Part shown: piece after piece, positions 1 to 41,093 of the stretch
Layout of the letters: each line of letters begins with the position of its first letter
How positions within the stretch are numbered: position 1 is the first letter of the stretch
Assembly: GCA_021844425.1 (NCBI GenBank)
Contig: JAKBTL010000121.1
Location: forward strand, 1-41,093
DNA length: 41,093 nt
Reading direction: 5' to 3'
Origin: Actinomycetes bacterium
GTDB lineage: Bacteria > Actinomycetota > Acidimicrobiia > Acidimicrobiales > RAAP-2
Made by a program: the position numbers and the translations under genes
The notes under the pieces: generated by a model
What the model saw: the letters and a program-made list of their open reading frames with translations, nothing else
What the model was told of the DNA's origin: nothing
Databases searched by the model: none

Positions 1-450
1 GCCGGCGGTTCCCGGCTCGTGACCGTGCGGGTGGTGCTGTTCGTGATCGTCCTTCTCGGCGTCGTCGCCGGCGCGTACGCCGCGCTCCGCTGGTACGCGA
101 TGGACGAGTGGTACGTGAGCGTCGACCACGGCCACCTCGCCGTCTACCAGGGACGGCCGGGGGGCGTCCTGTGGTTCCACCCGCAGCTCGTCGACGAGAC
201 GCCGGTCACCACCCGCGAGGTGCTGACATACGAGATCCCCCACGACCGTGCGGAGCCCTCCCTCGCGGCGGCCGAGCGCTACGTGAAGGACCTCCACGCC
301 GAGTACCTCGCCACCCGTGGCACGGCGTCGGCGGGCTCGACGCCGGGATCGACCTCGGCTGCGACCCCGGGCACGACATCGACCGGCGCCGGCGGAACGA
401 CGCCGACCACTGCGGGGGCGTTCGCGCCACCGCCGGCTGCGTGGCAGTGA
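1..450 (+). CDS. pstP: PP2C-family Ser/Thr protein phosphatase, C-terminal part (partial)
   Basis: The frame is open at the left edge, so this is the 3' end of a gene that starts outside the window. It begins with a transmembrane helix (VVLFVIVLLGVVAGAYAAL), followed by a short extracytoplasmic region with WYVSVDHGHLAVYQGRPGG. The pattern 'YVS...G.VAIYQG' after a single TM helix is typical of the extracellular tail of actinobacterial PstP phosphatases, which dephosphorylate PknA/PknB and their substrates. The catalytic PP2C domain would lie upstream. The last 45 or so residues are a Ser/Thr/Gly/Pro-rich tail. It lies 115 bp before pknB on the same strand. In Mycobacterium rodA and pbpA sit between pstP and the kinases; here they do not. 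The assignment rests on the TM plus tail pattern and on the neighbour, not on a catalytic motif. Confidence 0.7.
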   Translation, partial: AGGSRLVTVRVVLFVIVLLGVVAGAYAALRWYAMDEWYVSVDHGHLAVYQGRPGGVLWFHPQLVDETPVTTREVLTYEIPHDRAEPSLAAAERYVKDLHAEYLATRGTASAGSTPGSTSAATPGTTSTGAGGTTPTTAGAFAPPPAAWQ

Positions 451-550
451 CCACCGCTGCGCTCCGGCTCGCCGGCCGTCGGTTGGCTGCGCGCGACGGC
501 GGGCGCGAGGCTTGCCGCGCACAGCCGGCGTGCAGTTCCACCCTCCGCCA

Positions 551-556
551 TAGGCT
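551..556 (+). promoter_or_regulatory. Probable -10 element (TAGGCT) of pknB
   Basis: TAGGCT fits the actinobacterial TANNNT -10 pattern and is followed by 9 nt and then the ATG of pknB. A start point about 7 nt downstream would leave a leader of only 2-3 nt. The same hexamer sits 8-9 nt before the starts at 6744 (minus) and 16043 (plus). No convincing -35 is visible. Confidence 0.45.
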
Positions 557-565
557 CGGTGCCGC

Positions 566-2617
566 ATGCAGCCGGTGACGACACCGCGCGTCTTCTCTGG
601 GCGCTACGAGCTGACGCACCTCGTCGCCCGCGGCGGCATGGCGCAGGTCTACCGGGCACGCGACCGGCTGCTCGACCGACCTGTCGCCCTGAAAGTGCTG
701 TTCCCCGAGCTCTCCGTCGACCGCGCCTTCGTGGAGCGCTTCCGGAGGGAGGCGCAGGCGGCGGCCAACCTCTCCCACCCGAACATCGTCCCGGTGTTCG
801 ACTGGGGCGAGGACAGCGGGACGTACTACATCGTGATGGAGTACGTGGACGGGCAGCCGCTCTCCCAGGCGCTCAGGACCGGCGGCCCGTTGCCGGCGAG
901 CCGCGTCGCGCAGATCGGCGCCCGCGTCGCCGACGCCCTCGCCTACGCGCACCGCCACGGCGTGGTCCACCGCGACGTCAAGCCGGGCAACGTCCTGCTC
1001 ACCGACGACGAGCAGGTGAAGGTCACGGACTTCGGCATCGCCCGTGCCATGAACACCGAGGAGAGCCTCACCCAGACGGGCGCCGTCATGGGCACCGCCA
1101 CGTACTTCTCCCCTGAGCAGGCCGAGGGTGTCGGGGTCGACGCCAGGAGCGACATCTACTCGCTGGGCGTGGTCCTCTTCGAGATGGTCGCAGGCCGCCC
1201 GCCGTTCCTCGGGGACTCGCCGGTCGCGGTGGCGTCCAAGCACGTGCGCGAGCAGCCCCCGGTGCTGCACGACCTGAGCCCGTCGGTCCCGCCCGCCCTC
1301 GAGGCGATCATCACCAAGGCGATGGCGAAGTCCGCCGACCTCCGGTACCAGTCGGCGGCCGACCTTCGGGCGGACCTCCAGCGCTTCGTCGAGGGCCGCC
1401 AGGTCGCCGCGGCCGACCCCGCGATGACCGCGATGCTGGCGGCCGCGGCAGCCGCCGCGGCAACCGCGGCGGGCGGCTCCGGTGATGCTTCCCGCACGGG
1501 CGTGCTCGCTCCCATGTCTGCCACCCAGGCGGTCCCGGTCGGCGACGGGCGGATCCCGGCGGGCAACGAGCCCCACGTGTGGCGCTGGGTCCTGCTCCTG
1601 CTCGGGCTGCTCGTGGTCCTCGGCGTGGTGCTCTACTTCGTCCTCCACAGCCTCGGCTACGTCGGGACAACGAAGTTCTCGATGCCGACACTGCAGGGAA
1701 AGACGAAGAGCGCCGCCATGAAGGTGCTCCAGTCCGATGGGCTCGTCGTCTCGCCCGTCACCGAGCGCACGTCGACAACCGTGCCGGCGACACAGGTCAT
1801 CGCCACGGTTCCGGGCGCCGGCACGAAGGCCCACCACGGCGAGCGCGTCGAGCTGGTCGTGAGTCGAGGCGGCGTGCCCAGGGTCCTGCTGCCGACAGTC
1901 AAGGGGGAGCAGTACTCCCACGCGTACGCGAAGCTCTCCGCGCTCGGCCTCAGACCGACCGAAGCCCTCGAGGCGAGCAGCAAGGCCACCGGGACCGTGC
2001 TGGGCGAGACACCGGCGGCCGGCCAGCGGGTGAAGAAGGGGAGCCTGGTGACCCTCACCGTCGCCACACGCAACTCGGTGGTCGTGCCCGACGTGGTCGG
2101 TGACACGGTCGTCAGCGCAGGCGACGTGCTCGGGGCGACAGGCTTGGCTGCGGGTGCAGTCTCCACAGTGTGCTCGAACCAGTACGGCAAGGGCATCGTC
2201 ATCACGCAGTCGCCGAGGGCCGGCACACACGTCGCGCCCGGCGCCAAGGTCGATCTCGAGGTGTCGAGCGGCCCGTGCAATGTCCTCGTCCCCAATGTCG
2301 TCGGGGACTCCGAGACAGTGGCGGTCTCGACGCTCTCGGGCAAGGGGCTGAAGGCGATCCCCGCGACAACAGCGGCGTGCGTGCCGGCGACAGACGGGCG
2401 GGTGCTCGCGCAGACACCGGTCGGCGGCACGACAGTGAGGAGCGGCTCGACAGTCGCCATCAGCGTCTGCAGGAGCCTCGTGGGCCCGCCCACCTCCACG
2501 ACCCCGACGACGTCCCCGACATCGAAGACATCGAAGACAAAGACACCCCCGGGCCACGCGGCCCTCACGCCGAGCGCGTCCTCGCCCCCGACATCGGCGA
2601 AGACGCGCGGGACCTGA
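566..2617 (+). CDS. pknB: Membrane-anchored Ser/Thr protein kinase with four PASTA domains
   Basis: 683 aa. The N-terminal kinase domain (about residues 13-275) has a Gly-rich loop (ARGGMAQVY), the ATP-binding Lys in VALKVL (K43), the catalytic loop HRDVKPGN (D137), DFG (155-157), and an activation segment with several Thr ending in SPEQ (182-185). An Ala-rich juxtamembrane linker (about 290-335) leads to one TM helix (about 339-361). Four extracellular PASTA repeats follow (about 370-435, 440-500, 506-568, 573-634), then a Thr/Ser/Pro tail. PASTA domains bind peptidoglycan or muropeptides, so the protein couples cell-wall state to phosphorylation of division and wall-synthesis proteins. PstP, encoded just upstream, is the expected counteracting phosphatase. 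All catalytic residues are intact. A -10 box lies 9 nt before the ATG and no Shine-Dalgarno is visible, which fits a near-leaderless mRNA. Confidence 0.95.
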   Translation: MQPVTTPRVFSGRYELTHLVARGGMAQVYRARDRLLDRPVALKVLFPELSVDRAFVERFRREAQAAANLSHPNIVPVFDWGEDSGTYYIVMEYVDGQPLSQALRTGGPLPASRVAQIGARVADALAYAHRHGVVHRDVKPGNVLLTDDEQVKVTDFGIARAMNTEESLTQTGAVMGTATYFSPEQAEGVGVDARSDIYSLGVVLFEMVAGRPPFLGDSPVAVASKHVREQPPVLHDLSPSVPPALEAIITKAMAKSADLRYQSAADLRADLQRFVEGRQVAAADPAMTAMLAAAAAAAATAAGGSGDASRTGVLAPMSATQAVPVGDGRIPAGNEPHVWRWVLLLLGLLVVLGVVLYFVLHSLGYVGTTKFSMPTLQGKTKSAAMKVLQSDGLVVSPVTERTSTTVPATQVIATVPGAGTKAHHGERVELVVSRGGVPRVLLPTVKGEQYSHAYAKLSALGLRPTEALEASSKATGTVLGETPAAGQRVKKGSLVTLTVATRNSVVVPDVVGDTVVSAGDVLGATGLAAGAVSTVCSNQYGKGIVITQSPRAGTHVAPGAKVDLEVSSGPCNVLVPNVVGDSETVAVSTLSGKGLKAIPATTAACVPATDGRVLAQTPVGGTTVRSGSTVAISVCRSLVGPPTSTTPTTSPTSKTSKTKTPPGHAALTPSASSPPTSAKTRGT

Positions 2618-2637
2618 GCCCTGGGCCCAGGTCCCGC
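2607..2637. terminator. Stem-loop between convergent pknB and pabA
   Basis: Perfect 10-bp arms GCGGGACCTG (2607-2616) and CAGGTCCCGC (2628-2637) enclose an 11-nt loop. The hairpin covers the pknB stop codon and ends 6 nt before the pabA stop. It is well placed as a bidirectional terminator. There is no T-tract, as is common in high-GC actinobacteria. Confidence 0.55.
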
Positions 2638-2643
2638 ATGCGG

Positions 2644-3249
2644 TCAGCGACGCCCCGGCCCCATCTGCGCGCCGGCGAGCTGTCCGAGGAAGTTCTCGAG
2701 CATCGCAGGCCCCGTGTCGGTGAGGATCGACTCGGGGTGGAACTGGACCCCCTCGACCGCCAGCGTGCGGTGCCGCACGCCCATCACCACGCCCCCCGGC
2801 GCAGTCGCGGTGACCTCCAGGACGTCGGGGATGCTCTGCGGTGTGAGCACCAAGGAGTGGTAGCGCGTGGCGACGAGCGGGTTCGGGAGCCCTTCGTAGA
2901 TGCCGGTCCCCGAGTGCAGGACCTCCGACGTCTTTCCGTGCATCAGCGCGGGAGCATGCACCACCTCGGCGCCGAAGGCCTGGCCGATGGCCTGGTGGCC
3001 GAGGCAGACGCCGAGGATCGGGACGACGCCTGCGAGCTCGCGGACCACCTCGAGCGTGACCCCGGCGTCCTCGGGGCGCCCGGGCCCGGGGGAGAGGACG
3101 ACGGCGTCGGGCGCGAACGCCCGGATCCTGGCTACGTCCACCGCGTCGTTGCGCTGCACGGTGAGCTCCGCGCCGAGCTCGCCGAGCTCCTGGACGAGGT
3201 TGTAGACGAAGGAGTCGTAGTTGTCGACGACGAGCAGGCGCACGGGCAC
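2644..3249 (-). CDS. pabA: Glutamine amidotransferase subunit of aminodeoxychorismate/anthranilate synthase
   Basis: About 201 aa, a class-I glutamine amidotransferase. It begins with the family N-terminus VPVRLLVVDNYDSFVYNLVQ. The oxyanion/LSPGPGRPEDAG segment, the nucleophile motif GVCLGHQ (C82) and the His-Glu pair in GVQFHPES (H169, E171) are all present. It releases ammonia from glutamine for the PabB or TrpE chorismate-using partner, which is not in this window. PabA and TrpG cannot be separated by sequence alone and may be one shared subunit. The gene is convergent with pknB, as in the conserved mycobacterial trpG-pknB arrangement. GTG at 3249 is chosen for its fit to the family N-terminus; a GGAGG lies 16 nt upstream, a rather long spacing, so the start is uncertain by a few codons. 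Confidence 0.9.
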   Translation of the reverse strand: MPVRLLVVDNYDSFVYNLVQELGELGAELTVQRNDAVDVARIRAFAPDAVVLSPGPGRPEDAGVTLEVVRELAGVVPILGVCLGHQAIGQAFGAEVVHAPALMHGKTSEVLHSGTGIYEGLPNPLVATRYHSLVLTPQSIPDVLEVTATAPGGVVMGVRHRTLAVEGVQFHPESILTDTGPAMLENFLGQLAGAQMGPGRR

Positions 3250-3344
3250 CGCTAAATCGTGAACCACCTCCGCCCGAAGGGCGAGGCTCCCGGTCGGAAG
3301 TCCCCCCATCGGGCTCGGGCTTTCGGGCCTCTGCCGACGAGAGG

Positions 3345-3480
3345 TCGGGGTGACCGGGGTCACCCCTTGCTCCCGACGGTGATGCGGACCCTGCTTTTGT
3401 TCGCGCTTCCCAGCCATGGCAACCCAGAGGGCTCTGCCTCCTCGGATGAGGAGTCCCGGTTCGTACCCGGGGACGCTGTG
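3345..3480 (-). ncRNA. Candidate omega (reRNA) at the 3' end of tnpB
   Basis: In characterised IS605/IS1341 elements the guide RNA for TnpB overlaps the 3' end of tnpB and runs through the right end of the element into flanking DNA. Here the last 120 or so nt of the frame encode a poorly conserved tail and contain a hairpin with arms CTCCTC/GAGGAG (3438-3453). The strong palindrome at 3347-3366 covers the stop codon. Both fit a structured scaffold. The guide would be the sequence just below about position 3345, between the element and pabA. Boundaries are guesses. Confidence 0.4.
3347..3366. repeat. Perfect palindrome over the tnpB stop codon
   Basis: Nine-bp arms GGGGTGACC and GGTCACCCC are separated by GG. 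It probably is the right-end hairpin of the element and part of the guide-RNA scaffold; it could also act as a terminator. Confidence 0.6.
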
Positions 3481-4763
3481 ACCGGCGTTCCACCGGCCAG
3501 GACGAGCTCGAGCGCCCGCCGCTTGATGTTGATGGCACCGACCACGTCTGCGTGCCCGGCGTAGCCGCAGTTGGCACACGAGAAGAGCGCTCGTCGAGGA
3601 CGGTTCTTCCTGTCTCGAGACGAGCACTCGGGACAGGTGAGCGAGGTCCACGGCGCAGGCACCCGTTGGACGAGGTGGCCGTGCCTCTTCGCCTTGTGCT
3701 CGGTCCTGGTGCGCATCGCACCCCAGCCCTTGTCGAGGATCCCCCGGTCGAGCCCCACCTTCTGGGCAACGTTCGTCCCGGGTTCCTCCTCGGTGCCCTT
3801 GGCCGATGCCGTCATGGCCTTCACTGTCAGGTCCTCGAAGCCGACCAGGCGGTGGTTCCTCGCCAGTGTCGTGCTCACCTGCTCGCAGAAGTCCTGACGG
3901 CGACGCCTCGCACGGGAGTGGAGTGCCGCGATCTGTCGGTTGGTCTCGTCCTGCCTCTTCGAGGTCTTCCTCCTTCGTGCCCGCTCCTCGGGGCTGAGCT
4001 TCTTTCCCTCGCGCGTTCGAACGGCCTTCTGGCGCTCACGCCTCCGCTCCAGGCGGACCTTGCGCCGCAGCTCCCCGGGCTTCCAGAAGTCCTGGTCGAA
4101 CGTCTTTCCGTCGGAGAGGGCGACCGGCACCGCCACCCCCACGTCGACCCCGACCGCAGAGTCGAAGGACGCCACCTTGGGCTTGGTGGGACGGCGCTCG
4201 TGGACCTCCGTGAGAAGCGTCACCCACACCGTGCCGTCGGGTTCCTCCTCGTAGGTGGCCGAGCAGATGCGGGTCCCGACGAGCGAGCGGTGCAGCCGCA
4301 CCTTCACCCAGCCCATCCCCTGGAGCTTCACCTCACCCCACCTCTTGGAGGTCCTGCGCAGCTTCACCCCCTGGGGGTCCCTGAACCTGTAGCCACCGGA
4401 CCTCTTGGTCCACGTCGGGTAGGCGCTCTCCCCCTTCATGAACCTCCTGTAGGCGTCGTCGGTGTCGCGGAGGGCTTGCTGGAGGACCTGGGAGGGTGCT
4501 GTCTTCAGGTACGCGTACGCCTCTGTGTCCCGCAGCTCCTTCAAGAAGCTGGTCTGCTCGACGTATCCCACCCGCTCTTTGAAGATGCCCCACGCGGTGT
4601 CCCGCTGCTCCTTGGCGAGGTTCTTCACCAGCCGGCAGCACCCGGCAATCTGACGCCCACGCTGGCGCACTTCCTCGTCCGGGTAGGCACGCAGCTTGGT
4701 TCCCCGCCGCCCACGCTGGTTGTGGGGGTCACGCCTGCCGAGACCTTTGCGCTTACGAGCCAC
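3360..4763 (-). CDS. tnpB: TnpB, RNA-guided RuvC-like endonuclease of an IS605/IS1341 element
   Basis: 467 aa starting at GTG. The N-terminal helical/OrfB region (about 20-190) contains AYLKTAPSQVLQQALRDTDDA, typical of the OrfB_IS605 family. The split RuvC nuclease has all three acidic residues: D207 in GVDVGVAVPV, E310 in LVGFEDLTVK and D406 in GHADVVGAINI. A zinc ribbon lies between the last two motifs, with CPEC (377-380) and CANC (396-399). An Arg/Lys-rich linker (about 230-290) follows RuvC-I. TnpB cuts DNA beside a transposon-adjacent motif under guide-RNA direction and helps keep the element after excision. The last 45 residues are unconserved and overlap the putative guide RNA. The reading frame and catalytic triad are intact, so the protein may be active. 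Confidence 0.93.
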   Translation of the reverse strand: MARKRKGLGRRDPHNQRGRRGTKLRAYPDEEVRQRGRQIAGCCRLVKNLAKEQRDTAWGIFKERVGYVEQTSFLKELRDTEAYAYLKTAPSQVLQQALRDTDDAYRRFMKGESAYPTWTKRSGGYRFRDPQGVKLRRTSKRWGEVKLQGMGWVKVRLHRSLVGTRICSATYEEEPDGTVWVTLLTEVHERRPTKPKVASFDSAVGVDVGVAVPVALSDGKTFDQDFWKPGELRRKVRLERRRERQKAVRTREGKKLSPEERARRRKTSKRQDETNRQIAALHSRARRRRQDFCEQVSTTLARNHRLVGFEDLTVKAMTASAKGTEEEPGTNVAQKVGLDRGILDKGWGAMRTRTEHKAKRHGHLVQRVPAPWTSLTCPECSSRDRKNRPRRALFSCANCGYAGHADVVGAINIKRRALELVLAGGTPVTASPGTNRDSSSEEAEPSGLPWLGSANKSRVRITVGSKG

Positions 4764-4801
4764 GATTCCACCCTACCGAGGGGTTGTGACTCGACCTGTT
4801 C

Positions 4802-4864
4802 CGCACGGCTGCGCCGTGCGAGCGCCGCTTCACCCCCGCCCTGTTGGCGGGGGCACTGCGGCGC
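4802..4864. repeat. Two adjacent perfect hairpins upstream of tnpB
   Basis: Hairpin 1 has arms CGCACGGC (4802-4809) and GCCGTGCG (4813-4820) with a 3-nt loop. Hairpin 2 has arms CCCCCGCC (4833-4840) and GGCGGGGG (4846-4853), enclosed by a second stem GCGCCGC (4822-4828)/GCGGCGC (4858-4864). They lie 39-101 nt upstream of the tnpB start, where a left-end TnpA-recognised hairpin is expected. A terminator or regulatory role toward crgA is the alternative. Confidence 0.5.
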
Positions 4865-4908
4865 GGTTCGGGTAGGGCCGGTGGCTTCCCCTGGCGGAGC
4901 CGACCGTC

Positions 4909-4914
4909 TAGCCT
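4909..4914 (+). promoter_or_regulatory. Probable -10 element (TAGCCT) upstream of crgA
   Basis: TAGCCTCG resembles the TAGGCTCG boxes seen before the starts at 566, 6744 and 16043. A start point near 4921 would give crgA either a leader of about 74 nt with a GGAGGG Shine-Dalgarno (start 4995) or a leaderless start at the in-frame GTG at 4923. Confidence 0.35.
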
Positions 4915-4994
4915 CGAGCGCCGTGGCACCGAGTGCACGGCGCGGCCCGGGTCGAGCCCAGCGTAAGGGAGCATCCGCCGGAGGGCGGACGACC

Positions 4995-5249
4995 GTGGCG
5001 ACGACGTCGCGGGTCGGGCGCTACACCGCGCCGGAGCAGAGCGGGAAGTACACCCCGCCGATCCCCAAGACCGTCCGCAAGAGCCCTCGATGGTTCGGCG
5101 GGCTGGTGCTCTTCCTGCTGGTCGCCGGCGTGCTCGTCATCCTGCTCAACTACCTGACGCTCCTTCCCGGCTCCGTCTCGGCGTGGTACCTCGTGGCCGG
5201 TCTGGTGGTCGTGTTCGTCGGCTTCGTCATGGCCACCCGCTACCGCTGA
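4995..5249 (+). CDS. crgA: Cell division protein CrgA
   Basis: 84 aa, the usual CrgA length. A basic, Pro-containing cytoplasmic N-terminus (YTPPIPKTVRKSPRWFG) is followed by two TM helices separated by a short loop: FLLVAGVLVILLNYLTLLPG, then WYLVAGLVVVFVGFVMATRYR. CrgA is an actinobacterial inner-membrane protein that interacts with FtsZ, FtsQ, FtsI and CwsA and influences septum formation. Its location near pknB and pabA is conserved in actinobacteria. GTG at 4995 is preceded by a GGAGGG with suitable spacing. An in-frame GTG at 4923 lies 8 nt after a TAGCCT box and would add 24 basic residues, so both starts deserve checking. The TIGR03085 gene follows 5 bp after the stop. Confidence 0.9.
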   Translation: MATTSRVGRYTAPEQSGKYTPPIPKTVRKSPRWFGGLVLFLLVAGVLVILLNYLTLLPGSVSAWYLVAGLVVVFVGFVMATRYR

Positions 5250-5254
5250 CGGAC

Positions 5255-5875
5255 GTGCCCGGCTACGCGCGATCCGAGCGGCAGGCGCTCGCCGACCACA
5301 TGGTCGAGGTAGGGCCCGAGGCGCCGACGCGATGTGAGGGGTGGACCGTGCGGGACCTCGCTGCCCACCTGGTGCTTCGCGAGCGCCGGCCGGATGCAGC
5401 GGTGGGGATCCTCGTCGGGCCGCTGCGAGGGTACGCCGAAGGGGTGCAGCGCCAGCTGGCGGCGCGGCCGTGGCCCGAGCTGGTCGAAGAGCTCCGGTCG
5501 GGCCCGCCGGCGTTCCTGCGCCCTCTCGACGAGCCGGTCAACCTGGTGGAGATGTTCGTCCACCACGAGGACGTCCGGCGTGCGCAGCCGCAGTGGGACG
5601 TGCGCCCCATCGAGCCAGGCGAGGAGCGGGCGCTGTGGAAGCGGCTCTCGGTCATGGCGCGGCTCTCGCGCTGGCGGTTGCCGGTCGGCGTGACGATCGA
5701 GGCGCCCGGGTGCGGGCGGGTCGAGGCGCGTCCCGGCTCCCCGCACGTGCACCTCGTGGGGCCGCCCGGAGAGCTGCTTCTTTTCATCCTCGGCCGCCAG
5801 GACGTGGCCCGTGTCGAGGTGAGCGGGCCCCCGGACGCCGCCGAGCGGCTGAGGACGGCGCGTCTGGGCCTGTGA
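5255..5875 (+). CDS. TIGR03085 family protein (DinB/mycothiol-dependent maleylpyruvate isomerase-like fold)
   Basis: 206 aa starting at GTG 5 bp after crgA, so the two are probably co-transcribed. The N-terminal region VGPEAPTRCEGWTVRDLAAH followed by LVLRERRPDAAVGI is diagnostic of the actinobacterial TIGR03085 family, which belongs to the DinB/maleylpyruvate-isomerase-N superfamily of four-helix putative metal-binding proteins. A second typical segment is NLVEMFVHHEDVRRAQP (about residues 91-107), with two adjacent His that could serve as metal ligands. Members are thought to be thiol-dependent enzymes, but this family has no established substrate. The C-terminal 70 or so residues form a mixed domain ending in DAAERLRTARLGL. 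Confidence 0.85.
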   Translation: MPGYARSERQALADHMVEVGPEAPTRCEGWTVRDLAAHLVLRERRPDAAVGILVGPLRGYAEGVQRQLAARPWPELVEELRSGPPAFLRPLDEPVNLVEMFVHHEDVRRAQPQWDVRPIEPGEERALWKRLSVMARLSRWRLPVGVTIEAPGCGRVEARPGSPHVHLVGPPGELLLFILGRQDVARVEVSGPPDAAERLRTARLGL

Positions 5876-5881
5876 CGCGCG

Positions 5882-6322
5882 TCAGCCGAGCGCGGAAGGG
5901 CGCGTCTGGGCTGCAGGTGGGCGGGTGCCGAGCTCGGGGTACGTCGCGCGGATGCGCTTGGTCACCTGGTGCTCGATGACGAAGGCGAGCAGAGGGACGA
6001 AGCCCGCGCCGATCATCGCTGCCATCTGGAGGAGCGTGAACCGGGCACGGCGAGCGAGGTCGACGGCCACGAGCAGGTAGACGATGTAGAGGAAGCCGTG
6101 GATCGGCCCCACGATCTCGTCGACCTGGGGGATGCCCGCCGCGTACTGGAGCGGGACGCCGGCGAAGACGAGGGTCGCGAGCCCCGTGCCCACGACGAAC
6201 GCCATGATCCTGTAGCGCAGGAGCGCCGCGGCGAGCCCCTTCGACGGGTCGTCGATGTCGCCGGGGCGTGCATACCCCGGAGCGACTCGGCTCGCTGCTC
6301 TCCGTAGGCTCTCCGTGCTCAT
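5882..6322 (-). CDS. DUF3817 domain integral membrane protein
   Basis: 146 aa. After a polar N-terminus, LLRYRIMAFVVGTGLATLVF begins the first TM helix. Then comes the motif VGPIHGFLYIVYLLVAVDLARR with conserved PIHG, and a third hydrophobic helix (MAAMIGAGFVPLLAFVIEHQV). This is the DUF3817 pattern, common in actinobacteria and without a known function. ATG at 6322 is chosen because it overlaps the stop of the upstream gene as ATGA, indicating translational coupling; an in-frame ATG at 6334 is possible. The gene is convergent with the TIGR03085 gene, 6 bp away. Confidence 0.8.
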   Translation of the reverse strand: MSTESLRRAASRVAPGYARPGDIDDPSKGLAAALLRYRIMAFVVGTGLATLVFAGVPLQYAAGIPQVDEIVGPIHGFLYIVYLLVAVDLARRARFTLLQMAAMIGAGFVPLLAFVIEHQVTKRIRATYPELGTRPPAAQTRPSALG

Positions 6323-6744
6323 CGGCGTCTCCATCCCTTCGGGCCCTCGGCGGCCAGGCGTGCCAGGCGGTCGTTGTAGGCGGCGAGCTCGGGGTCTTCT
6401 TCCTCCCGGCGCCGCACCGGGTGCGGGCGTGCGGCCCCGCCGAGCTCGGCCCCGGCGTCCGGCGCCGAGGCGACCCCTGCGATGCGCTGTTGCGCCGCCC
6501 GTCCGACCGCGGAGGGCTCGGTGTGCACGAGCTGCCACCACGCCCAGGCCCCGGCGACGGCGAACGCGGGCCACTCGACCGAGTAGAGGTAGGAGAGGGC
6601 GTTGCCGCCGAGCGCCCGGTGCACCTGCCACCAGAACGCGACGAGGCAGCCGGGGAACCAGACGAGAAGGGCGAGGTGCAGGACGAGCGCCCGCCGGGAG
6701 AGCCAGCGCTGGCTGGCTGAGAGCGGCCGTCCTTCGTCTGACAC
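6319..6744 (-). CDS. Conserved actinobacterial small membrane protein, function unknown
   Basis: 141 aa starting at GTG. Two hydrophobic segments are visible: LVLHLALLVWFPGCLVAFWW (about 20-40) and SVEWPAFAVAGAWAWWQLVH (about 55-75). A charged C-terminal domain has EEEDPELAAYNDRLARL near its end. The segment VEWPAFAVAGAWAWW and the DPELAAYN motif recur in a family of short actinobacterial membrane proteins often encoded beside DUF3817 genes. I know of no assigned function. Its stop overlaps the next start (ATGA). A TAGGCT box lies 9 nt before the GTG, so the mRNA leader would be only a few nt. Confidence 0.75.
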   Translation of the reverse strand: MSDEGRPLSASQRWLSRRALVLHLALLVWFPGCLVAFWWQVHRALGGNALSYLYSVEWPAFAVAGAWAWWQLVHTEPSAVGRAAQQRIAGVASAPDAGAELGGAARPHPVRRREEEDPELAAYNDRLARLAAEGPKGWRRR

Positions 6745-6753
6745 CGACGGACG

Positions 6754-6759
6754 AGCCTA
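6754..6759 (-). promoter_or_regulatory. Probable -10 element (TAGGCT) for the 6744 gene
   Basis: Read on the minus strand, TAGGCT lies 9 nt before the GTG at 6744, the same hexamer and spacing as at pknB (551-556). The predicted start point is within 2-3 nt of the start codon. Confidence 0.45.
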
Positions 6760-6801
6760 GCGACGGCGCTCGCCGGAGGGTCCGCGTGCGGGCGTGCGGT
6801 C

Positions 6802-7980
<1,179 letters not shown>

Positions 7981-8005
7981 GGTGACCTACCTCCTCGGTC
8001 GCGGC

Positions 8006-8971
8006 TCAGTGGCCGATGTGCTCGGCCGGGATCGTTCCCAGCCGCCCTGCGTGGAAGTCCTCGAAGGCTTGGGTGAGCTCCTCGCGGGTGTTCATCACGA
8101 ACGGGCCGTAGGCGGCGACGGGCTCGCGGATGGGCTCGCCCCCGAGGACGAGGACCTCGAGCGCCGGGGTGGACGAGTCCTGCGCAGGGTCCGCCGCGAC
8201 GACCAGCGCGTCGCCGGCGCCGAACACGGCGAGCTGGCCGGTGTGGACCGGCCGGCCTTCGCCGCCGACGCTGCCGCGACCTGCGAGCACGTAGACGAGG
8301 GCGTTGCGATGCCGAGGCCACGGGAGCACGACGCGTGCGCCCGGGCTGAGCGTGGCGTGCACCAGGGTGATCGGGGTGTAGGTGACGCCGGGGCCCGTGT
8401 GGCCGTCGACGTCGCCTGCGATCACCCGCAGGAGCGCGCCGCCGTCGGGAGAGGAGAGCAGCGTCGCTGTGTGCGGTTCGATGCCCTGGTAGCGGGGAGG
8501 CACCCACTTGTCCCGCTTCGGCAGGTTCACCCACAGCTGGATGCCGTGGAACAGCCCGCCGGAGATCACGAGCTCTTCGGGAGGTCGTTCGATGTGGAGG
8601 ATGCCCGCGCCGGCGGTCATCCACTGGGTGGCGCCGTTCGTGATGACGCCGCCCCCGCCGATCGAGTCCTGGTGCTGGAAGGTCCCGTCGATCATGTAGG
8701 TGACGGTCTCGAAGCCTCGGTGCGGGTGCCAGGGGGTCCCCTTCGGCTCGCCTGGCGCGTAGTCGATCTCGCCCATCTGGTCCATGTGGACGAAGGGGTC
8801 GAGGTCTGCGAGCGAGACCCCGGCGAACGCGCGCCGGACGGGGAAGCCCTCGCCTTCGAGGCCGTGGGGGGCGGTCGTCACCTGGCGCACCGCGCGTAGC
8901 TCGGTCGTGAGCGGGTCCGGGGTCGCGATGCGCTCGAGCGCGAGCACGTCGTCCACAGTCACTGCAGGCAT
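8006..8971 (-). CDS. Pirin family protein (bicupin)
   Basis: 321 aa. The N-terminal cupin has the family signature PHRGFETVTYMIDGTFQHQD with metal-binding His residues in WHPHRGFE and a Glu, followed by GVITNGATQWMTAGAGILH. The C-terminal pirin domain covers about residues 180-300. Pirins are Fe-binding bicupins; some have quercetinase activity and others act as regulatory partners, so the role cannot be fixed here. ATG at 8971 is chosen because AGGGAGG lies 6 nt upstream; the longer frame starting at 8995 has no such signal. It precedes the thiolase gene in an apparent operon. A TAGGTT box at 9010-9015 would give a leader of about 32 nt. Confidence 0.9.
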   Translation of the reverse strand: MPAVTVDDVLALERIATPDPLTTELRAVRQVTTAPHGLEGEGFPVRRAFAGVSLADLDPFVHMDQMGEIDYAPGEPKGTPWHPHRGFETVTYMIDGTFQHQDSIGGGGVITNGATQWMTAGAGILHIERPPEELVISGGLFHGIQLWVNLPKRDKWVPPRYQGIEPHTATLLSSPDGGALLRVIAGDVDGHTGPGVTYTPITLVHATLSPGARVVLPWPRHRNALVYVLAGRGSVGGEGRPVHTGQLAVFGAGDALVVAADPAQDSSTPALEVLVLGGEPIREPVAAYGPFVMNTREELTQAFEDFHAGRLGTIPAEHIGH

Positions 8972-9009
8972 GGCGATCCTCCCTTGGCATTTCACGCCTT
9001 TCGCAGATC

Positions 9010-9015
9010 AACCTA
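9010..9015 (-). promoter_or_regulatory. Possible -10 element (TAGGTT) for the pirin-thiolase operon
   Basis: TAGGTT on the minus strand resembles the TAGGCT boxes elsewhere, but here it sits 38 nt before the ATG, leaving room for the visible Shine-Dalgarno. No clear -35 is seen. Confidence 0.3.
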
Positions 9016-9041
9016 CGCGACGGGCACGCTGTTCCAGGCGT

Positions 9042-9096
9042 CCGCCAGGCGCCGCCGTCTCCGTTGGGCGCCGCCAGGCGCCGCCGTCTCCGTTGG
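9042..9096. repeat. 26-bp direct repeat, two copies
   Basis: Identical 26-bp copies at 9042-9067 and 9071-9096 (each starting CCGCCAGGCG and ending CTCCGTTGG) are separated by 3 bp. They lie in the noncoding gap between the DUF6671 gene and the pirin promoter. No function is apparent. Confidence 0.7.
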
Positions 9097-9171
9097 AGGT
9101 CGTGCTCGCGGAGCTCTCGGAGGTCTGCCTCTTCCGTTTCCGGGTCATCCCCCTTCCCCCCGCTTCTTCCG

Positions 9172-10116
9172 CTACGGGTTGCAGTAGGGGCATTCTCCGG
9201 GGTCGGCGCGAACCTCGGCGGAGACGACGGGCCGCGTCTGCCGGTGCTCGCAGGCGACGCAGCCGTCGATCTCTGTCCGTGGTCGGGCTACTTCCGTCCC
9301 ACACCAGGCGCAGGGCACGCCGAGGATGACGTCTACGCGCCCCCAGCCCGGCGCGCCGCAGGCAGGGCAGCGGGTGGCGACCCGGGTGGCAAGGCGTTCG
9401 GCGGCGCGGGCGATGACGGCGCGGCGCGAGGGGCAGGCGTGAGCTCGCAGATCGGTCTCGATACGGGCCAGGCCGTCGGTGGCAGCAGCGGCGCACTCGG
9501 CGACGGCAGCCGCCAGATGATCGAGGGCTGAGATCCCCTTGTGGATCGGGTGCACCGCTCCGCAGTTCGGCCGGACGATCAGCTGGTGCTCGGGGAAATG
9601 TGCCTGGGAGAGGAACGGGCCGAGGTCCTCATCGGGGCCCGCGCTCGTCGACCTGGCGACGATGTCCCAGCTCGAGTGGCTCTCCCACACCACGATCCCG
9701 TGTCGATCGTCCACCAGGACGACGATCTCGCGGTCGGAGTGGACCAACGGCATGGCGGGGTCGGGACCGATGCTTCCCTCGGAGGCCACGCCCAGGGCGC
9801 GGCCGGCTGCGTTCATCCCGAGGCGTGCCTTGGCAATGGCAGTGTCGAGCGGCGGCCCCTGGCGGGGGACGTCGCCGGTGAAGGTGCCGAGAACGTCCGT
9901 GTCGACGGCGACCGCTTCGACCAGCAACCCGACGGCCCGCTCCAAGGGCGGAGCGATGAGAGGGAGCTTTTCGTGCTTCGTGGCGAGCACTGCCGTGTCG
10001 CCGGCGTAGGGGTGGTCCGCCTGCTCCCACCTGCGCGAGGAGTGGGCCACTGCCCTCGGGCTCGTGGTTCGCACGCCGGGCTCCGAGGGGTCACGCGTTC
10101 GCCGTCGTCTGAGCAT
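9172..10116 (-). CDS. DUF6671 family protein with C-terminal CxxC zinc motifs
   Basis: 314 aa. The N-terminal two thirds contain YAGDTAVLATKHEKLPLIAPPL, then DTDVLGTFTGDVPRQGP, KARLGM and ASEGSIGPDP, the features I associate with the DUF6671 family. The C-terminus has four CxxC pairs: CPAC, CAWC, CVAC and CPYC (309-312), likely two zinc ribbons. Family function is unknown; the zinc ribbons suggest nucleic-acid or protein binding. Four acidic/His positions in the core (for example SDREIVVLVDD) could form an active site, but this is speculation. The gene ends 175 bp before the pirin operon. A TAGCGT box lies 6 nt before the ATG, so the transcript may be leaderless. Confidence 0.75.
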   Translation of the reverse strand: MLRRRRTRDPSEPGVRTTSPRAVAHSSRRWEQADHPYAGDTAVLATKHEKLPLIAPPLERAVGLLVEAVAVDTDVLGTFTGDVPRQGPPLDTAIAKARLGMNAAGRALGVASEGSIGPDPAMPLVHSDREIVVLVDDRHGIVVWESHSSWDIVARSTSAGPDEDLGPFLSQAHFPEHQLIVRPNCGAVHPIHKGISALDHLAAAVAECAAAATDGLARIETDLRAHACPSRRAVIARAAERLATRVATRCPACGAPGWGRVDVILGVPCAWCGTEVARPRTEIDGCVACEHRQTRPVVSAEVRADPGECPYCNP

Positions 10117-10122
10117 CCGTCC

Positions 10123-10128
10123 ACGCTA
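10123..10128 (-). promoter_or_regulatory. Probable -10 element (TAGCGT) of a leaderless transcript
   Basis: TAGCGT (TANNNT type) ends 6 nt before the ATG at 10116. Transcription starting 7 nt downstream would begin at the A of the start codon. No Shine-Dalgarno is present. Confidence 0.4.
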
Positions 10129-10227
10129 GCTCTACGAGAGAAGAGTGCTTCGTGTGTTGCTCTTCGCAAGATGTCTGGCATCTCGGTGGAGAGCGTCTCG
10201 ACAGGGCGCCCCGGGCGTCGGCTCAGC

Positions 10228-10572
10228 TCACGAGGCGGTCGCCCTGCGGCGCCGTGGAGCAGCGAGCCCGGCGACGACTTGGAGGAACTCGCCGATGCTG
10301 TGGGGCTGCTCGACGGGGTGGCGCAACGGCCGGTCGGGGTTGATCTCGTAGTGGTTTCGCCGGCCGACCCGGGTGCGCGTCACGTAGCCCTCGCGTACGA
10401 GGTCGGCGATGATCGCCTGGGCGGCGCGTTCGGTGATCCCGACCCGGGCTGCGATGTCGCGGCCACGGACGCCGGGGTCCGTGGCGATACAGACCAGCAC
10501 GTGACCGTGGTTCGTGAGGAACGTCCAGGTCGGCTTCGTCGTGCCGCCTGGCTCTTCCTTCGACCGCGCCAT
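10228..10572 (-). CDS. Small winged helix-turn-helix regulator (MarR/ArsR-like)
   Basis: 114 aa. The central region is a winged helix: LVCIATDPGVRGRDIAARVG (helices 1-2), ITERAAQAIIADLVREGYVT (recognition helix) and RTRVGRRNHYEINPDR (wing). No effector domain or Cys metal site is visible, so the signal it senses is unknown. It is transcribed divergently from dabB, with 198 bp between their starts. That gap contains a 25-bp palindrome over the likely dabB -10, making this protein the leading candidate to control the DAB genes or itself. The ATG at 10572 is preceded by TACAAT 8 nt upstream, which suggests leaderless expression. Confidence 0.85.
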   Translation of the reverse strand: MARSKEEPGGTTKPTWTFLTNHGHVLVCIATDPGVRGRDIAARVGITERAAQAIIADLVREGYVTRTRVGRRNHYEINPDRPLRHPVEQPHSIGEFLQVVAGLAAPRRRRATAS

Positions 10573-10580
10573 GGAGTCGA

Positions 10581-10586
10581 ATTGTA
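10581..10586 (-). promoter_or_regulatory. Probable -10 element (TACAAT) of the wHTH gene
   Basis: TACAAT on the minus strand matches TATAAT at five of six positions and lies 8 nt before the ATG at 10572. The implied start point is within 1-2 nt of the ATG. Confidence 0.5.
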
Positions 10587-10665
10587 GTTCGCTTCGTGAA
10601 ACAAAGTGCGGAAGAAGGTGCCAGCGCTCCAGACCGGCGACTTGTCGCCGGGAGAAGGAAAGGTC

Positions 10666-10694
10666 TACGATTCACGATATGTGGATCGTATATA
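10666..10694 (+). promoter_or_regulatory. 25-bp palindromic operator candidate with -10 box upstream of dabB
   Basis: The dyad at 10666-10690 reads TACGAT-T-CAC, a 5-bp centre GATAT, then GTG-G-ATCGTA; nine of ten positions per arm are complementary and the tenth is a T/G pair. Its right end overlaps TATATA (10689-10694), a good -10 for dabB. Binding here should block or modulate dabB-dabA transcription. Its AT content stands out from the surrounding GC-rich DNA. Confidence 0.6.
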
Positions 10695-10695
10695 G

Positions 10696-10725
10696 GGCCA
10701 CGGCCACGGCCACGGCCAGGGCCAG
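10696..10725. repeat. Hexamer tandem repeat (GGCCAC/GGCCAG x5) in the dabB leader
   Basis: Three GGCCAC and two GGCCAG units run head to tail directly after the TATATA box. The stretch is noncoding, in the presumed 5' leader of dabB. Copy-number change would alter leader length without touching the protein. Confidence 0.6.
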
Positions 10726-10770
10726 GGTGCGTGTGGCTGGCAAGCTGGCGGCGCTCGGCGAAGAGGCGCG

Positions 10771-12369
10771 GTGACCTCCTTGCTCGGCGAGATGTGCTTG
10801 GTCGGTGCGGTCGGCGCACCGCTGGCCGGCGCCGTGGCGGCAGCGGGCGGGAGGGCCCGGGGCCTCCGGGCTGCAGCCGGCCTCGGGTGGATCTCGGCGC
10901 TCCTGGCTGTCGTCGCCGCAGGGGTGGTGGCGTTGCACGGCCCGTTCGTGGCAGCGGCAGACGGCAGGGGCGGGCAGGTCGTGCTCGGCCTGTGGGCGGA
11001 CCAGCTGACCGTCACCTTGGTGGTCCTGGTCTGCATCGTCGGGGCCCTCGTCCAGAGCTTCTCGCTTCGCTACCTCGAAGGCGACCGCACGACGCCGAGG
11101 TTCTTCGCCGCAGCCAATGTGGTGGTGGCGGCGATGGCGATCGTGTGCGCGTCGGCGACTGCGGCAGTGCTGGTCGCCGCCTGGGTTGCCGCCGGGGCGG
11201 CATTCGTGGCGGCGCTCGGGTGCCGCCCGGACCTCCCCGGGGTGCGGTCGGCGACGCGCCGCACGTTCCGGATGCTCGTGGCCGGTGACCTGGCGGCGGT
11301 CGCTGCCCTGGTCCTCGTGTGGCTGCGAGCCGGCAACGTCGATCTCGCGGCTCCTGGCGCGCTGCGCTCGGCAGTGGCGCATCTTGGCGGCCTGGCGACG
11401 CCTGTCGCGCTCCTCGTCGCTGTGGCCGTCCTGACCCGCTCTGCGCAGGGCCCGCTCGGAAGGTGGCTTCCTGGCACGGTGTCGGCGCCCACCCCGACTT
11501 CCGCGCTCTTGCACGCTGGCGTGGTCAACGGCGGCGGCGTGCTGCTCGTACGGCTCGGAGTGCTCGCCGGCGGGTCGATGCTGGCCATGGCGGGCGTGTT
11601 CACGGTGGCGGCGGTCACCGCCGCCGTCGCGACCCAGGCCATGAATCGCAGGGCGGACGTGAAGGGCGCCTTGGTGCTCTCGACCATGGGCCAGATGGGG
11701 TTCATGGTGGCCGAGTGCACGGTAGGTGCCTACCTCGCGGCGGTCGTGCACCTGATCGGCCACGCCTTGTACAAGGCGGGGCTGTTCTTCGGGTCGGGTG
11801 CACAGGTGCCCCGCCCTGGCGAGGCGCCCGTCGCACCCGCCGCGGTGATGCCGAACGTGGCCCGGGCGGCGGTGTCGGCAGCAGCAGCAGCGGCGACCGT
11901 GGCCGCGATGGCGGCGGTCCCCCAGGTGCTCGATCACCGCGGAGCGTTCGTGCTGCTCGTCTTCGCCGCGGGCACGGCGGCGTCGGCGTCGTGGTCGTGG
12001 TGGGGGCGTGCTCCCGTCTCGGCCCGCGGGGCGCTCCTGTGGGCGACCGCGCTGCTGGGCGCCGGCGCGCTCTACGGGTTGGTGCTCGACGGGCTCGGGC
12101 GGTGGATCGGTCCGTCCCTGCCCGCCGTCGGCACCGGCGTGCTCAGCCCGTGGTGGCTGGCGGCAGTGGCCGGCACCGGGGTGGTGGCGGCCGCGCTCAC
12201 CAGGCTGCCCTCTGTGCGCCTGCGCCTCGTGGCCGTGCTGGTCGATGCCGCCGCCCCGCCGGCGGCGGGCTTCGCGCGGGCGATGCGGGGCGCAGGACGC
12301 GCCGCTCGGGCCGAGGCGCCCGGGTCAGCCCCGGAGCTCGTGGGCGTGTGGGAGGAGAGCGCAGCGTGA
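10771..12369 (+). CDS. dabB: DabB, proton-conducting membrane subunit of the DAB inorganic-carbon transporter
   Basis: 532 aa, hydrophobic throughout, with about 13-14 potential TM helices. It belongs to the NuoL/MrpA antiporter superfamily (PF00361): LRYLEGDRTTPRFFAAANVV, then TPTSALLHAGVVNGGGVLLVRLG with the conserved LLHAG-type motif, KGALVLSTMGQMGFMVAEC, and HLIGHALYKAGLFF with the Lys and His residues of the proton path. In DAB systems (established in Halothiobacillus neapolitanus) DabB pairs with DabA and is thought to couple cation flux to CO2 hydration, driving bicarbonate accumulation. Its stop overlaps the dabA start (GTGA). GTG at 10771 has GAAGAGG a few nt upstream. No other Nuo or Mrp genes are nearby, which argues against complex I or Mrp. 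Confidence 0.9.
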   Translation: MTSLLGEMCLVGAVGAPLAGAVAAAGGRARGLRAAAGLGWISALLAVVAAGVVALHGPFVAAADGRGGQVVLGLWADQLTVTLVVLVCIVGALVQSFSLRYLEGDRTTPRFFAAANVVVAAMAIVCASATAAVLVAAWVAAGAAFVAALGCRPDLPGVRSATRRTFRMLVAGDLAAVAALVLVWLRAGNVDLAAPGALRSAVAHLGGLATPVALLVAVAVLTRSAQGPLGRWLPGTVSAPTPTSALLHAGVVNGGGVLLVRLGVLAGGSMLAMAGVFTVAAVTAAVATQAMNRRADVKGALVLSTMGQMGFMVAECTVGAYLAAVVHLIGHALYKAGLFFGSGAQVPRPGEAPVAPAAVMPNVARAAVSAAAAAATVAAMAAVPQVLDHRGAFVLLVFAAGTAASASWSWWGRAPVSARGALLWATALLGAGALYGLVLDGLGRWIGPSLPAVGTGVLSPWWLAAVAGTGVVAAALTRLPSVRLRLVAVLVDAAAPPAAGFARAMRGAGRAARAEAPGSAPELVGVWEESAA

Positions 12370-14996
12370 GCAGCGACGATGGAGCGGCGGCCCGGACGCG
12401 CCTCCTCGCCCAGGTCGACGAGGCGTCGCGCGTCGTCGCCCCGCTCTGGCCGCTGTCGACCTTCGTCGCGGTGAACCCGCTGTGGGACCTGCGCCAGATG
12501 CCCTTTCACGAGGCGGTGGCCTACGCGGGCGAGGTGCTCGGCATCGGCGGGTACCCGCCTCCGGCGCTGTTCGCTCGGGCCTATGCCGAGGGGCGGGTCA
12601 CTGCAGACGATCTGCGGGCTGTGCTCGACGGCGACCATGTGCCGGCGCGCTCCGTGCGCATGGGTGCCGAGTGCGGGGACGGGAATGGGAGACGCCTGCA
12701 GGTGTCGCGCGCGTCAACCGCCGCCGAGCGCCATGACCGTGTGCTCGGGACGAAGATCGCAGAGGCGGTCGACCGGGAAGTTGCGAAGTGGTGCGCGGCG
12801 TACGTCGCAGGCGTGGTGCCTGACGGGGCCGCCCGTGGCTTCTACGCCGCGTGGCGACAGGTCGTCGTGTACGACCCGGCGGCACGCTCCGTCGCCGGGC
12901 GCGCAGGGCGCAGGCGACTGGCCGAGCTGGGTGCGGACGCCGAAGGGGCAGTTCTCGGGTGCCTGGACCTCCTCGGGGTCGCAGAGGAGGGTCGGCCCCT
13001 CGAGCTCGCGCGCCACCTCGCGCGCATGCCCGGCTGGGCCGGACATGCCAAGTGGCGATCCCGGTGGGCAGCCCCGGAGCATCCCGGCCCGGCCCTTCAC
13101 CTGGTCGACTACCTCGCGGTCCGGCTCTGCTACGAAGCGGTGTTCCTCGCGTCCTTCGGGCATGGGCCGGGGCTGCGCCGCCAGAGGCGGCGAACGGTGC
13201 GCGGCGGATCGCCGATGCCCGTGCGTGCATCCAAGGACGAGGAGCCGGCGGGAAGAGGCGCGCGGCGAGCCGGCGTGGGCGCTGCCGGCGTGGGCGCTGC
13301 CGGCGTGGGCGCTGCCGGCGTGGGCGCTGTCGGCGTGGGCGCTGTCGGCGTACCCGAGGACGTGGCGGCACGGCTGTCACGCCTCGGAGCGACTGAGGCT
13401 GCGAGGGTATGGCTCGACGCCTACGAGCACCACTACCGCGACTGGCTGCTCAACGCGTTGGACCGCGCACCTGCGCCTCGAAGGATGCCGCCTGCGGCGC
13501 AGGCGGTCTTCTGCATCGACGCCCGCTCCGAACGGCTTCGTCGTCACCTCGAGGCGGTCGGTCCCTACGAGACGCTCGGGTTCGCCGGGTTCTTCGCGCT
13601 GCCGATCCGCTACCGCGCGTGGGGATCCGCCGACGCGGTGGACCTCTGCCCGGCGCTCGTACGACCGAGCGCGCAGATCGCCGAACGGCCAACGGACGGA
13701 TCGCACGTGACCGCCGTCCGTGCGCTTGCCGGCAGGCAGGTGCTGGCCGGCGCGCGCAGCGCGTTCGGCAGCGCCAGGAAGGGAGCCGTCTCCCAGTTCG
13801 TCCTCGCAGAGGCTGGCGGCTTCGTCGCCGGGCCGATCGCAGTCGCCAAGACGCTCGCGCCGGGCCGCTACCGGGCGGTGCGAAGCTGGGCGCAGCGGGT
13901 CGCCGCCCCACCTACCTCCACGCTCGTCGACGCGGACCCGGCGGCCGGTGCCATGAGCGACGAGGAGCAGGCCCAGTTCGCCCACGACGCCCTCACCACC
14001 ATGGGTCTGACCCGCTCGTTCGCTTCGGTGGTGCTCTTGTGCGGGCACGGCAGCACCACGGAGAACAACCCCTATGCCTCCGCGCTCGACTGCGGCGCCT
14101 GCGGCGGGAACAGGGGCGGGCCGAGTGCCCGTGCCGCCGCCGCGATCTTGAACCGCCCGACCACCCGTCGCCTCCTCGCCGAGCGAGGCATCGTCGTACC
14201 CGACGGGACCGTCTTCGTCGCGGGCGAGCACGACACCGCCACCGACACGGTCGCCGTCCTCGACGTCCACCTCGTCCCCCCGAGCCACCGCGACGCCGTT
14301 GGCGCGCTGCAGTCGGCCCTCGAGCGCGCCGGCGCCGCAGCGGCCGCGGAGCGCCGCCCGAGCTTGCCCGGCAGCGAGAGCCGTCGCCGCAGGGGACAGC
14401 CCGCCGAACGCGCCGCGGACTGGGCGCAAGTCCGTCCCGAGTGGGGCCTTGCCCGCAACGCCGCGTTCGTCGTCGCTCCCCGCGAGCTCACCGCGGGGCT
14501 CGACCTGGCGGGCCGGTGCTTCCTGCACTCCTACGATCCTGGAGCCGACGCCGACGGCGCGGCGCTCGAGACGATCCTCACCGCCCCGATGGTCGTGGCG
14601 CACTGGATCAGCGCGCAGTACTACTTCTCGACCGTCGACCCCGCCGTCCTCTCCGCCGGCGACAAGACGGCCCAGAACGTCGTCGCCGGGATCGGCGTGG
14701 TCCAAGGCGCCGGCGGGGACCTGCGAGTGGGACTGCCGCTCCAGTCCCTCTACGACGCGGAGCGCGTGTACCACGAGCCGATGCGCTTGCTCGTCGTGGT
14801 CCACGCACCGCTTGCGCTGGTCGACGCGGTCGTCGCCCGCAACCGGGTGCTGCGCGAGCTCTTCGACGGGCAGTGGGTCCAACTGGCTCAGCGCGAGGAC
14901 TGGAGGGACTGCTGGAAGATCCGCCGTTCCGACGGCACCTGGGCACGATGGAACCCCGCCGAGGCGCGCGCCATGGCGCCAGCTGCCCGTGGGTGA
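12366..14996 (+). CDS. dabA: DabA, carbonic-anhydrase-like subunit of the DAB inorganic-carbon transporter (UPF0753/DUF2309)
   Basis: 876 aa starting at GTG overlapping the dabB stop. It opens with the family N-terminus VVAPLWPLSTFVAVNPLWDL. The beta-carbonic-anhydrase-like zinc site is complete: C383 and D385 in VFCIDARSERLRRHLE, H561 in LLCGHGSTTENNP, and C576 in SALDCGACGGN. The H-to-C spacing of 15 equals that of the characterised Halothiobacillus protein. The C-terminal family motifs HWISAQYYFSTVDP and GLPLQSLYD are present. DabA is cytoplasmic and membrane-bound through DabB, and is proposed to hydrate CO2 unidirectionally. Residues about 303-327, before the catalytic region, are a GVGAA/GVGAV repeat encoded by five 15-bp units, an insertion not expected in the family. 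All known zinc ligands are intact, so the protein should be functional. Confidence 0.95.
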   Translation: MSSDDGAAARTRLLAQVDEASRVVAPLWPLSTFVAVNPLWDLRQMPFHEAVAYAGEVLGIGGYPPPALFARAYAEGRVTADDLRAVLDGDHVPARSVRMGAECGDGNGRRLQVSRASTAAERHDRVLGTKIAEAVDREVAKWCAAYVAGVVPDGAARGFYAAWRQVVVYDPAARSVAGRAGRRRLAELGADAEGAVLGCLDLLGVAEEGRPLELARHLARMPGWAGHAKWRSRWAAPEHPGPALHLVDYLAVRLCYEAVFLASFGHGPGLRRQRRRTVRGGSPMPVRASKDEEPAGRGARRAGVGAAGVGAAGVGAAGVGAVGVGAVGVPEDVAARLSRLGATEAARVWLDAYEHHYRDWLLNALDRAPAPRRMPPAAQAVFCIDARSERLRRHLEAVGPYETLGFAGFFALPIRYRAWGSADAVDLCPALVRPSAQIAERPTDGSHVTAVRALAGRQVLAGARSAFGSARKGAVSQFVLAEAGGFVAGPIAVAKTLAPGRYRAVRSWAQRVAAPPTSTLVDADPAAGAMSDEEQAQFAHDALTTMGLTRSFASVVLLCGHGSTTENNPYASALDCGACGGNRGGPSARAAAAILNRPTTRRLLAERGIVVPDGTVFVAGEHDTATDTVAVLDVHLVPPSHRDAVGALQSALERAGAAAAAERRPSLPGSESRRRRGQPAERAADWAQVRPEWGLARNAAFVVAPRELTAGLDLAGRCFLHSYDPGADADGAALETILTAPMVVAHWISAQYYFSTVDPAVLSAGDKTAQNVVAGIGVVQGAGGDLRVGLPLQSLYDAERVYHEPMRLLVVVHAPLALVDAVVARNRVLRELFDGQWVQLAQREDWRDCWKIRRSDGTWARWNPAEARAMAPAARG
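13271..13345. repeat. Five 15-bp tandem repeats inside dabA
   Basis: Units of CGGCGTGGGCGCTGC (three identical, two differing by a final T) run in frame and encode repeated Gly-Val-Gly-Ala-Ala/Val. The length is a multiple of three, so unit gain or loss keeps the frame. Confidence 0.9.
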
Positions 14997-15993
14997 GACC
15001 TGGGGGACCGGCGGAACCCGCGTGGTCGACGGCAGTGACCCGTCGATCAGGCTCGCGGTGCGCGTGCTGCGGGCCGGTGGCCTCGTCGCGGTGCCGACCG
15101 AGACCGTCTACGGGCTTGCCGCCGACGCCTCCGAGCCCGAGGCGGTGTCGCGAGTGTTCGCAGCCAAGGGCCGCCCCGCCGATCATCCGCTGATCGTGCA
15201 CCTGGCCAGCGGAGCGAGCCTCGCCCGCTGGGCACGGCACGTCCCGGAGCAGGCGAACCGCCTGGCCGAGGCGTTCTGGCCCGGTCCGCTCACGATGGTC
15301 CTCGAGCGGCACCCGTCGGTCCTCGACGCGGTCACCGGCGGGCAGGACACCGTGGCACTGCGCGTGCCCTCCCACCCTGTCACCCAGAGGATCCTCCGAG
15401 CGTTCGGCGGAGGCCTGGCCGCCCCGTCGGCCAACCGCTTCGGGCAGGTGAGCCCCACGACCGCTCACCACGTGTGCGACGGGCTCGCGGGCTCGGTCGA
15501 GCTCGTCGTGGACGGCGGGGCCTGCGAGGTGGGCGTCGAGTCGACCATCGTCGCGTTCGAAGGAGACGACGCGGTCATCCTGCGGCCAGGCGGCGTGACC
15601 GCTGAAGCGATCGCCGGCGTTCTCGGGCGACGGCCGAGGACCGCAGCGAGCGGCACGGTGCGCGCGCCGGGCATGCTGGCATCGCATTACGCCCCGGCGA
15701 CTGCGCTCGAGCTGTGCTCCGCCGCCGAGGCGGCTCCACGAGTAGCGGCGCTCTCCTCGCTGGCCAAGCGCGTCGGAGTGCTGTCCTTGGGGCGTACCGA
15801 GGCACCGGGGGCCGCAGCGACGTGGGACGCGGGCGGCGACATGGCGGTCCTCGCCCGCTCCTTGTACCACTACCTGCGGCAGGCGGATGCCGAAGCCTTG
15901 GACGTCCTCGTCGTGGCGCTGCCTCCTGAAGAAGGTCTGGGTGTCGCCGTCGGGGACAGGCTGCGCCGCGCCGCGCACCGCCCAGTGCCGTGA
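14989..15993 (+). CDS. sua5: L-threonylcarbamoyladenylate synthase, Sua5 type
   Basis: About 334 aa. The YrdC/TsaC domain (about residues 20-200) has LRAGGLVAVPTETVYGLAAD, then KGRPADHPLIVHL, FWPGPLTMVLER, TVALRVPSHP and LAAPSANRFGQVSPT, all hallmark motifs. A linker carrying RAPGMLASHYAPAT precedes the C-terminal Rossmann-like Sua5 domain, distinguishing it from short TsaC. It makes threonylcarbamoyl-AMP from Thr, bicarbonate and ATP for the t6A37 modification of ANN-decoding tRNAs. The enzyme consumes bicarbonate, so its position behind dabBA may be coincidence or co-expression. GTG at 14989 overlaps the end of dabA by 8 nt; GTG at 15022 is an alternative, and neither has a strong Shine-Dalgarno. 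Confidence 0.93.
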   Translation: MGETWGTGGTRVVDGSDPSIRLAVRVLRAGGLVAVPTETVYGLAADASEPEAVSRVFAAKGRPADHPLIVHLASGASLARWARHVPEQANRLAEAFWPGPLTMVLERHPSVLDAVTGGQDTVALRVPSHPVTQRILRAFGGGLAAPSANRFGQVSPTTAHHVCDGLAGSVELVVDGGACEVGVESTIVAFEGDDAVILRPGGVTAEAIAGVLGRRPRTAASGTVRAPGMLASHYAPATALELCSAAEAAPRVAALSSLAKRVGVLSLGRTEAPGAAATWDAGGDMAVLARSLYHYLRQADAEALDVLVVALPPEEGLGVAVGDRLRRAAHRPVP

Positions 15994-16028
15994 GCGCCGA
16001 TGCGCCTCCTTCCCGCCGACGCCGCCGG

Positions 16029-16034
16029 TAGGCT
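16029..16034 (+). promoter_or_regulatory. Probable -10 element (TAGGCT) for the molybdenum-hydroxylase gene
   Basis: TAGGCTCG lies 8 nt before the ATG at 16043, matching the arrangement at pknB and at 6744. It implies a start point within about two nt of the ATG. Confidence 0.45.
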
Positions 16035-16042
16035 CGCTCGGG

Positions 16043-18568
16043 ATGCCTGGATCTCTTCTCGGCAACCGTGTCCTCAGGGTGGAGGACCCGGACCTGCTCA
16101 CTGGACACGCCAGCTACGTAGGCAACCTGCGGATCCCGGGCTGCCTCACCGCGGTGTTCGTCCGCTCCCCCCACGCGCATGCACGCGTGCGCTCCGTCGG
16201 CACCGCAGCGGCCGCCGAGGCGCCGGGCGTCGTCGCGGCCTACGCGGCGAGCGACCTCGACCTTCCAGCGCTCGGCGGCTTCCTCGTGCTGAACCCTGCG
16301 TGCGCGCGGCCCCCGCTCGCCACCGAGAAGGTCCGCTTCGTCGGCGACCCAGTGGCCGTGGTCGTGGCCGAGAGCGAGGCGGCGGCGATCGATGCGGCTG
16401 AGCTCGTCGTCGTCGACTACGAGCCGCTGGAGGCGGCGGTCGACCTCGTGGAGGCGGCAGCGCCCTCTGCATCCGTGCAGTTCGAGGCGCTCGGGTCGAA
16501 CGTCGCGGCGGGCTTCCGCGCGCCGTCGGAGCGCGATCCCTTCGCCGGCGCGCGTACGGTGGTTCGCGCCCGGCTCGAGAACCAGCGCGTCGCCGTGGTG
16601 CCGATGGAGGCGGACGCGATCGCCGCGGTGCCCGGCGACGACGGGGACGGCCACGAGCTCACCGTGTACGTGTCGACCCAGATGCCGCACGACATGTGGC
16701 AGAGCATCTCGACCGCCTTTGGCATCGAGCAGTCGGCCGTGCGCGTGGTCGCCCCGCACGTCGGTGGCGCGTTCGGGAGCAAGGTGGGGCTCGGCGCGGA
16801 GCATGCGACCGTGATCGCGGCTGCCCGCCGCCTGGGCCGCCCCGTGCGCTGGGTGGAGACGCGCGCCGAGGCGTTCATGGGCATGCCCGACGGCCGCGCG
16901 CAGGTGCAGTGGGTGGAGGTCGGCTTCGACGAAGAGCACCGCATCACCGGCATGCACTGCCGCGTGCTCTGCGACGCCGGCGCGTACGGAGGGTTCGGCG
17001 GGGCACTCGGGCTAGGGCCCACCCGCATGATGGCCGAGGGCGTCTACCGCATCCCGGTGATCCGCTACGACGCCGCGGCGGTCGTCACCAACACGACGCC
17101 GATGGGCGCGTTCCGGGGTGCGGGCCGCCCCGAGGCGGCCGAGCTCCTCGAGCGGGTGATGGACATCGCGTCGGACGAGCTCGGCGTGGACCCCGTCGAG
17201 CTGCGGCGGCTGAACCTGCGCCCAGCGTTCTGCGAGCCGATCACGACGGCCGTGGGTACCACGTACGACACCGGCGACTACGGGCTGGCGCTCTCGCGAG
17301 CCCTCGAGCTCGCCGGCTACGAGGAGCTGCGCGCGGAGCAGGCGACCCGCCGCCGTCGCTCGGACCCTGTGCAGATCGGCATCGGTGTGTCCGTCTACGT
17401 CGAGGTCACCGGCGGCGGGTCGGAGCTGGGCTCGGTCGACGTCCACGAGGACGGCAGCGCGACGATCCGGGTCGGCACGTCTGCGCACGGACAGGGGCAT
17501 GCGACCGCGTTCTCGGAGATCGTCTCGGACACCCTCGGCATCCCGCTCGAGCACATCCGCTTCGTGCAGTCGGACACGGCGCTCGTCCCCCGGGGTGGGG
17601 GCACCGGCGGGTCGCGCTCGCTGCAGATCGGCGGCAGTGCCGTCCTGCGTGCCGCAGAAGAGGTGCTCGGCCGGGCGCGTGCGCTCGCCGCACGGGAGCT
17701 GGAGGCGGCGCCCGAGGACGTGGTGCTCTTCGACGGAGGCAAGATCGGCGTCGCGGGCGTCCCGTCGAGGGCGCTCGGCTGGGCTGAGATCGTGCGGCTC
17801 GCCGGGCGTGTCGGCGGGACAGGCGGCGCGGGCGGCGCGGGCGTCGCGGACGGCGCGAGTGACGCGACGGACGGCGCGGGCGACGCGGGTGACGCGGGCG
17901 ACGGGACAGGCGGGACCGGGGAGGAGCGCGCCGGGTGGCCCGAGGGCCTCGGCCCGCTCGCCGCAGCGCTCGACTTCCGGGAGGCCGCCTCGACGTTCCC
18001 CTTCGGGGCCCACGTCTCGGTGGTGGAGGTGGACACGGAGACCGGGCATGTGCGGCCACTCCGCCACGTCGCGGTCGACGACTGCGGCCGCGTCGTGAAC
18101 CCGCTCCTCGTCGCCGGCCAGCAGCACGGCGGCATCGCCCAAGGCATGGCACAGGCGCTCTTCGAGGAGAAGCGCTTCGACGACGCCGGGACCCCGCTCA
18201 CCGCGAGCCTGGCCGACTACGAGATGCCGAGTGCTGCCGAGCTCCCCTCGTTCGAGGTGGCGAACACGGTGACCCCGACGCCGCTCAACCCGCTCGGGGC
18301 CAAGGGCATCGGGGAGTCCGCGACCGTCGGGTCGACGCCCGCGGTGCACAACGCGGTGGTGGACGCGCTCAGCCATCTGGGCGTCCGCCACGTCGCGATG
18401 CCGTGCACCCCCGAGCGGGTCTGGCGCGCGATCCACGCCGCCCGATCCGGATCTCCCCTCGCCCCCGGGGGAGGGCGGCCGCTGTGGAGCGATCCTCCGG
18501 CGGTCTTCGACACCCTCGCGCTCTACGACTCAGCCGTGCAGCCGGAAGCCGCCCGGGCCGACATCTGA
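16043..18568 (+). CDS. Xanthine dehydrogenase/CO dehydrogenase-family molybdopterin large subunit
   Basis: 841 aa. The N-terminal hammerhead domain starts LLGNRVLRVEDPDLLTGHA and contains VRSPHAHARVRS and FVGDPVAVVVAES. The molybdopterin-binding part has PHVGGAFGSKVGLGAE, the active-site loop MGAFRGAGRPEA (residues 356-362 AFRGAGR) and GGTGGSRS. The C-terminal catalytic Glu is E758 in LGAKGIGE. AFRGAGR is the form-II-like loop; the VAYRCSFR loop of true aerobic CO dehydrogenase is absent, so the substrate is probably an aldehyde, purine or N-heterocycle, not CO. The small (2Fe-2S) and medium (FAD) subunits are not adjacent, which is unusual. Residues about 590-632 are a Gly/Asp/Ala-rich insertion (GGTGGAGGAG onward) not typical of the family. 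The ATG is 8 nt after a TAGGCT box. Confidence 0.88.
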   Translation: MPGSLLGNRVLRVEDPDLLTGHASYVGNLRIPGCLTAVFVRSPHAHARVRSVGTAAAAEAPGVVAAYAASDLDLPALGGFLVLNPACARPPLATEKVRFVGDPVAVVVAESEAAAIDAAELVVVDYEPLEAAVDLVEAAAPSASVQFEALGSNVAAGFRAPSERDPFAGARTVVRARLENQRVAVVPMEADAIAAVPGDDGDGHELTVYVSTQMPHDMWQSISTAFGIEQSAVRVVAPHVGGAFGSKVGLGAEHATVIAAARRLGRPVRWVETRAEAFMGMPDGRAQVQWVEVGFDEEHRITGMHCRVLCDAGAYGGFGGALGLGPTRMMAEGVYRIPVIRYDAAAVVTNTTPMGAFRGAGRPEAAELLERVMDIASDELGVDPVELRRLNLRPAFCEPITTAVGTTYDTGDYGLALSRALELAGYEELRAEQATRRRRSDPVQIGIGVSVYVEVTGGGSELGSVDVHEDGSATIRVGTSAHGQGHATAFSEIVSDTLGIPLEHIRFVQSDTALVPRGGGTGGSRSLQIGGSAVLRAAEEVLGRARALAARELEAAPEDVVLFDGGKIGVAGVPSRALGWAEIVRLAGRVGGTGGAGGAGVADGASDATDGAGDAGDAGDGTGGTGEERAGWPEGLGPLAAALDFREAASTFPFGAHVSVVEVDTETGHVRPLRHVAVDDCGRVVNPLLVAGQQHGGIAQGMAQALFEEKRFDDAGTPLTASLADYEMPSAAELPSFEVANTVTPTPLNPLGAKGIGESATVGSTPAVHNAVVDALSHLGVRHVAMPCTPERVWRAIHAARSGSPLAPGGGRPLWSDPPAVFDTLALYDSAVQPEAARADI
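17809..17935. repeat. Gly/Ala/Asp-coding low-complexity insertion
   Basis: A stretch of degenerate GGCGCGGGC and GACGCGGGC units encodes about 42 Gly-rich residues within the molybdopterin domain. It is in frame and interrupts otherwise conserved sequence. Confidence 0.7.
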
Positions 18569-18636
18569 GCGCCGGCCCGCGGAGCGCCGGCCCGCTCGCC
18601 CGCATGCAGGGGCGAGCGATGCCGTTGCGAGACCGG

Positions 18637-18645
18637 TGTTATAAC
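18637..18645 (+). promoter_or_regulatory. Extended -10 promoter candidate (TGTTATAAC)
   Basis: TG-N-TATAAC is an extended -10 with five of six matches to TATAAT. It lies 44 nt before the ATG at 18690 in an otherwise GC-rich gap, and there is no good -35. Confidence 0.45.
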
Positions 18646-18689
18646 CTGGCCGTGTCGGTACGCCTCCGGCGAGAGGGCGGGAGGAGCGG

Positions 18690-18812
18690 ATGAGCGGTCT
18701 GTCGTCGAGACGCCGCAGCCGCGACCGTGCCCTGTCGTCCCACGTGCCGCCGCACGCCGGGCAGAGGGCAGGCGTGGCCAGGCGGGGCCGCGACGGGCGT
18801 GTGGAGACGTGA
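18690..18812 (+). CDS. Possible 40-residue Arg-rich leader peptide
   Basis: A short frame begins MSGLSSRRRSRDRALSSH and ends GRVET. A GGAGG lies 5 nt before the ATG, an extended -10 lies upstream, and the stop is one nt before the ATG of the next gene. This looks like translational coupling or a leader peptide. The peptide is strongly basic, with about 11 Arg in 40 residues, and I recognise no family. Chance occurrence in GC-rich DNA remains possible; the ribosome-binding site and placement are the only support. Confidence 0.4.
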   Translation: MSGLSSRRRSRDRALSSHVPPHAGQRAGVARRGRDGRVET

Positions 18813-18813
18813 C

Positions 18814-19341
18814 ATGACGACCGGGATGCCGGACGTCATGTCGGTCGTCCGGACGATGTCCGACGCCGGCGTCCTCTTCGTGGTGGTGGGCGAGCCGGCG
18901 TCGGGTCGGCCGCTGCGGCTCGTGGTGTCTCGCCACCCCACGAACCTCGACGCGCTCGGTCGAGCCCTCGACCGTCTCGAGGCGACGATGCGACCGCTGC
19001 CATCGCTCGCCGGAGAGCGATGGCGAGAGGCCGAGCAGAAACCTCGGCGCGTCGGCGACGAGACAGGGACCATCTCGGTCTCGACCTCCGCCGGCGACGT
19101 GGACCTCGTCTTCGGCGGAGGTCGGAGGTCCCTCTACGCGGACGCCTTGTCGAACGCGCAGGAACGAGCGCTTGGTGGGGTGCGCGTACGGTGGGTGGGA
19201 GAGCTCCCTGCCCGCTCACCCGCGCCGAGGGTGACAAGTCGGATGCTCAGCAGAAGGCTCCTCTCGCTCGCCGAGGAGCTCGCGCATCGTCTCGAGCGAC
19301 GTGGCGAGACGGCAGGGCGCGAGCCCGGGAGCGACGGCTGA
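18814..19341 (+). CDS. Hypothetical protein, possibly a degenerate nucleotidyltransferase-like fold
   Basis: 175 aa. The N-terminal half reads VRTMSDAGVLFVVVGEPASG then RLVVSRHPTNLDALGRALDR. The middle has GTISVSTSAGDVDLVF, and then LYADALSNAQERALGGVRVR. The order 'hhVVG...; NL..L..AL..L; hSTs.GDVDLl; Y..l...A....GV.v.V' resembles small nucleotidyltransferase-like proteins of the type used in some toxin-antitoxin pairs. The usual G-S/D-x-D catalytic pair after VVG is not evident (GEPASG instead), so activity is doubtful. The C-terminus is a charged helix. No partner gene is recognisable. It is preceded by a possible 40-aa leader peptide and is convergent with hupB. Confidence 0.55.
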   Translation: MTTGMPDVMSVVRTMSDAGVLFVVVGEPASGRPLRLVVSRHPTNLDALGRALDRLEATMRPLPSLAGERWREAEQKPRRVGDETGTISVSTSAGDVDLVFGGGRRSLYADALSNAQERALGGVRVRWVGELPARSPAPRVTSRMLSRRLLSLAEELAHRLERRGETAGREPGSDG

Positions 19342-19373
19342 ACGACCGCTCGACTGCGCGCGAGCCTGCGCGC

Positions 19374-20018
19374 TCAGCGGCGTGGCGCTCGCGTGGCGGC
19401 GGCCTTCTTCGCGGTCGCCTTCCCCGCAGTGGACGCGGCGGCGGCCTTGCGCGTGGTCTTGGCGGTAGTGGCTCGCGTGGCGGCGGCCTTCTTCGCGGTC
19501 GCCTTCGCCGGGGAGGACGCGGCGGCGGCCTTGCGCGTGGTCTTGGCGGTCGTGGCTCGCGTGGCGGCGGCCTTCTTCGCGGTCGCCTTCGCCGGGGAGG
19601 ACGCGGCGGCCTTGCGCGCTGGCGCCTTCTTCGCCGTAGCCGACGTGGTGCCAGACGCCGCTGCGCGACGCTCGGCGGCTTGCGCGGCGAGAAGGTCGGG
19701 CGAGGTCGGGTAGACGCCGCGAGCCAGGCGCGGCGCATGGCTCGGGGCCATGACCGTGTCCTTGAACGTCTTCATCGGGGTGACGCGCACCCTCTTGGAA
19801 GCCTTGATACGGATGGCCTCGCCGGTGCGGGGGTTCCGGCCCATGCGGGCGGCGCGTTCGACCTTGGCGAACTTGGCGAAGCCTTGGATGGTGACCGGCT
19901 CGCCCTTGGCGACGACCGCCGTGATGACGTCGGTCACGCCCGACAACACCGACTCGACATGTCGCACGTCGTCGGCAGTGTGCGCAGCAACCGCCCGAAT
20001 GAGCTCACGACGGTTCAT
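19374..20018 (-). CDS. hupB: HU-family nucleoid protein with Lys/Ala-rich C-terminal tail
   Basis: 214 aa. Residues 1-90 are a standard HU domain: MNRRELIRAVAAHT, then VTIQGFAKFAKVERAARMGR, NPRTGEAIRIKASKRV and TPMKTFKDTV. From about residue 130 the chain becomes a histone-H1-like tail of repeated AKKAAATRATTAKTTRK units (a 28-aa repeat of about 2.7 copies). This two-part layout is characteristic of actinobacterial HupB, which compacts DNA, with the tail modulating binding. ATG at 20018 is chosen because AAAGGA lies upstream at good spacing and the HU domain begins there. A TTGACG-16-TATCGT promoter lies about 50 nt upstream. The frame extends upstream to 20084 without homology. Confidence 0.95.
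   Translation of the reverse strand: MNRRELIRAVAAHTADDVRHVESVLSGVTDVITAVVAKGEPVTIQGFAKFAKVERAARMGRNPRTGEAIRIKASKRVRVTPMKTFKDTVMAPSHAPRLARGVYPTSPDLLAAQAAERRAAASGTTSATAKKAPARKAAASSPAKATAKKAAATRATTAKTTRKAAAASSPAKATAKKAAATRATTAKTTRKAAAASTAGKATAKKAAATRAPRR
19387..19619. repeat. 84-bp tandem repeat encoding the HU tail
   Basis: Near-identical segments start at 19387, 19471 and 19555, a period of exactly 84 bp (28 codons); the third is partial and diverges toward the HU domain. Unit gain or loss would change tail length in frame. Confidence 0.85.
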
Positions 20019-20069
20019 GGGCTCCGTCCTTTCGTTTTTCTCAAGAGATGCCTCAGGTTGGCTGCCGAC

Positions 20070-20097
20070 ACGATACAGGGACAATGCGCACCGTCAA
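20070..20097 (-). promoter_or_regulatory. Promoter of hupB (TTGACG-N16-TATCGT)
   Basis: On the minus strand, TTGACG (20092-20097) and TATCGT (20070-20075) are separated by 16 bp. This is a good housekeeping-sigma match, giving a leader of about 45 nt that contains the AAAGGA ribosome-binding site. Confidence 0.65.
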
Positions 20098-20152
20098 GGG
20101 AATTCGCTGCAGCATGCCCGCATCGCGCCGTGGCGCCACGCCGCCGCGCGCG

Positions 20153-23100
20153 TCAGGGCGCGTCAGAAGACGACGGCGGGGCGGGGGCTTCCTTCAAGAT
20201 CTCGATCCCCGGCACCGACACCCGCAACGCGGCGACCACTCCGTTGGAGGTGTCGATGCAGTACTCGGGGGGCAGCCGGAAGCCTTTCCCGCCGGAGCCG
20301 CCGAGGTACAGGTGCACCGGCACGTCGCCGTGATGCGCGGCCAGCACCTCCTTCAAGATCTCGAGCACTGACGCGCTCATCGAGCCCATCGGCAGGCGGA
20401 CGCGGAGCGGCTCGGACGACGACGCGGAAGCGCCTGCGAACGCGGTGATCTCCCAGGCGATCAGCTTCGGAAGGTCGTCGCGCTTGTCGACCCTCGCCCG
20501 CACGGTCACCACCGAGTCGTCGGCGATCACCGCTGCGTACTGGGCCATGGTCTTCGGGAACACGGTCACTTCGACGGAGGATTCGAGGTCCTCGAGCGTG
20601 AAGGTCGCCATCTGCTCCCCCCGCTTCGTCCACTTCACCTGGAGCCCGGTGATGACCCCCGCGAAGACCCGCATGGAGCCGTCGGGGAGCTCTGTCACCT
20701 CGGCGAGCGACGCGTCGGCCCGGCGCCGCAGCGCGGCCTCGAGGCCGAGGAGCGGGTGGTCGGAGACGTAGAGGCCCAGCATCTCCTTTTCGTGCGCGAG
20801 GCGCTCCTTCTTGTCGAACTCCACGTCGGGGACGGCGACCGGCGGCTCGAAGGACGCGGCGGCACCGTCCGAGGCGGCGAAGAGGGAGAGGACCCCCTGC
20901 TCGCGTTCACGTCGCCTGGCGATGATCTGCCCCGCGATGAGCTCGTGGACGTGGAGGAGACCCTTCCTCGTGTGGCCGAGCGAGTCGAAGGCACCCGCCC
21001 GGATGAGGGCATCCATCGGCTGCTTGTTCAGGCAGAAGATCGGCACCCGCTCGCAGAAGTCGGCGAAGTCGGCGAACGGCCCACGCGCCTCGCGCTCCGC
21101 CACGATGGCCTCGGCGACCGAGGCGCCTACGTTGCGGACCGCTGCGAGGCCGAAGAGGATCGCGCCCTCGCCGCCGCCCTCGCCGCCGCCCTCGCCGCCG
21201 CCCTCGCCGCCGCCCTCGCCGCCGCCCTCGCCGCCGTCCTCGCCGACGTCCTTGCCGACGTCCTTGCCGACGACCGGGGTGAAGTCGGCTGCGGAACGGT
21301 TCACGTCGGGGACGGAGACGGTGATCCCGAGGGCGCGGCACTCGGCGAGGTAGACGCCCGCGCGCTCGAGGTTCTCCCGGACGCTCGTGAGGAGCGCCGC
21401 GAGGTACTCGGTCGGGTAGTTCGCCTTCAGGTACGCGGTCTGGTAGGCGATGAGGCCGTAGCCGAAGGCGTGCGACTTCGCGAAGGCGTAGTCGGCGAAG
21501 GGCTCGATGATGTCGAACCACTTCTCCCCGATCTCGCGGTCGTAGCCGTTGCGCTCCACGCTCGTCACGAACTTCTCGCGCTCGGCGCGCATCACCTCGC
21601 GGATCTTCTTGCCGCAGGCGCGTCGCAGGTTGTCGCTCTCGGCGAGCGAGTAGCCGGCGAACTGCTGGGCGACCCGCATGAGCTTTTCCTGGTAGATCAT
21701 GAGGCCGAAGGTGTCCGAGAGGATCGGCTCGGCGTCGGGGTGGAGGTACTCCACCTTCTTGCGCCCGTTCTTGCGGTCGGCGTACTCGAAGTGCATGTTG
21801 GCCGCCATCGGCCCGGGGCGGTAGAGCGCGATCAGCGCGGCGACGTCCTCGAAGCAGGTGGGGGCGAGCGCGCGCATGAGCGTGCGCATGGGGCCGCCCT
21901 CGAGCTGGAAGACCCCCACGGAGTCGCCGCGCCGGAGCAGCTCGTAGGTGGGCTCGTCGTCGAGCGGCACGTGGTCGATGTCGAGCCGGAGGCCCCGGGT
22001 CTTCTCGATGAGCGCGACGGTGTCCGAGATGACGTCGAGGTTCCGCAGCCCGAGGAAGTCCATCTTGAGCAGTCCGAGGTCCTCGACCCCGTGCATCTCG
22101 TACTGGGTGACGACGGGGGCGTCCTCGGGGTCGCCGCCCGGCTCCGGCTTGCGCTGGACGGGGAGGTACTCGGTGAGCGGGTCCTTCGTGATGACGACCG
22201 CCGCCGCGTGGATGCCGTCTTGGCGGCGGAGGCCCTCGAGACCCTTGGCGACCGTGGCGACGCGGGCCACGTCGGGGTCGTCGGCCACCATCGTGCGCAG
22301 CTCGGCGGCGATCTTCCAGCCGTCCTCGTAGCCGGGGGGCGGCTCGTCGGCGAGGCAGGCCCAAAGCGGCGTGTCGCGTCCCATGACGATGGGGGGCATG
22401 GCTTTCGCGACACGGTCGCCGACGGCGTAGGGGTACCCGAGCACGCGCGCCGCGTCGCGCACCGACGCCCGGGCCTTGATCGTGCCGAAGGTGATGATCT
22501 GGGCGACGTGGTCGCGGCCGTAGCGCTCGGCGGCGTAGCGGATCATCTCGTCACGGAAGCGCGAGTCGAAGTCCATGTCGATGTCGGGCATCGACAGGCG
22601 CGACGGGTTCAAGAAGCGTTCGAAGAGGAGGTCGTAGCGGATCGGGTCGAGCTCGGTGATCCCCAGGCAGTAGGCGACGGCGCAGCCCGCAGCGGAGCCG
22701 CGCCCGGGCCCGACGCGGATCCCGTGCTCCTTCGCGTGGCGGATGAGGTCCCAGACGATGAGGAAGTAGGAGGAGAAGCCCATGTCCTCGATGACCTTCA
22801 GCTCGTAGGCGAGGCGCTCGACCACGGCGTCTGGCAGGGGGTCTCCCCAGCGCGCCGCCGCGCCCTCGAAGGTGACGTGGCGCAGGTACTCGCTGGCCGA
22901 GGAGAACCCCGCGGGCAGGGGGAAATCGGGGAGCTTGGGCGTGCCGAGCTCGATGCGGACGTCCGCGCGCCGGGCGACGAGGAGCGTGTTGTCGCATGCC
23001 TCGGGCAGCTCGGCGAAGAGGCGGCGCATCTCGGCGGCGCTCTTCAGATAGTGGCCCGAGCCCTTGAACTTGAACCTCTGGGGCTGGTCGATCGTCGCCT

Positions 23101-23866
23101 TGGTCTGGACGCACAAGAGCGCGTCGTGCGCCTGCGCGTCCTCTGGCCGCGTGTAGTGACTGTCGTTCGTGGCGAGCAGCGGCGCGCCGAGCCGGCGGGC
23201 GATCTCGACGAGCCGGGGCGTGATCCGGTGCTGCTCTTCGATCCCGTGGTCCTGGAGCTCGACGAAGAGGTTGTCCTTGCCGAAGATGTCCTGGAGGCGG
23301 GCGGCCTTCGCGAGCGCGTCGTCGAAGTTCCCCGCGAGCAGGCTCTGCGCGACGTGGCCGCCGAGGCAGCCGGTGGTGGCGACGATCCCTTCGGCGTGGT
23401 CCGCCAGCAGCTCCCAGTCGACCTTGGGCTTGCGGTAGTACCCCTCGAGGAAGGCGCGGCTCGAGAGCTTGATCAGGTTCGCGTAGCCGGTGTTGGACTC
23501 GGCGAGCAGGGTCAGGTGGTACCACGCCTTCCTGCCGCCTTCCACGTCGCCACCCGTGTCGTCGACGGTGGTGCCTCGCACGTTGATGCGCTCGTCCCGC
23601 CGCTCGTAGGCCATGTAGGCCTCGGTGCCCAGCAGCGGCGTGATCCCTGCCTTCGTACAGGCGGCGTAGAAGGGGAGGACCCCGTACATGTTGCCGTGGT
23701 CGGTGATGCCGAGCGCAGGCTGGCCGTCGGCGGCCGCTGCCGCGACGATGTCGTCGACCCGGCTCGCACCGTCGAGGATCGAGAACTCCGTGTGCACGTG
23801 GCAGTGCGCGAAGGACTGTGTGGGATCTCCGTTCCTGGCGCTGCTGTCACTCACGAGCTCACTCAC
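20153..23866 (-). CDS. dnaE: DNA polymerase III alpha subunit
   Basis: About 1237 aa, DnaE1 type. The PHP domain starts FAHCHVHTEFSILDGASRVD and has GITDHGNMYGVLPFY. The palm carries the catalytic Asp pair in MPDIDMDFD (D428, D430) and LLKMDFLGLRNLD with the third Asp; GPGRGSAAGCAVAY and FQLEGGPMRTLMRAL are also intact. The tandem HhH region (AAVRNVGASVAEAIV), beta-clamp region and C-terminal OB fold (VFAGVITGLQVKWTKRGEQM) follow. It is the replicative polymerase. An insertion of about 32 residues, mostly GGGE repeats, lies just before the HhH motif; most DnaE proteins have only a few residues there. GTG at 23866 follows GAGGAAGGG by about 12 nt; GTG at 23854 is an alternative. It lies 134 bp upstream of the hupB start, on the same strand. 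Confidence 0.96.
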   Translation of the reverse strand: MSELVSDSSARNGDPTQSFAHCHVHTEFSILDGASRVDDIVAAAAADGQPALGITDHGNMYGVLPFYAACTKAGITPLLGTEAYMAYERRDERINVRGTTVDDTGGDVEGGRKAWYHLTLLAESNTGYANLIKLSSRAFLEGYYRKPKVDWELLADHAEGIVATTGCLGGHVAQSLLAGNFDDALAKAARLQDIFGKDNLFVELQDHGIEEQHRITPRLVEIARRLGAPLLATNDSHYTRPEDAQAHDALLCVQTKATIDQPQRFKFKGSGHYLKSAAEMRRLFAELPEACDNTLLVARRADVRIELGTPKLPDFPLPAGFSSASEYLRHVTFEGAAARWGDPLPDAVVERLAYELKVIEDMGFSSYFLIVWDLIRHAKEHGIRVGPGRGSAAGCAVAYCLGITELDPIRYDLLFERFLNPSRLSMPDIDMDFDSRFRDEMIRYAAERYGRDHVAQIITFGTIKARASVRDAARVLGYPYAVGDRVAKAMPPIVMGRDTPLWACLADEPPPGYEDGWKIAAELRTMVADDPDVARVATVAKGLEGLRRQDGIHAAAVVITKDPLTEYLPVQRKPEPGGDPEDAPVVTQYEMHGVEDLGLLKMDFLGLRNLDVISDTVALIEKTRGLRLDIDHVPLDDEPTYELLRRGDSVGVFQLEGGPMRTLMRALAPTCFEDVAALIALYRPGPMAANMHFEYADRKNGRKKVEYLHPDAEPILSDTFGLMIYQEKLMRVAQQFAGYSLAESDNLRRACGKKIREVMRAEREKFVTSVERNGYDREIGEKWFDIIEPFADYAFAKSHAFGYGLIAYQTAYLKANYPTEYLAALLTSVRENLERAGVYLAECRALGITVSVPDVNRSAADFTPVVGKDVGKDVGEDGGEGGGEGGGEGGGEGGGEGGGEGAILFGLAAVRNVGASVAEAIVAEREARGPFADFADFCERVPIFCLNKQPMDALIRAGAFDSLGHTRKGLLHVHELIAGQIIARRREREQGVLSLFAASDGAAASFEPPVAVPDVEFDKKERLAHEKEMLGLYVSDHPLLGLEAALRRRADASLAEVTELPDGSMRVFAGVITGLQVKWTKRGEQMATFTLEDLESSVEVTVFPKTMAQYAAVIADDSVVTVRARVDKRDDLPKLIAWEITAFAGASASSSEPLRVRLPMGSMSASVLEILKEVLAAHHGDVPVHLYLGGSGGKGFRLPPEYCIDTSNGVVAALRVSVPGIEILKEAPAPPSSSDAP
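21167..21262. repeat. 12-bp tandem repeats inside dnaE
   Basis: Five exact CTCGCCGCCGCC units (21167-21226) are followed by three units with one to three changes (21227-21262). On the minus strand they encode Gly-Gly-Gly-Glu and GKDV/GEDG repeats. All are in frame. Confidence 0.9.
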
Positions 23867-24122
23867 GAGCTGCCGGCCCTTCCTCTCTTCTGCTCTGCGC
23901 CCTTCTCGTGCCACGTGCTGCTCTGCTCGCCCGCCGAGCCGGCACACCCACCTGGGGTCACGACGCACGCCGCGGCCGCTCACCCACTTCGGGCCGAGCG
24001 CCTCAGCGCACGTCCCTCCAGTCCGCGAGGGACCATCCTGCCAGGCCGTCGCGTCCTTGTCCGAGAACGCGCACGTCCCTGGCCTGGGGATTCGTCGAAC
24101 GCCCCTGGCCTGGGGTTTCACG
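23867..24122. other. Intergenic stretch between dnaE and the pseudogene remnant
   Basis: No credible gene is visible. The stretch has a 12-bp direct repeat GCGCACGTCCCT (24006-24017 and 24069-24080) and two imperfect copies of CCCTGGCCTGGGG followed by ATTC or TTTC (about 24077 and 24103). It should contain the dnaE promoter on the minus strand, but I see no convincing match. Confidence 0.4.
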
Positions 24123-24560
24123 GGAGGCGGCCGGCGCCCTCTCCTACGCGGACCATCTCCCGATCCTCCTCACCGCACCTTCGAGCCTCCCCCCACGCCC
24201 TCACTGGAATCGAGGCCTTCCACGTCCAGCAGGTCATCGTGATGGGCGGTCCGCTCGCAGCGTCCGACACCGTCGTGGCGGCCCTCGCGGCACAGGGCAT
24301 CTCCGTGCTGCGGATCGCAGGGAGCGACGGCCCCCAGACCGCGGTCGAGCTCGCGCGCTGCGAGCTCGGCCCGGCCGCGCTGCACAGCGGGCTGGGGTCG
24401 GCAGGCACCGGAGGTGTGACGATCGCCAGGGGCGCCTTCTTCAGCGACGGGCTGGCGGGCGCGATCGTTGCCGCTGACGGCCCGAGCGCGCAGTCCCCGG
24501 AGCCGCCGCTGCTCACGGCGAGCCCGACGACCATGGGAAGCCCGCTCGCGGCCTTCCGTC
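24123..24560 (+). pseudogene. Remnant of a cell-wall-binding repeat 2 (PF04122) protein, frameshifted
   Basis: Two adjoining frames match parts of the cell-wall-binding-repeat-2 domain. Frame 1 around 24123-24185 reads AAGALSYADHLPILLTAPSSL. Frame 2 from about 24195 reads VQQVIVMGGPLAASDTVVAA, then GISVLRIAGSDGPQTAVELA and ARGAFFSDGLAGAIVAADG. The switch occurs at a run of six C (24189-24194). Neither a start, a signal peptide nor complete tandem repeats are present, so this is a decayed fragment and not a simple one-base error in an intact gene. Intact proteins are exported surface proteins. The remnant lies directly before the M24 gene. Confidence 0.75.
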
Positions 24561-24643
24561 GGGCGCGTCCGAGCGCGAGGCCGGGTGCACTGGACGTCCG
24601 GCGAGAGGCGCCGCAGACTGGAGGTGCAGACGAGGAGGCAGAG

Positions 24644-25933
24644 ATGACCGAGACCAGCTCAACCCAACGGGAGCCCGCCGTGTCGTTCAACGACATGGGC
24701 CAGAGCATCCACCAGTACGGGTCGAACGCAGTCGACTTCGAGCAGCGAGTGACATTCGTGCGCCTGCGCGCCTACCGCCTCGAGCGGGCCCGCGAGGCGC
24801 TGCGCCGCTCCGAGCTCGGGGCGCTCTTGTGCTTCGACGTGAACAACGTCCGCTACATCACCTCGACCGCCATCGGCGAGTGGAGCCGCGACAAGTACGT
24901 CCGCTACACGCTGCTCACCCGCGACGGGGAGCCCTACGTCTGGGACTTCGGCTCCGCGGCGGTCCACCACCGCCTCTACGCCCCGTGGATCGACCCCGAG
25001 CGGTCGATCGGTGCCTTCGCGACGCTGCGCGGGGCGGTCGCGCCAGGAGCGGGGATCACCGAGAAGCTCGTCGCAGAGGTGAAGGACCTGCTCGCCGAGG
25101 CGGGCGTGGCCGACGCGCCCCTCGGCGTGGACACGGCCGACGCCGCCACGTTCCTCGCGCTCCAAGCAGCGGGCCTCGACGTGCGGGACGGCCAGCAGGT
25201 GATGCTCGACGCCCGCGAGATCAAGTCCACCGACGAGATCCTCCTCCTCTCGCACGCGGCGGCGATGGTCGACGGCGCCTACCAGGAGGTCGCCGAGGCG
25301 CTCAAGCCGGGGGTCCAGGAGAACGAGATCGTCGCCCTCGTGAACGAGTACCTCTACAGGCACGGCTCCGACGACGTCGAGTCGGTCAACGCGGTCTCCG
25401 GCGAGCGCTGCATCCCCCATCCGCACAACTTCTCCGACCGCATCATCCGGCCCGGGGACCTCGCCTTCTTCGACGTGATGCAGGCCTTCAACGGCTACCG
25501 CACCTGCTACTACCGTTGCTTCGCCGTCGGGCGCGCCACCCAGGCGCAGGAGGACGCCTACCGCCGGGCTCGCGAGTGGATCGACGCGGCCATCGAGCTC
25601 GTGAAGCCGGGGGTCTCGACCGACGAGATCGCGAGGTGCTGGCCCACCGCCGAGGAGATCGGTCTCGCAGGCGAGCGGGAGGCCTTCGGTCTCGAGTTCG
25701 GCCACGGGCTCGGCCTCGCGCTGCACGAGCGCCCGATCATCAGCAGGCTGAACTCGCTCGCGAGCCCCTCGGAGATCAAGGAGGGGATGGTCTTCGCCCT
25801 GGAGACCTACTGCCCGGCCACCGACGGCTACTCGGGCGCGCGCATCGAAGAGGAGGTCGTGGTCACGAAGGACGGTCCCCGTGTGATCACGCGCTTTCCT
25901 TCGCAGACCCTCTTCGTGACGCACGAGTACTGA
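24644..25933 (+). CDS. M24-family (creatinase/DddP-like) protein with an altered metal site
   Basis: 429 aa. The N-terminal creatinase-N domain (about 30-200) contains LGALLCFDVNNVRYITSTA; the C-terminal pita-bread domain covers about 205-429. Expected M24 metal ligands are D277 (LAFFDVMQAF), H354 (FGHGLGLALHERP), E387 (FALETY) and E402 (ARIEEEVVV). The second Asp, normally in a GYxxDxxRT motif, is replaced by C288 in NGYRTCYYRCF. The layout resembles the DMSP lyase DddP and non-peptidase members more than aminopeptidase P, so a peptidase role should not be assumed; the substrate is unknown. An AGGAGG 5 nt before the ATG fixes the start. It stands alone between a pseudogene remnant and a DUF885 gene. 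Confidence 0.85.
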   Translation: MTETSSTQREPAVSFNDMGQSIHQYGSNAVDFEQRVTFVRLRAYRLERAREALRRSELGALLCFDVNNVRYITSTAIGEWSRDKYVRYTLLTRDGEPYVWDFGSAAVHHRLYAPWIDPERSIGAFATLRGAVAPGAGITEKLVAEVKDLLAEAGVADAPLGVDTADAATFLALQAAGLDVRDGQQVMLDAREIKSTDEILLLSHAAAMVDGAYQEVAEALKPGVQENEIVALVNEYLYRHGSDDVESVNAVSGERCIPHPHNFSDRIIRPGDLAFFDVMQAFNGYRTCYYRCFAVGRATQAQEDAYRRAREWIDAAIELVKPGVSTDEIARCWPTAEEIGLAGEREAFGLEFGHGLGLALHERPIISRLNSLASPSEIKEGMVFALETYCPATDGYSGARIEEEVVVTKDGPRVITRFPSQTLFVTHEY

Positions 25934-26032
25934 TCTGCTGACCGGGGCCGGTGCAGCCGGCTCCAGTCTGCGCACAGACGAGCGCTTGGCGTCAGGCGGG
26001 CGTGACTGGCCTTGGAGGGGTGCACTTCCAGG

Positions 26033-26061
26033 TTGCAGCAGGGCACATCGGGGCTTACGGT
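26033..26061 (+). promoter_or_regulatory. Promoter of the DUF885 gene (TTGCAG-N17-TACGGT), leaderless
   Basis: TTGCAG (26033-26038) and TACGGT (26056-26061) are 17 bp apart. Transcription starting 7 nt after the -10 would begin exactly at the GTG at 26068, and no Shine-Dalgarno is present. Confidence 0.5.
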
Positions 26062-26067
26062 GCCGAG

Positions 26068-27732
26068 GTGACCCCTGACGACCTCGCCTCGAAGCTCCTC
26101 GAAGTCGTGGCTCGTTTCCATCCGATGGACGAGTCCCTGTTCGGACTGGCCGAGTGTGACGGTCGACTTCCGGACTTGAGCGAGGAGGCGCAGGACGAGG
26201 AGGTGGCCATCTTGCGCGAGGTGGCAAGGCAAGCTGGCGAGCTCGACGTCTCGGGTATGGACGAGGCCGCGCTCCAGACCTCCGATCTCGTCCGCTACGG
26301 CGCGCCTGCCAGGGCCGACGCAGCTGCGGTTCCCTCCATCGAATTCACGGTCGGAGACTTCCAGGGTGCACCGGTGGCCTGGGTTCTGGCCATGATGCCC
26401 AAGGCACCCTTGGGCACGCACGAACAGGCGAACGCCTATCTCGCCCGACTGGAGGGGTTGCCCGCGTTCTTGGAGACGGCGGCGGCGCGCCACCTGCGTG
26501 GAGTGGACGCGGGCCGGACGCCGGTTCGCCGGCTGGTGCAAGCGGCGATCGCCCAGCTCGATGCGTTTCTCGCCGACCCAGCGCTCGGCGGCCTGCGCCG
26601 GACGCGCGCCCAGGACGCATCGTTCGCCGAGCACGTCGACCGTGCCATCGACGGCGCGGTGCGCCCCGCGCTCGCCCGCTACCGCGAGACCCTGTCGTCA
26701 CGGCTGGTCCGTGCCGGTCGTGACGACATGCACTGCGGGCTGTGCCGTCTCCCCGACGGCGACGCGATGTACGCCGCCCTTGCCCGTGTGCACACCTCGA
26801 TCGACCGGGCTCCCCAAGAGCTCCATCGCACCGGCCTCGAGATCGCGGAGCGGATCAAGGACGAGATCCGAGATCTGGCATGGCGCGTGTGGCACATCTC
26901 CGACTTCTCCAGGATCGTGGAGCGCCTCCGGACGGACCCCGAGCTGCGTTACCACGACGGTCAGGAGATCCTCTCCGATGTTCGTGCGGCGCTCGCACGG
27001 GCCGAGGACGCAGCACCCCGTTGGTTCGGGGTGCTGCCCGAGAGCTCGTGCCGGATCGAGTCGGTACCCGCGGTGGAAGAAGGAAGCGCACCCCCCTACT
27101 ACATGCCGCCGGCGCTCGACGGCTCCCAGCCTGGAACGTGCTACGTCAACACGTCGCGGCCAGCAGAGCGCTCACGTGCGGACAGCGAGTCCACGGCGTT
27201 CCACGAGACCGTGCCCGGCCACCACCTCCAGCTGACAATTGCCCACAGCCTGCCGGATCTGTCGCTCGCTCGGCGGGTCCTCCACGACACGGCCTGTGCC
27301 GAGGGGTGGGCCCTCTACGCTGAGCGCTTGGCGGACGAGATGGAGCTCTACAGCAGCGACCTCGCGCGCCTCGGCATGCTGACCGCAGACATGTGGCGTG
27401 CCGGTCGGCTGGTTGTCGACACGGGCATCCACCACTTGGGCTGGGGCCGAGAGCAGGCGATGGACTGGTTCATTGCCAACGTCCCGTTGCCCCGCCTTGT
27501 GATCGAGGCGGAGGTGAACCGCTACATCACGTACCCAGGACAAGCGTTGGCATTCATGGTGGGCCGGCTGGAGCTCGAGCGGCTCCGGCGCGAGGCGTCC
27601 GCGCGCCTCCGCGGTCGGTTCAGCGTCCGGGCTTTCCACGACGTCGTGCTCCGGGCAGGCCCGCTTCCCCTTGCGGCGATGGCCGGTGTCGTGGGGCGTT
27701 GGATCGAGAGCACTGAAGGGTCAGCGGGGTGA
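26068..27732 (+). CDS. DUF885 family putative zinc metallopeptidase
   Basis: 554 aa. The C-terminal half has the DUF885 signature AFHETVPGHHLQ (H379, E380, H384) followed by AEGWALYAERLADEM, a gluzincin-like zinc site with a downstream Glu. Later motifs are RLVVDTGIHHLGWGREQAM and NRYITYPGQALAFMVGRLE, both typical. There is no signal peptide, so it is probably cytoplasmic. The substrate is unproven; peptides are likely from the motif and from the neighbouring peptide transporter and peptidases. GTG at 26068 is chosen because family similarity begins soon after and a leaderless promoter points to it; the frame is open further upstream. It is convergent with the ABC permease gene. Confidence 0.85.
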   Translation: MTPDDLASKLLEVVARFHPMDESLFGLAECDGRLPDLSEEAQDEEVAILREVARQAGELDVSGMDEAALQTSDLVRYGAPARADAAAVPSIEFTVGDFQGAPVAWVLAMMPKAPLGTHEQANAYLARLEGLPAFLETAAARHLRGVDAGRTPVRRLVQAAIAQLDAFLADPALGGLRRTRAQDASFAEHVDRAIDGAVRPALARYRETLSSRLVRAGRDDMHCGLCRLPDGDAMYAALARVHTSIDRAPQELHRTGLEIAERIKDEIRDLAWRVWHISDFSRIVERLRTDPELRYHDGQEILSDVRAALARAEDAAPRWFGVLPESSCRIESVPAVEEGSAPPYYMPPALDGSQPGTCYVNTSRPAERSRADSESTAFHETVPGHHLQLTIAHSLPDLSLARRVLHDTACAEGWALYAERLADEMELYSSDLARLGMLTADMWRAGRLVVDTGIHHLGWGREQAMDWFIANVPLPRLVIEAEVNRYITYPGQALAFMVGRLELERLRREASARLRGRFSVRAFHDVVLRAGPLPLAAMAGVVGRWIESTEGSAG

Positions 27733-27787
27733 GCAGCGTCGTCGGCCCGGCCTTCGCCACGGGAATCAGGGCCAGTTCGATCCCCCC

Positions 27788-28753
27788 TCAGTGGAGCCGG
27801 ACCCGAGGATCCACGAACGCGTAGAGAGCGTCGACGACGATGTTGGCCACCACCACGGCGGCGGACGCGACGATGACGATGCCGATGATCACCGGGAGGT
27901 CCTGCTCTTCTATCGCATGGACAGCCGTCCAGCCCAGGCCGGGGAGACCGAAGACCTGCTCGGTGATCACCGTCCCACCGACGAGCGTGCCGACGTCGAT
28001 GCCGAACTGCGTGACGATCGGCGTGAGTGCGGCCCTCAACGCGTGGCGCCAGACCACCCTCCGCTCCCCCAGGCCCTTTGCCCTCGCAGTACGGACGTAG
28101 TCCTCTCCCAGCACGTCGAGCATCGACGATCGGGTGAGGCGGGTGTAGGTGGCAGCCGCCACGAGTGCGAGGGTGAGCCAGGGCAGGATCAAGCCGCGGA
28201 ACCACTCGAAGGGGTTCTGCGTCAGAGGCGTGAACCCGGATCCTGGGAACAACGCGATGCCGTGGATGGTGAGTTGGTAGTAGAGGAGGAGGATGAGGAG
28301 AACCCCCAGTACGAACGTCGGCGTGGAGTAGAACGTAAGCGCAAACGTCGTGAAGACGCGGTCGAGCACCGACCGCGGGTGTCGTGCGGAGTACATGCCG
28401 GTCAACACTCCGATGAGGAGCCAGATCGGCGCAGCACCGACGATCAGCGACAGTGTGATCGGGATCCCCTGGGCGACGATCGAGGTCACGGGCTCGTCGT
28501 GGTAGTAGTCGAAGCCGAGATTGCCGTGCAGCAGCTCCCAGACGAAGTGTCCGTACTGCACGTACCAGGGGCGGTCGAGGAGAAGTCGGTGGGCGATGAG
28601 CGCAACGGTCGCAGGGGGAGCGTCTCGGCCAGCCAGGGCGCGGGCGACGTCGGCTGAGCCGGGGCCGATGTAGAAGATGAGGAACACGATCACCGTGACG
28701 AGCCACATGACCAAGATGCCGAGCGCCAACCGACGCGCCAGGAACGTGAGCAC
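27788..28753 (-). CDS. dppB: Dipeptide/oligopeptide ABC transporter permease, DppB/OppB type
   Basis: 321 aa with six predicted TM helices, beginning MLTFLARRLALGILVMWLVT as in DppB-type permeases. A periplasmic loop includes WELLHGNLGFDYYHDEPVTS. The EAA-type cytoplasmic loop YVRTARAKGLGERRVVWRHA contacts the ATPases. The C-terminus VDALYAFVDPRVRLH is typical. It is the last gene of a D-F-C-B operon and starts 12 bp after the preceding permease gene. The substrate is inferred as peptides from the family and neighbours, but nickel and other solutes use the same family. Confidence 0.92.
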   Translation of the reverse strand: MLTFLARRLALGILVMWLVTVIVFLIFYIGPGSADVARALAGRDAPPATVALIAHRLLLDRPWYVQYGHFVWELLHGNLGFDYYHDEPVTSIVAQGIPITLSLIVGAAPIWLLIGVLTGMYSARHPRSVLDRVFTTFALTFYSTPTFVLGVLLILLLYYQLTIHGIALFPGSGFTPLTQNPFEWFRGLILPWLTLALVAAATYTRLTRSSMLDVLGEDYVRTARAKGLGERRVVWRHALRAALTPIVTQFGIDVGTLVGGTVITEQVFGLPGLGWTAVHAIEEQDLPVIIGIVIVASAAVVVANIVVDALYAFVDPRVRLH

Positions 28754-28765
28754 TCGCGAACCCCT

Positions 28766-29779
28766 TTATGCCTTGAACGCGGTTCCTCGAGGGTCGATCG
28801 CGTCGCGCACGCCGTCACCGAGGATGTTGAAAGCGAGGGTCGTCGTAAGGAGCGCCAGGCTCGGGAACGTCAGGAACCACCATGCCTGCTGGTAGTAGCT
28901 CTGCGCATCGGCGATCATCGATCCCCAGTCAGCGGTTGGTGGTGGGATGCCTACTCCGAGGTAGGAGAGGGCCGCCTCGGCGACGATGCTCACCGGGATG
29001 AGGAGCGTCGCGTAGACGATGATCGTCGGAAGGACGTTGGGGAGCACGTCGAAGACGATGATCCGCCAGGAAGAGGCTCCCAGCGCGCGCGCCGCCTCGA
29101 TGTACTCACGATTGCGAATGGCGATCACCTGGCCCCTGACGATCCTCGCCACGGTTGCCCAGCTGAAGATGCCGATGACGAGGACGACGATCGGGACACC
29201 CTTTCCGAGCGTGAAGGGACCGAGGTGCAGTGGAGTGACGGACACGACGGAAGCGAGCGCGATCGCGAACAGGAGGAAGGGGATCGAGAGCATCACGTCG
29301 ACGGCCCGTGCGATCAAGGTGTCCACTCCCCTGCCGAAGTACCCGGCGACGAGCCCCAGAGCTGCACCGATGCTCACGGTGAGCAGCGTTGCGAGGACGC
29401 CGACCAGTAGAGACACCCGAGCTCCGTACGCAATCCTTACGAGAAGTGTCCGTCCAAGGTCATCCGTCCCCAAGGGGAAGACCGCATTCGGAGGTCGTGG
29501 CAGCCCCGCAGGGGTGAGGCCGGCTGTCGGGTACTGGGTGTAGACGCCGTGCCCGGTGCCTTTCGCGATGAGGGGGGCGAAGATCGCGACGAGCACGATG
29601 ACCACGATCACACCCAGGGCGACGAGCGAAAGACGATCGCGTCGGAACCGTTCGAACGCCAGACGCCATGGGCTCCTGCCCACGATCGATCGCGCGGTCG
29701 CTGGAGCCGACTGAAGATGTGGATCCTCCGTCTGCGTCCCGAGCTCGCTCGGTGCGCTGGCTCCAGGCGGGGTCATCAT
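28766..29779 (-). CDS. dppC: Dipeptide/oligopeptide ABC transporter permease, DppC/OppC type
   Basis: 337 aa. A polar N-terminus leads to [20 protein letters not shown] and the first TM helix, the OppC_N arrangement. [10 protein letters not shown]-like sequence is present as [19 protein letters not shown], and the EAA loop is [20 protein letters not shown]. The C-terminus [16 protein letters not shown] is the family ending. ATG at 29779 overlaps the stop of the ATPase gene (ATGA), supporting this start; the adjacent ATG at 29776 is equally in frame. With DppB it forms the membrane channel. Confidence 0.92.
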
Positions 29780-30858
29780 TGCCTGCCTTCTTCGAGGACG
29801 GGCGGCGGGGGAACCTCGAGGGATCCAAGCGGTTCGCCGGGATCGAGCGGAAAGTGGCAGGCGGTGCGGTGGTCCGGGCCAGAGCCTGCACGTACTTCGA
29901 GCGGCGGAACCTGCTCTGCACACACCTGACGTGCCCTCGGGCACCTGGTGCGGAACCGACAGCCGGAGGGAGGGTCGATAGGTGACGGGACGTCGCCCGT
30001 GAGCACGACTCGTCGGTGCCTGGCCGTGTCATCGGGGTCTGGCACGGGCACCGCGGAGAGCAACGCCTGCGTGTACGGGTGGCGGGGCGTGACGTCGAGC
30101 TCTCCGACGGGGCCGACTTCGACCAGCTGGCCGAGGTACATGACGGCGATGCGGTCGCACAAGTGGCGGACGACCGAGAGGTCGTGGGCGATGAACAGAT
30201 AGGTGAGGTGGAGCTCCTGCTGAAGGCGGGCGAGGAGGTTCACGATCTGCGCCTGGATGCTCACGTCGAGCGCCGAGACCGGTTCGTCGCACACCAGCAG
30301 CTTCGGACGCAGGGCGAGCGCTCTGGCGACGCCGATGCGCTGGCGCTGCCCTCCTGAGAACTCGGCGGGGAAGCGGTTGTAGTGCTCGGGGTTCAGCCCG
30401 ACGAGCTCCATGAGCTCCTGCACGGAACGCCGGCGCTGTGATCGTGTGACGGTGCCGTGGACCGCGAAGGGCTCGCCGATGATCGACCCCACTCGACGGC
30501 GTGGGTTGAGGGACCCATAGGGGTCCTGGAAGATCATCTGCATCTCCCTCCTGTACGACCGCAGGTGGCGAGCCGAGAGCGCAGTGAGATCGACCCCGTC
30601 GAAGACGACGCGTCCTCTGGTCACCTCGAGGAGTCGCAGGGCGATGCGGGCGAGCGTCGACTTCCCGCACCCGGTCTCCCCGACGAGCCCAACAGTCTCG
30701 CCACGCGAGACGGAGAGGCTGACCCCGTCGACCGCATGGACCACTTCGCGACGGCCGCGCCCGAGCCAGGAGCCGGTGCGCACGGGGAAGTGCTTGACGA
30801 CGTCCTCCAGGCTCAAGAGCAACCCGTCCGAATCGCTCACGGGCGTCTCGACGGTCAT
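29776..30858 (-). CDS. dppF: Peptide ABC transporter ATP-binding protein, DppF/OppF type
   Basis: 360 aa. Walker A is GETGCGKS (60-67), the Q-loop [13 protein letters not shown], the signature FSGGQRQR, Walker [13 protein letters not shown] and the switch His in [11 protein letters not shown]. The C-terminal oligo_HPY region has [15 protein letters not shown], the cluster-type Cys pattern of this family. SLNPR after the Q-loop is typical of the F subunit. It overlaps both neighbours by ATGA, so expression of D, F and C is coupled. The last 30 residues are Pro/Glu-rich. Confidence 0.93.
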
Positions 30859-31925
30859 CGATCCAGGACCATGCTGTGCGTGGTGGGGGGATGGCGCGCA
30901 TCTCGAAGAGCCTGGCGCGCAGCACGGCTGGTCGGCAGGATGCAGGCGGAACGGTGACGGGTCTCTCCTGGGATCTCCACGAGCCGAGGGGCTTCGACGG
31001 TGCACTCCGGCATGCTGTACTTGCAACGGGGGGCAAAGGGACAGCCCGGCAGGGGGTCGATCGGGCTCGGTGGTTGTCCCTCGATGGGTACCAGCTCACC
31101 TCTTCGCACACCTGCACTGGGCAAGGAGCCCATCAGCCCCTCGGTGTAGGGATGGTGGTAGTGATAGAAGAGGTCTCGAATGGACGCCTCCTCCATGATC
31201 GTCCCCGCGTAGAGAACGACGACGTCGTCGGCGATCTCGGCGATGACCCCGAGATCGTGGGTGATCATGATGATCGCGGTCCCGAAATCGTCCTTCAGCT
31301 CACGGAGGAGCTCGAGGATCTGCGCTTGCACCGTGGGGTCGAGCGCGGTGGTCGGCTCGTCTGCAATGAGGAGCGAAGGGGTCAGTGCCATCGCCATCGC
31401 GATCATGACTCGTTGTCGCATGCCCCCTGAGAATTGATGAGGGAAGTCGTCCACGCGCCGGTCGGGCTGAGGGATCCCCACGCGAGCCATGAGCTCGATC
31501 GCCCGGGACCGAGCGGTGCGCTTGGGGACCGAGCGGTCGTGCGCCCGGATCGCTTCGGCGATCTGCCAGCCAACTCGGTACATCGGGTGGAGGCTCGTGA
31601 GCGGATCCTGGAAGATCATCCCGACGCGCGCGCCGCGGACGGCCCGGAGCTCCCGCTCGTTCATCGTGAGCAAGTCTCGGCCTTCGAAGATTGCGCGCCC
31701 ACTCACGTGCGCGCCTCTCGCAAAACCGAAGGCTGCCTGCGTGGCGACGCTCTTGCCCGACCCCGACTCGCCGACGATCCCCAGCGTGTGTCCTTCCGCC
31801 ACTGCGAACGAGATCCCCCGGACCGCTTGGACAGAGCCATCCGCCGTGTCGAACCGGACCTGAAGATCCACAACTTCGAGAAGGGCCACGGCGAGCGTCC
31901 GGGGGTCAGCCGGCGATGGGCTCAC
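30855..31925 (-). CDS. dppD: Peptide ABC transporter ATP-binding protein, DppD/OppD type
   Basis: 356 aa. Walker A is GESGSGKS (52-59), Q-loop [17 protein letters not shown], signature FSGGMRQR, Walker [13 protein letters not shown] and switch [11 protein letters not shown]. The oligo_HPY tail has [15 protein letters not shown]. It is the first gene of the transporter operon. No periplasmic binding protein gene lies in or beside the operon. GTG at 31925 has no visible Shine-Dalgarno; a GTG at residue 13 (VALLEVVD) is an alternative start closer to the conserved domain. A strong promoter with an inverted repeat lies about 65 bp upstream. Confidence 0.92.
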
Positions 31926-31981
31926 GTTGTATCGGCGGCACGGCGACCTCCGCGACCTGGGGATTCGCAGAGCGACCGTTG

Positions 31982-32025
31982 GTTCGCATCGAGCACAGAT
32001 TGGTTGCGAACGTGCTCCGCGTCAA
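31982..32025 (-). promoter_or_regulatory. Promoter and operator candidate of dppDFCB
   Basis: On the minus strand TTGACG (32020-32025) and CAATCT (31997-32002) are 17 bp apart, with an expected start point near 31990. Inverted repeat arms TGCGAAC (32005-32011) and GTTCGCA (31982-31988) bracket the -10: one arm is in the spacer and the other just past the start point. A second, interleaved pair GAGCAC (31991-31996)/GTGCTC (32012-32017) overlaps it. This suits repressor control. Confidence 0.6.
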
Positions 32026-32172
32026 GTCGCTCGTCGCGCGGCGAAGGCCATGTGGACGGGGGCCGGTGCTGACAGGTCGTAGGCGTCCTCGCGGACCGGG
32101 CTTGCGCTCGAGCGGCGTTCTTCCATTCTGTCAAGGTGAGTCGAGCTCCAGGGGTCCGAGGAGGTCTCGGGC

Positions 32173-34311
32173 TCAGCGGGCGGCCGGTGGTTCTGCAGGG
32201 AGGGAGAGGGCCTGACGGAGGAATCGCAGCTCGTGGAGAAGGAGGTTCGCGGCAACGTCAGGGTCGACGACCATGTGCGTCGCGCCCGGCAGGAGCAGGA
32301 GCTCGTGCTGCTTGCCAGCGGCGAGCAGCGCAGCCGACATGCGCAGGGCGTTCGAGACGACCACGTTGTCGTCTGTAGTCCCGTGGACCATGAGCAGCGG
32401 CCGGGCGAGGGCGCCCGCTTCGTGGACCGGTGAGGAGCGGGCGTAGTTGTCGGGGCTTTCGTTCGGGTGACCGAGGTAGCGCTCCAGGCAGTGGGTGTCG
32501 GAGAGAAGCAGGTCCACGGGTGCGGCGCCGGCCACCGCGGCGTGGAACACGTCTGGACGGCGGAGGACGCAGGCAACGGAGAGCAGTCCTCCGTACGACC
32601 AGCCTCGGATCGCGACTCGCTCCAGATCGAGCTCGTCGCAGGCTTCGGCCGTCCCATGCAGAGCGGCCACTTGGTCCGCGATGACCGGAGAGAGCATGTC
32701 GCCGAAGACCTCCCGTTCCCACGCCGGCCCTCTGCCAGGGGTCCCGGCGCCGTCGGCGATCACGACGGCGAAGCCGTGCTCGGCGAACCACTGAGCTTCG
32801 ACGAAGTACCAGTGCCGCGCGCGCGTCACGCGCTGAGCTGCTGGTCCGGCGTACGGGCACATCAGCACTGGGAGCCGCCCAGTCCCGGTCTCGTGGGACC
32901 GCGGAAGGATGAGCGCGGTGCGGAGCTCGCGAGGCCCTACGGAGAGCCACTGGATCGAGGGTTCGAGGACCGGCTCCTCCTCTACGCAGCTCACGGAAAT
33001 GCCGCCAAGCGCCGTCCCGCTGACCCTGAACCGGTGGCCGCTCTCCGTGAAGGATTGAATTACCGCAACGTCGCCCTCCAGGCTCGCGCAATGGACTCCT
33101 GGCCCCTCGGTGACCCGCGTCGGGGTGCTACCGACCGCATGACGCCACACGTGAAGTTCGGTTGGGTCGGACGACGCAACGAACCAGGTCGTCTCGCCGA
33201 CGGTGCCGAGAACTTCGCGGACCTGCAGATCGTCGCCGGTCACGGGTTCGCCGCCGACCACGAGGCGTCGAGCGTTCCCGATGTCGGAGACGGTGACCAC
33301 CCGACCCGAGCCCGTACGCGCGGGCGTCCCCGGGACGAGCTCGACCCAGCAGGCGTCAGCTGCTTCCCACAGCAGCGTGGTCTCTCCGGACGCCGGATCG
33401 ACGCCGAGGGTCTGGACGGTCCGCTGGTCCCGGCTCTGCACGCTGATGAGAGGGCCGTGCCGGTCCCAGGCGGCGGTCGTCAGGTACTCGAACGTGCGCC
33501 GGTCCCAGCTCACCTCGTGTCGGGAACCGTCGAGGGCGAGAACCCAGAGGGAGACGTCGGCGTTCGCCGTCCCGGCGGCGGGATAGAAGACCTGCCGTGG
33601 TGGGATCCACGGAGCGGACGCCTCGGCGATCCACCACCGTTGTACGGGGCTGTTGTCCACGCGACAGACGAGGAGCTTCGACCCGTTGGGCGACCACCAG
33701 TGACCCCTCTGGCGGCCCATCTCCTCTGCGGCCACGTGCTCGGCCAGCCCGTACGCGACTTCAGGGCGTTCAGGGGCAGCAAGGAGCGTGTCCCTACCGT
33801 CGGCCAGCTCGATCACGCGGAGCGCACCATCGCTCACATAGGCGACCCGAATGCCGTTGGGATCGATACGCGGATCGAAGGGTGCGCCGACGCAGCGAAG
33901 CTGCCGGATATCGCCTTCGGTGGTCGCGATCCACAAGTTCGTCCCGAGGCTGAAGACCACCGTGTTCGCGTCACGGTCCGCAGAGAACGCGACGATGCCG
34001 GTGGAACGCTCACGCACGCGCTCACGCCAGACGCGTTCGGGCTCCGCTACGACGTTGTCGCTCCCGAGCACCTCGGGATCGACGAGGAGTCGTTCGCCGC
34101 GCTCGTCGAGGATCCACAGGCAGCTCGTGCGGTCGTGGCCATCACGACTCCGGATGAAAAGGACGTGCGAGCCCTCGGGCGCGACCGTGAAGTGCCGCGG
34201 GACACCGAGGCTGAAGCGCTGCGACCAGGCCAGCTGCCGAGGTAGCGCGCGCAGAGGGTCCGCAGGCGTCAGCTCTGTGCGAGGAGACCTCGAGCGTGTC
34301 ACGCGAGCCAT
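32173..34311 (-). CDS. S9 family serine peptidase (dipeptidyl-peptidase IV-like)
   Basis: 712 aa. The N-terminal beta-propeller (about 30-460) is of the DPP_IV_N type, including RGHWWSPNGSKLLVCRVDNS and a Glu-rich AAEEMGR segment like the double-Glu motif that binds the substrate amino terminus. The C-terminal alpha/beta hydrolase carries the triad S572 (RGWSYGG), D647 (HGTTDDNV) and H679 (PGATHM). No signal peptide is seen, so it is likely a cytoplasmic peptidase removing dipeptides or processing imported oligopeptides. It is on the same strand as dppDFCB and 247 bp upstream, although that operon has its own promoter. ATG at 34311 is chosen; ATG at 34347 would add 12 Arg-rich residues. It is divergent from the M24 gene. 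Confidence 0.9.
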   Translation of the reverse strand: MARVTRSRSPRTELTPADPLRALPRQLAWSQRFSLGVPRHFTVAPEGSHVLFIRSRDGHDRTSCLWILDERGERLLVDPEVLGSDNVVAEPERVWRERVRERSTGIVAFSADRDANTVVFSLGTNLWIATTEGDIRQLRCVGAPFDPRIDPNGIRVAYVSDGALRVIELADGRDTLLAAPERPEVAYGLAEHVAAEEMGRQRGHWWSPNGSKLLVCRVDNSPVQRWWIAEASAPWIPPRQVFYPAAGTANADVSLWVLALDGSRHEVSWDRRTFEYLTTAAWDRHGPLISVQSRDQRTVQTLGVDPASGETTLLWEAADACWVELVPGTPARTGSGRVVTVSDIGNARRLVVGGEPVTGDDLQVREVLGTVGETTWFVASSDPTELHVWRHAVGSTPTRVTEGPGVHCASLEGDVAVIQSFTESGHRFRVSGTALGGISVSCVEEEPVLEPSIQWLSVGPRELRTALILPRSHETGTGRLPVLMCPYAGPAAQRVTRARHWYFVEAQWFAEHGFAVVIADGAGTPGRGPAWEREVFGDMLSPVIADQVAALHGTAEACDELDLERVAIRGWSYGGLLSVACVLRRPDVFHAAVAGAAPVDLLLSDTHCLERYLGHPNESPDNYARSSPVHEAGALARPLLMVHGTTDDNVVVSNALRMSAALLAAGKQHELLLLPGATHMVVDPDVAANLLLHELRFLRQALSLPAEPPAAR

Positions 34312-34364
34312 GCTAGAGAGCCTTGCCCGCCTCGCGTGTGCTCGCATTGAGAACGGATTGCCGG

Positions 34365-34393
34365 TTGACGAACGCGCGACCCCTCTCTACTCT
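34365..34393 (+). promoter_or_regulatory. Promoter of the M24 peptidase gene (TTGACG-N17-TACTCT)
   Basis: TTGACG (34365-34370) and TACTCT (34388-34393) are separated by 17 bp in the gap between divergent S9 and M24 genes. The leader would be about 58 nt and contains GGAGAGGAAGGG before the GTG at 34459. Confidence 0.6.
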
Positions 34394-34458
34394 CTACGAT
34401 CAGACCAGTGGCCGGCAGTACCGCGTGCCGCCCTGCTCGCAGGTGGAGAGGAAGGGCT

Positions 34459-35592
34459 GTGTTCGACTACGAGACCCGGCGCAAGAGCCTGTTCGAGAGG
34501 ATGGGCGAGCTCGGGGTCGATGCCGTGTTCCTGCCGCCGTCGGGGGACCTCGAGTACTTGACCGGCTTCAAGCGCCGGGCGCCCTCCTTCGGCAACGTCG
34601 AGTACGCGCACAGCTGGGTGACCGGCTGCTTCCTGGCCCCCGGTCGCGAGCCCGCGTTCGTGCTCCCGCGCATGGTCGTCGCCTTCGACACCCCAGACGG
34701 GCTCACCGGGGACGTGACGGTTGTGGCAGAGATCGACGACGGTGAGGAGATCTTTCGACGTGTCGCCCGATCATTCGGCGCGCTGGGGAAGCTCGCGGTC
34801 GGTGCGCGCACGTGGGCCGACACCGTCGCTGCCCTCCTCCACACGTTCGGGGCGTGCGAGCTGGTGAGCGCGGATCGCCTGGTCAACCCCATGCGCCGCG
34901 TCAAGTCCCCCGAGGAGCTGGAGGCGATGACCAAGGCGTGCCGCATCGTGGACGAGACGCTCGCCGTCGTGAGCCCGTCGGTGCGCGCAGGGGTGACCGA
35001 GCTCGAGCTCGCTCGCGACGTGGACTTCCACATGCGCAGGCTGGGTTCCCCTATGCCGTCGTTCGACACCGGCGTCTTCAGCATGGGTGCTGCGAGTGAG
35101 CGAGACGCGAGCGTGCGCCTCTCGACCGGCGAGCTCGTCCCAGGCATGGGCGTCTCCTTCGACTTCGGCGCCGTCGTGGACGGCTACTGCTCGGACTTCG
35201 GCCGAACGATCCATGTCGGCGCACCCTCGGCGGAGTACGAGCGCATCTACGAGGTGGTGATGGCTGCACAGGCCGCGGGCATCGCGGCGGCGCGCCCCGG
35301 GGTGCCGGCCTCGGCGGTGCATGAGGCCACCCGTCGGGTGATCGTCGACGCCGGCCTGGGAGAATGGTTCCGGCACCGCACGGGCCACTGCATCGGCCTC
35401 GACGTCCACGAGCATCCGTTCATCTCAGAAGAGGATCACACGCCGCTCGAAGTCGGCATGACCTTCACGATCGAGCCATCCGTGTTCCGCCCGGGGCACT
35501 ACGGCGTGAGGGTGGAAGACGTCGTAGTCTGCGAGCCCTCGGGAGGTCGGAAGCTGAACGACTACCCTGTGGCCCTGGTCGCCAACCGCTGA
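34459..35592 (+). CDS. pepQ: M24 Xaa-Pro peptidase (aminopeptidase P/prolidase family)
   Basis: 377 aa. The creatinase-N domain (about 1-140) is followed by the pita-bread domain. All five metal ligands are present: D235 (SFDFGAVVDGY), D246 (CSDFGRT), H310 (RTGHCIGLDVHEHP), E339 (FTIEPSVF) and E353 (GVRVEDVVV). It should be a dinuclear Mn/Co/Zn enzyme cutting N-terminal Xaa-Pro bonds or Xaa-Pro dipeptides, completing breakdown of imported peptides. The intact site contrasts with the altered M24 protein at 24644. GTG at 34459 follows GGAGAGGAAGGG; the frame upstream to 34408 lacks homology. The IclR gene follows 60 bp downstream on the same strand. Confidence 0.92.
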   Translation: MFDYETRRKSLFERMGELGVDAVFLPPSGDLEYLTGFKRRAPSFGNVEYAHSWVTGCFLAPGREPAFVLPRMVVAFDTPDGLTGDVTVVAEIDDGEEIFRRVARSFGALGKLAVGARTWADTVAALLHTFGACELVSADRLVNPMRRVKSPEELEAMTKACRIVDETLAVVSPSVRAGVTELELARDVDFHMRRLGSPMPSFDTGVFSMGAASERDASVRLSTGELVPGMGVSFDFGAVVDGYCSDFGRTIHVGAPSAEYERIYEVVMAAQAAGIAAARPGVPASAVHEATRRVIVDAGLGEWFRHRTGHCIGLDVHEHPFISEEDHTPLEVGMTFTIEPSVFRPGHYGVRVEDVVVCEPSGGRKLNDYPVALVANR

Positions 35593-35652
35593 CCCGCCTT
35601 CGGTCTCGTTGACCGCCGCGCGACAAGTGGGCACAGATCCCGGAGCCCTCGA

Positions 35653-36642
35653 GTGCTAGGAGACGATACGAGCGAACATCGCCATGCGGTAGTGGTGCCG
35701 CCCGAGGCACCGAAGAGCGGTGAGACGAAGTCGGTTCGGCCCTCGAGGCTCCGGAAGGAGCCCCGCGCCGGTCGACGAGAGAACGGCGGCCCCGCGAAGC
35801 GTGCGGCCTCGGCTGCGAAAGGGTCGCCGAGCGCGACGGGCGACGGTGTCGGCGTCGCGCGACGGGTGGAGTTCGTCCAGTCCCTCGAGCGCGGCTTCGC
35901 GGTGATCCGGGCCTTCGAGCGCGACCGCACCCACATGAGCGTCACCGAGGTGGCGCAGGCCACTGGGCTCACCCGGGCGGTCGCACGGCGGTTCCTCCTG
36001 ACCTTGGTCGAGCTCGGTTACGTGCGCAACGAGGGGCGGTCCTTCTCGCTGCGGCCACGCATCTTGGAGCTCGGATACGGCTACTTGTCGGGGCTGACCT
36101 TCCCTGAGATCGCTCGACCGTACATGGAGGAGCTGTCGGCCAAGGTGCAGGAGTCCGTCTCTGCAGCCGTCCTGGATGGCGGCGACATCGTCTACGTCGC
36201 CAACGTCGTCCCTCGCCGGGTCATGACCATCAACGTGCCGATTGGCGGGAGGGATCCTGCATACTGCACGTCGCTCGGGCGGGTGCTGCTCGCGCAGCGC
36301 AGCGACGAGGAGATCAGCGCCTACCTAGCGTCCGTGGACCTCGAGCGTCGTACCGAGCGGACTGTCACGGACCCAGCCGCACTGAGGAGGATCCTGCGAG
36401 AGGTGCGCGAGCAAGGCTACGCCTTGCTCGACCAGGAGCTCGAGGACGGTCTCGGCGCTATCGCCGTCCCCATCCACGACGCGGGGGGTGCGGTGGTCGC
36501 GGCGATGAACGTGAGCGCCTACTCGTTGCGGGCGAGCCCCGAGGTCTTCACTCGAGTCTTCCTTTCCGCGCTACGCGAGACCGTTGTGCAGGTCGAGGAG
36601 GAGGTCCGGGTCTCGGTACGGCTCACGGCGCCGGCGGGGTGA
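35653..36642 (+). CDS. IclR-family transcriptional regulator
   Basis: 329 aa with the GTG start. Residues 1-70 are a basic, poorly conserved extension (RPSRLRKEPRAGRRENGG). The winged helix (about 75-135) has FVQSLERGFAVIRAF, then MSVTEVAQATGLTRAVARRF and LLTLVELGYV. The IclR effector domain follows with ESVSAAVLDGGDIVYVANVV, CTSLGRVLLAQ and YALLDQELEDGLGAIAVPIH, as in the PcaR/PobR branch that senses aromatic or other small acids. It may regulate the neighbouring peptidase or the convergent GcvP-like operon; its 3' end overlaps that operon's last gene by 20 bp. GGAG lies 9 nt before the GTG; a shorter start near the HTH is possible. Confidence 0.9.
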   Translation: MLGDDTSEHRHAVVVPPEAPKSGETKSVRPSRLRKEPRAGRRENGGPAKRAASAAKGSPSATGDGVGVARRVEFVQSLERGFAVIRAFERDRTHMSVTEVAQATGLTRAVARRFLLTLVELGYVRNEGRSFSLRPRILELGYGYLSGLTFPEIARPYMEELSAKVQESVSAAVLDGGDIVYVANVVPRRVMTINVPIGGRDPAYCTSLGRVLLAQRSDEEISAYLASVDLERRTERTVTDPAALRRILREVREQGYALLDQELEDGLGAIAVPIHDAGGAVVAAMNVSAYSLRASPEVFTRVFLSALRETVVQVEEEVRVSVRLTAPAG

Positions 36643-38494
36643 GGGCAACGCCTGTCGTTTCTGTTGCCGCCGGGGTCGATTCGGACGGTACCCCGAAGCG
36701 GCTCGCCAGCGCGCACAGCGGCGTCGGCAGGGACGGTGCCTGAGGGGCGAAGCCCGAGCGCGCGCCGAGGGGTTCGCCCGAGGCGCGCCGCGCGATCTCT
36801 GCGACGATCGGCCCGCAGTAGCGGCCCTGGCACTTGCCCATCCCCGCTCGGGTCAGTCGTTTCAGCGCGCCGGCTCCGGCGCTCCAAGGGGTGGCCGCCG
36901 CGTGGAGCTCGCCCAGGGTGACCTCCTCACAGCGGCACACGATCGTGTCGGGGTCCGCGAGCTGGTCCACGAGCCTCGGGCCGTCGAAGAGACGCCAGAG
37001 GGAACGCTGGAAGCGCTCGTGGCGCGCGAGCGCCCGGTCGAGGCGTCGCTCGCGCGCAGTGCTCGTCGGGCCGACATGGCCGAGCGCGCGGGCGGCATCC
37101 AGGCCGGCACGCGCTCCCATCACCTGGGCCACCTGCGCTCCGCCGATCCTCCCGCCGTCTCCCGCGCTCCACACCCCCTTGACCGAAGTTCTCCCCAGGC
37201 TGTCGCGCACGACGGTGAGCATCCCCGACCCCGGGTCGGGGGACTGGGCGCACCCGAGCAGCCCCGCGAGCTCGGCAGATGGCAGGAAGCCGTGGCCGAG
37301 GCAGACCGCGTCCACCGCCAGCCGTCGGCGAGTCGCCTCGATCGGGCGCCCGTGGGGGTCGAGTCGAGCCACCTCCGCCCACTCGACGCGGTCCTGCCCG
37401 CCCGCCGCCACGACCGAAGAGCGGGCGAGGAGGGGCACGCGCCGAAGCTGGCGCAGGTACCCCAGCCCCTGGGCGGCGTAGCGCGTCGAGGAGATGGCGA
37501 GCCCGGCGAGGTGCAACGCTGCTCCGGGCCGGAAGATCGCCGCCGTCTCGGCTACGGCCACCACGTCGACGCCCGCCGCGCAGAGCTCTGCGGCGACCTG
37601 GAGGTTGAGCGGCCCGTTCCCCGCGACGAGCACGCGTCGGCCTGGTGCGACCAGGTAGGAGCGCAGCAGCGTCTGAGCTGCTCCGGCGGTCATGACTCCC
37701 GGGAGCGTCCATCCGGGAAACGGCACGGCACGCTCGAAGGCGCCGGTTGCGAGCACGACGCCGCGCGGACGGAGGACGTACCGGCGTGTGGGGGAGACGG
37801 CGAACAGCCGGTCGGGACCGCTCGAGCCCCACACGCGAGTTTCACGCAGTACCCGCACCGACGACGCAGCGAGGCGCGCGATGAGGCCGCGTCCTGCGCG
37901 GTACTGCGCGTCGAGCGCAGCCTCGTCGATGGCGAAGCCTTCCGCCGGCTGTTTGAAGTACTGGCCACCCGAGCCGCGGCGGTTGTCGACGAGGAGGACA
38001 TCCGCGCCCATGTCCGCGGCCTCGAGCGCGGCCGCCATGCCCGCGGGACCGGCACCGACGACCACGAGCTCGGCATGGAGCTCGTGGTCGGGGGCCTGGG
38101 GGACCCCGGTGGCGTCGGGGGTGCCCGATTCGAGGACGCGGGCGGGGGGGTCCATCGAGACGTCGAGCCCCGGAACCACCTTCTCCATGCACGCCAGCCG
38201 TCCGCTCTGCCCGTCGATCGTGACCGCGCACTCGCTGCACACGCCCATCCCGCAGAAGATCCCTCGATTCCCGCTCCTACGGGTGGTCCGGCACATGAGC
38301 CGACCCGAGGCGACCAACGCCGCCGCGATGCTCTCCCCTGCGCGCGCGCCGAGCACCTGGCCTTCGTAGGTGATCGTGGCGTCGACCGATGCGGGAGCGA
38401 CGCCGGGCTTGGTGACGCGCAGCCCGCCGGCTTCGGAGGCGTAGGCCGCACCGGCCGATGAAGCTGGGCGGCCGCGCAGCTTCGGTCTCCTCAC
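36623..38494 (-). CDS. 2Fe-2S/FAD-dependent amine or amino-acid oxidoreductase subunit (HcnA-HcnB/OoxA-like fusion)
   Basis: 623 aa. The N-terminal Fer2_4 domain binds a [2Fe-2S] cluster through C81, C86, C89 and C102 (IFCGMGVCSECAVTIDG ... ACM). A pyridine-nucleotide/FAD oxidoreductase domain follows, with VVGAGPAGMAAALEAADMGA at about 145, GRRVLVAGNGPLNLQVAAEL and SAGDGGRIGGA. The C-terminal BFD-like [2Fe-2S] domain has CRCEEVTLGEL and GKCQGRYCGP. This order equals fused HcnA+HcnB, or the alpha subunit of opine/hydroxyproline/sarcosine-type dehydrogenases. The usual DAO-family FAD partner (HcnC/OoxB-like) is not in the window. GTG at 38494 overlaps the stop of the GcvPB-like gene (GTGA), so it is the third gene of that operon. 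Confidence 0.85.
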   Translation of the reverse strand: MRRPKLRGRPASSAGAAYASEAGGLRVTKPGVAPASVDATITYEGQVLGARAGESIAAALVASGRLMCRTTRRSGNRGIFCGMGVCSECAVTIDGQSGRLACMEKVVPGLDVSMDPPARVLESGTPDATGVPQAPDHELHAELVVVGAGPAGMAAALEAADMGADVLLVDNRRGSGGQYFKQPAEGFAIDEAALDAQYRAGRGLIARLAASSVRVLRETRVWGSSGPDRLFAVSPTRRYVLRPRGVVLATGAFERAVPFPGWTLPGVMTAGAAQTLLRSYLVAPGRRVLVAGNGPLNLQVAAELCAAGVDVVAVAETAAIFRPGAALHLAGLAISSTRYAAQGLGYLRQLRRVPLLARSSVVAAGGQDRVEWAEVARLDPHGRPIEATRRRLAVDAVCLGHGFLPSAELAGLLGCAQSPDPGSGMLTVVRDSLGRTSVKGVWSAGDGGRIGGAQVAQVMGARAGLDAARALGHVGPTSTARERRLDRALARHERFQRSLWRLFDGPRLVDQLADPDTIVCRCEEVTLGELHAAATPWSAGAGALKRLTRAGMGKCQGRYCGPIVAEIARRASGEPLGARSGFAPQAPSLPTPLCALASRFGVPSESTPAATETTGVALTPPAP

Positions 38495-40098
38495 CGCGTG
38501 GGGTTCTTGGCGCGATGGGCGCGCCACGTGGTCGCCCAGCGTGCAGGGTCGTCGAGTGGCCCGGGGTCGATCCGGTGGATGACCTGGCGGTGTGGCGCCG
38601 TGCGGACCACCTCGGGGTGCTCGTAAGCCTCGGCGCACACCAGCGCGAGCACGTCGATCCACTCGTCGACGTCCTCCTTGGACCACAGCTCTCCCGCCTC
38701 GGGGGTGAACGGCTCGGGCACGATCCACGGCTCGTGGCTGAGCCAGAACGCGTCGATGCCGAAGTCCGTCATGCGGTTCTGGACGTCGACTGCGCCGACG
38801 CCGGTCTCCCGGGCGAGCGTCTCCAGGCTGTAGCGGCACATCTCCAGTCGGTACGTGCCGACATCGGGGTTCGAGCGCGTCACCCCGTGGATCGACCGCA
38901 GGCGCGCGTCGACGTAGTTGCTCATGAGCACGGAGAGGTCCGAGGCCTCGTTGACGCCCTCCGCCCCCATCGCGCGCAGCCACACGTAGGCTTTCAGCAC
39001 TTGAGGGAGGTTGCCCAGGTACTCCCGGACGCGCCCCACCCCGCCTTCGAGCTCGACGAGGCGGAAGCGCACCCCGTCCCTGCCGAAACCGGGCAGGTCG
39101 GCGCCGGCACCGGAGGGATCAGGGTCGCCGTCGAGGCCGACCGGCTCGACGATCGGGCCGGGTAGGTACGGCGCAAGGCGCTCCGTGCAGCCGTAGGCGC
39201 CGACGGCGGGGCCGTTACCCTTGGGGGCCCCGAAGGTCTTGTGCAGCATGAACATGCACGCGTCGAACCCGAGCTCCCCAGCGCGTAGCTTGCCCATCAC
39301 GCCGTTGAAGTTGGCGTGGTCGTAGAAGCACAGGCCGCCGACTGCGTGCACCGTCTCGACCCAGTCGGCGATGTCGGGGTTGTAGATGCCCATGTCGTCT
39401 GGGTTGTTCACCATGAGCGCCGCGGTGCGCTCGGAGACCGCTGCCCGCAGCGCCTCCAGCGAGGCGTGCCCTCCCTCTTCGAGCGGAAGGGTGACCACCT
39501 TGAAGCCGCCGGCAGCTGCGGTCGCCGCGTTACAGGGATGGGCTTGGATCGTAGTGACGATCTCGTCGCGCTGGGCGAGCTCGCCGCGCGCAGCGTGGTA
39601 CGCGCGGGTCATGCAGACGTGGAGCCACGCCGCGTCGGCGCCTCCTCCGGGCTGGAACACGAAGCGGTCCATCCCCGACAGCTCGCGGAGGGCGAGGTCG
39701 AGGCGGTACACGATCTCCAGGAGCCCCTGCATCGTCTCCTCGTGCTGCAGGGGGTGCACCTCCCGCAGCTGGGGGAGGGAGATCAGGCTCTCCGAGAGCG
39801 CAGGGTTGTACTTCATCGTGCAGGTGCCGAAGAGACTGATGCCCATCATCCCTAGCGTCTGCTGGGAGAGATGCAGGTAGTGGCGCAGGACCTCCCACTC
39901 GCTCAGCTCGGGGAGCGCGGGTGGCGTCCGCCGCCGAGCTGCGGGCGCCACCAGAGCGGCGGCATCCCCCGCAGCAGCGGCGACTTCGGGCTCGACGCTC
40001 GGGACGACCACGCCCCGTCGTCCGGGGTGGCCGATCTCTTGGACGAGCGGCTCGTCCCACACCGCGGCGTGGTAGCGACGTGCGCGATCAGGGTTCAT
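38491..40098 (-). CDS. gcvPB: Divergent glycine dehydrogenase (decarboxylating) subunit 2-like protein
   Basis: 535 aa, slightly longer than usual GcvPB. PLP fold-type I features are MDRFVFQPGGGADAAWLHVC, DDMGIYNPDIADWVETVHA, LCFYDHANFNGVMGK, and the PLP Lys K287 in FMLHKTFGAPKGNGP. Housekeeping GcvPB proteins read LHKTFxxPHGGGGPG after the Lys; here it is GAPKGNGPAVGAYG, and YDGAN is YDHAN, so the active site has diverged. It may decarboxylate glycine or a different amino acid as part of a glycine-cleavage-like route. Its ATG overlaps the upstream GcvPA-like stop (ATGA) and its stop overlaps the oxidoreductase start. No gcvH or gcvT is present inside the window. Confidence 0.82.
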   Translation of the reverse strand: MNPDRARRYHAAVWDEPLVQEIGHPGRRGVVVPSVEPEVAAAAGDAAALVAPAARRRTPPALPELSEWEVLRHYLHLSQQTLGMMGISLFGTCTMKYNPALSESLISLPQLREVHPLQHEETMQGLLEIVYRLDLALRELSGMDRFVFQPGGGADAAWLHVCMTRAYHAARGELAQRDEIVTTIQAHPCNAATAAAGGFKVVTLPLEEGGHASLEALRAAVSERTAALMVNNPDDMGIYNPDIADWVETVHAVGGLCFYDHANFNGVMGKLRAGELGFDACMFMLHKTFGAPKGNGPAVGAYGCTERLAPYLPGPIVEPVGLDGDPDPSGAGADLPGFGRDGVRFRLVELEGGVGRVREYLGNLPQVLKAYVWLRAMGAEGVNEASDLSVLMSNYVDARLRSIHGVTRSNPDVGTYRLEMCRYSLETLARETGVGAVDVQNRMTDFGIDAFWLSHEPWIVPEPFTPEAGELWSKEDVDEWIDVLALVCAEAYEHPEVVRTAPHRQVIHRIDPGPLDDPARWATTWRAHRAKNPTR

Positions 40099-41093
40099 CG
40101 TCCGTCTTCCTCTCGGTGCGCGGTGATCTCGCCCAGCGCGGTCACGAGACGCTCGACGTCGGCCGCGGTGTGCAGCTCGGTCAGGCAGTACAGTGCCGAC
40201 TGGCCGAGGTCGGGGTACGCCTGAGAAAGGTCCAGCCCTCCGAAGATCCCCCGGCTACGCAGGGCGTCGTTGATGTCCGCGACCCGTCGCCCGGTCGCTT
40301 CGAAGTCGACGACGATCTCCCGGAAGAAGCCGGATGTGAACCGGATGCGCACACCCGGCAGCTCGGCGATCCTCTCGGCTGCATGGTGGCTCCGCTGCAG
40401 GATTGCCGTGCCCACGTCGGCGAACCCCTGAGGTCCCATCGCGGCCATGAACGCCGCGTTGGCGATCGACCACATGTAGACGGAGTTCCCGGTCCAGTCG
40501 TTGCCCTGCTCGCGGGCGCCGTAGGAGGTCTGCGAGAAGAGGCTGATGCCGAACCCGCGCTCGCCCTCCTCGATCGTGTCGCAGAGGCTGACCTGGAGGG
40601 TGGGGTACTCGCGCGCGTAGCGCTCTTCGTCGCGGCTCGCGATGAAACCTCCCGCGCCGCCGCCGGCGTAGAGATGGACCCCGAGCGTCTGGATCGTCCC
40701 GACGGCGATACCCGCCCCGAGCTCGCCGGGAGGTGCGAGCACCCCCAGAGTGAGGGGGTCTACTCCGAGCACGAGCTCCGTGCCGGTCTTCGCGCACAAC
40801 GCCACCATGTCGGCCACCTGGTCCTCGACGACCCCGAAGAAGTTCGGGTTCTCGACGTAGAGCGCGGCCACGTCGGACGACAGCTTCGCCGCGAGGTCGT
40901 CGAGGTCCACCCGGCCGTCACTGCGCCGCCAGGCGACGGTGCCGAGGTCGAGGTGGGCCTCGAGCTCCGGGCTCCCGCAGTAGTTGACGATCACCGCGCG
41001 CCGTTCGGGGTCGAGTGCCTCGGGCACGAGGACGCGGCCTCGCCCGGTCATGCGTGCGGCCATGCGCAGGGCGTGGCCGGCCGCGCACCCCCA
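40095..41093 (-). CDS. gcvPA: Divergent glycine dehydrogenase (decarboxylating) subunit 1-like protein (partial)
   Basis: At least 332 aa; the frame stays open to the right edge (upstream of an internal Met at 41063 it reads WGCAAGHALR), so the true start is outside. Family features include RGRVLVPEALDPERRAVIVN, VAALYVENPNFFGVVEDQV, and GIAVGTIQTLGVHLYAGGG, which matches the GQSLG...FGGP region of GcvPA. The usual TSNICT segment is replaced by WTGNSVYMWSIANAAFMAA, so it is a diverged paralogue. GcvPA and GcvPB together form the P-protein. The stop overlaps the next start (ATGA). Genes upstream on this strand lie outside the window. Confidence 0.8.
   Translation of the reverse strand, partial: WGCAAGHALRMAARMTGRGRVLVPEALDPERRAVIVNYCGSPELEAHLDLGTVAWRRSDGRVDLDDLAAKLSSDVAALYVENPNFFGVVEDQVADMVALCAKTGTELVLGVDPLTLGVLAPPGELGAGIAVGTIQTLGVHLYAGGGAGGFIASRDEERYAREYPTLQVSLCDTIEEGERGFGISLFSQTSYGAREQGNDWTGNSVYMWSIANAAFMAAMGPQGFADVGTAILQRSHHAAERIAELPGVRIRFTSGFFREIVVDFEATGRRVADINDALRSRGIFGGLDLSQAYPDLGQSALYCLTELHTAADVERLVTALGEITAHREEDGR

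Follow-up and report, generated by a model that had tools for sequence, protein, structure and literature searches.

Background

The 41,093-nt stretch of DNA analysed here (the window) carries dabB and dabA, the genes of a DAB inorganic-carbon (Ci) pump, next to a divergent gene for a small winged-helix (wHTH) protein, which raises the question of what controls such a pump, through which site, and in response to which signal. Heterotrophs need CO2/bicarbonate for carboxylations; CO2/bicarbonate sensing in these organisms is, to our knowledge, poorly known, and the Ci regulators CbbR, CmpR and CcmR/NdhR are LysR-type. We consider it probable that the wHTH protein is the repressor of a low-CO2/bicarbonate response, acting via an operator at dabB, and that DAB has a non-Calvin role here.

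The dab genes and their genomic setting

The open reading frames of dabB (membrane subunit, PF00361/PF00662; 10771..12369, plus strand) and dabA (PF10070; 12366..14996, plus strand) were complete and shared a four-base overlap (GTGA, 12366-12369), as a previous sequence-only reading of the window had stated. That reading had also listed C383, D385, H561 and C576 of DabA as zinc ligands; the positions were exact. In the available text of PMC13144422, zinc in DabA2 is bound by C351, H524 and C539, while D353 is part of an Asp-Arg dyad; thus, D385 (with R387) would be catalytic, and not a ligand, by comparison with the DabA2 structure. The window DabA (815 bits to PF10070 in the profile search) had the zinc ligands C383, H561 and C576, the dyad D385-R387 and, by alignment to 9rd0, E482 as the counterpart of the finger Glu (E444) of DabA2, and it adjoined an antiporter-like DabB. 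The DabA family, the zinc site, the Asp-Arg dyad, the finger Glu and the dabB-dabA pair are the same as in Halothiobacillus DAB2 and Staphylococcus MpsAB, and use in non-autotrophs would likewise agree with what the available text reports for MpsAB. The window locus differs in its wHTH link, its promoter operator and a DUF6671 gene, none of which is mentioned for DAB/MpsAB in the text available.

Its control had been framed as a variant of that in Calvin-cycle carbon concentration. However, RuBisCO was not detected in the assembly of the window genome (G000, 91.8% complete), and the DAB locus is therefore not regarded as a Calvin-cycle CCM. RuBisCO was found in 5 of 15 DabA genomes (G138 gave partial matches only); in the class sample, a match was present in 1/9 genomes with wHTH-linked DabA versus 4/5 with unlinked DabA, numbers too few for a claim. 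No paper was found to support the accompanying view that DAB would normally be expected to be under LysR-type control, and the word 'LysR' was absent from the available text of the review PMC10880623.

The wHTH protein

The wHTH gene (10228..10572, minus strand), which encodes the proposed repressor, was assigned from a MarR_2 match, family alignments and an AlphaFold model. Its 114-aa product, its divergence from dabB and the shared gap of 198 bp were all as previously described, and a sensor domain was likewise found neither in the Pfam search nor in the AlphaFold model. The MarR_2 match was marginal (28.1 bits; cut-off, 27), the score to Pfam MarR was 23.4 bits (cut-off, 24.6), and that to HTH_metalloreg (NCBIfam) was 17.9 bits against a cut-off of 55, which places the protein outside ArsR/SmtB. 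LysR HTH and substrate domains gave no Pfam match in the 114 residues up to E 0.1. The monomer model (mean pLDDT, 87) consisted of three core helices, a wing and one C-terminal helix; the MarR family is defined by N- and C-terminal dimerisation helices. The nearest folds were PcaV (4fht), HcaR (4rgu) and ArsR (6j05), with a best E of 9.7e-4. The winged-helix fold and a palindromic site over the -10 element are shared with the small MarR/ArsR repressors, whereas the length of 114 aa, the fewer helices outside the core (in the monomer model), the ArsR score far below the cut-off and the putative Ci targets set the protein apart. Like the LysR-type regulators CbbR, CmpR and CcmR/NdhR, it would adjust carbon acquisition, but as a single-domain protein in which no effector domain was found, with a CACGA dyad spaced by N8, and in a genome without detected RuBisCO.

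The operator on the dabB promoter

In the intergenic region, the sequence-only reading had drawn a 25-bp palindrome, TACGATTCACGATATGTGGATCGTA (10666-10690), on the dabB -10 element. This palindrome is present at that place; however, it pairs at 9 of 12 positions and is insignificant alone, being equalled by 82 of 1,000 first-order shuffles of the gap. Relatives conserve a different axis, at about 10681.5, which belongs to the 26-bp operator GATTCACGATATGTGGATCGTATATA (10669..10694). The general form of this operator, learned from 23 relatives with the window excluded, is an inverted repeat with the core CACGA-N8-TCGTG; in the window, the core reads CACGA (10673-10677)-N8-TCGTA (10686-10690). 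For the training of the matrix, 25 divergent dabB-wHTH intergenic regions of less than 600 bp were collected and two redundant ones were removed; the longer gap of L161 was left out. In a matrix scan of the 41-kb window, 10669-10694 scored highest (28.0 bits; runner-up, 10.1 bits), and it was the sole match to the IUPAC pattern with at most one mismatch in the 3.0-Mb assembly. Some of the genome-wide pattern matches (C5, C71 and C120) resembled what we take to be SOS/LexA boxes and were excluded as targets. That the 25-bp dyad (axis, 10678) is itself the operator seems hardly credible: it does exist in the window, but relatives keep the N8-spaced dyad instead, shuffled gaps equal it as noted, and its left arm coincides with the -10 position, where relatives vary (TAGGAT, TATAAT, TATAAA). 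The 25-bp palindrome is a fusion of the predicted -10 element TACGAT with one half of the operator.

The predicted dabB promoter consists of a -35 element, TTGTCG (10642..10647, plus strand), and the -10 element TACGAT (10666..10671, plus strand). Among 24 aligned promoters, TTG occurred in the matching -35 zone in 16, and a -10-like TANNNT in the column of TACGAT, abutting the left half-site of the operator, in 11; neither element was at the expected place in 8. Pairwise identity in this alignment was 0.28-0.29 in the flanks, 0.58 in the operator and 0.75 in its core. In the window, the operator overlaps the -10 element, and the predicted transcription start, expected at about 10672-10685, lies inside it.

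Conservation in related genomes

The pairing of wHTH and dab was kept in 9 of the 15 DabA-bearing genomes of a 247-genome class sample, in several gene orders, and in 29/80 named wHTH loci. The named set comprises the best 80 of 591 confirmed loci and is thus biased towards copies like that of the window. No labelled gene family was found within 4 kb of wHTH in 29 of 70 class loci and in 16 of these best 80 named loci; since the genes were labelled via tblastn with a limited query set, this means none of those families. The class sample contained 80 wHTH places, of which 70 were fetched besides the window and 9 (E 3.5e-8 or worse) were dropped. Note that L193 and L070 are one and the same locus.

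The dabB upstream regions of relatives, whose comparison had been proposed as a check, contained a conserved operator on the promoter that co-occurs with the wHTH gene. The comparison, which could have counted against the earlier regulatory reading had the wHTH-dabB pairing or the palindrome been unconserved, supported it instead. Sites of at least 16 bits were present upstream of dab in 13/16 DabA genomes with wHTH versus 0/9 testable genomes without it (Fisher p=1.1e-4). The difference held without G047 (12/15, p=3.4e-4), whose dabB is truncated, a DabB-like N-terminus having been recognised before the DabA fragment by eye only, without a BLAST match. For this test, G231 (a DabA fragment of 62 positions) and G422 (contig start inside dabB) were excluded, G161 entered once, with the better of its loci, G308 and G409 were scored as wHTH-less despite weak partial matches (E 9.5e-4 and 2.3e-5), and G138 and G225 were scored as wHTH-less with a single-protein query. 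In G214, G531 and G543, wHTH is sited elsewhere in the genome; the link is thus not mere adjacency. A strong dabB site was absent despite wHTH in G014, G083 (10.1 bits) and G343 (11.6 bits), and likewise at L055, a second DAB locus in G161. Among held-out DAB-wHTH loci, a dab-upstream site was found in 12/14, whatever the gene order. Across the fetched loci (1.71 Mb, with some overlap between loci), 122 positions scored 16 bits or more, compared with none in one Markov-2 shuffle and none in the reversed sequence. These comparisons show the gene pairing, the operator, the position it takes on the predicted promoter and its co-occurrence with wHTH.

Further putative targets

The gene set given previously (wHTH, dabB, dabA) had the right members but overlooked a third conserved partner, the DUF6671 gene (9172..10116, minus strand), which adjoins the window wHTH. 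DUF6671 has a predicted ITPase/YjjX/Maf-like fold with a Cys-rich, zinc-ribbon-like C-terminus, and was located within 4 kb of wHTH in 8/9 genomes. Just upstream of its start lies a weaker operator-like site (10133..10158; 10.1 bits, the second best of the window), which is weak alone because 86 positions of at least 10 bits occurred in 1.43 Mb outside the wHTH upstream regions; in the matrix scan, stronger sites preceded DUF6671 genes in relatives. The wHTH gene itself has a predicted -10 element, TACAAT (10581..10586, minus strand), 8 nt before its ATG (near-leaderless), beside a single half-site, TTCACGAA (10593..10600, minus strand), that scores poorly with the 26-bp matrix (5.3 bits). Of 25 divergent relatives, 10 had an exact TTCACGA no more than 110 bp from the first conserved codon of wHTH, and autoregulation through this half-site is possible.

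Near other wHTH copies, the same operator preceded genes for SbtA, isocitrate dehydrogenase (IDH), PurK, TerC, Mrp and DUF6671. It lay between a carbonic anhydrase gene and dabB in G531, and before genes for Mrp (L079, L083, L089, L094, L098 and L100), NHX/Usp (L075 and L078), TerC (L131, L194 and L199) and a P-type ATPase (L074). In Arthrobacter plasmids and in Cryobacterium, SbtA was accompanied by a PII-like gene, wHTH and DUF6671, an arrangement like the known SbtA-SbtB bicarbonate module. The SbtA transporter is unrelated to DAB, and the regulator family, the operator and DUF6671 are common to both. According to the available text of PMC3261824 and PMC10880623, bicarbonate serves PurK as a substrate, and PurK is in some cases not required when CO2 is high. 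The PurEK, IDH-like and carbonic anhydrase loci of the window genome yielded no site, so that dab, wHTH and perhaps DUF6671 are the only targets predicted there.

Mechanism and signal

In the mechanism that we propose, a wHTH dimer would bind the inverted repeat CACGA-N8-TCGTG at 10669-10694. Since the operator overlaps the dabB -10 element and the predicted start, the bound repressor should block dabBA transcription; the promoter of wHTH and DUF6671 would be probable further targets. At low CO2/bicarbonate, the repressor would release the operator, and the derepressed DAB would hydrate CO2; the bicarbonate so formed would feed anaplerotic and biosynthetic carboxylations rather than RuBisCO. 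Activation of dabBA from the operator seems improbable to us; wHTH proteins can activate and the operator is close to the promoter, but it runs over the -10 edge and the predicted start, where bound protein normally blocks polymerase. Still less probable is that a different transcription factor uses the operator, with wHTH as a mere neighbour. This reading gains from the fact that the binding of wHTH to the operator is itself what we infer, and nearly all counted loci were fetched for holding wHTH, so that the site counts there are no proof of the link. However, the dab sites track wHTH (13/16 versus 0/9) even with wHTH elsewhere in the genome, and sites precede 32 held-out wHTH copies that adjoin varied targets.

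The signal is a separate matter. With the same regulator and operator, alkaline pH might be that signal, or else a cation (Na+, Mn2+ or Ca2+), the Ci genes then falling within a pH/ion response; we consider this unlikely, though of appreciable probability. The sites before the Mrp, NHX/Usp, TerC and P-type ATPase genes speak for it; such targets are equally consistent with regulation by pH or by cations. The conserved His residues of the wHTH family alignment (H24 and H85 invariant, H22 nearly so) could also bind metal. However, bicarbonate links DAB, SbtA, carbonic anhydrase and PurK more directly than any ion does, and we know of no pH role of PurK. A HCO3-/CO2 signal is thus favoured from the gene context, in which SbtA with its PII-like partner, carbonic anhydrase, PurK and IDH would supply or use HCO3-/CO2.

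More broadly, we tentatively suggest, at somewhat less than even confidence, that the family of one-domain wHTH proteins with CACGA-N8-TCGTG sites is a widespread CO2/bicarbonate sensor-repressor in largely non-Calvin bacteria, governing one low-Ci regulon of DAB, SbtA-PII, carbonic anhydrase, PurK, isocitrate dehydrogenase, Na+/H+ antiporters and DUF6671. If so, it would be the counterpart of CbbR/CcmR outside autotrophs. The wHTH-site pair beside bicarbonate-supply genes in several bacterial phyla may represent an undescribed form of Ci management in non-autotrophs; no description of the regulator or its site was found in the accessible part of the open-licence literature. A single control element would link DAB and SbtA, which are unrelated systems of bicarbonate supply, and the uncharacterised DUF6671 gains a first functional context. 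A candidate regulator and a defined 26-bp site are thereby available, with Conexibacter sp. S30A1, Cryobacterium, Promicromonospora and Tessaracoccus as named organisms for study; of these, Conexibacter sp. S30A1 and Promicromonospora umidemergens are culturable relatives in which wHTH and dabBA are divergent. On the wHTH tree (90 columns, poorly resolved), linkage to DAB changed 20 times or more, which we read solely as pointing to repeated change of partner.

The dab locus and its winged-helix neighbour

The locus contained a gene for a 114-aa winged-helix (wHTH) protein (10228-10572, minus strand) and, divergent from it across a gap of 198 bp, complete dabB (10771-12369, plus strand) and dabA (12366-14996, plus strand; PF10070, 815 bits), which were joined by a GTGA overlap; genes, overlap and gap were as the sequence-only reading had described. 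That reading had also listed four zinc ligands in DabA. When the protein was aligned to the solved DabA2 structure (9rd0), using the residues described in PMC13144422, C383, H561 and C576 corresponded to zinc ligands, whereas D385 corresponded, with R387, to the Asp-Arg dyad; E482 corresponded to the finger glutamate. An in-frame 15-bp repeat (5.5 copies; 13269-13351) lay inside dabA, where it gives GVGAA-type repeats ahead of the CA-like domains, and a GGCCAC hexamer was repeated 4.8 times in the predicted dabB leader (10696-10724). The wHTH protein narrowly passed one MarR model and failed another; its predicted structure was a wHTH core plus one additional helix, and the closest folds belonged to MarR and ArsR proteins, although the E-values were weak, 9.7e-4 at best.

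A conserved operator at the predicted dabB promoter

A palindromic 26-bp matrix was trained on 23 non-redundant dabB-wHTH intergenic regions with the window left out. The learned motif was AATTCACGAAATATATTTCGTGAATT, with the core CACGA-N8-TCGTG. Its top match in the window was 10669-10694 (28.0 bits), a test not fully independent by descent, since the wHTH proteins of some training loci were 87-91% identical to that of the window; the second match (10.1 bits, at 10133) was directly upstream of the DUF6671 gene. Despite the relatedness of these proteins, pairwise identity among aligned promoters was near chance in the flanks (0.28-0.29), 0.58 in the operator and 0.75 in its core. The retrieved loci, partly overlapping and 1.71 Mb in total, had 122 positions at 16 bits or more, against none in one Markov-2 shuffle or in the reversed sequence. 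When the 3.0-Mb assembly of the window's own genome was searched by pattern, the window site was the sole place with no more than one mismatch; when two were allowed, there were 28 places versus 6 for the reversed control.

When 24 dabB promoters were aligned on the operator, 11 had TANNNT directly next to the left half-site (in the window TACGAT, 10666-10671; in loci L158, L160 and L162 TATAAT). A TTG lay further upstream in 16, at a spacer of 15 bp in L150 and of 17-19 bp in the other 15; eight promoters lacked both elements. In the fitting promoters, the predicted start and the -10 edge lay under the operator, the placement expected of a putative repressor. The sequence-only reading had placed a 25-bp palindrome (10666-10690) on the dabB -10; this is explained by its left arm being the -10 itself, whereas the dyad conserved in relatives is 10669-10694. 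A lone TTCACGAA, weak by matrix, adjoined the predicted wHTH -10 and suggests autoregulation of wHTH; exact TTCACGA occurred in 10 of 25 divergent relatives, no more than 110 bp from the first conserved wHTH codon.

Tandem operators exactly 14 bp apart occurred in L057 (7467/7481), L132 (3823/3837) and L218 (2484/2498/2512), a spacing that suggests cooperative binding. A G located 7 bp before the operator was invariant across the 24 promoters and could belong to an additional half-site.

Association of the operator with wHTH

Outside the training set, an upstream dab site scoring 16 bits or more was present in 12 of 14 DAB-wHTH loci (L051, L052, L053, L054, L056, L057, L058, L059, L161, L169, L220 and the window), and L055 and L197 had none; L162 and L189, left out of training as near-duplicates, likewise had one. 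Among DabA genomes of the class and phylum samples, 16 had a clear wHTH and 10 did not, nine of the latter including the region upstream of dabB. Such a site was present in 13/16 versus 0/9 (Fisher p=1.1e-4; p=3.4e-4 when genome G047 was left out), and the best score anywhere in the nine wHTH-less loci was 10.6 bits. Against the link stood G014 (no dab site), G083 (10.1 bits) and G343 (11.6 bits), the latter two below 16. Strong dab sites accompanied a distant wHTH in G214 (27.7 bits), G531 (29.4 bits) and G543 (27.2 bits); in G531 the distant wHTH and a carbonic anhydrase gene were divergently oriented, and the region separating them had a site of 15.7 bits.

In the same-class sample, DabA was present in 15 and a wHTH relative in 66 of 247 genomes, and by coordinates the two were within about 3 kb in 9 of the 15. 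The order was divergent in the window, G059 and G134; wHTH was upstream on the same strand in G063, G106, G208, G047 and G161 (contig C20), and downstream in G190 and G161 (C88). The phylum sample had DabA in 22/396 genomes, wHTH-linked in nine, of which two (G282 and G343) were outside the class. Among 80 named wHTH loci, the best of 591 and hence biased, DAB was within 4 kb in 29 and divergent in 26 of these. The earlier observation is real, with the corrections given, and the proposed wHTH-DAB regulatory link is well supported by comparison of pairing, operator and wHTH co-occurrence; that wHTH would bind the operator, with what sign and to what signal, we infer.

Near close relatives of the window wHTH, isocitrate dehydrogenase (IDH) replaced DAB in L145 and L155, and a 20.3-bit site was upstream of IDH in L145. 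In L059 (1313-1853; G047, C22), a DabB-like N-terminal frame was fused directly to a DabA C-terminal fragment, either by deletion or by an assembly join.

Other putative targets and the possible signal

The matrix was applied to 158 loci, picked for holding wHTH, with genes labelled by tblastn and sites sought up to 330 bp upstream. Held-out loci had sites upstream of dabB (11), SbtA (7), Mrp (6), IDH, TerC, DUF6671 and Usp (4 each), PurK (3), P-type ATPase (1) and STAS (1), and 32 wHTH copies were preceded by one; for 16 of 84 held-out sites, the 330-bp range did not include the start of any labelled gene. All 114 sites lay outside labelled genes. By the records' own annotation, two Arthrobacter plasmids carried SbtA, a PII-like gene and DUF6671, and wHTH was in an isocitrate dehydrogenase context on a Deinococcus plasmid and in a carbonic anhydrase context on a Pseudonocardia plasmid, where the intervening site was not strong (8.1 bits). 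A PII-like (SbtB-like) gene adjoined SbtA in L127, L129, L196, L202, L204 and L207; L127 and L129 are plasmids typed as conjugative.

RuBisCO was not found in the window's genome (assembly 91.8% complete), and beta-CA gave a weak match only. By analogy with MpsAB, reported to supply bicarbonate to ordinary carboxylases in non-autotrophs, the window DAB most likely does the same. A signal of pH or a cation in place of CO2 or bicarbonate seems rather unlikely to us, and is retained because Mrp, NHX and TerC are among the operator targets. PurK as a target suits a low-CO2 response, because PurK uses bicarbonate and, according to PMC3261824 and PMC10880623, can be dispensable at high CO2.

DUF6671

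DUF6671 was present in 9/247 class genomes, eight times within 4 kb of wHTH. When its predicted structure (mean pLDDT 92.8) was compared by Foldseek, the top-ranked structures were those of ITPase, YjjX and NTP pyrophosphatase, at probability 1.00 but with E-values from 1.9e-3 upwards, so that no match fell below 0.001. A literature search of open-licence papers found nothing under its name; a function as NTP-pyrophosphatase would be a guess. Four CxxC pairs marked the C-terminus in the family alignment, three of them invariant and the fourth almost so. The window protein (9172-10116, minus strand) has a predicted ITPase/YjjX/Maf-like fold with a zinc-ribbon-like tail, and the family was linked to both DAB and SbtA modules.
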